Assembly: GCA_000961585.1 (NCBI GenBank)
Contig: LADN01000037.1
Location: 1 to 38,760, forward strand
DNA from: Peptococcaceae bacterium BRH_c4a
Lineage (GTDB): Bacteria > Bacillota > Desulfotomaculia > Desulfotomaculales > Desulfocucumaceae
DNA length: 38,760 bases
Direction of reading: 5' to 3'
In this document: positions 1-38,760 of the stretch, piece by piece
Layout of the letters: the number at the start of each line of letters is the position of its first letter
Numbering within the stretch: position 1 is the first letter of the stretch
Notes under the pieces: model-generated
The model's database searches: none
Told to the model about the DNA's origin: nothing
The model's input: the letters and a program-made list of their open reading frames with translations, nothing else
Translations under genes and position numbers: made by a program

Positions 1-2893
1 GGCGATGCCGGCGCGGTTGCCGGTGGCGGCGGCGGCGATGCCGGCGCAGTAGGTGCCGTGGCCGTGGTCGTCTTCCGGGTGGCTGTCGTCGTTGACGAAG
101 TCGTAACCGGGGATGAGTTTGGCCGCCAGGTCGGGATGGTTTAAGTCGCAGCCGCTGTCGATGACGGCGATGGTGATCTCCCGGCTGCCTTTTTCAATGT
201 CCCAGGCCCGGGGGGCTTTGATGTCGGCGCCGGGGGCGCCGCCGGTCTGGCCGGTGTTGGAAAGGCCCCACTGTTTGTCGAAGGCGGGGTCGTTGGGAAT
301 AAGCAGGGTTTCGAGCAGGTAGTTGGGCTCGGCGTATTCTACGGCGGGCTCCTGCCGATACTGCTGCGCTGTTTTTTCGACTGTTCCGCCGTCTGGAATC
401 TGCAGGCGGTAGACGCCGATTTGCGGAAGTTTTTTGCTTTTTCCGATACCGTGTTTCCGGTTTATTTCGTCGATGGTGGCCGTGTCTGTGCCGGCTTTGA
501 ATTTTACCAGCAGTTCTTTTTCTTTGAACTGTGGTTTGACGGGTCTGGCCGGTGCGGCGGTTTGTTCTTTTTTCTTTTCCCAGGCGTTGTTTTGCGCAAC
601 GGTTATTTTTTGCAGGCGGTTTTCCTGGTCGTAGGCATAGGTGAAATGGGTTTTGCCGGGCAACTCCCAGATGTCCGGCAGGTTTTTTTCGTCTTCCGGG
701 CCGCTGAATGAGGGTTTTTGCTGGAATCTGGTCATGGCGGTACGGTTGCCGGCGTTGTCGTAGGTGTAGCTGTTTGTGTGGTGAATCCTGCCGGAGGAGC
801 CTCCTTTGCGCATGGTTTCGGAGGTCAGCCGGTTTAATGGATCGTATGTGTACTGAATATGATCGCCGTCGGCTGAAGTTATGGCTGTTCTTATGCCGGC
901 TGCGTCGTATTGGTAATTATACGAAGAGATGACCTCCTGAGCATTCACTCTCTCGTTGACCAGCTTTAAGAGCCGGTTCAGGTTGTCGAAGGCATAGGTG
1001 GTTCTGGTGTTGTTGGGATAAGTCGCGGACACCAGATTGGATAATTTATCGTAGGCGTAACTTGTGGCTTTGCCCTGCGGGTCGGTGACTTTTGTCAGGC
1101 GGTTTAGCGAGTCGTATTCATAAAGGGTTACGCTGCCGTCCTGGTCGGTCATTTTGGTGCGGTTTCCGGACGCGTCATATTCGTAGCTGATGGTGTCGGT
1201 GCCCGCCGGTCCGTTTTCTTTTATGAGGCGGCTCAACTGGTCATACTGGTAAGTGGTGGTCCCCCGGTCGTCGCTCATGGCGGTGCGCCTGCCGGTGGTG
1301 TCGTACTGGTAGGAAACACTGCTTCTGTCGGGATAGGTTACGCTCACCAGACGGTCGTTTTCATCATATGCATACCGGATGGTGTTGCCGCCCGCGTCGG
1401 TTGTGGCGGTCCGGTTGCCGGCGGGGTCGTATGCCATGGTTGTCGTGTGGTCCAGGGGACTGATGACTTCGATAAGCCGGTTGAGCTGGTCATAGTTGTA
1501 GGTGGTCCGGTTGTAATTGGCGTCGGTGAAGCCGACCCGGTTGCCTTCGGTGTCGTAGCTGTAAACGGTGGTATGACCAAGGGGGTCGGTGACACCCGCC
1601 AACCTGTTGACGCTGTCGAAGGTGTAACTGGTGGTGGTGCCCCGGGGATCGGTGAGGGCGTCGAGGTTACCCGCGGCGTCGTATTGATAGGAAACGGTGT
1701 TGCCGCCGGGACCGGTTACCCGCAGGGGCCGGTTCACGGCGTCGTATGCTATGGAGGTGGTGTTGCCCAGGGCGTCGGTGACGGCCGTGCAGTTGCCTGC
1801 GGTGTCGTAAGCAAATTGGGTCCGGTTGAGTATGGGATCGATGACGGCGGCAAGGTTGCCGGGGGCATCGTACTCACAGGTGGTGATGCTGCCTTTGGGA
1901 TCTGTGGCGCTGATTGGATTGCCGCTGCTGTCATAAGCGTAGGAACAGTTATTTCCTGCTGCGTCGATAGCTTTGATGAGGTTGCCCCGGCTGTCGTATT
2001 CGTAAGTTGTCTGGTGACTCAAGGGGTCGGTGATGCCGGTGCACAGGTTGTATATGGGTTCGTAGGTGAAGCTGGTGCTGTTGCCCTGCGGGTCGGTGAG
2101 ACCGGTGAGGTTGCCCCGGTCGTCGTAGGTCATGACGGTGGCGTGGCCGTTCCGGTCGGTGAAGCGGGTTTTGTTTAGATCGCTGTCCCATTGTGATTCC
2201 TGACTGTGATTATCGGCGTCCTCGATGCGGGTGATGACCCTGGTGTCGCCGATGACGGTATGGTAATAGGTGGTGGTATGTCCTTTGGAATTGGTGGTGA
2301 CGGTTTTCCGGTTATCCGGATCGTACTTGAGACTGATGCTGTTGTTGTCGCCGTCATAGGAAAATTTCGTGGCGCGGCCTTTTGTATCGTAGGTGAAGTT
2401 GCGCTTGTTGCCTTTCGGGTCGGTGACCGTCAGAAGCTGGTGCTGGTGGGTAAAGTTCTTGTATTCGTATGTGGCGGTGTTGCCGGCCGGGTCGGTGACG
2501 GTTTTCAGGTTGTTGTTACCGTCATAGGCGTAACTGATTGAGCGGTCGAGCGAACCGGTGACACTCAAGATCCGATCCTGGGAGTCGTATGTGAAGGTGA
2601 TCTGGCGGCCGGAGGCGTTTGTGACTGTGTCAAGCCTTTCCCCGTTGTAGGAGAGGGTAATCTGGTTGCCGTTTTGATCTTCTATGTGACTCAGTTTCCC
2701 TGCGGTGTTAAACTGGCTGATCACGCCGTGCTTGTCCCGCAGGGTGAAGGTTCCGTCGGCGCTTTTGGTCAGGGTGGAGCGGTTGCCCGCCGGAGTCTGG
2801 TAAGTGCCGTCGGGGTTGCGGGTGAAGATTGCCAGTGCCCCGTATCCGTCAAATTCCCGCACGGTAGCGCCTTTGTCTACGAGGTGGGTGTTG
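1..2893 (-). CDS. Rhs/YD-repeat protein, downstream part, with S8 subtilisin-like protease domain (partial, frame-shifted)
   Basis: This is the continuation, in a different frame, of the gene that starts at 4006. I translated the minus strand from 2892 to 1 and found no stop. It begins with the end of the Rhs N-terminal (DUF6531-like) domain, then about 25 YD repeats of roughly 21 residues, such as YDPAGNRTA, YDQLNRLIEV and YDSLNRLTKVTD, covering about 2500-600. A charged, Pro/Ala-rich linker (about 600-520) follows, then a protease propeptide with the signatures ELLVKFKAGTD and VEYAEPNYLLE. Last is an S8 peptidase domain with the Asp motif IAVIDSGCDLNHPDL (about 165-125) and the His motif DDHGHGTYCAG (about 68-36). 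The catalytic Ser would lie beyond the left edge. The usual Rhs C-terminal core motif before a toxin tip was not seen. The protein is presumably exported and self-processed; that is inference. The frame break may be a real mutation or a sequence error. Confidence 0.85.
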
Positions 2894-4006
2894 TTAGCTG
2901 TGGGTCCAGCCGAAGCCGAAGGGGCCCTGGTTTTCGAACTTGGAATTATAGGTCCTGGTGAACTGGAGGGGAATGCCTTTGCCGGGAATAATCAGGTCTT
3001 CAAAAACGCTGAACACGTTGCCGGTGGTGACGTTAATGGGGTCGCTGGCCACGGTGGCGTTTGGGTCGGCGGTCGGGCCGTTATTCACCTGTTCCGGGTC
3101 GGAAGGCGCAGGGGGTTCTTCTTCTTTGGGCGGTTCTGTCCACCAGAACTGGGCGGCCATGAAGGAGGCGCCTTCGATGGCCAGAGGTTCGGTTAGGGTG
3201 GTGACGCTGCCACCGGTGATGTTGATTAAGGCTGATTCGGTACGGGCGTATGAAATGATGCCGTTCTGGTCGGTGGTCAGGGTGATGGTTTCGGTGTAGT
3301 TGTTATGGCCGGGCAGACGGAAGGTGGCGGAAAGCTGTTTGCCGGCCACCGGGTTGCCGGTTGAATCGAGAAGCCGGGCTTTCAAGCTTAAGCTGAAGGT
3401 GTTCCGGTACTGCCGGGAGTTTTCGATGCAGGATGAGATGTTCGCGTCGGCTATATAGTCAACCAGCGGCGGTAAGGATAAGGCGAGATCTGCGGCGGTG
3501 TTTAAGTTTTTGCTTAAGGCGGCAACCGGTACCGGCAGAATTGCCGGGGTCCCTTTGTTTTCTCTGCCGTTTAAGGTGAAAGTGTACTCCAGCGGTTTGA
3601 TCTGCCAGGTATTCGCTTCGGAGAGGGTATGGTCAGGGGTGACGATAAGGGTTTCGGTGAGGTTAACGCTGTATTTGCCGGGTGTGGTCTCGGACAACCG
3701 GCCGGTGTATCCGATGGTTGGCACGGTAAAGTCTATCGCTGCGCCGGAGAGTACCTCTGTTTCGGTTTTCAAGGGGTAAATGCTGAGGTAAGCTTCACTC
3801 CGGACCGTTACCTCGTTGTTTTCCCCGGTAACGGAGAAGCCGGAGAGTTTTCCCTGCAGCACCAGGGAGTCGTCGGGAATGATGAGGGTGCGCGGGCTGT
3901 TTTCTCCCGGCGACAGTTCGCACCAGGCCACACTGCCCACCAGGAGCAGGAAGACCAGGACGGCTACGTTTACCATTACCAGTACTGTTTTCTTTGAACC
4001 TATCAT
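2894..4006 (-). CDS. Secreted Rhs-type protein, N-terminal part (ends at frameshift)
   Basis: The start is ATG at 4006, chosen because GGAGGG lies six bases upstream (4012-4017); an upstream ATG at 4042 lacks such a site. Residues 1-30 form a signal peptide: MIGSKK, then a long hydrophobic stretch ending near SVAWC. I see no proper lipobox. Residues about 40-270 are extracellular-type beta-rich sequence, including a segment that resembles bacterial Ig-like domains (GNPVAGKQLSATF). A Pro/Glu linker (PPKEEEPPAPSDPEQ) precedes the Rhs N-terminal domain (DPINVTTGNVF, LQFTRTYNS, GPFGFGWTHS). The reading frame then hits TAA at 2894-2896, where family members continue WTHSYNTHL. Dropping one A restores exactly that sequence in the next frame, so this ORF and the region 1-2893 were one gene. 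A c-di-GMP riboswitch lies in its leader. Confidence 0.88.
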   Translation of the reverse strand: MIGSKKTVLVMVNVAVLVFLLLVGSVAWCELSPGENSPRTLIIPDDSLVLQGKLSGFSVTGENNEVTVRSEAYLSIYPLKTETEVLSGAAIDFTVPTIGYTGRLSETTPGKYSVNLTETLIVTPDHTLSEANTWQIKPLEYTFTLNGRENKGTPAILPVPVAALSKNLNTAADLALSLPPLVDYIADANISSCIENSRQYRNTFSLSLKARLLDSTGNPVAGKQLSATFRLPGHNNYTETITLTTDQNGIISYARTESALINITGGSVTTLTEPLAIEGASFMAAQFWWTEPPKEEEPPAPSDPEQVNNGPTADPNATVASDPINVTTGNVFSVFEDLIIPGKGIPLQFTRTYNSKFENQGPFGFGWTHS

Positions 4007-4047
4007 TTTTTCCCTCCAACTTTTCGTTTTTTCCCCAGGCAAACGAC

Positions 4048-4080
4048 AAAAAGCCTGCCACCGGTTTAACCGTAGCAGAC
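4048..4080 (-). terminator. Intrinsic terminator in the riboswitch leader
   Basis: On the minus strand an RNA stem of about 12 pairs (GTCTGCTA CGGT / ACCG G TGGCAGGC, one bulged G, loop TAA) is followed at once by TTTTT. It lies between the c-di-GMP aptamer and the ATG at 4006, as expected for a riboswitch expression platform. The segment GTAGCACAGAC near 4121-4131, just after the aptamer, can pair with the 5' arm of this stem (GTCTGCTAC) with a two-base bulge, so it is a possible antiterminator. Confidence 0.8.
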
Positions 4081-4134
4081 TTTCTTTTCCCCTTTTGCTG
4101 TTAAAACTCCGTTTTCTGTCGCGTCTGTGCTACT

Positions 4135-4222
4135 TTATCAACGGCAACCCGGCTGTCCTGGCAAGTGTCGCTTTAGACCCGTAGCTTTGCGTCCCTGCCT
4201 TTCGGCAGGTTTGCCTTTTTCA
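4135..4222 (-). promoter_or_regulatory. Cyclic-di-GMP-I (GEMM-I) riboswitch aptamer
   Basis: Read on the minus strand, this has the conserved GEMM-I parts in order: GGCAAACC, a P2 stem CTGCC/GGCAG capped by a GAAA tetraloop, the core GGGACGCAAAGC, then TACGGGTCTAAAG, and a second arm ending CAGCCGGGTTGCC. GGCAA and TTGCC close P1. The family binds cyclic di-GMP and often controls motility, adhesion and exported proteins. It is 130 bases upstream of the Rhs/S8 gene start, with a terminator between. Whether ligand turns the gene on or off cannot be decided from sequence alone. Confidence 0.93.
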
Positions 4223-4232
4223 TTTTGCTGAT

Positions 4233-4261
4233 ATTTTATCCTTTGCTGGGTTTTTTTGCAA
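4233..4261 (-). promoter_or_regulatory. SigA-type promoter for the riboswitch/Rhs gene
   Basis: On the minus strand TTGCAA (4261-4256) and TAAAAT (4238-4233) are separated by 17 bases. The predicted transcript starts just before the GEMM-I aptamer. Confidence 0.65.
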
Positions 4262-4299
4262 TAGTTCCCTGGAAAAAAAAATTTTGCCATCGACTTTTG

Positions 4300-4329
4300 T
4301 TGACATGAAAGCAGGTAATAGGGTACAAT
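4300..4329 (+). promoter_or_regulatory. SigA-type promoter for the Yip1-like gene
   Basis: TTGACA at 4300-4305 and TACAAT at 4324-4329, with an 18-base spacer. It lies about 40 bases upstream of the likely GTG start of the divergent membrane-protein gene. Confidence 0.65.
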
Positions 4330-4371
4330 TTGACCGGTTTATATCCGGAATATACTGGTAGAAAGGTGTGT

Positions 4372-5211
4372 GTGCGGCCGGTGCGAAGAGGGGAGGGGTC
4401 CGGGGTTAAGGAGAATGTTTCTGCGGCAAAGCTCTTTGTTTTGCTTCTGGTCAGGCCTTCCGCCGGCGTCAACCGGATTCTGCGGGAGAAACCCGGGTTT
4501 AAAGGTATCGTGTTTTTTCTGCTGGGGATCGGTACGCTGCGGGGAATGGCGGAAGGGGTCTGGATTCTTTCCATGCAGGGGCGACTCGGCCAGGTTTTGA
4601 GCGCTCCACCGCTGCTCAAGGCATACCTGCTGCAGGGACTGCCTTTTGTACTGTCCAATGTTACCACTGCTTACGTGAGATGGGCGGCTTTCGCCGTCGT
4701 GCCTTTCCTGTGCGGGGTGTTTTTCGGCGGCAGGGGAAGATTTGAGGATTTTTTAAGGATTTACGGTGTTGCGCTGGGCATTTTTCTGGTTACCATTATG
4801 CCCAACTTCGCCTATCTTTTTGTGAAGCTGCCGGTAATCCGGTTTAATGTTTCGGAGGTGTACAACCCGACCATCGGGATCGGGCAGGTGCTCACTTCCT
4901 GCTGGCTGGTTTATGTTTCTTACCGGGCGGTTATGGTTGTTCACAAACTGCCCCGGTTCGAGTCGTTTTTTGCCGGGTTGCTGGTGCCGCTGCTCAATAT
5001 CGGGATTCTGGTGCTGGGGGCGGCGGTTGTGTTCAATTTCCCGTCTCTGGCGCTCTTCTCTCAGAAGAAGGTGTTCAGCTTGTCTACTGCTGGTTTTACA
5101 GTGGCTACACTGATGGTTGTTCCCGTTTTTCTCTGGCTGGGATACGCTGTTGATAAAAGGATACACGTAAGGCTGGCTGGATCGAAAGAAACTTCTCACA
5201 GCAACAGATGA
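4372..5211 (+). CDS. Yip1-domain-like integral membrane protein
   Basis: A 279-residue protein rich in hydrophobic segments, with about five predicted membrane spans (for example GIVFFLLGIGTL, AAFAVVPFLCGVFF, YGVALGIFLVTIM, GLLVPLLNIGILVLGAAVV and LMVVPVFLWLGYAV). The opening pattern LVRPSAGVNRILREKPG resembles the start of the Yip1 family (RP followed by an IL-x-EKP motif). The function of bacterial Yip1 proteins is poorly known, so none is assigned. The exact start is unsure: reading frame is open upstream, but the promoter -10 box sits at 4324-4329, so a GTG at 4372 (AGAAAGG at 4361-4366) or 4366 is preferred. It is transcribed away from the Rhs/S8 gene and no partner gene is visible. Confidence 0.7.
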   Translation: MRPVRRGEGSGVKENVSAAKLFVLLLVRPSAGVNRILREKPGFKGIVFFLLGIGTLRGMAEGVWILSMQGRLGQVLSAPPLLKAYLLQGLPFVLSNVTTAYVRWAAFAVVPFLCGVFFGGRGRFEDFLRIYGVALGIFLVTIMPNFAYLFVKLPVIRFNVSEVYNPTIGIGQVLTSCWLVYVSYRAVMVVHKLPRFESFFAGLLVPLLNIGILVLGAAVVFNFPSLALFSQKKVFSLSTAGFTVATLMVVPVFLWLGYAVDKRIHVRLAGSKETSHSNR

Positions 5212-5247
5212 CCTCCTTTTTTTGAAGGTATATCTTCTTGGTATTGG

Positions 5248-5863
5248 ATGGGAAAGATGTTTAAGAACTTTATGAATTCTCTTGAAATAGCTAGAAAAAA
5301 AATAAATGATCCACTTTTTATGTTAGAAAACCGTGCAAACATTCGTATTTTATAAAGGAATCTGCTAAAATGAGTTTTATGGATGCAGTGCTTTTTATAT
5401 TAAAAGGGTTGAAAAAAACCCTGCAGATAGAGATAGATGAATGGTTTGAACTTTTAGGTGAAGAAATTACTATGACAAAGCAAGCATTTTCACAACTTAG
5501 ACAAAAGATTAAGCCTGAAGCCTTTATGCAGCTTAATGATAGTTTTATTAGCTGGTTTTATAATGATGATAACTTTAAATAATATAAAGGTTATAGATTA
5601 CTTTCAATTGATGGTGGTGTTACAGAAATTTAGAATACTATTAATAATAGAGATCATTTTGGATACTATTAATACCAAAAATGACACGAACATTAATAGA
5701 GTGTTTTTATGAAGATGATATAGAAATACGAACAATGCTATTTGATAAAGCAATGAAAAAAATTACAAAAAATCTTGTTCCAATAAGGACGGATAGAAGT
5801 TTCCCCCGAAGGGAGCCTTCGAGGAAAAACAAATATCCAGTTAACAAAAAACGCTCTATGTAA
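5248..5863 (+). pseudogene. IS4-family transposase remnant (frameshifts and internal deletion)
   Basis: Pieces of one transposase appear in successive frames. They are MFKNFMNSLEIARKK to about 5350; FIKESAKMSFMDAVLFILKG with MTKQAFSQLRQKI (about 5351-5582); YKGYRLLSIDGGVTEI and NNRDHFGYY (about 5583-5660, with the first catalytic Asp in SIDG); and a C-terminal piece ending KKITKNLVPIRTDRSFPR (5681-5863). The order matches IS4-type DDE transposases, but the middle, with the second Asp and the Glu, is missing. Base composition is much more AT-rich than the neighbours, which fits an acquired, decaying element. I could not define terminal inverted repeats or a target duplication. Confidence 0.8.
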
Positions 5864-5884
5864 TATTCTGTAAGTTAAGCTTTA

Positions 5885-6019
5885 TGACATTGGACTGCCG
5901 TCCCCTGTCGCACAAATAATTCTGTGTAAATGAAAATATTACCAATGGTTTTGATGGGTATTTGTGGTAAACAGCATTTGAAACCAATGGGGTCAGCCCT
6001 TGACATAGGACAAGCGTCC
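5885..6019. repeat. Two degenerate copies of a short palindromic unit (TGACAT-GGAC-n4-GTCC)
   Basis: TGACATTGGACTGCCGTCC at 5885-5903 and TGACATAGGACAAGCGTCC at 6001-6019 agree at 15 of 19 positions and keep a GGAC/GTCC stem around a different four-base loop. The first copy runs on into CCGTCCCCTGTCGCAC (5898-5913), which is exactly the reverse complement of 38037-38052 beside the RAYT transposase at the right edge. No gene is seen in 5864-6093. Confidence 0.55.
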
Positions 6020-6054
6020 TGGATTTTCACCACGTCATTTTGGGCGCAAAGCGA

Positions 6055-6082
6055 AGCCGACTGACCCTAAGGCCAGCCGGCT
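6055..6082 (-). terminator. Strong hairpin downstream of the spore-protein gene
   Basis: AGCCGGCTGGCC and GGTCAGTCGGCT pair over 12 positions (two of them G-U) around a TTAG loop, ten bases after the stop of the spore-protein gene. The following bases are only weakly T-rich (TCGCTTTGC), so it may be a 3'-stabilising hairpin or an inefficient terminator. Confidence 0.55.
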
Positions 6083-6093
6083 TTCTATGTTCT

Positions 6094-6360
6094 TTACCGT
6101 TGAGGGGTATCCAATCCAACACTGGCGGTTGCTCCGATGGCTCCGGCGGTTTGCTGGCTGAGAGCTGCTTCTCCCAGGGCCACCAGCCTCTTGGTGATGT
6201 TACCACCGACATATCCGTTCTGCCTGGAGGTAAGCTGACCCTTATCAATCTGATTGTAGTTGGAAAGGCCCAGCTCATTGGCAACCTCGAACTTCATCGC
6301 ATCCAGAGCATTACCGGACCCAGGGACAACATGCGTATTGCTGTTACGCGCCATTTTCAT
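6094..6360 (-). CDS. Small acid-soluble spore protein, alpha/beta type
   Basis: An 88-residue protein of the alpha/beta SASP family. These proteins coat and protect DNA in the dormant spore and are cleaved by the GPR protease at germination. The sequence shows the family landmarks: MKFEVANELGL (GPR cleavage region, about residue 22), LTSRQNGYVGGNITKRLV (DNA-binding helix and turn, about residues 43-60), and a variable Gln/Ala/Gly-rich tail. ATG at 6360 has GGAGG six bases upstream; ATG two codons later is also possible. It is monocistronic, with a SigG-like promoter and a downstream hairpin. It is the strongest sign in the window that the organism forms endospores. Confidence 0.95.
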   Translation of the reverse strand: MKMARNSNTHVVPGSGNALDAMKFEVANELGLSNYNQIDKGQLTSRQNGYVGGNITKRLVALGEAALSQQTAGAIGATASVGLDTPQR

Positions 6361-6387
6361 TTATCCCTCCTTTATTTTTGATGATAC

Positions 6388-6417
6388 TATTTTGTCCTTT
6401 CAACCATCGAAAATACA
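6388..6417 (-). promoter_or_regulatory. SigG-like forespore promoter of the SASP gene
   Basis: On the minus strand TGTATT (6417-6412) and CAAAATA (6394-6388) are 17 bases apart. This is close to the SigG pattern (TGnATA / CATnnTA) known for ssp genes. It lies about 30 bases upstream of the start codon. Confidence 0.5.
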
Positions 6418-6626
6418 TAGTATTAATTGGATTGCAGTGCATATATTATATTTTATTCCATTCCAGTATTTGCACAGCAATATCATAAAGATTAGTGATA
6501 CCTGATTTTCTTTTTAACATGCAAATATTATTTACTCGTATTAAAAATAAAAACCACAGCAAATATGTGGACCGACTGTTAAAAACCGCCTTGTTATTTT
6601 AAAATATTTAATTAATACTGCTTAAC
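6418..6626. other. AT-rich intergenic stretch with no recognised feature
   Basis: Between the SASP promoter and the recG stop codon I see only AT-rich sequence with no credible ORF, RNA or strong hairpin. No clear intrinsic terminator follows recG. Confidence 0.5.
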
Positions 6627-8723
6627 TTATCCTATGGCCAAAAAACCAAAACCCTTGTACCTGTTGTTGATTTCCCTGGCCAGAGCCCTGTTCTCAGACG
6701 AACGAAGCCCCGGATCCCTTTCCACCAGTCGCCTGGCCTCCCGGGCGGCCACTTCCAGCGCCCTTATGTCCCTCACCGGATCGGCAATCCTGTATAGTAT
6801 TTCTCCAGACTGCCGGGTTCCGAACAATTCCCCCGGCCCCCTCAAATCCAGATCCTTTTCTGAAAGCACAAAACCATCGGATATGGTCCTCATGGCCTCA
6901 AGCCTGGCTGCCGCCTGATCACCCCTGGCATCTGATATGAGGTAACATCTGGATGAGTACCCGCCCCTGCCAACCCGTCCCCTCAGTTGATGCAACTGGG
7001 CCAGGCCAAAACGATGGGCGTCCACCACCGTCATAACTGTGGCATTGGGCACATCAACACCCACCTCAATCACGGTGGTGCTGACCAGGACATCCACCAG
7101 ACCGCACCTGAAGCGCGACATTATATCCTCCTTATCCTCGGCCCTCATACGGCCATGCAGCAGGTCAACCCTGCAGCCGTCAAGGGCGCCCCCGGCCAGC
7201 AGCTCTTTCAGTTCAACGGCGGCCTGCAGGTCGGTTTTTTCCGATTCCTCAACCAGAGGGCATACTATGTAAGCCTGGCGGCCCCGGGATACTTCTTTTT
7301 TGATGGCGCTATAAACATACCCAGCCTGGGATCTGACGCAGACATAGGTTTCCGTCGGCTTCCTTCCCGGCGGTAAGCCTCTTATGGAGCTTATATCCAG
7401 ATCTCCGTAAACGGTCATGGCCAGAGTCCTGGGGATTGGCGTGGCGGTCATTACCAGCACATCCGGACTTTGTCCCTTTTGACGCAGCAGCGCCCTTTGC
7501 CTGACACCGAAGCGGTGCTGCTCGTCAATAACCGCCAGGGCAAGGTTCTTGAACTGAACATCCCCCTGTATGACGGCATGGGTTCCCACCACCACCTGAA
7601 TTTCACCGGTTTTTATTGCTGCAAGCAAATTTTCCCTTTGCTTTTTCTTCATTCCCCCGGTGATCAGTGCCACTGAAATTCCCATCTGGTTGAAATATTC
7701 TTTTATGTTTATGTAGTGCTGACCTGCCAGTATTTCAGTGGGGGCCATCAGGGCTGCCTGGAATCCTCCGCTCACCGCCCTTATCATGGCCAGAGCGCAA
7801 ACCACGGTTTTGCCCGCCCCAACATCTCCCTGGAGCAGACGGTTCATGGGATAGGGATACTGCATGTCTTTTTTAATTTCTTCCCAGGCCTGACCCTGTC
7901 CGGGTGTTATTGTAAAGGGCAGCCGGGCCATAAACTCCCTTTCCAGATGGTCGACGGAGGGATAAGAGTGTTTTTTTTGCTTCTGTCTGCATATCTTCCT
8001 GACCACAGCCACCATCACCTGGTGGATAAGCAGTTCCTCAAAAATCAGCCGCCTTCTGGCCATCCCCAACTCCTCCCGGGAGCCGGGAAAATGAACCCTG
8101 TTTAATGTGGTCCGGAGTTCTGGAAGTACATACCTGACCGTTATGTCCGGGGGTATGAATTCTCTCATATAGTCCCCCCACTGGTCCAGGGCGGTTTTTA
8201 TCATTGATCTGACCAACCTCTGGCTCAGTCCCTCGGTGAGAGGGTAGATGGGAACTATGCGGCCCGTATTAATCATATCGCCGCCATCTTCCACCTCATA
8301 GTCCGCCACCTGCACCTGCAGCTCAGTATGAAAAAGGTGTATCTTTCCGGTTACCAAAAGGCCGGTGCCCACCGGGATACGGTTTCTGATAAAGGGCTGA
8401 TTATACCAGACCGCAACCACCCGGTCCGTGCCGTCATGAATGAAAATCCTGGTGACAGTCAGTCCTTTTCTGGGCCTCTTTTCTTCCCCCCCGGTGACCA
8501 CGCCCCTTACTGTGGCCTGCCGGCCGTTTTGATAGGCCCTGGCGGGCATGAGCCTGCTGCGGTCGTCATAATCCCTGGGAAAATAATAAAGCAGGTCCCC
8601 TATGGTACTGACGCCCATTTTTCTTAACAGGCCAACCCTTTTAGGACCGACATTTTTCAAATACTGAACGTCTTTATCCCAAATATCACCGCCGCTCACC
8701 CGCATAACCCCCAAAAAATTCAA
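6627..8723 (-). CDS. recG: ATP-dependent DNA helicase RecG
   Basis: RecG (about 698 residues, normal length) remodels stalled replication forks and Holliday junctions. An N-terminal helix-hairpin-helix-like start (YLKNVGPKRVGLLRKMG) leads into the OB-fold wedge domain. The helicase core follows with Walker A LLQGDVGAGKTVVC (about residue 300), the family motif AVIDEQHRFGVRQR, the TATPIPRTLAMT motif, and the C-terminal STTVIEVGVDVPNA and HQLRGRVGRGGYSS motifs. Reading opens at a TTG (8723); an ATG six codons in (8705), preceded by a G-rich stretch, may be the true start. The small gene 8752-8982 lies 28 bases upstream and is probably co-transcribed. Confidence 0.96.
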   Translation of the reverse strand: MNFLGVMRVSGGDIWDKDVQYLKNVGPKRVGLLRKMGVSTIGDLLYYFPRDYDDRSRLMPARAYQNGRQATVRGVVTGGEEKRPRKGLTVTRIFIHDGTDRVVAVWYNQPFIRNRIPVGTGLLVTGKIHLFHTELQVQVADYEVEDGGDMINTGRIVPIYPLTEGLSQRLVRSMIKTALDQWGDYMREFIPPDITVRYVLPELRTTLNRVHFPGSREELGMARRRLIFEELLIHQVMVAVVRKICRQKQKKHSYPSVDHLEREFMARLPFTITPGQGQAWEEIKKDMQYPYPMNRLLQGDVGAGKTVVCALAMIRAVSGGFQAALMAPTEILAGQHYINIKEYFNQMGISVALITGGMKKKQRENLLAAIKTGEIQVVVGTHAVIQGDVQFKNLALAVIDEQHRFGVRQRALLRQKGQSPDVLVMTATPIPRTLAMTVYGDLDISSIRGLPPGRKPTETYVCVRSQAGYVYSAIKKEVSRGRQAYIVCPLVEESEKTDLQAAVELKELLAGGALDGCRVDLLHGRMRAEDKEDIMSRFRCGLVDVLVSTTVIEVGVDVPNATVMTVVDAHRFGLAQLHQLRGRVGRGGYSSRCYLISDARGDQAAARLEAMRTISDGFVLSEKDLDLRGPGELFGTRQSGEILYRIADPVRDIRALEVAAREARRLVERDPGLRSSENRALAREINNRYKGFGFLAIG

Positions 8724-8751
8724 CAGCTCTTTACATCACCGGTGAAATTTT

Positions 8752-8982
8752 CTATTTCTTTTTTTTCAAAATGAACTGAATGCCCTGGTCAGGATCACTC
8801 CAGAAATCCACTAGGCGGAAGCCCTCCCCGACCAGTTTCCGGCACTGCTTTATGGCGTCTTCCATATGGCTGAGGAAAACTTCCCCGGTCTTGTCGTTAA
8901 GGTCCGGAGTATTATCCATTGTAACCTTTTCCTCAATATAATTACCTGAGTCAATCGGCTTTTCCACTTTTATATCAGACAT
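8752..8982 (-). CDS. Hypothetical 76-residue protein upstream of recG
   Basis: I do not recognise a family. The protein is acidic in its first half (MSDIKVEKPIDSGNY, MDNTPDLNDKTGE) and has a helical middle (HMEDAIKQCRKLVGEGF). It ends in a short beta-like segment and four lysines (GIQFILKKKK). It has no membrane segment or signal peptide. AAAGGGGTG lies five bases before the ATG and a near-consensus promoter lies upstream, so it is probably a real gene. It likely leads the recG transcription unit, a place often held by other small genes in Firmicutes. Confidence 0.75.
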   Translation of the reverse strand: MSDIKVEKPIDSGNYIEEKVTMDNTPDLNDKTGEVFLSHMEDAIKQCRKLVGEGFRLVDFWSDPDQGIQFILKKKK

Positions 8983-9010
8983 GTATACACCCCTTTCTTA
9001 ATAATGCCTA

Positions 9011-9040
9011 ATTATATCTACTCCAAATAATTACTGTCAA
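9011..9040 (-). promoter_or_regulatory. SigA promoter for the small gene and recG
   Basis: On the minus strand a perfect TTGACA (9040-9035) and a perfect TATAAT (9016-9011) are separated by 18 bases, about 30 bases before the ATG at 8982. Confidence 0.8.
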
Positions 9041-9096
9041 GAACTTGAATATCCCGGACACCCGGCAAAACCGGATGCCCAGAAATGAAAATCAGC

Positions 9097-9125
9097 TTGC
9101 ACCGTTAATTATTTTTTGGTAAAAT
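9097..9125 (+). promoter_or_regulatory. SigA promoter for rpmB
   Basis: TTGCAC (9097-9102) and TAAAAT (9120-9125) with a 17-base spacer, about 30 bases before the rpmB start. Confidence 0.65.
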
Positions 9126-9156
9126 GACAAGGTGGTCTTCAAAAGGAGGTGTTTTC

Positions 9157-9348
9157 ATGGCAAGAATATGCGCTGTATGCGGAAAAGGTATTCAGGTGGG
9201 GATGCAGGTTAGCCACTCCCATATCCGCACTAAAAGAACCTGGTCGCCTAATCTGCAAAGGATAAAAGCATTGGTGGACGGCACACCCCGGAGAATACTG
9301 GTCTGTACCCGCTGCATCAGAAGCGGCAAGGTTCAAAGGGCTATATAA
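9157..9348 (+). CDS. rpmB: 50S ribosomal protein bL28
   Basis: A 63-residue bL28 of the zinc-ribbon form. It begins MARICAVCGKG and has two Cys pairs, CAVC near residue 5 and CTRC near residue 52. The conserved middle HSHIRTKRTWSPNLQ contacts 23S rRNA. The start is the ATG at 9157, with AAAGGAGGTG seven bases upstream; an upstream in-frame ATG (9124) overlaps the promoter. It is monocistronic, flanked by its own promoter and two hairpins, and divergent from the recG unit, as in many Firmicutes. Confidence 0.97.
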   Translation: MARICAVCGKGIQVGMQVSHSHIRTKRTWSPNLQRIKALVDGTPRRILVCTRCIRSGKVQRAI

Positions 9349-9351
9349 GAA

Positions 9352-9369
9352 AACGCCCTGACGGGCGTT
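9352..9369 (+). terminator. Hairpin directly after rpmB
   Basis: AACGCCC and GGGCGTT form a seven-base stem around TGAC, three bases after the rpmB stop. No T-run follows, so on its own it is a weak terminator; a better one lies 34 bases further on. Confidence 0.4.
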
Positions 9370-9400
9370 GCCCTCAATATGGCATATACTTTCCTTAACG

Positions 9401-9428
9401 ATAAAAAACGGCTGAAGGCCGTTTTTTT
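9401..9428. terminator. Bidirectional intrinsic terminator between rpmB and dapL
   Basis: AAAACGGC and GCCGTTTT pair around TGAAG, with a T-run on the plus strand (9422-9428) and a matching run on the minus strand. It ends rpmB from the left and the ribD-to-dapL operon from the right. Confidence 0.85.
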
Positions 9429-9490
9429 GTGAGGATATCTGGCTGTTCCCCCCTTATTCTTTTAGCTTGTAAGTTTTTGATTGCTGAGAG

Positions 9491-10720
9491 CTACATCCTG
9501 GTTTTAATCCTTTCCAGTGCCCTTTCGGTGTTTTCCCTGGTGCCAAAGGCCGTGAGCCTTAAAAAGCCCTCTCCGCCCGCCCCGAAGCCCGCCCCCGGGG
9601 TTCCCACCACATGGGCGTCCTTCATCAGCCTGTCGAAGAATTCCCAGGATCCCATGCCGTTGGGAGTCTTAAGCCAGACATAGGGGGCGTTCACCCCTCC
9701 GAATACCTTGTATCCGGCCTTCTGCAATCCTTCCCTGATGATCCTGGCGTTCTCCATATAATAATCTATCATTTCACGCACCTGCTTTTTGCCCTCCCCG
9801 GTATACACTGCCGCAGCCCCCACCTGCACAGGATAAGAAACCCCGTTAAATTTGGTGGTCTGTCTCCGAAGCCATAAAGAATTCAGGCTGTGGGCCGCTC
9901 CACCCGAGTCATAGGCGGTGACCTCCTTTGGCACCACGGTATAGGCGCACCTGGTACCGGTAAAGCCTGCGGTTTTGGAAAAACTCCTGAACTCCACCGC
10001 CACTTCCCGGGCCCCCTCAATCTCATAAATGCTGTGCGGGACGCTTTCTTCTCTTATATAAGCCTCATAGGCCGCGTCGAAAAGTATAATGGACCGGTTT
10101 TCCCTGGCGTAGTCCACCCACTTTTTCAGTTCCTCCCTGGAAAGGGTCACGCCGGTGGGATTGTTGGGGAAGCACAGATAAATCATGTCCACCCTTTTTT
10201 CGGGCAGCGCCGGCTTCATACCGCTCTCTTCGGTGCAGGGGAGATATACTATCCCGTTAAACTGCCCTTTTTCATTCACCTTTCCGGTTCTCCCGGCCAT
10301 TACGTTGCTGTCCACGTAAACCGGGTATACCGGGTCGGTGACCGCCAGTATATTGTCCATGCCGAAGATCTCCTGGAAGTTGGCGGTGTCGGTTTTGGCG
10401 CCGTCACTTACAAAGACCTCTTCTACAGATAATTCCACTTTGCGGCTGCTGAAATCATTGTCAATGATCAGGCGGATGAGGAATTCGTAGCCCTGTTCGG
10501 GGCCGTAACCCCTGAATGTTTCCTGGCGGGCCATTTCCTCCACACCCTTTTTCATGGCCTCGATCACGGCAGCCGGAAGAGGCCTGGTCACATCCCCAAT
10601 CCCCAGCCTGATGATATCGGCGTCCTGGTTATTTATTTTAAACTGGTTGACCCTGCGGGCTATTTCCGAAAAGAGGTAACTGCCGGGCAGCTTAAGATAG
10701 TTTTCGTTCACATGCGCCAT
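9491..10720 (-). CDS. dapL: LL-diaminopimelate aminotransferase
   Basis: DapL (409 residues) converts tetrahydrodipicolinate and glutamate directly to LL-diaminopimelate, the one-step branch of lysine and peptidoglycan precursor synthesis used by many anaerobic Clostridia. It is a class I/II PLP aminotransferase. Visible are the N-terminal [17 protein letters not shown], the substrate-loop region [12 protein letters not shown], the Asn/Pro motif CFPNNPTG, and the PLP lysine in [14 protein letters not shown] (about residue 250). It lies 36 bases after ribH with AAGGAG upstream and no terminator between, so it appears to be the last gene of the riboflavin operon and under its FMN riboswitch. 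That is unusual, because the pathways are unrelated. Confidence 0.95.
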
Positions 10721-10756
10721 TTCTGTTTCTCAATCTCCTTCTAATTTTCTTTCGAA

Positions 10757-11224
10757 TTACTCTATTCCCTTGATCAGGTTGGCCATTTCAATGGCTGTTA
10801 CCCCTGCGTCCCATCCTTTGTTTCCTGCCTTTGTGCCGGCCCTTTCAATGGCCTGCTCTATGGTGTCGGCGGTAATCACCCCGAATATCACGGGAACACC
10901 GGAATCCAGACCCACCTTGGCCACACCCTTGGAAACCTCTGAGGCCACATAATCAAAGTGCGGGGTGGCGCCCCTGATAACGGCGCCCAGGCAAATAACG
11001 GCGTCAAAGCGCCCCAGTGAAACCATCTTGCCGGCCACCACGGATAACTCAAAGGCTCCTGGAACCCAGGCCACCTCGACATCCTGATCTTCCACGCCAT
11101 GGCGCTTCAGGGCATCCAAAGCCCCTGACATGAGCTTGTTGGTTATAAACTCGTTAAAACGCCCCACCACCAGACCAAAGCGCAGCCCCTGACCCAGCAG
11201 ATGACCTTCAAATACCTTTACCAT
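10757..11224 (-). CDS. ribH: 6,7-dimethyl-8-ribityllumazine synthase
   Basis: RibH (155 residues) condenses 5-amino-6-ribitylamino-uracil with 3,4-dihydroxy-2-butanone-4-phosphate in the penultimate riboflavin step, as a 60-subunit or pentameric particle. Seen are the substrate motifs [10 protein letters not shown] (residue about 20), [26 protein letters not shown] with the catalytic His, [12 protein letters not shown], and [16 protein letters not shown]. It is 21 bases after ribBA. Confidence 0.97.
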
Positions 11225-11245
11225 TAATTCTCCTCCTTTTCTCTT

Positions 11246-12457
11246 CTATTTTTCAAGTATATTGAGCAGGTGCCCCAGCTTGCGTTTTTTAGTGGCAAGG
11301 TAAAAACGGTTATTTTTGCCCGGGCGGATTTCCACCGCAACTCTGCCCACCACCTCCAGACCATGCCCTTCCAGCCCTGCAATCTTTCTGGGGTTATTGG
11401 TTATCAACCTGATCCTGGTCAGCCCCAGATCAGCCAGTATTTGAGCCCCAAGGCCGTAATCCCGCAGGTCTGCGGGGAACCCCAAGGCCTCGTTGGCTTC
11501 CACCGTATCCTTACCCATATCCTGCAGCCTGTAGGCCCTTATCTTGTTCAGCAGGCCGATGCCTCTCCCTTCCTGACGCATATAAAGGAGAACCCCGGCT
11601 CCTTCCCGTTCAATCATGTTCATGGCGGCAGCCAACTGATCCCCGCAGTCGCATCTCTGGGAACCAAAAACGTCCCCGGTAAGGCACTCCGAGTGCACCC
11701 TGACCAGAGGGGCTTCCATCTGGTCAAGGTCCCCCTTCACCAGGGCTATGTGTCCCTTCCCGTCCAACAGGCTTTCATAGGCCACCGCCAGGAAATCGCC
11801 ATGCTTGGTGGGAAGCTTTGCGGAGTCCACCCTCCTGACCAATTTTTCGGTCTTTCTGCGGTACAGGATCAGGTCGGCAATGGTGGCCATTTTCAGATGG
11901 TGTTTCCGGCAGAATTCCATCAGTTCAGGTACCCTTGCCATGGTGCCGTCTTCTTTCATTATCTCGCAGATAACCCCCGCCGGATACATGCCGGACATCC
12001 TGGCCAGATCTACGGCGGCCTCAGTATGGCCCGCCCTGCGCAGCACTCCGCCATCCTTGGCCCGCAGCGGGAAGATGTGTCCCGGCCTGCGCAGTTCGTC
12101 CGGCTTGGTGGCCGGGTCAAGAATGGCTGTAATGGTGGCCGACCTCTCGTGGGCAGATATTCCAGTGGTGGTGTCCTTGTGATCCACCGATATGGTGAAG
12201 GCCGTGCCGTGCGGATCGGTGTTGTTGGTCACCATGGCCGGAAGTTCAAGCTGATCAAGCCTTTCCCCCAGTATGGGCAGGCATATCAGCCCCTTGCCGT
12301 GTGTGGCCATGAAGTTCACCGCTTCGGGGGTGGCCTTTTGGGCGGCCATGATCAGGTCACCCTCATTCTCCCTGTCCTCATCATCCACCATAACCACCAT
12401 TTTACCCTGGCGCAAATCCTCAATAATTTCCTCAATGGTGTTAAACTTAAAGTCCAT
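11246..12457 (-). CDS. ribBA: Bifunctional 3,4-dihydroxy-2-butanone-4-phosphate synthase / GTP cyclohydrolase II
   Basis: This 403-residue fusion supplies both riboflavin precursors. The N-terminal RibB half carries [13 protein letters not shown] (metal and substrate acids, about residue 25), [10 protein letters not shown], and [28 protein letters not shown]. The C-terminal RibA half (from about residue 205) has [20 protein letters not shown] with its three zinc cysteines, [18 protein letters not shown], and [14 protein letters not shown]. It is the third gene of the rib operon, 11 bases after ribE, with a GGAGG-like site before the ATG. Confidence 0.97.
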
Positions 12458-12468
12458 TTTTCTTCCTC

Positions 12469-13131
12469 CTATGTCATGAAACCCTTTTCGGCCAGAAAGT
12501 CCAATGTGATTGCCCCGCCGGATCCTTCGGTTTTCCCGTTTTCCCGAACATTTAAAAGCCTTTCTATATATTTACCCACCAGATCTCCCTCCAGGTTTAC
12601 GGTATCCCCCGCCTTTTTATATCCCAGCGTAGTCATGTGAGCGGTGTGGGGTATCAGGGATACCCGGAAGTAAGTTTCACTGAAATCAACCACCGTCAGG
12701 CTTGTGCCGTCTATGGACACCGACCCCTTTTTAATTATATAGCGCATCAACCCGGGAGGGGCTGAAACCGTTATGAGGGTGGCAATGTCATGCCTTTCCC
12801 GGCGGGTTATGGTGCCCACCCCGTCGATATGCCCGCTGACCATGTGTCCCCCCAGCCTGTCCCCCAGCCTCATGGCGCGCTCAAGATTCACTTTGTCCCC
12901 GGATTTTAATGCGGCCAGATTTGTTTTGGCCAGTGTTTCTGCCATCACATCGGCCACGAAGTAGTTCCGGTCAAATTCCACCGAGGTAAGGCAAACACCG
13001 TTTACCGCTATGCTGTCCCCGGTCTTCATGTCTTCCAGTATCTTTCTGGCGTCGATGTGAATGCGGGCGGAGTCAGCCCCCCTTGAAATTCCCCGGACAA
13101 CACCCAGTTCCTCCACTAAACCCGTAAACAT
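12469..13131 (-). CDS. ribE: Riboflavin synthase, alpha chain
   Basis: RibE (220 residues) dismutates two lumazines to riboflavin. The start [10 protein letters not shown] is the family hallmark. The two internal lumazine-binding repeats are visible. The first has [11 protein letters not shown] and [18 protein letters not shown]; the second has [28 protein letters not shown] and [14 protein letters not shown]. The gene lies nine bases after ribD, with GAGG before the ATG. The tail after residue 205 is variable in the family. Confidence 0.96.
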
Positions 13132-13140
13132 AGATTAACC

Positions 13141-14238
13141 TCACTGATTCGAAATATATCCCTCAACAAGTATGTCATCCCCAATCCTGGTCACCCTTAC
13201 CCTCTCCAGCAGTGTTGCCCCGGCAACAGTTTCGGAACCCTGACCTCCCAGAGGGCCGGGGGCCTCCACCCCGCCGATGAGCTTGGGGGCTATAAACCAT
13301 TCCACCTTGTCCACACCGCCGGAAGATATGGCCGAGGCATGGACCTGCCCGCCCCCCTCTATGAGCACGCTGGTTATCCCTCTGCGGGCCAGCTCGGTAA
13401 ATACCGCCTTCATGTCCACCCTCCCCTCACTTTCCGGGAGGGCTAACACCTCAGCGCCAGCCTTCTTTAATAACCCAACCCTTTCCTCCGGGGCCTTGGT
13501 GGTGGTAATTATTAATACAGGGGCCTCCGAAGAGCTGTTAATCACCACTGATCCCGGAGGTGTCCTGGCCTGGCTGTCCAGCACCACCCTGACCGGGTCC
13601 CTGCCTCCCTCCGGAAGCCTGGTGGTTAGCGAGGGATTATCGGCCAAAACAGTGTTCACTCCCACCATAATGGCATCATACCTATCCCGGAGCCGGTGTC
13701 CATACTCCCTTGCCTTTGGACCTGTGATCCATCTGGAGTCCCCGGTCCGGGTGGCGATCTTTCCGTCCAGGCTTACGGCGGCCTTTAGCACCACAAAGGG
13801 CTTACCGGTGGCGATATATTTTATGAATACCTCGTTAAGCCTGCTGGCCTCCTCCTCCATGACTCCCCAGACAACCTCCAGCCCGGCCTGCCTCAGCCTT
13901 GCAAATCCCTTGCCGGCCACCAGGGGATTGGGGTCGGTCATGGCGGCCACCACCCTGGCCACTCCGGCATTTATTACGGCCTCGGTGCACGGGCCAGTCC
14001 TGCCGTGATGGCAGCAGGGCTCCAGGGTGACATAGAGGGTTGATCCCCCGGCCCCATCCCCGGCATCCCTTAAGGCCATAACCTCGGCGTGGGGAGTTCC
14101 CGCCCCGGCGTGAAATCCCCGGCCCACAACCTTGCCTTCCTTCACCAGCACCGCCCCCACCATGGGATTGGGGCTGGTGCGGCCAATGGCTGTGGCGGCC
14201 AAATCCAGAGCCATTTTCATATACTTTGTGTCCTCCAA
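13141..14238 (-). CDS. ribD: Bifunctional diaminohydroxyphosphoribosylaminopyrimidine deaminase / 5-amino-6-(5-phosphoribosylamino)uracil reductase
   Basis: RibD (about 365 residues) performs the deaminase and reductase steps of riboflavin synthesis. The deaminase half has TSPNPMVGAVLV, the zinc site GFHAGAGTPHAEVMAL, and TLYVTLEPCCHHGRTGPC. The reductase half has VLKAAVSLDGKIATRTGDSR, IMVGVNTVLADNPSLTTR and the cofactor region VLIEGGGQVHASA. The likely start is TTG at 14238, because GGAGGTGG lies just upstream; a longer frame would run into the leader terminator. It is the first gene of the operon and directly follows the FMN riboswitch. Confidence 0.95.
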   Translation of the reverse strand: MEDTKYMKMALDLAATAIGRTSPNPMVGAVLVKEGKVVGRGFHAGAGTPHAEVMALRDAGDGAGGSTLYVTLEPCCHHGRTGPCTEAVINAGVARVVAAMTDPNPLVAGKGFARLRQAGLEVVWGVMEEEASRLNEVFIKYIATGKPFVVLKAAVSLDGKIATRTGDSRWITGPKAREYGHRLRDRYDAIMVGVNTVLADNPSLTTRLPEGGRDPVRVVLDSQARTPPGSVVINSSSEAPVLIITTTKAPEERVGLLKKAGAEVLALPESEGRVDMKAVFTELARRGITSVLIEGGGQVHASAISSGGVDKVEWFIAPKLIGGVEAPGPLGGQGSETVAGATLLERVRVTRIGDDILVEGYISNQ

Positions 14239-14250
14239 GTTCCACCTCCA

Positions 14251-14285
14251 AAAAACAACAAAACCCCAGGAAATATACCCCGGGG
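14251..14285 (-). terminator. Intrinsic terminator of the FMN riboswitch
   Basis: On the minus strand CCCCGGG and CCTGGGG pair (one G-T) around a short A/T loop and are followed by TTTTGTTGTTTTTT. It sits between the FMN aptamer and the ribD start, so it is the likely expression platform: FMN binding should favour termination. Confidence 0.8.
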
Positions 14286-14340
14286 AATGATCACACAAAA
14301 GGATATCCATTACGTCTCACGACGCAGATAACCATACGTA

Positions 14341-14500
14341 ATCCACCTTCTACCATCCAGACTTTAAGGGTCCTGTAATGTAAAAGACCCGTTAACTGTC
14401 GGCCCCGGCTTTCCACCGGATCAACCCTTGCGGGCTCGCGGGCTCGGCCACAAATTGCGCCACACCGCCGGTAGGGAATCCCACCCGTCCCCGAAGGCAA
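14341..14500 (-). promoter_or_regulatory. FMN riboswitch (RFN element)
   Basis: The minus strand shows the RFN box in order: GCCTTCGGGGACGGGTGGGA, ATTCCCTACCGGCGGT, GAGCCCGCGAGCC, TGATCCGGTGGAAAGCCGG, GGCCGACAGTTAACGGGTC and finally GTCTGGATGGTAGAAGGT. The first and last parts pair as P1. The family senses flavin mononucleotide and shuts off riboflavin operons. The stretch 14239-14562 holds only this element, its terminator and the promoter. Confidence 0.97.
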
Positions 14501-14512
14501 TTTTTTTTATTT

Positions 14513-14541
14513 ATTATAGGCTCATTATACGGGTGTGTCAA
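14513..14541 (-). promoter_or_regulatory. Consensus SigA promoter of the rib operon
   Basis: TTGACA (14541-14536) and TATAAT (14518-14513) on the minus strand match consensus exactly with a 17-base spacer. Transcription would begin about 10 bases before the RFN element. Confidence 0.9.
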
Positions 14542-14562
14542 ACATAAGTTTTCCGAAAGCAG

Positions 14563-15300
14563 TCAGCTTATATCGGACTTCCCCAGTTTTCGTCTGTACC
14601 TCTGCAGCTCTGCAATGATGTCGGGTATCCTGTCAATGGTGGCCCTTCGCCTGTAATAGTCCCGAGGTACCCTGCACTCCATCAGACAGCTGTAAAGCAC
14701 GGAAAGTTTAAGGTGTGTGACTCTGGGCAGCATGGCCACATCGCCCCCCAGCCTGTGCCAGGCCCGGGTGAAGAAAATCATTCTACTGTCTTCCTGCAAT
14801 TGAGGGGAAAGCTCACCGGATATCTCAGTGCCCATTCCCTCCAGGGAGGGATTTATCATTTCCAACATTCTCTTGTTCTTCCTCAGTTCCTCCACCAGCT
14901 CGTCTATAATAAAGAGTCTCTTTTCAATCACTTCCTGCCTTCTTACCGCATGATAATACCAAACCGTTACTATTACACCGTACAGTGTCAGGAGGCCTCC
15001 CAGGGCAGCCTCGTTGAATCCTGATATAAACCAGCGGCTGTTAACGTCCTCCCGCATGGTGGAAAAGGCCACCGGCGCAATGAATCCGGTCCAGCGGGCG
15101 TTGACCAGGTAATGTATCAACTCCCTGTTTACCGCCAGTATCAGCCATACAATCAGGGGGCTGAAAAAGACCACAAATCCAGTAATCAACCAGCGTAATA
15201 ATCTAAATGAATGTCTTGCGGGACGTCCCATAAAAAGGCAGAGCCTGTTCCAGCCGTGCTTCATTGACTGCCTTACGCCGCCCGAACGGGAAACCGCCAT
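14563..15300 (-). CDS. Hypothetical membrane protein with two spans and a charged cytosolic tail
   Basis: A 245-residue protein of no family I recognise. A basic N-terminus (about 30 residues) leads into a first membrane span (LITGFVVFFSPLIVWLILAV, about 38-58). After an outside loop of some 40 residues with several Trp, a second span follows (GGLLTLYGVIVTVWYYHAV, about 100-118). The remaining half is charged and helical (EKRLFIIDELVEELRKNKRM) and could form a coiled coil; the tail is Arg/Tyr-rich. GGGGTGGAT precedes the ATG. The gene is upstream of and parallel to the rib operon but separated by the rib promoter, and it diverges from the acyl-CoA synthetase gene. Confidence 0.75.
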   Translation of the reverse strand: MAVSRSGGVRQSMKHGWNRLCLFMGRPARHSFRLLRWLITGFVVFFSPLIVWLILAVNRELIHYLVNARWTGFIAPVAFSTMREDVNSRWFISGFNEAALGGLLTLYGVIVTVWYYHAVRRQEVIEKRLFIIDELVEELRKNKRMLEMINPSLEGMGTEISGELSPQLQEDSRMIFFTRAWHRLGGDVAMLPRVTHLKLSVLYSCLMECRVPRDYYRRRATIDRIPDIIAELQRYRRKLGKSDIS

Positions 15301-15339
15301 CTATCCACCCCCCATATAAGAACGGCTTTTTCATCTGAA

Positions 15340-15367
15340 TTGGCGCAAGCATCGTTTATGATATAAT
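15340..15367 (+). promoter_or_regulatory. Probable promoter of the acyl-CoA synthetase gene
   Basis: TTGGCG (15340-15345) and a perfect TATAAT (15362-15367) with a 16-base spacer give an AT-rich leader of about 115 bases. A second possible pair is TTGACA at 15442-15447 with AATATT at 15465-15470. No leader RNA was recognised. Confidence 0.5.
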
Positions 15368-15492
15368 GCCAATAATTATCCCCTGTTAAACAATATAAAC
15401 CTACTTGCCCTGTGGAATTAAAGCATTTACTTATCACTCAATTGACAATATAATTATATTTTAGAATATTTATTATTAAGAGGTGGGGGTTG

Positions 15493-17445
15493 TTGCTGCA
15501 AATGTCAAGTGAAAGAATGGGTACCGGCCTGATCCCTCCGCATGTAAAAGGATTCCTGAAATGGGCCGAGGAAGATCCGGAAGGTTTCTGGGAAGATGCC
15601 GCGCTCAAGGCATCCCATGATATTCACTGGTTTAAGAAATGGGACAAGGTTTTTAATTGGGAATACCCCCATTTCCAGTGGTTCATGGGTGGATTAACCA
15701 ACATATGCTATAACTGTGTTGATTACAACATAAAGCGCGGACGGGCAGGCAGGGCGGCCATCGTGGCGGAATCGGGCGAAACCGGCGAGGTCAGGACTGT
15801 CACCTATGCGCAACTGTTTTCTTTAGTCAAGCAGTACGCCGCAGCCCTAAGGGGAATGGGCGTAAAGAGAGGCGACCGGGTTGCCGTTTATATGCCCTCA
15901 GGAGTGGAGTCGGTCACAGCAATGCTGGCCTGCGCCCGCATTGGGGCAGTCCATGTGGTTATATTCGCAGGCTTCTCCTCCAATGCGGTGGCGGACAGGG
16001 TAAATGCTTCAGGAGCCCGGTTTGTGCTGACCCAGGATGAGGGCTCCAGGAGGGGCAAACCTGTTGAACTCAAACCCATCATCGACGATGGCCTGTCTAA
16101 GTGCCCCCCCGGCCAGGTAATCAAGGTGGCCGTTCTGAGGAAAAGCGAGGAACGCGCATACCCCATGCTGAAAGGTAGAGATATATACTGGGATGAATTC
16201 CTGGCCGGCGGTGAGGGATTTAGTTCCGATTACGAGCTTATGGAGGCCAATGACCCGCTGTTCCTGCTTCCCACCTCCGGCACCACGGCCAAGCCCAAGA
16301 TAACGGTGCAAAAGCACGGCGGCTACCAGATGTATGTTTACTGCATGGGCAAGTGGATATACGGGTTAAAGGAAACCGATGTCTGGTTCGCCACATCTGA
16401 TATAGGCTGGATTGTGGGACACAGCTTCAACGTATACGGGCCGCTCCTGACCGGTTGCACCACCTTGCTCTTTGAGGGGACCCCGGACTACCCCCGCAAG
16501 GATATGTGGTGGGAAATGGCTTCCCGGAACAAGGCCACCGGGCTGTGGCTCTCCCCCACCGGAGTAAGGGGGATGATGAGGCTTGGCATTGAGAATGCCG
16601 AAAAACACGACCTCAGTTCGGTGGAAAGAATATTCTGCGCCGGCGAGGTGCTGAATCCCCCGGCTTGGAAATGGCTGCAGGAAGATGTATTCAAGAATAG
16701 AATACCGGTGATGGATCACATGTGGCAGACCGAAACTTCCGGCCCTATATTCGCAAATCCTTACGGCCTGGGCATTATACCCATCAAGCCAGGCTCGGCC
16801 CACATACCGGTCCCCGGCGTGGTTGCCCGGGTGGTTGACGAGAAAGACGGGAAACCCCTGGCCCCGGGAGAAAAGGGAGTGGTGGTGATAAAGCGGCCCT
16901 TCCCGGGACTGGTTTCCGAGCTTTGGGGCGATCCCGACGGGCTCAAGACCAATTATTGGGAAAAGATGGAATCCACAAAGGGATCTTACTACTGCGGAGA
17001 CGCGGCTGCCATGGATGAAGACGGATACCTGTGGTTTGCCGGGCGGTCCGATGAGGTAATCAAGATCGCGGCCCACCGCATAGGCACAGTGGAGGTGGAA
17101 AGTTCCCTGATAGGTCACCCGGCCGTGGTGGAGGCCGGTGTATCCGGTGTTCCCGACGAACTGAGGGGCGAGGTGGCCTGCGCCTTCGTGGTATTAAAAC
17201 AAAACTATGAACCCTCGGAAGAACTTAAAAAGGAACTGATCACTCACATCCGCAAGACCATGGGCGCCATCGTTGTAATGAAGGACATACAGTTCGTAGG
17301 GTCGCTGCCCAAAACCCGCAGCGGAAAAATAATGCGCAGGGTCATGAAGACCCTCATGATGGGCAATGAACTGGGTGACCTGTCCACCATCGAGGAGGAG
17401 GCCTCGGTTTCAGAAATAAGGGACGCCATTTTAAAGATGAAATAA
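15493..17445 (+). CDS. AMP-forming acyl-CoA synthetase (acetyl/propionyl-CoA synthetase-like)
   Basis: About 650 residues, the size of acetyl-CoA synthetases of the ANL superfamily. The N-terminal ACS domain contains FNWEYPHFQWF and GLTNICYNCVDY. The core has the phosphate loop LLPTSGTTAKPKITVQKHGGY, DIGWIVGHSFNVYGPL, the adenine motif DHMWQTETSG, and YCGDAAAMDEDGYLWFAGRSDEVIKIAAHRIG. The catalytic lysine is in LPKTRSGKIMRRVMK near residue 615. The usual TG-x-PKG of the phosphate loop reads TAKPKI here. The substrate is probably acetate, propionate or another short acid; sequence alone does not decide. The start is TTG at 15493 (GAGGTGG upstream) or ATG at 15502. It is a single-gene unit. Confidence 0.9.
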   Translation: MLQMSSERMGTGLIPPHVKGFLKWAEEDPEGFWEDAALKASHDIHWFKKWDKVFNWEYPHFQWFMGGLTNICYNCVDYNIKRGRAGRAAIVAESGETGEVRTVTYAQLFSLVKQYAAALRGMGVKRGDRVAVYMPSGVESVTAMLACARIGAVHVVIFAGFSSNAVADRVNASGARFVLTQDEGSRRGKPVELKPIIDDGLSKCPPGQVIKVAVLRKSEERAYPMLKGRDIYWDEFLAGGEGFSSDYELMEANDPLFLLPTSGTTAKPKITVQKHGGYQMYVYCMGKWIYGLKETDVWFATSDIGWIVGHSFNVYGPLLTGCTTLLFEGTPDYPRKDMWWEMASRNKATGLWLSPTGVRGMMRLGIENAEKHDLSSVERIFCAGEVLNPPAWKWLQEDVFKNRIPVMDHMWQTETSGPIFANPYGLGIIPIKPGSAHIPVPGVVARVVDEKDGKPLAPGEKGVVVIKRPFPGLVSELWGDPDGLKTNYWEKMESTKGSYYCGDAAAMDEDGYLWFAGRSDEVIKIAAHRIGTVEVESSLIGHPAVVEAGVSGVPDELRGEVACAFVVLKQNYEPSEELKKELITHIRKTMGAIVVMKDIQFVGSLPKTRSGKIMRRVMKTLMMGNELGDLSTIEEEASVSEIRDAILKMK

Positions 17446-17455
17446 TGCTAAAATT

Positions 17456-17483
17456 AAGAAGGCCCACTGATGCGGGCCTTCTT
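17456..17483. terminator. Bidirectional intrinsic terminator after the acyl-CoA synthetase gene
   Basis: AAGAAGGCCC and GGGCCTTCTT form a perfect ten-base stem around ACTGATGC, with A/T-rich runs on both sides. It ends the synthetase gene and, from the other strand, the small gene at 17516-17632. Confidence 0.88.
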
Positions 17484-17496
17484 ATTTCCTGAAAAC

Positions 17497-17517
17497 AGAA
17501 CTCAGAATTCATAATTC
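17497..17517. repeat. Degenerate 7-bp tandem repeat (three units)
   Basis: AGAACTC, AGAATTC and ATAATTC follow each other without a gap. The last unit overlaps the stop codon (17516-17518) of the 38-residue ORF. It resembles the heptamer repeats at 19173 and 33285 in period and placement. Confidence 0.45.
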
Positions 17518-17632
17518 AGTCAACAGTGCCGTCACTGTTTTCCACAATGCTCTGTTCCACAGCTTCTCTGTGGTTTGCCTCCAGTTCCACCTTGACATCC
17601 TTGACCTTTTTCTCAAAATCCTTGAAACCCAT
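17516..17632 (-). CDS. Small 38-residue charged protein
   Basis: A short ORF on the minus strand that starts MGFKDFEKKVKDVKVELE and ends VENSDGTVD. GGAGGG lies seven bases before the ATG at 17632. A promoter-like pair lies 60 bases upstream and a bidirectional terminator follows, so expression is plausible. The sequence is highly charged, predicted helical and soluble, with no Cys and no membrane segment. I do not recognise a family. It is parallel to, and just downstream of, the GntR/RCK_C regulator gene. Confidence 0.6.
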   Translation of the reverse strand: MGFKDFEKKVKDVKVELEANHREAVEQSIVENSDGTVD

Positions 17633-17690
17633 ACCGGCTCCCTCCTGATTTAGGCGGATTTTACCGGTTATTATATCCATTTTTATATGT

Positions 17691-17719
17691 ATTATACCTT
17701 ATTAGTCCGGATCCACCAA
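17691..17719 (-). promoter_or_regulatory. Possible promoter of the 38-residue gene
   Basis: TTGGTG (17719-17714) and TATAAT (17696-17691) on the minus strand, 17 bases apart. The -35 box lies inside the last codons of the GntR-family gene. Confidence 0.45.
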
Positions 17720-18325
17720 GCTATGCAGCTCTTCCTTCATTTCGGGGTGAACCACCATTATTAGAATATCGTCAGACTCTATAATGTTATCTGCCCGGGG
17801 CGAAACTATCTCTTCGCCGTTCCGGTATATGGCCAGCACCGTTGCCCCGGTTTTTCCCCTGAATTCAGCCTCCATGAGAGACTTCCCCACCAGGGGGGAA
17901 AAGCGGGTCACCTTTATCTCCTCAATTTTCTGGAACCTTCCGGCCATTTTAAAGGTGTAGTCCAGAAGGTCATTCATCAGTTTTTCTATTTCATTATTAA
18001 GCATGTCCCTTTCCCTCAACAGGAAATGCAGTCTTTCCTGAACATCCCTCAGTATCTGGCGCTGGCCGCTCTGGGCCAGAAAGGCCTCAGCCGCCTTTTT
18101 GGACCTTACCACCACGCCCACCCCGGGTGAAACATTTACTATCCCGGTGTCCTGCAGCAATGTCAGCGCCCTGCGTATAGTCTCCGGGGATACGTTATAC
18201 TTACCGGCCAGGGTAGATCGGCCAAATACCTTTTGGCCTTCACGGTACTCACCTCTTACTATCCTGGAGGCTATGTCAATGGCAATATTGACATAGCGGG
18301 CCATTGAGCTGCCTGTATTGTCCAT
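17702..18325 (-). CDS. GntR-family regulator with C-terminal RCK_C (TrkA-C) domain, BusR-like
   Basis: A 207-residue protein. Residues about 8-75 are a GntR winged helix (ARYVNIAIDIASRIVRGEY, GRSTLAGKYNVSPETIRRAL, DTGIVNVSPGVGVVV). Residues about 85-135 look like a coiled coil (RDVQERLHFLLRERDMLNN). Residues about 140-205 are an RCK_C domain (FSPLVGKSLMEAEFRGKTGA, IYRNGEEIVSPRADNIIES, DDILIMVV). The same architecture and length define BusR, which binds cyclic di-AMP through RCK_C and represses an osmolyte importer; related proteins control potassium or osmolyte uptake. Ligand and targets here are inferred, and no transporter is next to it. An internal ATG at codon 8 is an alternative start. 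Confidence 0.88.
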   Translation of the reverse strand: MDNTGSSMARYVNIAIDIASRIVRGEYREGQKVFGRSTLAGKYNVSPETIRRALTLLQDTGIVNVSPGVGVVVRSKKAAEAFLAQSGQRQILRDVQERLHFLLRERDMLNNEIEKLMNDLLDYTFKMAGRFQKIEEIKVTRFSPLVGKSLMEAEFRGKTGATVLAIYRNGEEIVSPRADNIIESDDILIMVVHPEMKEELHSLVDPD

Positions 18326-18359
18326 TTAATATTCAGTGCTCCTTTAAGAGAACAATCTA

Positions 18360-18483
18360 GGAGGCTGTTGAAAAAGTCCATCTGCGGCGTTGCGGCGGCG
18401 GCTTCAATGCTCAACGTACAAGGAGTACGCCTCCGCTTGAAGCCTTGCCGCGCCTTGCATCTGGAGCTTTTTGAACAGCCTCC
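18360..18483. repeat. 124-bp imperfect palindromic repeat (MITE/REP-like)
   Basis: The ends GGAGGCTGTTGAAAAAG and CTTTTTGAACAGCCTCC are near-perfect inverted repeats, and the pairing continues inward (GGCTTCAA with TTGAAGCC, GGAGTACGCC near the middle). It contains no credible ORF. Elements with GAGGCTGTTGAAAAAG ends occur dispersed in many anaerobe genomes as far as I recall. It lies between the GntR-family gene and cheW. Confidence 0.75.
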
Positions 18484-18561
18484 GGTTGTAGTCGAATAAG
18501 TACTTTGTTGACCTCTTAATATAGTTTTGCAACACTCTCCTAGCGGTAATAAAAAATGAGG

Positions 18562-18975
18562 TCAGATTATTTCCCCCAGGTTCAAGAGGAGCCACAGCTG
18601 GTCTTTCTTCTTCACCACGCCCTTCAGATAGTCCACACTGTCCCCGGCCACCGAGGGAGGTTCGATTTCGTCTTCGCTGAACCTGCCCACCTCCAGGACA
18701 ATATCCACTATCATGCCCACCTTTTGCCCCCCGTTCTCCACAACAATGATTCTGGTATCCTCGCCGTACTGGCTGACTGGAAGGTTCAGACGCTTATTCA
18801 AGTTGATTACCGGCACTATGCTGCCACGAAGGTTTATAATTCCTTCCACATAATGCTTGGTGTTGGGAACCCTGGTAATGTTGCTCATGCGGATTATTTC
18901 CTGGGTTTCCTGAATCGGAAGGGCATACTGCTGCTCGTTGAGCTGAAAGATGACTAACTGTTCTTCTGATTTCAC
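18562..18975 (-). CDS. cheW: CheW-like chemotaxis coupling protein
   Basis: A 137-residue single CheW domain. CheW links chemoreceptors to the histidine kinase CheA at the inner membrane face. Conserved stretches are LVIFQLNEQQYALPIQETQEI (here split as LVIFQLNEQQYALP), VPNTKHYVEGIINLRGSIVP, DTRIIVVENGGQKVGMIVD, and the end YLKGVVKKKDQLWLLLNL. The start is probably the GTG at 18975 with a G-rich site upstream. No other chemotaxis gene lies in the window; the next gene downstream of its leader is PilZ, another motility-type protein. Confidence 0.93.
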   Translation of the reverse strand: MKSEEQLVIFQLNEQQYALPIQETQEIIRMSNITRVPNTKHYVEGIINLRGSIVPVINLNKRLNLPVSQYGEDTRIIVVENGGQKVGMIVDIVLEVGRFSEDEIEPPSVAGDSVDYLKGVVKKKDQLWLLLNLGEII

Positions 18976-19033
18976 AGGGTGATACCCCCTTATATTTAGC
19001 GTATAGGTGCGTGATACTAATCCGATGCATTAA

Positions 19034-19115
19034 GAATATTTAACATATTTCTGCAAAATCCTCCTGCAAAATAAGAATATCGCTAAATATTTGCAAAAGT
19101 TATTGCTTCCTCCTG
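19034..19115 (-). repeat. Degenerate direct repeat in the leader of cheW
   Basis: Two segments, 19034-19066 and 19075-19115, share the layout GAATAT, A/T block, TGCAAAA and TCCTCCTG (plus strand), the second carrying about nine extra bases. On the minus strand each begins CAGGAGGA. Both are untranslated and lie 60-140 bases before the cheW start. Confidence 0.4.
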
Positions 19116-19172
19116 AAAGAATCCGAAATTAGCGGGGTCCGGTATTGAGGAATGGGGAATGAGGACACTCTT

Positions 19173-19211
19173 AGCTTATAGCTTATAGCTTATAGCTTAT
19201 AGCTTATAGCT
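19173..19211. repeat. Heptamer tandem repeat AGCTTAT, over five copies
   Basis: Five full perfect AGCTTAT units (19173-19207) and a partial sixth. On the minus strand the repeat encodes the last residues SYKL and the stop of the PilZ gene, so changes in copy number by 7 bp would leave the first stop in place or alter the tail. Confidence 0.9.
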
Positions 19212-19852
19212 CCCATTATGTGCCGGATGATGATGTCGTGGTCGGTTTTCTTTATATCCACGAACTCCACCCCCACAAGGTACTTCCCGACGCCGGGGGC
19301 CGGGGGAACTGTCCTGGTTACCACGGATAGCACATTCAGCTTACGGTAGCTGTTATACGCCGGCAGGATGAACTGCAGTATTATCCTGCTCCCCTGTCCG
19401 GTATACTCATCAACCTCCAGTTCCATTCCACCGGCGCTGATGTTTGTGGCGCCCGCCTTTTTAAATAAAGGTTCAGCTCCGGTTTCCGGCTGTATGGCGT
19501 ATTGTATTCTCAACAATCTCTTTACCCTTACAAATCTCCTCTTGTCTTCCTTTACAGGGCCGTGAACCAAAGTCCTCCCGGCCTCTTCTTCCCTGTCCTT
19601 CCCGTATAATCCCCTGTCAGAAGACTTTTGAGCCCGGTCACCGCCATGGTTCCCGCCTGCTTCCCTTGCAGTGGCTTTGGGTAGTGTTTTTTTTAGTTCA
19701 CCCAGGAGTATATCTCTGAAGGGGTTGTCGATCAGTATTTCACCCTTGTCTATGCGGGTAACGGAAGAAATATACTCCGTGGAGCTGTTTCTCTTATAAT
19801 CGTATATTCTTCCTTTCAGGTGAAATCGCAGCACCTTCGGAAACATGCGCAT
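19190..19852 (-). CDS. PilZ-domain protein (cyclic-di-GMP receptor)
   Basis: A 220-residue protein. The C-terminal half (about 110-215) is a PilZ domain with the two ligand motifs: RRFVR (RxxxR) near residue 114 and NISAGG ((D/N)xSxxG) near residue 147. Such domains bind cyclic di-GMP and act on flagellar motors, synthases or partners. The N-terminal 55 residues (LKGRIYDYKRN, YISSVTRIDKGEILIDNPF) look like the start of a YcgR-type N-domain. It gives way to a Gly/Lys/Glu-rich linker, so that domain seems shortened. The gene lies 214 bases upstream of cheW, and the stop codon is inside a heptamer repeat. Confidence 0.9.
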   Translation of the reverse strand: MRMFPKVLRFHLKGRIYDYKRNSSTEYISSVTRIDKGEILIDNPFRDILLGELKKTLPKATAREAGGNHGGDRAQKSSDRGLYGKDREEEAGRTLVHGPVKEDKRRFVRVKRLLRIQYAIQPETGAEPLFKKAGATNISAGGMELEVDEYTGQGSRIILQFILPAYNSYRKLNVLSVVTRTVPPAPGVGKYLVGVEFVDIKKTDHDIIIRHIMGAISYKL

Positions 19853-20103
19853 TCCCCATTTCTTAGCTTCCGGGTTGCAGTGATTCCACGGTGATCGCCC
19901 GCCGGTTTCCGCTTTTGAACATTATGAGGGCAGGCCAGCTCGACCGGAAATAAATACCTATACATATAATATCGTAAATAGCCAAATAAAAATAAAGGCG
20001 GGAGGTTTGGGTATCACATATTTTTTTTTCGCTATTTTTCGAGGTTTTATTTAAGAAAAAACCCTGGAAAGCTGAGGTTGTCCGGTAAAAGCCCCCTGCA
20101 AAA

Positions 20104-20139
20104 GACAAAGGCTGCGGTATCTTTCCATCGGCCTTTGTC
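20104..20139 (-). terminator. Hairpin after rpe, possible terminator
   Basis: GACAAAGGC and GCCTTTGTC form a perfect nine-base stem enclosing 18 bases (CGATGGAAAGATACCGCA on the minus strand), followed by TTTTGC. It begins eight bases after the rpe stop. The long purine-rich loop is unusual for a plain terminator. The remaining intergenic sequence to the PilZ start (19853-20103) is AT-rich with nothing else recognised. Confidence 0.55.
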
Positions 20140-20147
20140 ATCTATAT

Positions 20148-20825
20148 CTATTTCCTGGGCTGATCCTGCTCTTTTATCGCCGATTTTCTTATTTCCCTGA
20201 CGGCCTGTCCGGGATCGGGCCGTCCGAAAACCGATGACCCGGCCACCAGTACGGTGGCCCCGGCCTCTACCGCCAGGGGTGCGGTTTTGATCCCTATTCC
20301 CCCGTCCACCTGTATCTCGGCAGGCGATCCGGCGGTCTGCAACATGTCCCTGATGGTTCTTATTTTGGGCAGCATTGCACTGATCAAATCCTGCCCCCCG
20401 AACCCCGGGTTGACGGCCATCACCAGCACCAGGTCAACCATGCCCAGAACGTATTCTACGACCGACGGGTGGGTGGACGGGTTTAGCGCCACCCCGGCTT
20501 TTATACCCCTGTTCTTGATCATCTGTATGGCGCGGTGAAGGTGGGGGGTGGATTCCGCATGGACGGTGACCAGATCGGCCCCGGCATCAATAAAACCGCC
20601 TATGTACTGTTCGGGGTTTTCTATCATCAGATGAACATCGAATATCATATTGGAATCTTTTCTCAGGGCGGCCACCACCGGCGGGCCGAAGGTTATGTTG
20701 GGAACGAAGTGCCCGTCCATTATATCCAGATGAAGGTATTCGGCCCCGGCAGCCTCCACCCTGCCTATTTGTTCAGCCAGCCTGGAAAAATCAGCCGCCA
20801 GAAGCGACGGCGCCATTTTTATCAT
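20148..20825 (-). CDS. rpe: Ribulose-phosphate 3-epimerase
   Basis: Rpe (225 residues) interconverts ribulose-5-phosphate and xylulose-5-phosphate in the pentose phosphate pathway. The TIM-barrel signatures are MAPSLLAADFSRL, HLDIMDGHFVPNITFGP with the metal residues, FDVHLMIENPE, LVMAVNPGFGGQ (phosphate binding), and IQVDGGIGIKTAP. The ATG follows the rsgA stop codon immediately. It closes the long cell-wall and signalling operon, and a hairpin follows. Confidence 0.97.
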   Translation of the reverse strand: MIKMAPSLLAADFSRLAEQIGRVEAAGAEYLHLDIMDGHFVPNITFGPPVVAALRKDSNMIFDVHLMIENPEQYIGGFIDAGADLVTVHAESTPHLHRAIQMIKNRGIKAGVALNPSTHPSVVEYVLGMVDLVLVMAVNPGFGGQDLISAMLPKIRTIRDMLQTAGSPAEIQVDGGIGIKTAPLAVEAGATVLVAGSSVFGRPDPGQAVREIRKSAIKEQDQPRK

Positions 20826-21707
20826 CTAATAGCTCCTCTCCCGAACAATGATTTCATTCAACATGTCAATGTATCTGCCGTACCGGCCTCCGTCAATTTC
20901 TTTTCCGGCCACCGCCCTCTTGACGGCGCAGTCAGGCTCGGCCTTGTGCAGGCAGCCCCTGAACCTACAGCTATTATTGTATTTTTCCATCTCCGGGAAA
21001 AAATACACCAGTTCCACCCTTTTCATTTCCGGCAGGAAAAGGGTGGAAAACCCGGGGGTATCAGCCACCAGCCCGCCGCCCTCCATGGTGAGCAGCTCCA
21101 CATGCCTGGTGGTGTGACGGCCCCTTTTCAACTTGTGCCCCACCTCCCCGGTTTTCAGGGACAGCCCGGACTGAACTGCGTTCAAAAGGCTGCTTTTGCC
21201 GGATCCTGAAGGCCCGGCAAATACCGATATGCCCTCGGCCAGGATCTGCCGCAGTTCCTCTATACCGGCGCCGGCCCTGGCGCTGGTGAGCAAAACAGTG
21301 TATCCGGCAGCCCTGTAGGCCGGCGCAAATTCAGGGGTCCGCCCTTCCTCCAGGTCTATTTTGTTAAAGCAAATAACCGGCAGGACCTCTTCGGCCCCGG
21401 ACTGTATCAGGAAACGGTCCAGCAGGGCCAGGGTGGGTTCGGGGTCCCTCACGGCAAATACAATCACCGACCGGTCCACATTGGCCACCGGGGGCCTCAG
21501 CAGGGCATTGCGCCGGGGATATACCTCTTCCACCACTGCCTGATCCTGCGCGTCAACACTTAAGAGAACCCGGTCCCCCACCAGAGGTGCAATATTCCGG
21601 TGCCGGAAAACCCCCCTCAGGGTGCACCGCCACAGGGAAGCTCCGGCTTTAACAAAGTAGAAACCCCCGTAGGCCTTTACTATGATCCCGTCTATATTAG
21701 AACTCAT
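20826..21707 (-). CDS. rsgA: Ribosome small-subunit GTPase RsgA
   Basis: RsgA (293 residues) is a circularly permuted GTPase that helps late 30S maturation and in Gram-positives is linked to wall synthesis. An N-terminal OB fold precedes the GTPase, in which the G4 motif CFNKIDLEE comes before G1 FAGPSGSGKSSLLNA and G3 DTPGFS, the hallmark permutation. The C-terminal zinc site reads CRFRGCLHKAEPDCAVKRA. The start ATG follows the kinase stop directly. In this phylum the gene is commonly beside prkC and rpe, as here. Confidence 0.97.
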   Translation of the reverse strand: MSSNIDGIIVKAYGGFYFVKAGASLWRCTLRGVFRHRNIAPLVGDRVLLSVDAQDQAVVEEVYPRRNALLRPPVANVDRSVIVFAVRDPEPTLALLDRFLIQSGAEEVLPVICFNKIDLEEGRTPEFAPAYRAAGYTVLLTSARAGAGIEELRQILAEGISVFAGPSGSGKSSLLNAVQSGLSLKTGEVGHKLKRGRHTTRHVELLTMEGGGLVADTPGFSTLFLPEMKRVELVYFFPEMEKYNNSCRFRGCLHKAEPDCAVKRAVAGKEIDGGRYGRYIDMLNEIIVRERSY

Positions 21708-23567
21708 TTAATCTATTACTTGCTCCTTTATTAATTTGTCGTCAACATACACTTTAATGGTGGCCCTGCCCCAGTATGTTACCGTTTCCGCCACCTGATC
21801 CCCGGGATTATGGGTCTTGATATAGGCGTCATTGGTGCCCCGCACATCGGTGACCGTTATTTTAACCACATGGGGCTTGCCATCGTTGGGTATTTCCCGG
21901 ACGTAAACTTTGGCGTCCCTGGCCGAGGGGCCGGGTCCGTTACTGACATTTACCTTGACGGCGGTTCCGTCCACCACCTGTTCTCCGGGGCCGGGGGTGT
22001 GAGAAACTATCTGCCCCCGCAGGTACTGTGCGCTGTACTGATATATTAAATCCCGGTCCATTTCCAACTTGACTTCGCCAAGCTTGATCGTGGCCTGGTT
22101 CACGGTCAGTCCCCGCAGGTCGGGTATCTTTCTGGCCGCCGGCTCGGTTCCTTTGGAAACACGCAGACTAATCCTGGATCCCTTGGGCGCCCTGACATTG
22201 GCGGCAGGTTCCTGGCTTATTACGAAACCCTTTTCAACCTCGCTGCTGAACTCTTCTTTGGGGGGCTCCTCCATCTCAAAACCGGCCTCGGTAATTTTAA
22301 TCCTGGCGTCTATTACATTTAGTTTAATCAGATTGGGCACTTCCTTTAAATCTGATCCCTTGCTGACGGTCAGTGTTATAACCCTGTTTATTTTTACCGG
22401 AGGGTCGTTGGGGCCATATTCCTGCGCAATGACAATTCCCTGGGAAACAGTGTTGTGATACTGTTCCTTTACCTTGGATTTCAGTTTCTTTTGATCCAGT
22501 ATTTCCTCGGCCTCGGACAGAGGCTTGCCCACCACAGACGGAACCGTCACCTCAGGAACGTTTACAAACCTGTAATAACCATACAACGCTGCCCCCGCCA
22601 TTAGCATAATCAGTGCGATCACGGTAACCCATCCCGCCGGACTCAGTCTTTTGGCAGGTTTTTCCCGGGACGGGAACGGCTGGGCCGATGCTTTCAGGGC
22701 CAACATATCATCCCTTTCAACGGAAATAATACGGGTTGTGTCACCATCATCCCCGTTGACAGACTCTTCCAGCCTAAAGGACATCTCCCGGACACTGGAA
22801 TACCTCTTATCGGGTTCTTTATGCAGCGCCTTCATCACCGCCCACTCCAGAGAAGGGGGAACATCGGGCTTCCTCACGGTGAGGGGTTCGGGGCTGCTCT
22901 GAATATGCTTCAAGGCTATGGAAATGGGGCTGTCGCCCGTAAACGGCAGGCTTCCGGACAGCATTTCATAAAGCACCACACCCAGGGAGTATATATCCGA
23001 CCCGGGACCGGCCACCTCACCTCTGGCCTGCTCCGGTGAGAGATAGTGTACCGACCCCACGATGGTGTCTGATGAAGTTACCGTGGCGGCGCTGGCCTCC
23101 AGGGCTATGCCGAAATCGGTCAGCTTTGCCCTGCCGGACCTGGTGATTAGAATGTTGTGGGGCTTTACGTCCCTGTGTACAATATTGTTCTCATGGGCGT
23201 GCTCCAGAGCGTCACATACCTGCCTGGCTATCCTCACCGCCCTGGACGGCTCCAGGGGACCTTCCCTCTTTATTATACTCCTTAAGTCCTCTCCGTCTAC
23301 ATACTCCATTACCAGGTAGTGGGAGTGGTTTTCCCTGCCCACATCGTATATGCTGACTATGTTGGGATGCGAAAGGCTTGCCACCGACTGGGCCTCCCGC
23401 CTGAAACGCCTTACAAAATCTTCGTCCGAGGCATATTCGGGACGCAAAAGTTTAATGGTCACCATGCGGTTGAGAATGGCATCCCTTCCCTTGTAAACTA
23501 TAGCCATTCCGCCACCGCCCAGCTGCTCCAGTATCTCGTACCTGTTTCCCAGCATTTTCCCAATCAC
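21708..23567 (-). CDS. prkC: PASTA-domain Ser/Thr protein kinase PrkC
   Basis: A membrane kinase that senses muropeptides and phosphorylates growth, wall and germination proteins. The N-terminal Hanks kinase shows LGGGGMAIVYKG, TIKLL (ATP lysine), HRDVKPHNILI, DFGIALE and LSPEQARGE. After a Lys/Pro linker come one membrane span (VTVIALIMLMAGAALYGYY) and three PASTA repeats (starting VTVPSVVGKPLSEAE, KEVPNLIKLNVIDARI and RKIPDLRGLTVNQATI). A final domain of about 80 residues (VYVREIPNDGKPHVVKITV) lies beyond PASTA. The start is probably GTG at 23567 (MIGKMLGNRYEIL); GTG 23579 and ATG 23555 are alternatives. Confidence 0.95.
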   Translation of the reverse strand: MIGKMLGNRYEILEQLGGGGMAIVYKGRDAILNRMVTIKLLRPEYASDEDFVRRFRREAQSVASLSHPNIVSIYDVGRENHSHYLVMEYVDGEDLRSIIKREGPLEPSRAVRIARQVCDALEHAHENNIVHRDVKPHNILITRSGRAKLTDFGIALEASAATVTSSDTIVGSVHYLSPEQARGEVAGPGSDIYSLGVVLYEMLSGSLPFTGDSPISIALKHIQSSPEPLTVRKPDVPPSLEWAVMKALHKEPDKRYSSVREMSFRLEESVNGDDGDTTRIISVERDDMLALKASAQPFPSREKPAKRLSPAGWVTVIALIMLMAGAALYGYYRFVNVPEVTVPSVVGKPLSEAEEILDQKKLKSKVKEQYHNTVSQGIVIAQEYGPNDPPVKINRVITLTVSKGSDLKEVPNLIKLNVIDARIKITEAGFEMEEPPKEEFSSEVEKGFVISQEPAANVRAPKGSRISLRVSKGTEPAARKIPDLRGLTVNQATIKLGEVKLEMDRDLIYQYSAQYLRGQIVSHTPGPGEQVVDGTAVKVNVSNGPGPSARDAKVYVREIPNDGKPHVVKITVTDVRGTNDAYIKTHNPGDQVAETVTYWGRATIKVYVDDKLIKEQVID

Positions 23568-23592
23568 TTGGACCTTCACCCCCCCTGTTAAC

Positions 23593-25080
23593 TTATTTTG
23601 ACAGGTATTCCCTGATAATCTCCCTGGCCACCGGTGTGGCCACATAACCCCCACCGCCGGCGTTTTCCACCACCACCGCCACCGCAATGCCGGGATTATC
23701 CGCCGGGGCAAACCCTATGAACCAGGCGTGTGTCTGTCCGTGCGGGTTCTGGGCTGATCCTGTTTTGCCGGCCACCCTTATTCCTGAGATTGCAGCCTGG
23801 GAAGCTGTCCCCCGCCTTACCCCGTCCTCCATGGCAGCCGAGAGATCCCGGGCCGTTTCCGGAGAAACTGCAGTGTACAAGGCCACCGGGGACATTTTTT
23901 TATGGATACCGCCGGACCGGTCCACTACCTTCTCCATAACCAGGGGCTTCATCACAACCCCGCCATTGGCTATACCCGCCGCCACCAGTGCCATCTGCAT
24001 TGGGCTGACCAGTGTCCGGCCCTGGCCTATGGCCGTAGAGGCCGCCTCCGGGGGGCTCATCCTGTCGGCTGGCAGCGTTCCGGGGTTATACGGTATTTCA
24101 GCGCTGACCACCGGATATTTCCCCATGCCTCCGGTCTTACCCTCATAATCCAGCAGTTCAAAGCCAAAGGAACCGGCTGCCCTTTTCAGCCCTTCCTCTC
24201 CCAGCTCCAGCCCCAGTTCACCGAAATAGCTGTTGCACGATACTGCCACCGCTTCATTGAAGCCCACCTTTCCATGGACACCGGTATCCTTTAAAACAAA
24301 GCCATCCACCGTTATGCTGCCTTTGCACTCCACGGTACGGCCGGTTTTTTGACCAGCCGCCTCCAGTGCCCCGGCCCCGGTTATTACCTTAAAGGTGGAA
24401 CCCGGAGGGTAAAGTCCCCTGGCCGCCCTGTTCAGCAGGGGGGCGGAGTCTGTCTTGGTTTTCAGAATATCGTATCTGGTTGTTTTGATCTCCTGGGTTT
24501 TTCCATTTTTGGTTACACTCTCGGTTCTTACAACTTCTTCTATGGAACCCGGATCAAAGGCGGGTGAGCTTACCATGGCCAGCACGGCCCCGGTTTTGGG
24601 GTCAATGGCCACCACCGCCCCGCTCCTGCTGCCCAGCATGTTCAGGGCCAGCCTTTGCAGCCCGGCGTCTATGGTAAGGCCCACATTGTAGCCGTATCGC
24701 TGCCTGCCCAGTATCCGGTCAAATACCGCCCGCACCTTTCCGGCATCATCCATGGCCAGGAGATAGCTGTCAAAGGCCGATTCCAGCCCTGTGCGCCCGT
24801 ACTGCCGGGAAACGAAACCCAACAGGTGGGCGGTCTCCCTCCCCCGGGGATATACTCTCACCTTTGCGCCGCCTATCACCCTGTCCTCGGCCAGCAGGGC
24901 GCCGCGCCTGTCGTAAATGGCGCCCCTGATTATGGCCTCCTCGGCCGCCGCCAGCCTCCTGTTGTGGGGATCGGTGGCCAGGGTGGGACCCACCACCACG
25001 TTAAGATACCCCATATATAGCATCAATACAGTAAATAGGGCTAAGAAGAGGTACCCCAGCTTCCTGATGTTGTCATTCAT
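23593..25080 (-). CDS. pbpA: Class B penicillin-binding protein (PBP2/FtsI type transpeptidase)
   Basis: A 495-residue transpeptidase that cross-links peptidoglycan, paired with the SEDS polymerase encoded just upstream. One N-terminal membrane span (LGYLFLALFTVLMLYMGYL) is followed by a short dimerisation region. The catalytic domain has active-site serine YPPGSTFKVITG, the second motif SCNS (AVAVSCNSYFG), and the third motif AGKTGSAQNP. It lacks PASTA domains and is shorter than FtsI, as for the PbpA-type enzymes next to prkC. The start ATG at 25080 overlaps the end of ftsW; GAGG lies upstream. Confidence 0.94.
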   Translation of the reverse strand: MNDNIRKLGYLFLALFTVLMLYMGYLNVVVGPTLATDPHNRRLAAAEEAIIRGAIYDRRGALLAEDRVIGGAKVRVYPRGRETAHLLGFVSRQYGRTGLESAFDSYLLAMDDAGKVRAVFDRILGRQRYGYNVGLTIDAGLQRLALNMLGSRSGAVVAIDPKTGAVLAMVSSPAFDPGSIEEVVRTESVTKNGKTQEIKTTRYDILKTKTDSAPLLNRAARGLYPPGSTFKVITGAGALEAAGQKTGRTVECKGSITVDGFVLKDTGVHGKVGFNEAVAVSCNSYFGELGLELGEEGLKRAAGSFGFELLDYEGKTGGMGKYPVVSAEIPYNPGTLPADRMSPPEAASTAIGQGRTLVSPMQMALVAAGIANGGVVMKPLVMEKVVDRSGGIHKKMSPVALYTAVSPETARDLSAAMEDGVRRGTASQAAISGIRVAGKTGSAQNPHGQTHAWFIGFAPADNPGIAVAVVVENAGGGGYVATPVAREIIREYLSK

Positions 25081-26368
25081 GGATTCTTGCCTCATGGGAT
25101 ATGTTCATCAGCATCCCCAGTATAATGAAATTGGCCACCAGGGAGCTGCCTCCATAGCTTATAAAGGGAAGGGTCACTCCGGTAAGGGGCAGCAGCTTGG
25201 TTACACCGGCAATGATGGTGAAGGCCTGCAGTCCCATCAGAGCGGTTAGCCCGGCTGCCAAAAGCTTGGAAAAATCATCCCTGGATTCCATGGCCGCCTT
25301 TAGACCCCGGAATATGAAAAGAATATATAACAGCACAATTGCTATGCCTCCCAGAAGGCCCATTTCCTCGGTTATGGCGGAAAATATGAAATCAGTGTGC
25401 ACCGCCGGTATAAACATGGGAAATCCCCCTCCCAGCCCGGTTCCGGTAATGCCCCCCGCCCCTATGGCGAAAAGTGACTGGATCACCTGATAGGCCTGAT
25501 TATAAGCTTCGTCTCCCAGTTCAAAGAAGCCATAGGGATTTAAAAGCCATATATTCACCCTTATCCTTACATGGTCAAATAAAAGATAGCTCAAGGCCCC
25601 GCCTGTCATGAACAAACCAACGCCTATGGATATATAAAGCATCCTGGCGGTGGCCACATACACCATGGCTAAAAAGGTTCCAAAATATATAAGGGCGGCC
25701 CCCAAATCCCGCTGAAACACCAGAAGCAGAAGAGATATTCCCCACATGCCCAGAAGAGGCCCCCACGCCCTGGGCCCGGGGAAGTAAAATCCCCGGAAGA
25801 ATTCGGTGTCCTGGGTCAGTACCATCTTGTTTTCCGACATAAAGGAGGCCAGAAAGAGAACCACCAGTATCTTAACAAACTCCGAGGGCTGTATGTGAAA
25901 ATAGCCAAAATCCAGCCAGCTTTTTGCCCCTCCCTGCTCAACCCCCAGAAAAATGGGGGTGATCAGGGCCAGTGCCCCCATGAGGGCATATATATATTTA
26001 TATTCAGAAAGCCTCCGGTAATTGGTAAAAAGTCTGGTGGTCAGGAACAGAAAAAAAAGACCAATGATCATCCAAAAGAACTGTCTCAGCGCATAGAAGG
26101 GATTAAGCCGGTATAAAAATACCAGTCCGGTGTAGGAAAGCATGGCCACCACCGGCAAAAGGAAGGGGTCGGCTCTGAATTTGAGCGCCTGCCAGACAAC
26201 AGCCACCAGCAGAAAACCCAGGGCCGGCACCGATGCCCCCACCAGTACCGAACGGGCATCCCCATCCCTCCAGAGGTATCCGGCATAGGCTCCGGCGGCC
26301 AGATACAGACCGGCCAGAACCAATAGCTTTATCTCGTATTTCCTGCTCTCTTCCCCGGCGCTAATCAT
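25073..26368 (-). CDS. SEDS family peptidoglycan polymerase (FtsW/RodA/SpoVE type)
   Basis: A membrane protein of about 431 residues with some ten to twelve spans. SEDS proteins polymerise lipid II together with a class B PBP. Conserved segments are GGAKSWLDFGYFHIQPSEFVK (here GGAKSWLDFGYF and QPSEFVKILVVLF), FQRDLGAALIYFGTFL, AYQVIQSLFAIGAGGITGTG with LGGGFPMFIPAVHTDFIFS, and the C-terminal PFISYGGSSLVANF. The gene overlaps prpC upstream and pbpA downstream, so the three are translationally coupled. FtsW versus RodA cannot be settled by sequence alone. Confidence 0.93.
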   Translation of the reverse strand: MISAGEESRKYEIKLLVLAGLYLAAGAYAGYLWRDGDARSVLVGASVPALGFLLVAVVWQALKFRADPFLLPVVAMLSYTGLVFLYRLNPFYALRQFFWMIIGLFFLFLTTRLFTNYRRLSEYKYIYALMGALALITPIFLGVEQGGAKSWLDFGYFHIQPSEFVKILVVLFLASFMSENKMVLTQDTEFFRGFYFPGPRAWGPLLGMWGISLLLLVFQRDLGAALIYFGTFLAMVYVATARMLYISIGVGLFMTGGALSYLLFDHVRIRVNIWLLNPYGFFELGDEAYNQAYQVIQSLFAIGAGGITGTGLGGGFPMFIPAVHTDFIFSAITEEMGLLGGIAIVLLYILFIFRGLKAAMESRDDFSKLLAAGLTALMGLQAFTIIAGVTKLLPLTGVTLPFISYGGSSLVANFIILGMLMNISHEARIHE

Positions 26369-27074
26369 CAATCTCAACCACTATCACCGAAATATTGTCG
26401 TTTCCTCCCCGGAGCAGAGCCTCGGAGACCAGGCTTTCAACCGCCTCCTCCGGGCCGGGGGCCAATCTGACCAGTCTCATTATTTCATCGTCCTCCACCA
26501 GGCCACAAAGCCCGTCCGAGCACAGCAGAACAACATCATCCTTTTCCAGGCGGACCCTGATCAAATCCACTTCCACCGCAGGACCGGTTCCCAGCGCCCT
26601 GGTAAGCACGTTTCTGTGGGGGTGATCCCGGGCCTGTTCCTTTGTAATGCCCCCCTGCCTGATCAATTCCTGTACCAGGGAATGATCTTGGGTGAGGGGG
26701 TATATTTTTTCGCCCCTTATTATATAAGCCCTGCTGTCGCCCACATGGGCCAGTATCATTTCCCTGTCTCTGATCACGGCGGCAGTCAGGGTGGTGCCCA
26801 TACCCCTGCAGGAACTGTCGTTACTGGACGCATTAAAAACCTTACTGTTGGCTGCCCGGGCGCCGTCAAGCAATTTGCTTTCTATCTGCTCCGCATCGCC
26901 CGACCTGATCTGGTCGGCCACAGATTCAACGGCAATCCGGCTGGCCACTTCCCCGGCCAGGTGACCGCCCATCCCGTCGGCAACCGCAAACAAAGCCAGA
27001 TCCGGGATAACACATATGCTATCCTCGTTTCGCTTCCTTACCAGTCCCACCTCTGTTGCCTGACTCCACCTCAT
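26361..27074 (-). CDS. prpC: PP2C-family Ser/Thr protein phosphatase (PrpC/Stp)
   Basis: A 237-residue PPM phosphatase, the partner that removes phosphates placed by PrkC. It carries the metal-binding motifs in order: TEVGLVRKRNEDS (residue about 7), FAVADGMGGHLAGEVAS, SRGMGTTLTAAV-like CRGMGTTLTAAVI, LAHVGDSRAYII, LTQDHSLVQELI, VLLCSDGLCGLVEDD, and GGNDNISVIVVEI. The start of the gene overlaps the preceding FHA gene by 56 bases and its end overlaps ftsW, which suggests tight coupling. Confidence 0.96.
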   Translation of the reverse strand: MRWSQATEVGLVRKRNEDSICVIPDLALFAVADGMGGHLAGEVASRIAVESVADQIRSGDAEQIESKLLDGARAANSKVFNASSNDSSCRGMGTTLTAAVIRDREMILAHVGDSRAYIIRGEKIYPLTQDHSLVQELIRQGGITKEQARDHPHRNVLTRALGTGPAVEVDLIRVRLEKDDVVLLCSDGLCGLVEDDEIMRLVRLAPGPEEAVESLVSEALLRGGNDNISVIVVEIDD

Positions 27075-27561
27075 ATGCCCACCTCAAAAATTGCATGCTG
27101 ACGTCACCGATCCTGATCTTGTCTTTATCGGCCAGTACAGTCGGCTTTTTTATTCTTACATCATTAAGGAAGGTGCCGTTTTTGCTCCCCCTGTCCTCGA
27201 TCCAGTACTGGCCATCACTGCCGTATACCGCAGCGTGGTCCATGGATGCAAAGGGATCCACCATGGTTATGGTGTTTTTGCTGCTCCTGCCCAGGGTTGC
27301 CTGATCTTCCGGCATCAGGGAAAAAACACTTCCCGGGGTCAATCCCGGATCACCGGACGACAGCACAACCAGTCCCGCCACCGATCCGGGAAGGGGTTTA
27401 ATTTCCACAGGCAATGGTTCGGCTGCCTTTTTGCCGACAGCCTCCTTCATGACCTCCCCAGACCTGAGATCCAGGAACATCATCCTTATCAACTGAAAAA
27501 TAAACACATAAAGCATTATCAGGAAAATATAGCGGAATACCGTTAAAATTAAATCCAGCAA
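27019..27561 (-). CDS. Membrane-anchored FHA-domain protein
   Basis: A 180-residue protein with an N-terminal membrane span (LTVFRYIFLIMLYVFIFQLI), a linker, and an FHA domain from about residue 85 (ATLGRSSKNTITMVDPFASM, DHAAVYGSDGQYWIEDRGSK, NGTFLNDVRI). FHA domains bind phosphothreonine, so it is a likely reader of PrkC phosphorylation, like FhaB/FipA-type proteins near PBP genes. The usual SR-x-HA reads SMDHA here. Start TTG at 27561, two bases after the previous stop, has AAGGTGG upstream. Its C-terminal tail overlaps prpC. Confidence 0.9.
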   Translation of the reverse strand: MLDLILTVFRYIFLIMLYVFIFQLIRMMFLDLRSGEVMKEAVGKKAAEPLPVEIKPLPGSVAGLVVLSSGDPGLTPGSVFSLMPEDQATLGRSSKNTITMVDPFASMDHAAVYGSDGQYWIEDRGSKNGTFLNDVRIKKPTVLADKDKIRIGDVSMQFLRWAYEVESGNRGGTGKEAKRG

Positions 27562-27563
27562 CG

Positions 27564-28340
27564 CTAATCCACCTTAAAGGCGCACAGAGTGGCGCCGAAT
27601 TTAACACTGTCACCGTTTTCCAGCTTTCTTGCACTGATGCGATCCCCGTTGACAAATGTACCGTTGGTGCTGTCCAGGTCGGTCACCAGCCAACCGCTCT
27701 TTTGGGGTTCCAGCCTGGCATGCCTGCGGGACATGTTTGCATCCGGCAGTGTAATATCACAGGACTCTCTCCTGCCAACGACCACCGGGTAACCCTCCAG
27801 TCTGAAAACCTTCCCGGCAAGGGGGCCGTCCATTACCTCCAGGAAATAGACCTGGCTTTGCCTGATCACCGGTATGGGGGCGGTATCCCTGGAGGGACGG
27901 TAATTCAGTGTGTCCTCAAATTCATTTTTTGCACCGGCCTCAACATCCCCATCACCGGAAACGCCGGCCGTGGAATTGCCGAACTTACCGCCGACACGGA
28001 TCTGCCCGGGCTTTAAGTCCGTATCTTCATAAAATTTCACCAGGGGATGGGCCACCAGAGTAAAGTCCTTTTCCCCGGCCTTCTGGCTTATATAATCCTG
28101 CAGTTCCCGGGACAGTGCCCCGGCCAGGAATGATATGGCCGAATAATCCTCCGGGTGCAAAAAAACGTCGTACTCATGGGGGGCATAAACAAGGTTTACG
28201 CTCACCCTTTTGCGTTCCCGCATCTCCCGGGCCAATTTTTTGGCAATCTCCAGGGGCTGTACCCGGCCTCTGAATTTATCCCTGAAAAAACCTTCTATAT
28301 ATTTTTCCAGGCTGCCCTCCAATCCTGAAAAGAAACCCAT
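27564..28340 (-). CDS. DUF3662 plus FHA-domain protein (FhaA-like)
   Basis: A 258-residue soluble protein. Residues 1-115 form a DUF3662 domain (GFFSGLEGSLEKYIEGFFRD, VQPLEIAKKLAREM, VNLVYAPHEYDVFLHPEDY). A low-complexity linker follows, then an FHA domain from about residue 170 (VVVGRRESCDITLPDANMSR, RHARLEP, LDSTNGTFVNGDRI). This matches FhaA of actinobacteria, a regulator of wall synthesis that is phosphorylated by PASTA kinases. ATG at 28340 has GGGGGGG five bases upstream. A terminator-like hairpin lies just before this site and may control the gene. Confidence 0.93.
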   Translation of the reverse strand: MGFFSGLEGSLEKYIEGFFRDKFRGRVQPLEIAKKLAREMRERKRVSVNLVYAPHEYDVFLHPEDYSAISFLAGALSRELQDYISQKAGEKDFTLVAHPLVKFYEDTDLKPGQIRVGGKFGNSTAGVSGDGDVEAGAKNEFEDTLNYRPSRDTAPIPVIRQSQVYFLEVMDGPLAGKVFRLEGYPVVVGRRESCDITLPDANMSRRHARLEPQKSGWLVTDLDSTNGTFVNGDRISARKLENGDSVKFGATLCAFKVD

Positions 28341-28354
28341 TAACACCCCCCCTT

Positions 28355-28379
28355 ATAAAAAAGGGGCCGGGCGCCCCTT
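28355..28379 (-). terminator. Terminator or attenuator in the leader of the DUF3662-FHA gene
   Basis: On the minus strand AAGGGGC and GCCCCTT pair around GCCCG and are followed by TTTTATAA. It lies between rlmN and the FHA gene. The 3' arm (CCCCTT) can also pair with AAGGGG of the ribosome binding site just downstream. Upstream, 28381-28425 adds a second hairpin (CCCCC/GGGGG around TGCTTCAGT). The stretch 28426-28499 has nothing else I recognise. Confidence 0.6.
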
Positions 28380-28499
28380 CGGACGGTATGGACGTCCTCA
28401 TGCCCCCACTGAAGCAGGGGGGGGGACACCCTCTTGAAACCCCGGTTTATATTGACAATGGTTGCATCAGGTAGTATTCCCCTTTTTTCTGACATGCTG

Positions 28500-29555
28500 T
28501 CATTCGCGGCCCTTTTGATCCATGGCCGCCCTTCTCCTTAGCTGACCGCAGGCGGCATCGATGTCGCCCCCCAGCTCCCGCCTCAAAGTCACTTCCACCC
28601 CGGACCGGTCTAAAACCTCCCGGAATTTTTTTATTGCATCGGGTGAAGACCTTTTATACTTCAGCTCCCCCACCGGATTATACGGTATGAGATTTACATG
28701 GCAGGGAATCCCTTTGATAAGGCCGGCCAATTGCACAGCCTGGTCAGGACTGTCATTGACCCCGGACAGCAGTGCGTATTCAAAGGTAATTCTCCTGCCC
28801 GTCTTGTTGCTGTAGTAGCCGCAGGCCTTTATCAGCACTTCCAGCGGATACTTCCGGTTTTGAGGAACCAGGCGGTCCCTCAGTTCATTGTCAGCCGCAT
28901 GTAGGGACACCGCCAGAGTAAGGGGAAATCCTTCCCCTGCCAACCGCCTTATCCCGGGCTCCACACCGCAGGTGGACAGGGTGATATGCCGAAAACCGAT
29001 GTTCAGCCCGTACACGGCGTTTATGTTAACCAGAAATTTTATGGTGTTCTGATAGTTGTCCAGGGGCTCCCCCGATCCCATCAGCACAATGTGGCTTATC
29101 CTCTCACCACAGTCCTTCTGAACCGCCAGAACCTGATCGTACATTTCCCCGGGGGAAAGGTTCCTTACCGCCCCGCCCAGGGCGGAGGCGCACAGTGCGC
29201 AGCCCATCCGGCAGCCCACCTGGGTTGAAATACATACCGACCGGCCATAGGAGTGCTTCATCAGAACGCTTTCCACAGCCTGCCCGTCATAAAGCCCGAA
29301 AAGGTATTTTACCGTATCGCCCCTGGAAGACACCTGTTTTCTTTGGGTAACCAGATTTCCCGGGGTGGCCCGCCGGGCCAGTCGGTCCCTGAGAGCGGCG
29401 GGAAGGTTTGTCATATCCTTAAAGGAGCCGGCCCCCTTGCTGAAAATCCACCCGGCCACCTGCTTCGCCCTGTATTGGGGCTCCCCCATTTCACTGAAAA
29501 AGGTCTCCAGTTCCCGCATGGTAAGGTCCTTCAGATTTATCCCGCGATCACCCAT
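28500..29555 (-). CDS. rlmN: 23S rRNA (adenine2503-C2)- and tRNA adenine37 methyltransferase RlmN
   Basis: RlmN (351 residues) is a radical-SAM enzyme that methylates A2503 of 23S rRNA and A37 of some tRNAs. Evidence is the N-terminal accessory domain (MGEPQYRAKQVAGWIF), the cluster motif GCRMGCALCAS (CxxxCxxC, about residue 120), the SAM-binding LMGSGEPLDNY, and the catalytic C-terminal Cys region DIDAACGQL. GGAGAG lies before the ATG. It follows rsmB after a 113-base gap with no other gene. Confidence 0.97.
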   Translation of the reverse strand: MGDRGINLKDLTMRELETFFSEMGEPQYRAKQVAGWIFSKGAGSFKDMTNLPAALRDRLARRATPGNLVTQRKQVSSRGDTVKYLFGLYDGQAVESVLMKHSYGRSVCISTQVGCRMGCALCASALGGAVRNLSPGEMYDQVLAVQKDCGERISHIVLMGSGEPLDNYQNTIKFLVNINAVYGLNIGFRHITLSTCGVEPGIRRLAGEGFPLTLAVSLHAADNELRDRLVPQNRKYPLEVLIKACGYYSNKTGRRITFEYALLSGVNDSPDQAVQLAGLIKGIPCHVNLIPYNPVGELKYKRSSPDAIKKFREVLDRSGVEVTLRRELGGDIDAACGQLRRRAAMDQKGRE

Positions 29556-29668
29556 TTTGGCTCTCCGATGCCTTTTATTCTCCGCCCGGCAGGATTAAAA
29601 CTCACCTGTTCTCCAGCTTTTATTTCTACAACTATCTTTTAATCCCTTTTTCTTGTCCTGCCATTCCA

Positions 29669-31063
29669 TTATATCTCCTGATCACCTTTCACCATCCGGC
29701 AAATAAAGAAGCCATCAGTGCCGTGCCTGTGGGGATATAACTGCAGGTATCCCCCTGGGGCTGTTTCTTCCTCCCCCAGTTCCCCGGGCAGAAAATCAAC
29801 CAGGCTCTCCCCCCGAAAGCGGGGGTGGGACTGCAGAAAGGCCCGCACCTGATCCTGATTCTCCTCCGGAAGGACCGAGCAGGTACTGTAAACCAGGATG
29901 CCCCCGGGCTTGAGGCAGCGTGAAGCCTCCTCCAGCATTTCCCTCTGCAGAATGGTTATTTCCGGAATCTGTTCCGGAAATTTTCTCCAGCGGGAATCCG
30001 GCTTTCTCCTCAGTACTCCGGTACCCGAGCAGGGAGCGTCCAGCAGAACAAAATCCGCCCTTTCCAAAAACTCCGCCGAAAGATTCCTGGCGTCGGCCAT
30101 CACAGGCTTTACGCAATTTATACCCAGCCTTTGGCAATTCTCCTCTATGAGTTTTAGCTTGTGGGGATGAATATCTGCGGCCATAACCGTTCCCCTGTCA
30201 TCCATAAGCTGGGCCAGGTGAGTTGCTTTCCCCCCCGGGGCGCTGGCCACATCCAGCACCAGCGATCCCGGCGGCGGTGAAACAGCGTGGCCCACCAGCA
30301 TGGAACTCTCGTCCTGCACCTGGAAAAGGCCCTGCTCAAAAGGAGGGAACCCCCGCAAGCCCCCGGCTCCCTCCAGATCTATACCTTCAGGGGCGTATCT
30401 TGTCTTTGCGGCCCGCACCCCCTCACCGGCCAGCAGTTCTATCAACCGGTCCCTGGTGGTTTTCAGGGTGTTCACCCGGGCGGTGTGGGGAGCAGGCCTG
30501 TTATTGGCCATGCACAGGCTTATTGTCTCCCGGACTCCCATCTGGGCAATCCACCTCTCCACCATCCAGGCCGGGTGAGAGTATTTAAGCGATATATGCT
30601 TTACCGGGTCACTTTCCAGGGAGGGAAAACTGATCTCACCGGCCTTGCGAAGAACGTTCCGCAATACCCCGTTGACGAATTTAACCACCCCCGGGTGGCC
30701 GAACCGCCTGGCCTGATTGGCGGCCTCGTTAATGGCGGCCGGCGCGGGAACCCGATCCATGTACATTATCTGATAAACCCCCAGGCGCAGAATATTCCTT
30801 ATCCAGGGGGTTTGCTTTTCCAATGGCTGATTTACGTGTTGTTGCAGTATCCAATCCAGTGTGTTCAAGGACCTGAGGGTGCCATAAACCACCTCGGTGG
30901 CAAAGGCCCGGTCCAGCCCGCCGGGCTTATGCTGTTCCAGAATCCGGCTCAGGGACAGGTTGGCATACGCCTCTCCGGCGTCAACATCCCTTAGAACCAT
31001 CAGTGCCAAATCCCTGGCGCTGTTTTTATGAGGTGCTATTTTTACCGCCCGCCTTCTCTGCAA
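29669..31063 (-). CDS. rsmB: 16S rRNA (cytosine967-C5)-methyltransferase RsmB
   Basis: RsmB (about 464 residues) methylates C967 of 16S rRNA. An N-terminal NusB-like RNA-binding domain (ARDLALMVLRDVDAGEAYAN, EVVYGTLRSLNTLDWIL) precedes the SAM methyltransferase domain with LVLDVASAPGGKATHLA, FVLLDAPCSGTGVLRRKPD (first catalytic Cys) and LVYSTCSVLPEENQ (second Cys). The frame opens with TTG at 31063 with only a weak binding site and overlaps the DUF116 gene by 38 bases, so the exact start is not certain. Confidence 0.96.
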   Translation of the reverse strand: MQRRRAVKIAPHKNSARDLALMVLRDVDAGEAYANLSLSRILEQHKPGGLDRAFATEVVYGTLRSLNTLDWILQQHVNQPLEKQTPWIRNILRLGVYQIMYMDRVPAPAAINEAANQARRFGHPGVVKFVNGVLRNVLRKAGEISFPSLESDPVKHISLKYSHPAWMVERWIAQMGVRETISLCMANNRPAPHTARVNTLKTTRDRLIELLAGEGVRAAKTRYAPEGIDLEGAGGLRGFPPFEQGLFQVQDESSMLVGHAVSPPPGSLVLDVASAPGGKATHLAQLMDDRGTVMAADIHPHKLKLIEENCQRLGINCVKPVMADARNLSAEFLERADFVLLDAPCSGTGVLRRKPDSRWRKFPEQIPEITILQREMLEEASRCLKPGGILVYSTCSVLPEENQDQVRAFLQSHPRFRGESLVDFLPGELGEEETAPGGYLQLYPHRHGTDGFFICRMVKGDQEI

Positions 31064-31832
31064 TGAAAAATTTTATGGCCTTTTCCACCCGTACCATATC
31101 AATGAGTGTATTATTACAGGGACCGAAGGGTCTCTCGTTGGTGACTCCCAGAACGGGAAGGGGAGTGGAGTCCTGAATTCCGCTGGTAAGATCTCTCTCA
31201 CAGGCCACCGCCACCACCGCCCGGGGACGGTAATCCTTTACATATTTCCTGGCCAGGGTTCCGCCGGTGGCCACCCCCATTTTTACCCGATAGCGGTCCC
31301 GGATCTCCAGCAGATCCCCAACGCAGCATTTGCCGCAGCGGCGGCAGTTATTAATCTCCACCGTTATTTTATGGGGACAATCGCTATTCTGCAGACAGTG
31401 GGGCACCAGCACCAGCAGCTGCTCCGGGGCCAGCCTGTATTGAACGGCCTTTACCATCTGGTTGTTAACTTCAATAAAGGAGCTTTTTATACGGTCCGCA
31501 TCAATTTTGAAAAGTCTTCCCAGCCCAATTATGACGGGGAAAAATATGTTCAGGGCCACCCTCATGGGGCCCTGGAAAAAAAACAGCCTTTTGGAGGCCA
31601 GCAGGGTGACCAGTATTCCGGCCATACCCAGCCCGGCCAGCACCACCGAAGTGCTGAGGAAAACCACCATGGCCAGCACCAGTGTCTGGTTAATAACAGA
31701 CTCACCCGGATTGAAAATGAGGTGCCAGAGGGCATAGGCAAGCAGTCCCGCCGTCAGAAGGCTGCACGCCAGGAGTCCCAGAAACAGTCTTTTGCGCACA
31801 TATGTATGAATGTAAGGCAGGCTCACCTTCAT
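31026..31832 (-). CDS. DUF116 family membrane protein
   Basis: A 268-residue protein with two or three N-terminal membrane spans (LFLGLLACSLLTAGLLAYAL, LVLAMVVFLSTSVVLAGLGM) and a soluble DUF116 domain. The domain carries a Cys cluster (HCLQNSDCPHKI, NNCRRCGKCCVGDL) that could bind metal or an iron-sulfur cluster. The function is unknown. In this group of bacteria the gene commonly sits between fmt and rsmB, as here, hinting at a link with translation initiation or rRNA modification. GGGGGG precedes the ATG. Confidence 0.9.
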   Translation of the reverse strand: MKVSLPYIHTYVRKRLFLGLLACSLLTAGLLAYALWHLIFNPGESVINQTLVLAMVVFLSTSVVLAGLGMAGILVTLLASKRLFFFQGPMRVALNIFFPVIIGLGRLFKIDADRIKSSFIEVNNQMVKAVQYRLAPEQLLVLVPHCLQNSDCPHKITVEINNCRRCGKCCVGDLLEIRDRYRVKMGVATGGTLARKYVKDYRPRAVVAVACERDLTSGIQDSTPLPVLGVTNERPFGPCNNTLIDMVRVEKAIKFFIAEKAGGKNSTS

Positions 31833-31885
31833 TACAGATATCCCCCCTGTTGTTTAAGTAAAAAACACTGTCCAAATGCCTGGGA

Positions 31886-32842
31886 CTAACCCAGTTGTAA
31901 CCCGGTATCAATCCTGAAACCGCGTAAAAATTCAGCCGCCCCCAGCCTTTTGCCTCCCTGCACCTGCATTTCACGTATAATCAGAGGATAATCGCCGCAC
32001 TGCACAGCCAGTCCACCTTCCCGGGAGCCTAAAATACACCCGGGAGGAGGATTTATACACCCGTCACCGGTATCCGGCACTCTACTCCGGTCCGGAGCGG
32101 CAACATTCCATATCTTCAACACCCTGTCGCCCAGTACGGTCCTGGCCCCCGGCCAGGGGTTCAGTCCCCGGACCTTGTTTTTGATGTCTTCGGCCCGGTC
32201 ATGCCAGCTGATTACCTCATCATCACGGGTAATAACCGGTGCGTAGGTAGCCTTCTCATGATCCTGGGGAACACCCTGCAGCTTGCCCTGAGTCAGCAGT
32301 TCCGCCGTCTTTAACAATAGTTCGGCCCCCAGTTCTGAAAGACGGTCATGCACCATTCCAAAATTGTCCTCACCACCTATGGGTATACTGGACTGAAGCA
32401 GTATATCCCCGCTGTCCAGGCCCCTTTCCATCAGCATGGTGGTTACACCGGTTCGGGTTTCACCGTTCATTATGGCCCTCTGCATGGGGGCTGCGCCCCT
32501 GTATCGGGGCAGCAGTGACGAATGCACATTTATGCAGCCCAGGGGGGGAATATCCAGAATCCCGACCGGTAAAATCTGGCCAAAGGCCACTACAACTATC
32601 ATTTGGGGCTTTATATCCCGGAGAAATTTTACAAAGCCTTCTTCCCTCACCTTTTCCGGCTGACACACAGGAATCCCCAGGCCAAGGGCCTCTTCCTTCA
32701 CCGGGGAAGGCCGCACCTTTTTACCCCTTCCCCTGGGCCGGTCGGGCTGGGTAACCACCGCCGCCATTTCAAAGCCCGCCCCGGCCAGGGCTTGCAGACT
32801 GGGTACGGCAAAAACCGGGGTGCCCATAAACACTATCTTCAT
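31886..32842 (-). CDS. fmt: Methionyl-tRNA formyltransferase
   Basis: Fmt (318 residues) formylates initiator Met-tRNA using 10-formyl-tetrahydrofolate. Present are MKIVFMGTPVFAVPSLQAL, VTQPDRPRGRGKK, and the catalytic block INVHSSLLPRYRGAAPMQRA with Asn, His and later Asp in MLMERGLDSGDIL. The C-terminal OB-fold domain has WHDRAEDIKNKVRGLNPWPG. GGAG lies eight bases before the ATG. In related genomes it directly follows def; here 480 bases of non-coding repeats separate them. Confidence 0.97.
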   Translation of the reverse strand: MKIVFMGTPVFAVPSLQALAGAGFEMAAVVTQPDRPRGRGKKVRPSPVKEEALGLGIPVCQPEKVREEGFVKFLRDIKPQMIVVVAFGQILPVGILDIPPLGCINVHSSLLPRYRGAAPMQRAIMNGETRTGVTTMLMERGLDSGDILLQSSIPIGGEDNFGMVHDRLSELGAELLLKTAELLTQGKLQGVPQDHEKATYAPVITRDDEVISWHDRAEDIKNKVRGLNPWPGARTVLGDRVLKIWNVAAPDRSRVPDTGDGCINPPPGCILGSREGGLAVQCGDYPLIIREMQVQGGKRLGAAEFLRGFRIDTGLQLG

Positions 32843-32894
32843 AATTCATCTCCGTCAGCTGTAAGCTTTTTCATCGCTTAGGAAAGTATATGAC

Positions 32895-32942
32895 GCATTA
32901 AAGCATTAAAGCGCTGAAGCACTGAAGCACCAAAGCATTTTT
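32895..32942. repeat. Degenerate 8-bp tandem repeat, six units
   Basis: GCATTAAA, GCATTAAA, GCGCTGAA, GCACTGAA, GCACCAAA and GCATTTTT follow without gaps, each starting GC and mostly ending in AA. Confidence 0.75.
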
Positions 32943-33009
32943 ATGTAGCCCAGAGTTTTTCTGGGGTCGCTCCGGGGTCACTTGAGGGTCGCTGCATTGT
33001 CGCTAATGG

Positions 33010-33230
33010 GTAGGTGGAGCGATTTGAGTCCGGCCTACATAACCTCCTGCTGCAACTGTCTCTAAACTCGGTCGCCAACGGAATGCCGACCGCCTCCAAC
33101 GCCGCATCCTTGCGTCGATTCCGGCTTCCGGCTGCGTCCTGCAGCCGGCTCGGCATTCCGTAGGCTCGGTCGTTAAGAGACAGTAGCAGCCTCCGGTACA
33201 TTCCGCACGGACTCAAATCACTCCCCCTCA
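33010..33230. repeat. Large imperfect palindrome flanked by 20-bp direct repeats
   Basis: The outer arms GGTGGAGCGATTTGAGTCCG (33013-33032) and CGGACTCAAATCACTCCCC (33208-33226) are inverted copies with few mismatches. Further in, CTGCTGCAACTGTCTCTAAA and the complement of TTAAGAGACAGTAGCAG pair, as do CTCGGTCG and CGGAATGCC with their partners. The centre is about 55 bases. GGGGTC(A/T)CTTGAGGGTCGCT occurs at 32974-32993 and again at 33245-33264 with one mismatch, as if bracketing the element. It may be a MITE or a structured RNA. Confidence 0.7.
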
Positions 33231-33284
33231 CTGCATGTCGCTGTGGGGTCTCTTGAGGGTCGCTTTTAAGGCTGCCTGTCACCA

Positions 33285-33318
33285 TTCTGGCTTCTGGCTT
33301 CTGGCTTCTGGCTTCTGG
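33285..33318. repeat. Heptamer tandem repeat TTCTGGC, nearly five copies
   Basis: Four perfect TTCTGGC units and a final TTCTGG run from 33285 to 33318. It has the same period as the repeat at 19173 but an unrelated sequence. Confidence 0.9.
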
Positions 33319-33324
33319 ATTCCC

Positions 33325-33349
33325 AAGCGCCCTTCAGGGCGTTTTTTTA
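33325..33349 (+). terminator. Hairpin with T-run at the 3' end of def
   Basis: AAGCGCCC and GGGCGTTT pair around TTCA and are followed by TTTTATT on the plus strand; the end overlaps the def stop codon. The T-run faces the plus strand although the neighbouring genes are on the minus strand, so it may block antisense transcription, or act only as a hairpin after def. Confidence 0.5.
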
Positions 33350-33808
33350 TTTCGCCCTTCGGATATTTTCGGCTTTATCAGTAAATAAAATACCATCCAG
33401 GTGGTCTATCTCATGCTGAAAGGCCCTGGCTGCAAAGCCCTGGACCACTATTTCCATTTCCAGCCCATCCCGGTTAAGCCCTTTTACCTTAATCTCCTCC
33501 GCCCTTTTGACATCCCCCACCACCTCGGGTATGCTCAGGCAGCCCTCAAGATCGGTTATTTCTCCCCGGGCCTCCTGTATCAAGGGGTTGATCATCTCCA
33601 CCAGCCCTTCCCCCACATCAACCACTATGACCCTTTTGGATATGCCTATTTGAGGCGCGGCCAGGCCGACTCCCTTGTTGGCGTACATGGTATCACGCAT
33701 ATTATCCAGCAGCTTGATGATGTTTAATGTTATTTTAGGCACTTCCCTGGCCTTTTCCCGAAGAACCTCCTCACCTATTTCCACCACATTATAAACAGCC
33801 AACCCCAT
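33347..33808 (-). CDS. def: Peptide deformylase
   Basis: Def (about 153 residues) removes the formyl group from nascent proteins. The three metal and active-site motifs are clear: GVGLAAPQIG (residue about 46), EGCLSIPE with the metal Cys, and QHEIDHLDG with the two His and the catalytic Glu. The start may be ATG 33808, the GTG before it, or a TTG at 33802 (MAVYNVVEIG) that fits both family and GGAGG spacing better. It lies 55 bases after priA and is the partner of fmt. Confidence 0.95.
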   Translation of the reverse strand: MGLAVYNVVEIGEEVLREKAREVPKITLNIIKLLDNMRDTMYANKGVGLAAPQIGISKRVIVVDVGEGLVEMINPLIQEARGEITDLEGCLSIPEVVGDVKRAEEIKVKGLNRDGLEMEIVVQGFAARAFQHEIDHLDGILFTDKAENIRRAK

Positions 33809-33865
33809 CACCCTCCAAGTTATACTGTCATTTATAAAAGTATAGTATAGAATACTCCACTTAGG

Positions 33866-36103
33866 CTACATCAGATTCTGGGGGTCTATATCCACAACGA
33901 CTCTGCCGTCCTTGCCTCCCGTCATCCTGTCCAAAACCGGTTGCAATAGTTCACGTAGTCTGTTGCCGCTTTTTGACTTAACAATTAAATGATACCTGTA
34001 ACGGTCCTTTATCCTGGGAAGAGGGGCCGGTGCAGGTCCCATTATTTCAGTTCCTTCAGAGGCGTAAAGCCCTCCTGCCAATCCAGCCGCCAGGGAAGCG
34101 CAGCCCTGGGCCAGCTCCTTTACCTTTTCCTCTGCGGCGCCGGTAACCAGAACCCTGGCCAGCCTTGAAAAGGGAGGATAGTTCAGAGCCTTTCTTATTC
34201 TCAGTTCATGCTGATAAAAATTCAGGTAGTCATGGGCAGCCGCAAAAACAATGGAATAATGTTCGGGAGACATGGTTTGCACCATCACCTCCCCGCCCAG
34301 TTCTCCCCTTCCAGCCCGGCCCGCAACCTGGGCCACCAGCTGGAATGTCCTCTCAGCCGACCGGAAATCAGGCATGTGCAGGGTGACGTCAGCATTTATC
34401 ACCCCCACCAGGGTGACCCCCGGCATGTCCAACCCCTTGGCCACCATCTGTGTGCCAATCAGTATGTCTGCGCCGCCCTCCCTAAAGGTATCCAGTATCC
34501 TGCCGTGGGCTCCTTTGCGGGTGGTGGTGTCACTGTCCATGCGCAGTACCCGGGCGTCCGGAAAGCACCTGGCCACCTCCTCCTCAACCCTCTGGGTGCC
34601 GGTGCCGAAATAACCCACGTACTTGCTGCCGCAGTCGGGGCAGTGCCCCGGGGCATTCACGGTATGATTGCAGTAGTGACAGCGGAGGTGGCCCCTGGTA
34701 TGGTAAGTGAGGGATATATCGCAGTGGGGGCATTTCATCACCAGGCCGCACTCCCTGCAAACCACAAAGGTGGCGTAGCCCCTTCTGTTGAGGAAAAGTA
34801 TAACCTGCTGCCTGCGCTTTATCCTGTCCTCCACCGCTTCGGCCAGCGGCCGGCTCAATATTCCGGTATACCCCGCCCTAAACTCCTCCCGCATATCAAC
34901 AACCCGCACCCCGGGCAGGGGCCTCATCTCCACCCTTTTGGTCAGTGTCAGCAGGCTGTAGGGGCCACCGGGCCGAGCTCTGTAAAAGGATTCAACAGAC
35001 GGAGTAGCACTGCCCAACACCACCACGGCCTCAAACTGCCCGGCCAGCCTCAAAGCAACATCCCGGGCGTGATAGCGGGGGGTTTCCTCCTGTTTATATG
35101 AAGTTTCATGCTCCTCATCCAATATAATCAGCCCAGGTCTTTCCAGGGGGGCGAAGGCCGCCGATCTTGCTCCCAGCACCACCGTGGCCTCGCCCCGGGC
35201 AATACGCCTCCACTCGTCATATCTTTCCCCCTCGGATAACCTGCTATGAAGCACGGCCACCCTGTCCCCGAAGCGTCCCTTGAAAGCGGACACCATCTGG
35301 GGCGTCAGGGATATTTCGGGCACCATCACCACCGACTGCCTGTCATTGGCCAGGGTATGGGCAATGGCCCTCAGGTAAACCTCTGTCTTTCCGCTGCTGG
35401 TAATTCCATAGAGTAAAAAAACCCTGCGCCGGGAACTGTCTACCGCGCTTTTAATTTCTTCCAGGGCTGCACCCTGTTCCGGAGTGAGCAAGAAATGGCT
35501 TCCCTGGACAGAATTATCCAAGGGGAAGGGGTTGCGGCGCAATTCTATATCCCCGCAGCGGAGCAGCCCGTCGGAAACCAGTTGATCCACCACACCGACA
35601 GAGGACCCGGCCGCCACCGCCAGTTCCTTACGGGACATGCCCGGGTGTTCCCGGGCCGTAATCCATACCAATTTTCTTTTGACCGCCCTTTTGTCGAAGG
35701 AGGTTGGCTCACCGGCGGCATCCACCGGATAAATTCCCTTCACCTTTTTTGGCGCCGTTCCCTTTATCCTGGGCCAGATAACCGACTGAAGGGCAGACAC
35801 GGTGGCGCACTGGTAGTATTGGGCCATCCACCTGGCCAGATCCAACTGGCCGGGGGTGAATACAGGCCCCTCATCCAGTATTTCCAGGATATCCTTCATT
35901 TCAAGCCCCGGGGAAAGGGTTGCGGGAGTCGGGTCAAGGCCGGTGACAAAACCGGTCACCCTCCTCCTGTTAAAAGGCACCAGCACCTTGCTCCCCACCC
36001 TCAGCTTACCGGCCAGCTCGCCGGGCACCGAATAGTGGAAGCACTGATCAATTTTTCTTGCGGCCACATCCACCAGTACCTCGGCCAATAACCCATTTTC
36101 CAT
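33866..36103 (-). CDS. priA: Primosomal protein N' (replication restart helicase PriA)
   Basis: PriA (745 residues) reloads the replisome at repaired forks. An N-terminal 3'-DNA-binding domain (VDVAARKIDQCFHYSVP, GSKVLVPFNRRRVTGFV) is followed by a winged helix and the helicase core with Walker A LLYGITSSGKTEVY (about residue 232), DEEH box LIILDEEHETSYKQEE, and GSATPSVES. The zinc-binding insert has CRECGLVMKCPHCDISL and CHYCNHTVNAPGHCPDCGS. The C-terminal helicase motif is VAQVAGRAGRG. GAGG lies upstream of the ATG. It begins the def/fmt gene series. Confidence 0.97.
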   Translation of the reverse strand: MENGLLAEVLVDVAARKIDQCFHYSVPGELAGKLRVGSKVLVPFNRRRVTGFVTGLDPTPATLSPGLEMKDILEILDEGPVFTPGQLDLARWMAQYYQCATVSALQSVIWPRIKGTAPKKVKGIYPVDAAGEPTSFDKRAVKRKLVWITAREHPGMSRKELAVAAGSSVGVVDQLVSDGLLRCGDIELRRNPFPLDNSVQGSHFLLTPEQGAALEEIKSAVDSSRRRVFLLYGITSSGKTEVYLRAIAHTLANDRQSVVMVPEISLTPQMVSAFKGRFGDRVAVLHSRLSEGERYDEWRRIARGEATVVLGARSAAFAPLERPGLIILDEEHETSYKQEETPRYHARDVALRLAGQFEAVVVLGSATPSVESFYRARPGGPYSLLTLTKRVEMRPLPGVRVVDMREEFRAGYTGILSRPLAEAVEDRIKRRQQVILFLNRRGYATFVVCRECGLVMKCPHCDISLTYHTRGHLRCHYCNHTVNAPGHCPDCGSKYVGYFGTGTQRVEEEVARCFPDARVLRMDSDTTTRKGAHGRILDTFREGGADILIGTQMVAKGLDMPGVTLVGVINADVTLHMPDFRSAERTFQLVAQVAGRAGRGELGGEVMVQTMSPEHYSIVFAAAHDYLNFYQHELRIRKALNYPPFSRLARVLVTGAAEEKVKELAQGCASLAAGLAGGLYASEGTEIMGPAPAPLPRIKDRYRYHLIVKSKSGNRLRELLQPVLDRMTGGKDGRVVVDIDPQNLM

Positions 36104-36153
36104 ATAAACCTCAATAAAACTAAACTACGGGAATTAATAACCGTTCAAGGGTA

Positions 36154-36162
36154 ATTATAACA
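36154..36162 (-). promoter_or_regulatory. Extended -10 promoter of priA
   Basis: TGTTATAAT on the minus strand is a perfect TATAAT with the extended TG. The -35 region is weak. It lies about 50 bases before the priA start. Confidence 0.5.
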
Positions 36163-36245
36163 GATGTTTGCAGTTTGCCGTAATCAGTCTTTTAATTATC
36201 TATCTTAATAATCGGATAATCAGTATCAATTGCATTACCCTCTCA

Positions 36246-37052
36246 TCACTGAATCAGCCTGTTTTTCACCATGGCCAGGGGAATCCGCATGGTAAGGGCG
36301 GCGAAGGCAGTCAGCCAGGTCAGGTCAGCCAGGATAGACCAGGTCACCCTGCCCAGCACCATGGGCCGGATGGCCTCCACAGCATGGTAAAGGGGGGTCA
36401 GCCAGGGGAGAAATCTTATTCCGGGGGGCAGATTTTCCACCGGGAAAAAGACCCCGGCAAACAGGAACATGGGTGAAACAAAAAGGGTGAAAAAGTAACC
36501 GAAGGAGTCATAATTTGGAGCAATACTGGTCCAGATTAACGACAGTATTGCAAAAATCATAACCATCAGGGCCAGGGGCACCGGTATCAGCAGTGCCCAG
36601 GGGGATTTCACCAGGCCGAACAGGGCCACCACCAAAAAGAACACCATACCGTAAAGAACCCCTTTAAAGGTTCCGTACAGTATTTCTCCCATAACCACAT
36701 CATCCATACTCACCGGAGTGGCCACCATGCCGTGGAAAGTTTTTTGAAAGCCCATCCTGGTATAGCTGCCGTAGGTCATTTCGTAGGTGGTCGAGAACAT
36801 GGCCGAGGAGGCAATCAGAGCCGGGGCCAGAAACTCTATGTAGGACAGACCGTTAATCCTGGTTACGTACACCCCCAGGCCAAAACCCATAGCCCACAGA
36901 TAAAGCATGGGTTCGACAAAGTTAAACATTATGCTGGCCTTCCAGGTCTTCCCGAAAACCTTCAGATTACGGTAAAAAACACTCAGCACCAGTGGCCACG
37001 ACAGATCCGGAAAAGTGTCCATTCCCTTTAGTAAATTACTGCGCTTTGCCAT
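36246..37052 (-). CDS. ABC-2 type transporter permease
   Basis: A 268-residue permease with six predicted spans, similar to NodJ/DrrB-type exporters: FNFVEPMLYLWAMGFGLGVYV, FLAPALIASSAMFSTTYEMTY (given in part), GVLYGMVFFLVVALFGLV, LALMVMIFAILSLIWT, FGYFFTLFVSPMFLFAGVFFP and an end helix. The family signature near LFVSPMFLFAGVFFPVENLP is clear. It forms the membrane half of an exporter with the ATPase encoded just upstream; the stop of that gene touches this start. The cargo cannot be told. No terminator is seen before priA. Confidence 0.93.
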   Translation of the reverse strand: MAKRSNLLKGMDTFPDLSWPLVLSVFYRNLKVFGKTWKASIMFNFVEPMLYLWAMGFGLGVYVTRINGLSYIEFLAPALIASSAMFSTTYEMTYGSYTRMGFQKTFHGMVATPVSMDDVVMGEILYGTFKGVLYGMVFFLVVALFGLVKSPWALLIPVPLALMVMIFAILSLIWTSIAPNYDSFGYFFTLFVSPMFLFAGVFFPVENLPPGIRFLPWLTPLYHAVEAIRPMVLGRVTWSILADLTWLTAFAALTMRIPLAMVKNRLIQ

Positions 37053-37054
37053 CA

Positions 37055-38017
37055 CTAAAAGCCTTTCTGAATATTATCCAGGGTCTCCCCGGTAAGCTTT
37101 AGAAACACGTCCTCCAGGTTGGTGGGCCTAAGCCTGTGGTAATCCAGGGTGATCCCCAGTTCCCTGGCCCTTTCCCCTACCCTTTCGGCCAGTACCCGGC
37201 CGTGATCGGTAAATAACACCAGGTCATCTCCCAGTATATGACTGGCCTTTATCAGTTCAGTAAGCCCGGCGGACAGGGATTCCCGCAGCAGGTGATCGCC
37301 CCCCAATATCAGTGCCTCTTTACCCACGTGGCGATCAATAAGTCCCACGGGTGTGCCCTGCTCCATTATTTCCCCACGGTGAATTATTATCAGCCGGTCA
37401 CAGAGCTGGCTGGCCTCCTCCAGATAATGGGTGGTTAAAAGCATGGTGGTCCCTGCCTCCTTCAGCCTCCTGAGACGCTGCCACACCATATGCCGGGCGT
37501 AGGGATCCAGGCCGGTGGTGGGCTCATCCAGAATGAGGAGTTCGGGCCGGTTGATCAGCGCCCTGCCCATGGTCAGACGCCGCTTCATTCCTCCAGACAG
37601 ATCTCCCACCACCTGAGCTGATTTTTCGGAAAGATCCATAAAGTCCATTATTTCCATGGCCCTCTGCCGGGCCGTGTGCTTTTCAATCCGGAAATACCCG
37701 GCATAGACCAGAAGGTTATCCAAAACCGACAATTCCGGGTCAAGGTTGTCCTCCTGGGGGACCACCCCTATTCTGGACTTTATGCTCCTGGCCCTCAACA
37801 TTATGTCCTCCCCAAATACCTCCAGTTTCCCGGAAGTAATGGGGGAAAAACCGTATATCATTTTGACAATGGAGGTTTTCCCCGCCCCGTTTGGCCCCAG
37901 AAGGCCAAAGCACTCCCCCCTGGTGACCGAGAAATCTATTCCCTTAACCGCTTCAAAGTCCCCGAACCTCTTTACCAGACTCTCGACCGAAATGACATCT
38001 ATACCCTGAACTATCAT
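37055..38017 (-). CDS. ABC-2 type transporter ATP-binding protein
   Basis: A 320-residue ATPase of the NodI/DrrA class. Motifs are Walker A GLLGPNGAGKTSIVKM, Q-loop VVPQEDNLDP, signature DLSGGMKRRLTMG, Walker B ELLILDEPTTGLDP, and switch His in LLTTHYLEEA. The C-terminal extension of about 95 residues ends RPTNLEDVFLKLTGETL, typical of this class. The true start is ATG 38017 with GGAGGG just upstream; a longer frame would run into the RAYT palindrome. It is paired with the permease downstream. The RAYT element right upstream may have separated it from its original promoter. Confidence 0.95.
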   Translation of the reverse strand: MIVQGIDVISVESLVKRFGDFEAVKGIDFSVTRGECFGLLGPNGAGKTSIVKMIYGFSPITSGKLEVFGEDIMLRARSIKSRIGVVPQEDNLDPELSVLDNLLVYAGYFRIEKHTARQRAMEIMDFMDLSEKSAQVVGDLSGGMKRRLTMGRALINRPELLILDEPTTGLDPYARHMVWQRLRRLKEAGTTMLLTTHYLEEASQLCDRLIIIHRGEIMEQGTPVGLIDRHVGKEALILGGDHLLRESLSAGLTELIKASHILGDDLVLFTDHGRVLAERVGERARELGITLDYHRLRPTNLEDVFLKLTGETLDNIQKGF

Positions 38018-38036
38018 CTTCCCTCCGTATGCGACA

Positions 38037-38068
38037 GTGCGACAGGGGACGGTTCTCGCTGTCGCACT
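38037..38068. repeat. Inverted repeat at the 3' end of the RAYT gene
   Basis: GTGCGACAG (38037-38045) and CTGTCGCAC (38060-38068) are perfect nine-base inverted repeats around GGGACGGTTCTCG and touch the RAYT stop codon. The left half GTGCGACAGGGGACGG recurs, inverted, at 5898-5913. Such palindromes are the usual targets or products of RAYT transposases. Confidence 0.8.
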
Positions 38069-38760
38069 CAAGCTCTGAAAACAATGTCCTTACTTATCTC
38101 CAACAGTCTTGAAAGCTCCCGTACAGATATGCCGGTTGTTTCTTTTAACTCCCTTATCAACCTATTACGAACACTCTTATCCCCGCACTCTTTTATACTT
38201 TCCAGGGTTTGTCCGCTATTTCTCAATATATTGCTTATAATTCTCTCTAAATCCTCTTTATTAATGCCCTTTAATTCTGTTTCCTCGCAATCTATAAATT
38301 CATCTATAGCTTTCTCCCTCGTATGCTCCTTAAATAGCTCAATTGCCCGTCCCTTACTGTCTGATAGCATGGAAAGCAAAAAACTTTTCTCCACCAATCC
38401 TTCCCTGTTTCCGTTTTTATTTATATATTCTGTGTAGCTGCTCCATTTATAGTCATTAACCCTCCTTACCATTCCCGCCTTTACCGGGTTATTATGTATA
38501 TATCTTGCTGCTGCAAGTACGTGAGAATCCTCTTCTACCTCTTCACTGCGGAACCTGTCCTGAAATAAATGGCCTACCCTCTGATATTTGCTGTTAAAAT
38601 AGTATACATAACTTACTCCGATTCTCTTCATTGTCCTCTGAATACTATCTTTCCCTTCCTTCATCAACAAATGTACATGGTTATACATCAAACAATAAGC
38701 ATATATATGATAATTGCCATCAGCTTTCATTTTGTTAAGTATCCATAAAAACCTATCTCT
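38068..38760 (-). CDS. REP-associated tyrosine transposase (Y1 / RAYT family), partial
   Basis: The frame is open to the window end, so the N-terminus is missing. The visible part holds the HUH motif YCLMYNHVHLLM (residue about 20 of this part), the downstream Tyr region GVSYVYYFNSKYQRVGHLFQ, DRFRSEEV, and AARYIHNNPVKAGMV with WSSYTEYI, all typical of RAYT proteins. The C-terminal part is a helix-rich region that ends in an HTH-like segment (TGISVRELSRLLEIS). Such single-strand transposases are tied to palindromic repeats rather than to full insertion sequences. The stop codon abuts an inverted repeat, and the base composition is more AT-rich than the exporter next to it. Confidence 0.92.
   Translation of the reverse strand, partial: RDRFLWILNKMKADGNYHIYAYCLMYNHVHLLMKEGKDSIQRTMKRIGVSYVYYFNSKYQRVGHLFQDRFRSEEVEEDSHVLAAARYIHNNPVKAGMVRRVNDYKWSSYTEYINKNGNREGLVEKSFLLSMLSDSKGRAIELFKEHTREKAIDEFIDCEETELKGINKEDLERIISNILRNSGQTLESIKECGDKSVRNRLIRELKETTGISVRELSRLLEISKDIVFRA

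What the first reader, a model, noticed from the sequence alone, without database searches (positions are those of the whole stretch)
1..4006. Secreted YD-repeat (Rhs) protein carrying a subtilisin-like protease where a toxin tip would sit
Seen: signal peptide, Rhs N-terminal domain, about 25 YD repeats, then a protease propeptide signature (ELLVKFKAGTD, VEYAEPNYLLE) and an S8 domain with its Asp and His motifs, all in one reading frame from 2892 to 1. Known: Rhs shells encapsulate C-terminal toxins and release them by aspartic autoproteolysis. Inferred: here the cargo or processing unit is a serine protease, so the protein may be a self-activating surface protease, a degrader or a contact-dependent weapon. 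I know no characterised example of this combination under c-di-GMP control.
Basis: partly seen in the sequence, partly recalled or inferred. Interest (0 to 1): 0.8.

Follow-up and report, generated by a model that had tools for sequence, protein, structure and literature searches.

The report
Secreted Rhs toxin with embedded protease
A secreted bacterial Rhs toxin shell carries a subtilisin-type protease inserted between two of its shell repeats, probably as a built-in processing enzyme, while the exchangeable toxin tip most likely comes after it; the gene sits behind a c-di-GMP RNA switch that also precedes other genes of this kind in related bacteria.

Summary
The frame is not continuous: signal peptide plus DUF6531 (4006-2897) end at a stop (2896-2894, one-base shift); YD repeats, prodomain and S8 lie in another frame (2889-1). 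The protease is not at the toxin-tip position. The window is a contig end; contig C30, which dovetails with it (168 bp, 98.8%), holds three related copies: S8 remainder (one copy lacks the Ser half), YD repeats, Rhs core and, where readable, DPxGL, different tips and CPCC or ankyrin immunity-type genes. A second species (G020) has an intact YD-prodomain-S8-YD frame, so the fusion is no assembly error. Related Rhs proteins have only a few residues at the insertion point. Best reading: a Sec-exported, WapA-like Rhs polymorphic toxin with an embedded S8 processing protease and spare cassettes. Zhang 2012 already lists subtilisin in Sec-exported, RHS-containing polymorphic toxins, so this is a new variant. 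Extra result: c-di-GMP-I riboswitches lead all three Rhs genes with assembled leaders in this genome and six more Rhs genes or operons in the order (9 observed, about 0.1 expected). C77-C30 contiguity and whether this copy is intact remain unproven.

The parts
4139..4224 (-). c-di-GMP-I riboswitch aptamer in the 5' leader of the Rhs gene
   Evidence: Rfam: RF03167 76.9 bits; RF01051 88.6 bits. It has GCAAA where the RF03167 consensus has GCGAA, so it reads as an ordinary c-di-GMP-I aptamer
4048..4082 (-). terminator-like hairpin with T run between aptamer and start codon
   Evidence: ViennaRNA fold. The simple consensus scan did not list it
2894..4006 (-). first frame: ATG, signal-peptide-like N-terminus, about 290 residues of unknown type, DUF6531 (Rhs N-terminal motif); ends in TAA inside the motif
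   Evidence: translation; PF20148 E 3e-15 at residues 322-370, about 3043-2897
3920..4006 (-). Sec-type signal peptide (approximate end)
   Evidence: read by eye from the translation; no predictor available
610..2700 (-). YD/RHS repeat shell (approximate ends)
   Evidence: PF05593, 19 stretches, E 3e-114; TIGR01643; phmmer matches to Rhs structures 8qja, 7q97, 8cp6, 7pq5
322..558 (-). Fervidolysin-type S8 prodomain
   Evidence: PF22148 E 2e-16, residues 778-856 of P0001
1..183 (-). N-terminal quarter of the S8 domain: Asp 159-157, His 60-58; cut off by the contig end
   Evidence: PF00082 positions 2-73; thermitase E 7e-22

Best explanation
The gene encodes, or until recently encoded, a Sec-exported WapA-like Rhs polymorphic toxin of an environmental bacterium. 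A prodomain plus thermitase-like S8 protease (about 400 residues with linkers) is inserted in a loop between two consecutive YD motifs of the shell, ahead of the Rhs core. After the core and its DPxGL motif comes an exchangeable toxin tip, followed by an immunity-type gene and spare tip cassettes. Proposed working: (1) c-di-GMP controls transcription through the leader riboswitch (direction not known); (2) the protein is exported by Sec and the shell folds outside; (3) the S8 matures by cutting after its prodomain, as subtilases do, which would nick the shell chain upstream of the last repeats, core and tip; (4) it may also trim the shell to free the tip, beside the aspartic self-cleavage at DPxGL; (5) tips are exchanged by recombination in the S8-YD-core region, leaving displaced cassettes that start inside the S8 sequence. 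The architecture is shown by sequence; steps 1 to 4 are inferred from the families involved; step 5 is inferred from the cassette anatomy.
For: S8 flanked by YD repeats on both sides in an uninterrupted frame of another species with Asp, His and Ser (G020:C38, L066 11762-13246). C30 copies: S8' with GTSAS, YD, TIGR03696 core (E 3.7e-22), DPLGL or DPYGL, two unrelated tips, then CPCC (PF14206, E 1e-30) or ankyrin genes; a HEAT-repeat gene precedes the third copy. C77 reads out into C30 through a 168-bp dovetail, and no other contig holds this sequence. Empty site: same-genus G002 and same-family G003 Rhs proteins have only a few residues between the YD motifs that flank the S8 module here. A second S8 placement with Rhs: N-terminal S8 in G000:C22 and in the intact 2711-aa protein of G037, which has a tip after its core. 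A sibling Rhs gene in the same genome has a pretoxin HINT self-cleaving domain (PF07591). Homology between cassettes starts at different points inside S8. Zhang 2012 (PMC3482391) lists subtilisin among processing proteases of Sec-exported polymorphic toxins.
Against: The frame is broken at 2894 and the C30 copy that would continue it has an in-frame TAA in S8, so this copy may be a pseudogene or the stops may be sequencing errors. The C77-C30 overlap has two mismatches after 133 identical bases, so C30 could be a second copy. The third C30 copy has lost the Ser half of S8, so the protease is not kept in every cassette. The G020 copy lacks core and tip. No protease activity, target or cleavage site is known. 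Neither tip matched a Pfam or NCBIfam family above cut-off, so toxicity is inferred from position and neighbours.
Confidence: 0.62

Rival explanations
1. The S8 domain is itself the effector: a surface protease displayed on an Rhs scaffold, used for nutrition or for attacking neighbours.
For: Full prodomain and catalytic residues in G020; closest solved relatives are thermitase-type secreted proteases.
Against: YD repeats follow S8 in all four copies that can be read on; core, DPxGL and distinct tips with immunity-type genes follow in C30.
Confidence: 0.15
2. The locus is a decaying relic: an S8-Rhs gene and its cassettes that no longer make a working protein. This can be true together with the best explanation, which then describes the ancestor.
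For: Frame break at 2894, stop in the C30 S8, truncated third cassette, orphan G020 fragment.
Against: A good riboswitch aptamer is kept upstream, the long YD frame of about 960 codons is otherwise open, and draft contig ends are error-prone.
Confidence: 0.35
3. The YD-S8 fusion is an assembly artefact joining separate genes.
For: The contig end lies inside S8 and the genome is a 98-contig draft.
Against: The YD-linker-prodomain junction is inside the contig, and the same two-sided junction occurs in another species at 57-67% identity.
Confidence: 0.02

Closest known systems
Sec-exported Rhs/WapA polymorphic toxins of Gram-positive bacteria
   Same: signal peptide, YD shell, variable C-terminal tip, immunity-type gene downstream
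   Different: an S8 protease sits inside the YD region; c-di-GMP riboswitch leader; no wall-binding region found
Polymorphic toxins with releasing peptidases (Zhang et al. 2012, PMC3482391), including subtilisin with RHS repeats (Ntox32 entry)
   Same: S8 peptidase in an RHS-containing, Sec-exported polymorphic toxin
   Different: only the table entries were seen; whether any of their examples has S8 between YD repeats was not checked
T6SS Rhs effectors and their cages (RhsA, Tse5, Tre23)
   Same: YD cage, core with DPxGL self-cleavage motif, C-terminal tip; sequence matches to 7q97, 8cp6, 7pq5
   Different: no PAAR or T6SS part seen; Sec signal; added S8
Thermitase/fervidolysin-type S8 subtilases
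   Same: prodomain type, catalytic motifs; thermitase 1thm E 8e-67 for the G020 copy
   Different: here inserted in another protein instead of free
Orphan Rhs-CT/immunity cassettes (for example Salmonella, PMC3967940)
   Same: displaced tip-immunity modules downstream that keep a piece of upstream homology
   Different: the kept homology reaches back into S8

Membership tests
Rhs/YD polymorphic toxin | YD repeats and DUF6531 N-terminal motif | tested here: met
   PF05593, PF20148
Rhs/YD polymorphic toxin | Rhs-associated core with DPxGL, then a variable tip and immunity gene | tested here: inconclusive
   met on C30; contiguity of C30 with the window is likely but not proven
Rhs/YD polymorphic toxin | tip is toxic and neutralised by its neighbour | not testable with these tools
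   tips had no family match above cut-off
WapA-type (Sec-exported) Rhs | Sec signal peptide | tested here: met
   by eye only
WapA-type (Sec-exported) Rhs | cell-wall binding region | tested here: not met
   only DUF6531 and a sub-threshold Big_1 match in the first frame; so it is called WapA-like, not WapA
S8 subtilase | Asp, His, Ser triad and fold profile | tested here: inconclusive
   Asp and His in the window; Ser only in C30 and G020
S8 subtilase | proteolytic activity | not testable with these tools
   needs a bench assay
c-di-GMP-I riboswitch | aptamer sequence and structure above gathering score | tested here: met
c-di-GMP-I riboswitch | ligand binding and control of expression | not testable with these tools
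   terminator-like hairpin seen by folding only

The most novel reading that the evidence does not exclude
An Rhs toxin class in which a c-di-GMP riboswitch controls a self-maturing shell: the embedded subtilase nicks the cage after export and so arms or releases an exchangeable tip, a second built-in cutter beside the aspartic self-cleavage of the core; and c-di-GMP-I riboswitch control of Rhs toxins is a regulatory theme of this bacterial order.
Probability: 0.3. Interest if true: 0.72.

Novelty: new variant of a known kind. Interest (0 to 1): 0.52.

Why it matters
How Gram-positive Rhs/WapA toxins are processed and released outside the cell is poorly known. A protease built into the shell gives a directly testable release mechanism, and the repeated c-di-GMP riboswitch leaders would link toxin deployment to the sessile or biofilm state. 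In the open papers searched I found no report that joins c-di-GMP riboswitches and Rhs genes.

Tried and rejected
The 80 nearest S8 relatives in named genomes, screened by motif, gave no S8 flanked by YD repeats (two loose-pattern hits, L140 and L167, dropped out with the stricter pattern). Searches of 113 genomes of the order, and 398 of the phylum with a cut-off of 1e-60, found the two-sided junction only in G000 and G020; the phylum sample did not include G020 among its listed matches and lists only strong matches, so it is not exhaustive. The RF03167 (GGC variant) label of the aptamer was set aside because RF01051 scores higher. The frame break and the C77-C30 gap were left as they are; pieces were searched apart.

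Full report
Observation. The minus strand of the window's left end carries two frames, not one. Frame 4006-2894 starts with a signal-peptide-like stretch and ends with TAA inside the DUF6531 motif. A second frame, 2889-1, holds the YD repeats, a Fervidolysin-type prodomain and the first quarter of an S8 domain with its Asp and His. The break is one base and not in a long homopolymer; I cannot tell a sequencing error from a real lesion. Window base 1 is the end of contig C77 of a 98-contig draft of 3.49 Mb.

What follows S8. The only other contig with this sequence is C30. Its first 168 bases match the outward end of C77: 133 identical, then two mismatches. C30 begins in the same frame, meets an in-frame TAA within S8, then continues with the catalytic Ser (GTSAS), YD repeats, the Rhs core (TIGR03696, E 3.7e-22), DPLGL, a tip and a CPCC-family gene. 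Two more copies follow on C30: one from the middle of S8 to a different tip and an ankyrin gene, and one, after a HEAT gene, whose S8 has lost the Ser half and which runs off the contig. CPCC, ankyrin and HEAT were identified here by Pfam; that such proteins serve as immunity proteins of polymorphic toxins is general knowledge, with Imm-HEAT named in PMC3482391.

Not an artefact. G020, another family of the same order, has one uninterrupted frame of 495 codons with YD, prodomain, S8 with Asp, His and Ser, and YD, 57-67% identical to the C77 and C30 parts. It is an orphan piece without core or tip. In same-genus G002 and same-family G003 Rhs proteins the corresponding YD motifs are separated by a few residues (flanks aligned as separate pieces). 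S8 is therefore an insertion in a loop between YD motifs. Whether it lies inside or outside the cage was not modelled.

A second placement. In G000:C22 (2059 codons, open at the contig end; its end overlaps C31 by 527 identical bases) and in the intact 2711-aa G037 protein, S8 is N-terminal to DUF6531, YD repeats and, in G037, core and tip (the G037 DUF6531 match is below cut-off). A further Rhs gene of the genome (C96) has a pretoxin HINT domain. That different self-cleaving or protease modules accompany Rhs shells in one genome fits a processing role, though it does not prove it.

Regulation. c-di-GMP-I aptamers lie about 80 to 130 nt before the start codons of the Rhs genes of C36, C22 and C77; these are three of the five above cut-off in the genome. 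The fourth long Rhs gene, C96, has its leader cut by the contig end. In the order, G001:C45, G003:C17 and G037:C1 (near 2.0 Mb) have one directly before the Rhs frame, and G034:C7, G047:C35 and G002:C23 have one about 2 kb upstream; in G034 and G002 the gap is filled by a 633-aa exported protein (its C-terminal repeats look like S-layer homology repeats by eye). That is 9 cases; a rough Poisson estimate with an assumed density of six aptamers per 3 Mb gives 0.13 expected among 43 DUF6531 matches. The C77 leader folds a strong hairpin with a T run after the aptamer, which suggests transcription attenuation; whether c-di-GMP turns it on or off is not determined.

Mechanism. Subtilases with this kind of prodomain mature by cutting after it (general knowledge). 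In this protein such a cut would sever the shell chain between the bulk of the YD repeats and the last repeats, core and tip. T6SS Rhs effectors are likewise cut into pieces that stay together (TseI, PMC7170923). The embedded S8 is therefore best read as a processing or release unit. This step is inference; no activity was shown.

Prior knowledge. Zhang et al. 2012 (PMC3482391) list subtilisin as a processing protease of Sec-exported polymorphic toxins and list Peptidase S8 together with RHS repeats for Ntox32. The combination is therefore known in kind. I did not find the insertion between YD repeats or the riboswitch link described in the open papers searched, which leave out most subscription journals.

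Verdict. New variant of a known kind; architecture well supported, mechanism inferred, and this copy possibly broken.

Noticed in passing
window 32867-33351 (TwoAYGGAY RNA at 33198-33041, minus strand): A repeated element, up to about 480 bp and 88-93% identical in part on contigs C36, C22 and C15 near Rhs genes, overlaps a TwoAYGGAY RNA match; a more distant copy is on C31.
   Followed up: partly
L043 (G000:C31), L041 (G000:C96), L042 (G000:C36): Further Rhs tip cassettes with different tips, including a cell-wall-hydrolase-like tip (PF07486, just under cut-off) on C36; a transposase-like ORF lies between cassettes on C31.
   Followed up: partly
L257 839-2740; L273 1284-3185 (minus): A 633-aa exported protein in two genera, between a c-di-GMP-I riboswitch and an Rhs gene: possible surface partner of the toxin.
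   Followed up: partly
G000:C37:12513-12597 and G000:C85:6149-6242: The other two strong c-di-GMP-I riboswitches precede a PAS/GAF/HD-GYP-like signalling protein and, about 370 nt on, a lipoprotein-like gene (by eye).
   Followed up: no
window 14502-14341: FMN riboswitch, minus strand. Most window proteins tested right of the Rhs gene are housekeeping: RecG, PASTA kinase, RsgA, FtsW-type.
   Followed up: no

What the first reader, a model, noticed from the sequence alone, without database searches (positions are those of the whole stretch)
4048..4261. c-di-GMP-I riboswitch with terminator controlling the Rhs/protease gene
Promoter, GEMM-I aptamer, possible antiterminator (GTAGCACAGAC, about 4121-4131), intrinsic terminator and a good ribosome binding site follow in the right order within 260 bases. 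This ties a giant exported protease-bearing protein to the sessile/motile switch. It makes a physiological role in surface life more likely than random toxin cargo.
Basis: partly seen in the sequence, partly recalled or inferred. Interest (0 to 1): 0.75.

Follow-up and report, generated by a model that had tools for sequence, protein, structure and literature searches.

The report
c-di-GMP riboswitch before Rhs protein gene
A known type of RNA sensor for the bacterial signal c-di-GMP sits in front of a large, here interrupted, exported Rhs gene; the same pairing recurs in related bacteria, so a biofilm signal probably controls contact-type weapons or surface proteins there.

Summary
On the minus strand, 4225-4140 is a class I c-di-GMP (GEMM-I) aptamer: RF01051 88.6 bits against a cut-off of 35. 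A sigma-70-like promoter, a strong intrinsic terminator (4085-4048), GGAGGG and ATG 4006 complete the leader. Rfam's clan filter reports the variant model c-di-GMP-I-GGC, but the nucleotides that touch the ligand are canonical (G20, A47, C92).

The gene is an exported Rhs protein. Its frame is interrupted inside DUF6531 in this assembly, so the "giant protease-bearing protein" is split. The subtilase lies in the second frame, which runs off the contig.

The link is not a coincidence. In 22 genomes of the order that carry DUF6531, 9 of 42 DUF6531 loci have this riboswitch upstream on the same strand; about 0.1-0.2 are expected and control arrangements give 0. Three families share a riboswitch-SLH-Rhs operon. 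Sibling Rhs loci carry repeated C-terminal cassettes, as polymorphic toxins do, so "surface life" and "toxin" are not alternatives.

Polarity is unsettled. Folding favours ON here (weakly) and OFF for sibling loci C36 (strong) and C22. Known riboswitch class, known gene class; the link was not found in the paper searches made.

The parts
4233..4261 (-). sigma-70-like promoter TTGCAA-17 nt-TAAAAT; predicted start of transcription near 4226 (inferred)
   Evidence: consensus scan only
4140..4225 (-). class I c-di-GMP riboswitch aptamer (P1, P2, P3); G20, A47, C92 canonical
4176..4186 (-). 5' strand of aptamer stem P3; its GCUAC (4185-4181) can pair with the antiterminator seed
   Evidence: complementarity to the seed 36 of 1000 shuffles as good
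4123..4133 (-). antiterminator seed GUAGCACAGAC, complementary both to P3 5' strand and to the terminator 5' arm
4048..4085 (-). intrinsic terminator hairpin with U tract
   Evidence: -21.5 kcal/mol, z -5.46
4012..4017 (-). ribosome binding site GGAGGG, 5 nt before ATG 4006
   Evidence: sequence
2894..4006 (-). first frame of the Rhs gene: 370 aa, signal-peptide-like start, own N-terminal region, first two thirds of DUF6531, then a stop
2863..2893 (-). stretch in which the reading frame changes (interruption or assembly error)
1..2862 (-). second frame: 954 aa to the contig end, 18 RHS repeats, fervidolysin-type propeptide, start of subtilase (Peptidase_S8)
   Evidence: bases 1-168 match contig C30 at 98.8%

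Best explanation
A class I c-di-GMP riboswitch that controls, by premature transcription termination, an exported Rhs (RHS repeat plus subtilase) gene of a bacterium from the Desulfotomaculum/Pelotomaculum group (name inferred). Proposed working: RNA polymerase makes the aptamer; without ligand the P3 5' strand (GCUAC) pairs with the downstream seed (GUAGC), the terminator's 5' arm stays free and transcription stops at 4048; with c-di-GMP bound, P3 is closed, the seed GUAGCACAGAC pairs with the terminator's 5' arm and transcription runs into the gene (ON switch). Shown here: aptamer, canonical contact nucleotides, terminator, the two competing complementarities, recurrence of the riboswitch-Rhs link in four families. 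Inferred: ligand identity, termination as the control step, and polarity (ON about 0.5, OFF about 0.35). The Rhs gene is read as a polymorphic-toxin or surface-antigen type locus whose expression follows the sessile/motile signal.
For: RF01051 88.6 bits; G20/A47/C92 present, as in 94 of 99 aptamers aligned. Terminator z -5.46. At the decision point (160-168 nt made) the antiterminator has probability 0.93-0.95 in the ligand-constrained ensemble and 0.15-0.24 in the free one; the seed is bound to P3 with 0.71-0.80 in the latter. 9 of 42 DUF6531 loci in 22 genomes carry the riboswitch within 3.5 kb upstream on the same strand; expected 0.11 (positions) to 0.19 (genes); 0 in control arrangements. 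Riboswitch-SLH-Rhs operon in three families, SLH proteins 44-47% identical. 12 GGDEF matches in the genome.
Against: No wet experiment. The polarity signal for this locus is weak: 20 of 300 randomised leaders are as ON-like; with the cruder measure 27 of 150; the terminator is the most stable fold of the full leader with or without the aptamer. Sibling Rhs leaders mostly lean OFF (C36 0 of 300, C22 15 of 300, others not significant), and in C. difficile the class I switches act as OFF switches (PMC6200980, passages). The gene is interrupted, so the present product may be only a 370-aa fragment. The N-terminal region has no relative beyond DUF6531 in 113 genomes of the order, so no orthologue of this exact gene supports it.
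Confidence: 0.75

Rival explanations
1. Same riboswitch but an OFF switch: without ligand the P3/P1 3' strand pairs with the terminator's loop and 3' arm (antiterminator); c-di-GMP closes P3, the terminator forms and the gene is shut in sessile cells.
For: An extended antiterminator that uses the aptamer's 3' strand exists in the model (-45.6 kcal/mol against -41.5 for aptamer plus short antiterminator; 0.41-0.50 of the free ensemble at 172 nt). The relative G001:C45 has significant complementarity of that kind (4 of 1000 shuffles). C36 and C22 lean OFF. Class I switches of C. difficile are OFF switches, one before the exported protease gene zmpI (PMC6200980, passages).
Against: In this leader that complementarity is not better than chance (196 of 1000), whereas the ON-type seed pairings are (18 and 36 of 1000); the antiterminator-strength difference points to ON.
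Confidence: 0.35
2. Relic: the riboswitch still works but the gene behind it is broken, so the switch now only makes a short transcript or a 370-aa fragment.
For: Stop inside DUF6531 and frame change; the Rhs gene at C36 is also interrupted, there by a copy of a dispersed repeat; at C85 a weak aptamer lies before an Rhs-like remnant without a long frame.
Against: The aptamer, promoter, terminator and RBS are all in good order; the RHS frame behind the break stays open for 997 codons, so the break is young or an assembly error; C22 is open for 2065 codons to the contig end.
Confidence: 0.35
3. Variant riboswitch (Rfam c-di-GMP-I-GGC) with another ligand.
For: Rfam's clan competition keeps RF03167 by E-value.
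Against: RF01051 gives the higher bit score (88.6 against 76.9); the model's variant position is G in its consensus but A here (alignment; A47 in all 99 aptamers).
Confidence: 0.05

Closest known systems
c-di-GMP-I (GEMM-I) riboswitch, RF01051
   Same: Covariance score, P1-P2-P3 layout, G20/A47/C92, transcription terminator platform.
   Different: Target is an Rhs gene; polarity unknown.
C. difficile Cdi-1-12 upstream of zmpI (exported metalloprotease), PMC6200980 (passages read)
   Same: Class I c-di-GMP riboswitch in front of a protease gene in a Clostridia-type bacterium.
   Different: There the enzyme is a stand-alone zinc metalloprotease (that it is small and secreted is recalled) and the switch is OFF; here the subtilase is embedded in an Rhs protein and folding leans ON.
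Cd1 (OFF) and pilM (ON, cGAMP) riboswitches, PMC9262584 (passages read)
   Same: Same aptamer family; opposite outputs come from how the aptamer's strands pair with the terminator.
   Different: Here a separate seed downstream of P1 mediates the exchange in the favoured model.
Rhs/YD-repeat polymorphic toxins with orphan C-terminal cassettes (family features recalled)
   Same: DUF6531, RHS repeats, Rhs-associated core, variable tips, repeated C-terminal cassettes in sibling contigs.
   Different: Subtilase with its own propeptide inside the protein; regulation by a riboswitch; tip of the window gene lies beyond the contig.

Membership tests
c-di-GMP-I riboswitch (RF01051) | covariance score above the gathering score | tested here: met
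   88.6 bits against 35
c-di-GMP-I riboswitch (RF01051) | ligand-contact nucleotides G20, A47, C92 | tested here: met
   numbering C46-A47-A48-A49-G50 and the G20A and G20A/C92U mutants seen in passages of PMC7288161; the role of C92 as base-pair partner recalled
c-di-GMP-I riboswitch (RF01051) | binds c-di-GMP and changes gene expression | not testable with these tools
   needs in-line probing or transcription assays
c-di-GMP-I riboswitch (RF01051) | expression platform (terminator) between aptamer and gene | tested here: met
c-di-GMP-I-GGC variant (RF03167) | G in place of A47 | tested here: not met
   A in the window (alignment); meaning of the name GGC recalled
Rhs polymorphic toxin | DUF6531 and RHS repeats | tested here: met
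   (DUF6531 cut by the stop)
Rhs polymorphic toxin | Rhs-associated core followed by a variable toxin tip | tested here: inconclusive
   beyond the contig end; contig C30, which overlaps window 1-168 at 98.8%, has the core at 329-416 of 575 aa and an unclassified tip
Rhs polymorphic toxin | toxic activity and a cognate immunity protein | not testable with these tools
   needs expression assays in a laboratory strain

The most novel reading that the evidence does not exclude
One genome uses c-di-GMP-type riboswitches of opposite polarity on different Rhs loci: the window's locus ON, C36 and C22 OFF, with C36 carrying A20, the change that shifts specificity toward cGAMP. The bacterium would then exchange one contact-dependent Rhs arsenal for another as it goes from swimming to sessile life, directly through RNA.
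Probability: 0.15. Interest if true: 0.75.

Novelty: new member of a known kind. Interest (0 to 1): 0.5.

Why it matters
It gives a direct, testable RNA link between the biofilm second messenger and Rhs proteins in a group of anaerobes related to Desulfotomaculum and Pelotomaculum (name inferred). The link recurs in four families of the order, and the operon riboswitch-SLH-Rhs is shared by three. If it holds, it makes the question of when such bacteria deploy contact-type Rhs proteins testable by simple transcription assays.

Tried and rejected
GGC-variant reading: rejected on the contact nucleotides. 'Chance neighbour' reading: rejected. Polarity from the minimum-energy fold alone: rejected, the terminator wins in every full-length fold. 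A first polarity measure (any pairing of the terminator 5' arm) gave nothing clear for the window and was replaced by an energy measure; both are reported. A search for named relatives by the N-terminal protein found none. Weinberg 2017 (variant riboswitches) is not in the library, so the definition of GGC is recalled. Paper searches for a c-di-GMP riboswitch before Rhs genes listed nothing on it; only listings were seen, and subscription papers are missing.

Full report
WHAT IS THERE. The window is a whole contig (G000:C77) of a 3.49-Mb draft genome in 98 contigs. On the minus strand, cmscan finds an aptamer at 4224-4139. Two models of one Rfam clan match it: RF03167 (c-di-GMP-I-GGC) with 76.9 bits and RF01051 (c-di-GMP-I) with 88.6 bits; both pass their cut-offs of 59 and 35. 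The clan filter keeps the GGC model by E-value, but the GGC consensus has G where the window has A (alignment). Aligned with 98 other aptamers, the window has G20, A47 and C92, like 94 of 99; A47 occurs in all 99, three have A20, and two are incomplete or odd at C92. The numbering agrees with C46-A47-A48-A49-G50 quoted in PMC7288161 (passages). I therefore file it as a canonical class I c-di-GMP riboswitch.

LEADER. Upstream lies TTGCAA-17-TAAAAT. Downstream come a seed GUAGCACAGAC (4133-4123), a hairpin at 4085-4048 ending in U (-21.5 kcal/mol, z -5.46, 0 of 200 shuffles), GGAGGG and ATG 4006. The simple terminator scan missed the hairpin because its stem runs into the U tract, and the aptamer alone does not fold better than its shuffles (z -0.85).

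GENE. Frame 4006-2894 encodes 370 aa: a signal-like start, an N-terminal region without relatives in 113 genomes of the order apart from DUF6531, and the first 49 of 74 positions of DUF6531. It stops there. A second frame (2862-1, 954 aa to the contig end) holds 18 RHS repeats, a fervidolysin-type propeptide and the beginning of a subtilase. The profile search reports one stop inside the DUF6531 match. So in this assembly the protease-bearing protein is split; whether by mutation or by a sequencing error cannot be told here.

SAME GENOME. There are five distinct riboswitch places (six matches; C41 repeats the start of C36). They precede: this gene; a second Rhs gene (C36, interrupted; A20 aptamer); a third, open Rhs gene with a complete subtilase (C22, 2065 aa to the contig end); a PAS/GAF/HD_5 protein of HD-GYP type (C37); and, behind a weak aptamer of 55.9 bits, an Rhs-like remnant (C85, seen by eye; no long frame). 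The genome has 12 GGDEF matches.

RELATIVES. RF01051 matches occur in 52 of 60 relatives and in 7 of 8 genomes of the family. Of 39 family loci read downstream (own genome included), 6 lead into Rhs genes (one of the 39 had no downstream DNA). Of 60 loci sampled by score from the rest of the order, 1 does (several had under 1 kb downstream); by eye many of the others resemble HD-GYP, chemoreceptor and type IV pilus genes, but they were not scanned with profiles. The reverse count is the fair test: 42 DUF6531 loci in 22 of 113 genomes of the order, 136 riboswitches in those 22 genomes (one truncated repeat left out). Nine DUF6531 loci have a riboswitch within 3.5 kb upstream on the same strand; 0.11 are expected by position and 0.19 under a gene-based estimate; arrangements on the wrong strand or side give 0. 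The other 33 loci have none, so the link is frequent, not general. The nine lie in seven genomes of four families. Three of them (G002, G034, G063, in three families) are operons of an SLH protein followed by an Rhs protein (SLH domains by profile in G002 and G034; G063 by similarity), these proteins being 44-47% identical.

WHAT KIND OF RHS. In the sibling contigs the 3' parts of Rhs genes recur several times with different ends (C30: 949 bases at 90% and 499 bases at 99.6%; C31: 569 bases at 99.5%; C36 and C96 likewise), beside small frames. C30 has the Rhs-associated core at 329-416 of a 575-aa frame and an unclassified tip; the second C36 frame ends in a weak cell-wall-hydrolase match, 25.6 bits against a cut-off of 27. 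This is the anatomy of polymorphic toxins with orphan cassettes (recalled).

HOW IT MAY WORK. With the aptamer held in its ligand-bound form, prefixes of 160-168 nt pair the seed with the terminator's 5' arm at 0.93-0.95; in the free ensemble this is 0.15-0.24 and the seed pairs with P3 at 0.71-0.80. Both complementarities of the seed are better than shuffles (18 and 36 of 1000). This favours an ON switch. The energy measure gives -2.4 kcal/mol toward ON, reached by 20 of 300 randomised leaders; the cruder measure is not significant (27 of 150). Other Rhs leaders lean OFF: C36 +9.6 (0 of 300), C22 +4.8 (15 of 300); G002:C23 +2.7 (28 of 300), G034:C7 +5.1 (43 of 300), G003:C17 +2.3 (77 of 300) and G001:C45 +0.8 (109 of 300) are not clear; G063:C35 shows no difference (228 of 300) and G037:C1 +5.3 is unclear (61 of 300). 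The HD-GYP leader C37 gives +1.0 (49 of 300). In C. difficile class I switches are OFF switches, including the one before the protease gene zmpI; one class I gene rose instead (PMC6200980, passages). ON and OFF versions of one aptamer family are known (PMC9262584, passages). I give ON 0.5 and OFF 0.35.

ORIGIN. The best named matches to the window's RibD-like protein are one Actinobacteria-labelled metagenome bin (71%), then Desulfotomaculum copahuensis (69%), Peptococcaceae BRH_c4b and Pelotomaculum propionicicum; so a relative of the Desulfotomaculum/Pelotomaculum group (inferred).

VERDICT. Observation confirmed; interpretation partly supported. Known riboswitch, known protein class, a recurrent link that I did not find in the papers searched (listings only).

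Noticed in passing
window 32867-33315 (-); L321 (C36 2015-2535) and about 40 other places: A dispersed repeat of about 475 bases with 42 matching rows of 480 bits or more in this genome (only 40 of 289 candidates were scored); its core is the Rfam TwoAYGGAY RNA (window 33041-33198: found in 4 of 4 copies scanned). One copy interrupts the Rhs gene at C36.
   Followed up: partly
L013 (C36) 115-200; L320 (G037:C1): Two Rhs-associated aptamers carry A at position 20 (C36; G037:C1 read by eye), the change known to shift GEMM-I specificity toward cGAMP; A20 occurs in 3 of 99 aptamers of the aligned sample.
   Followed up: partly
window 14341-14502 (-): FMN riboswitch (88.5 bits) upstream of a RibD-like gene at 13141-14310.
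   Followed up: no
window 4300-4329 (+) and 4330-5211 (+): Strong sigma-70-like promoter (11 of 12) for a divergent Yip1-domain protein, back to back with the riboswitch promoter.
   Followed up: no
L014 442-640 (C22 leader): The platform holds a second copy of the aptamer's 3' strand (CAGGTTACCG) downstream of the aptamer, possibly a decoy strand (seen).
   Followed up: no
L101, L103, L099, L013: Arrays of repeated Rhs C-terminal pieces with different tips and small frames between them, including an ankyrin-repeat protein: candidate orphan toxin-immunity cassettes.
   Followed up: partly
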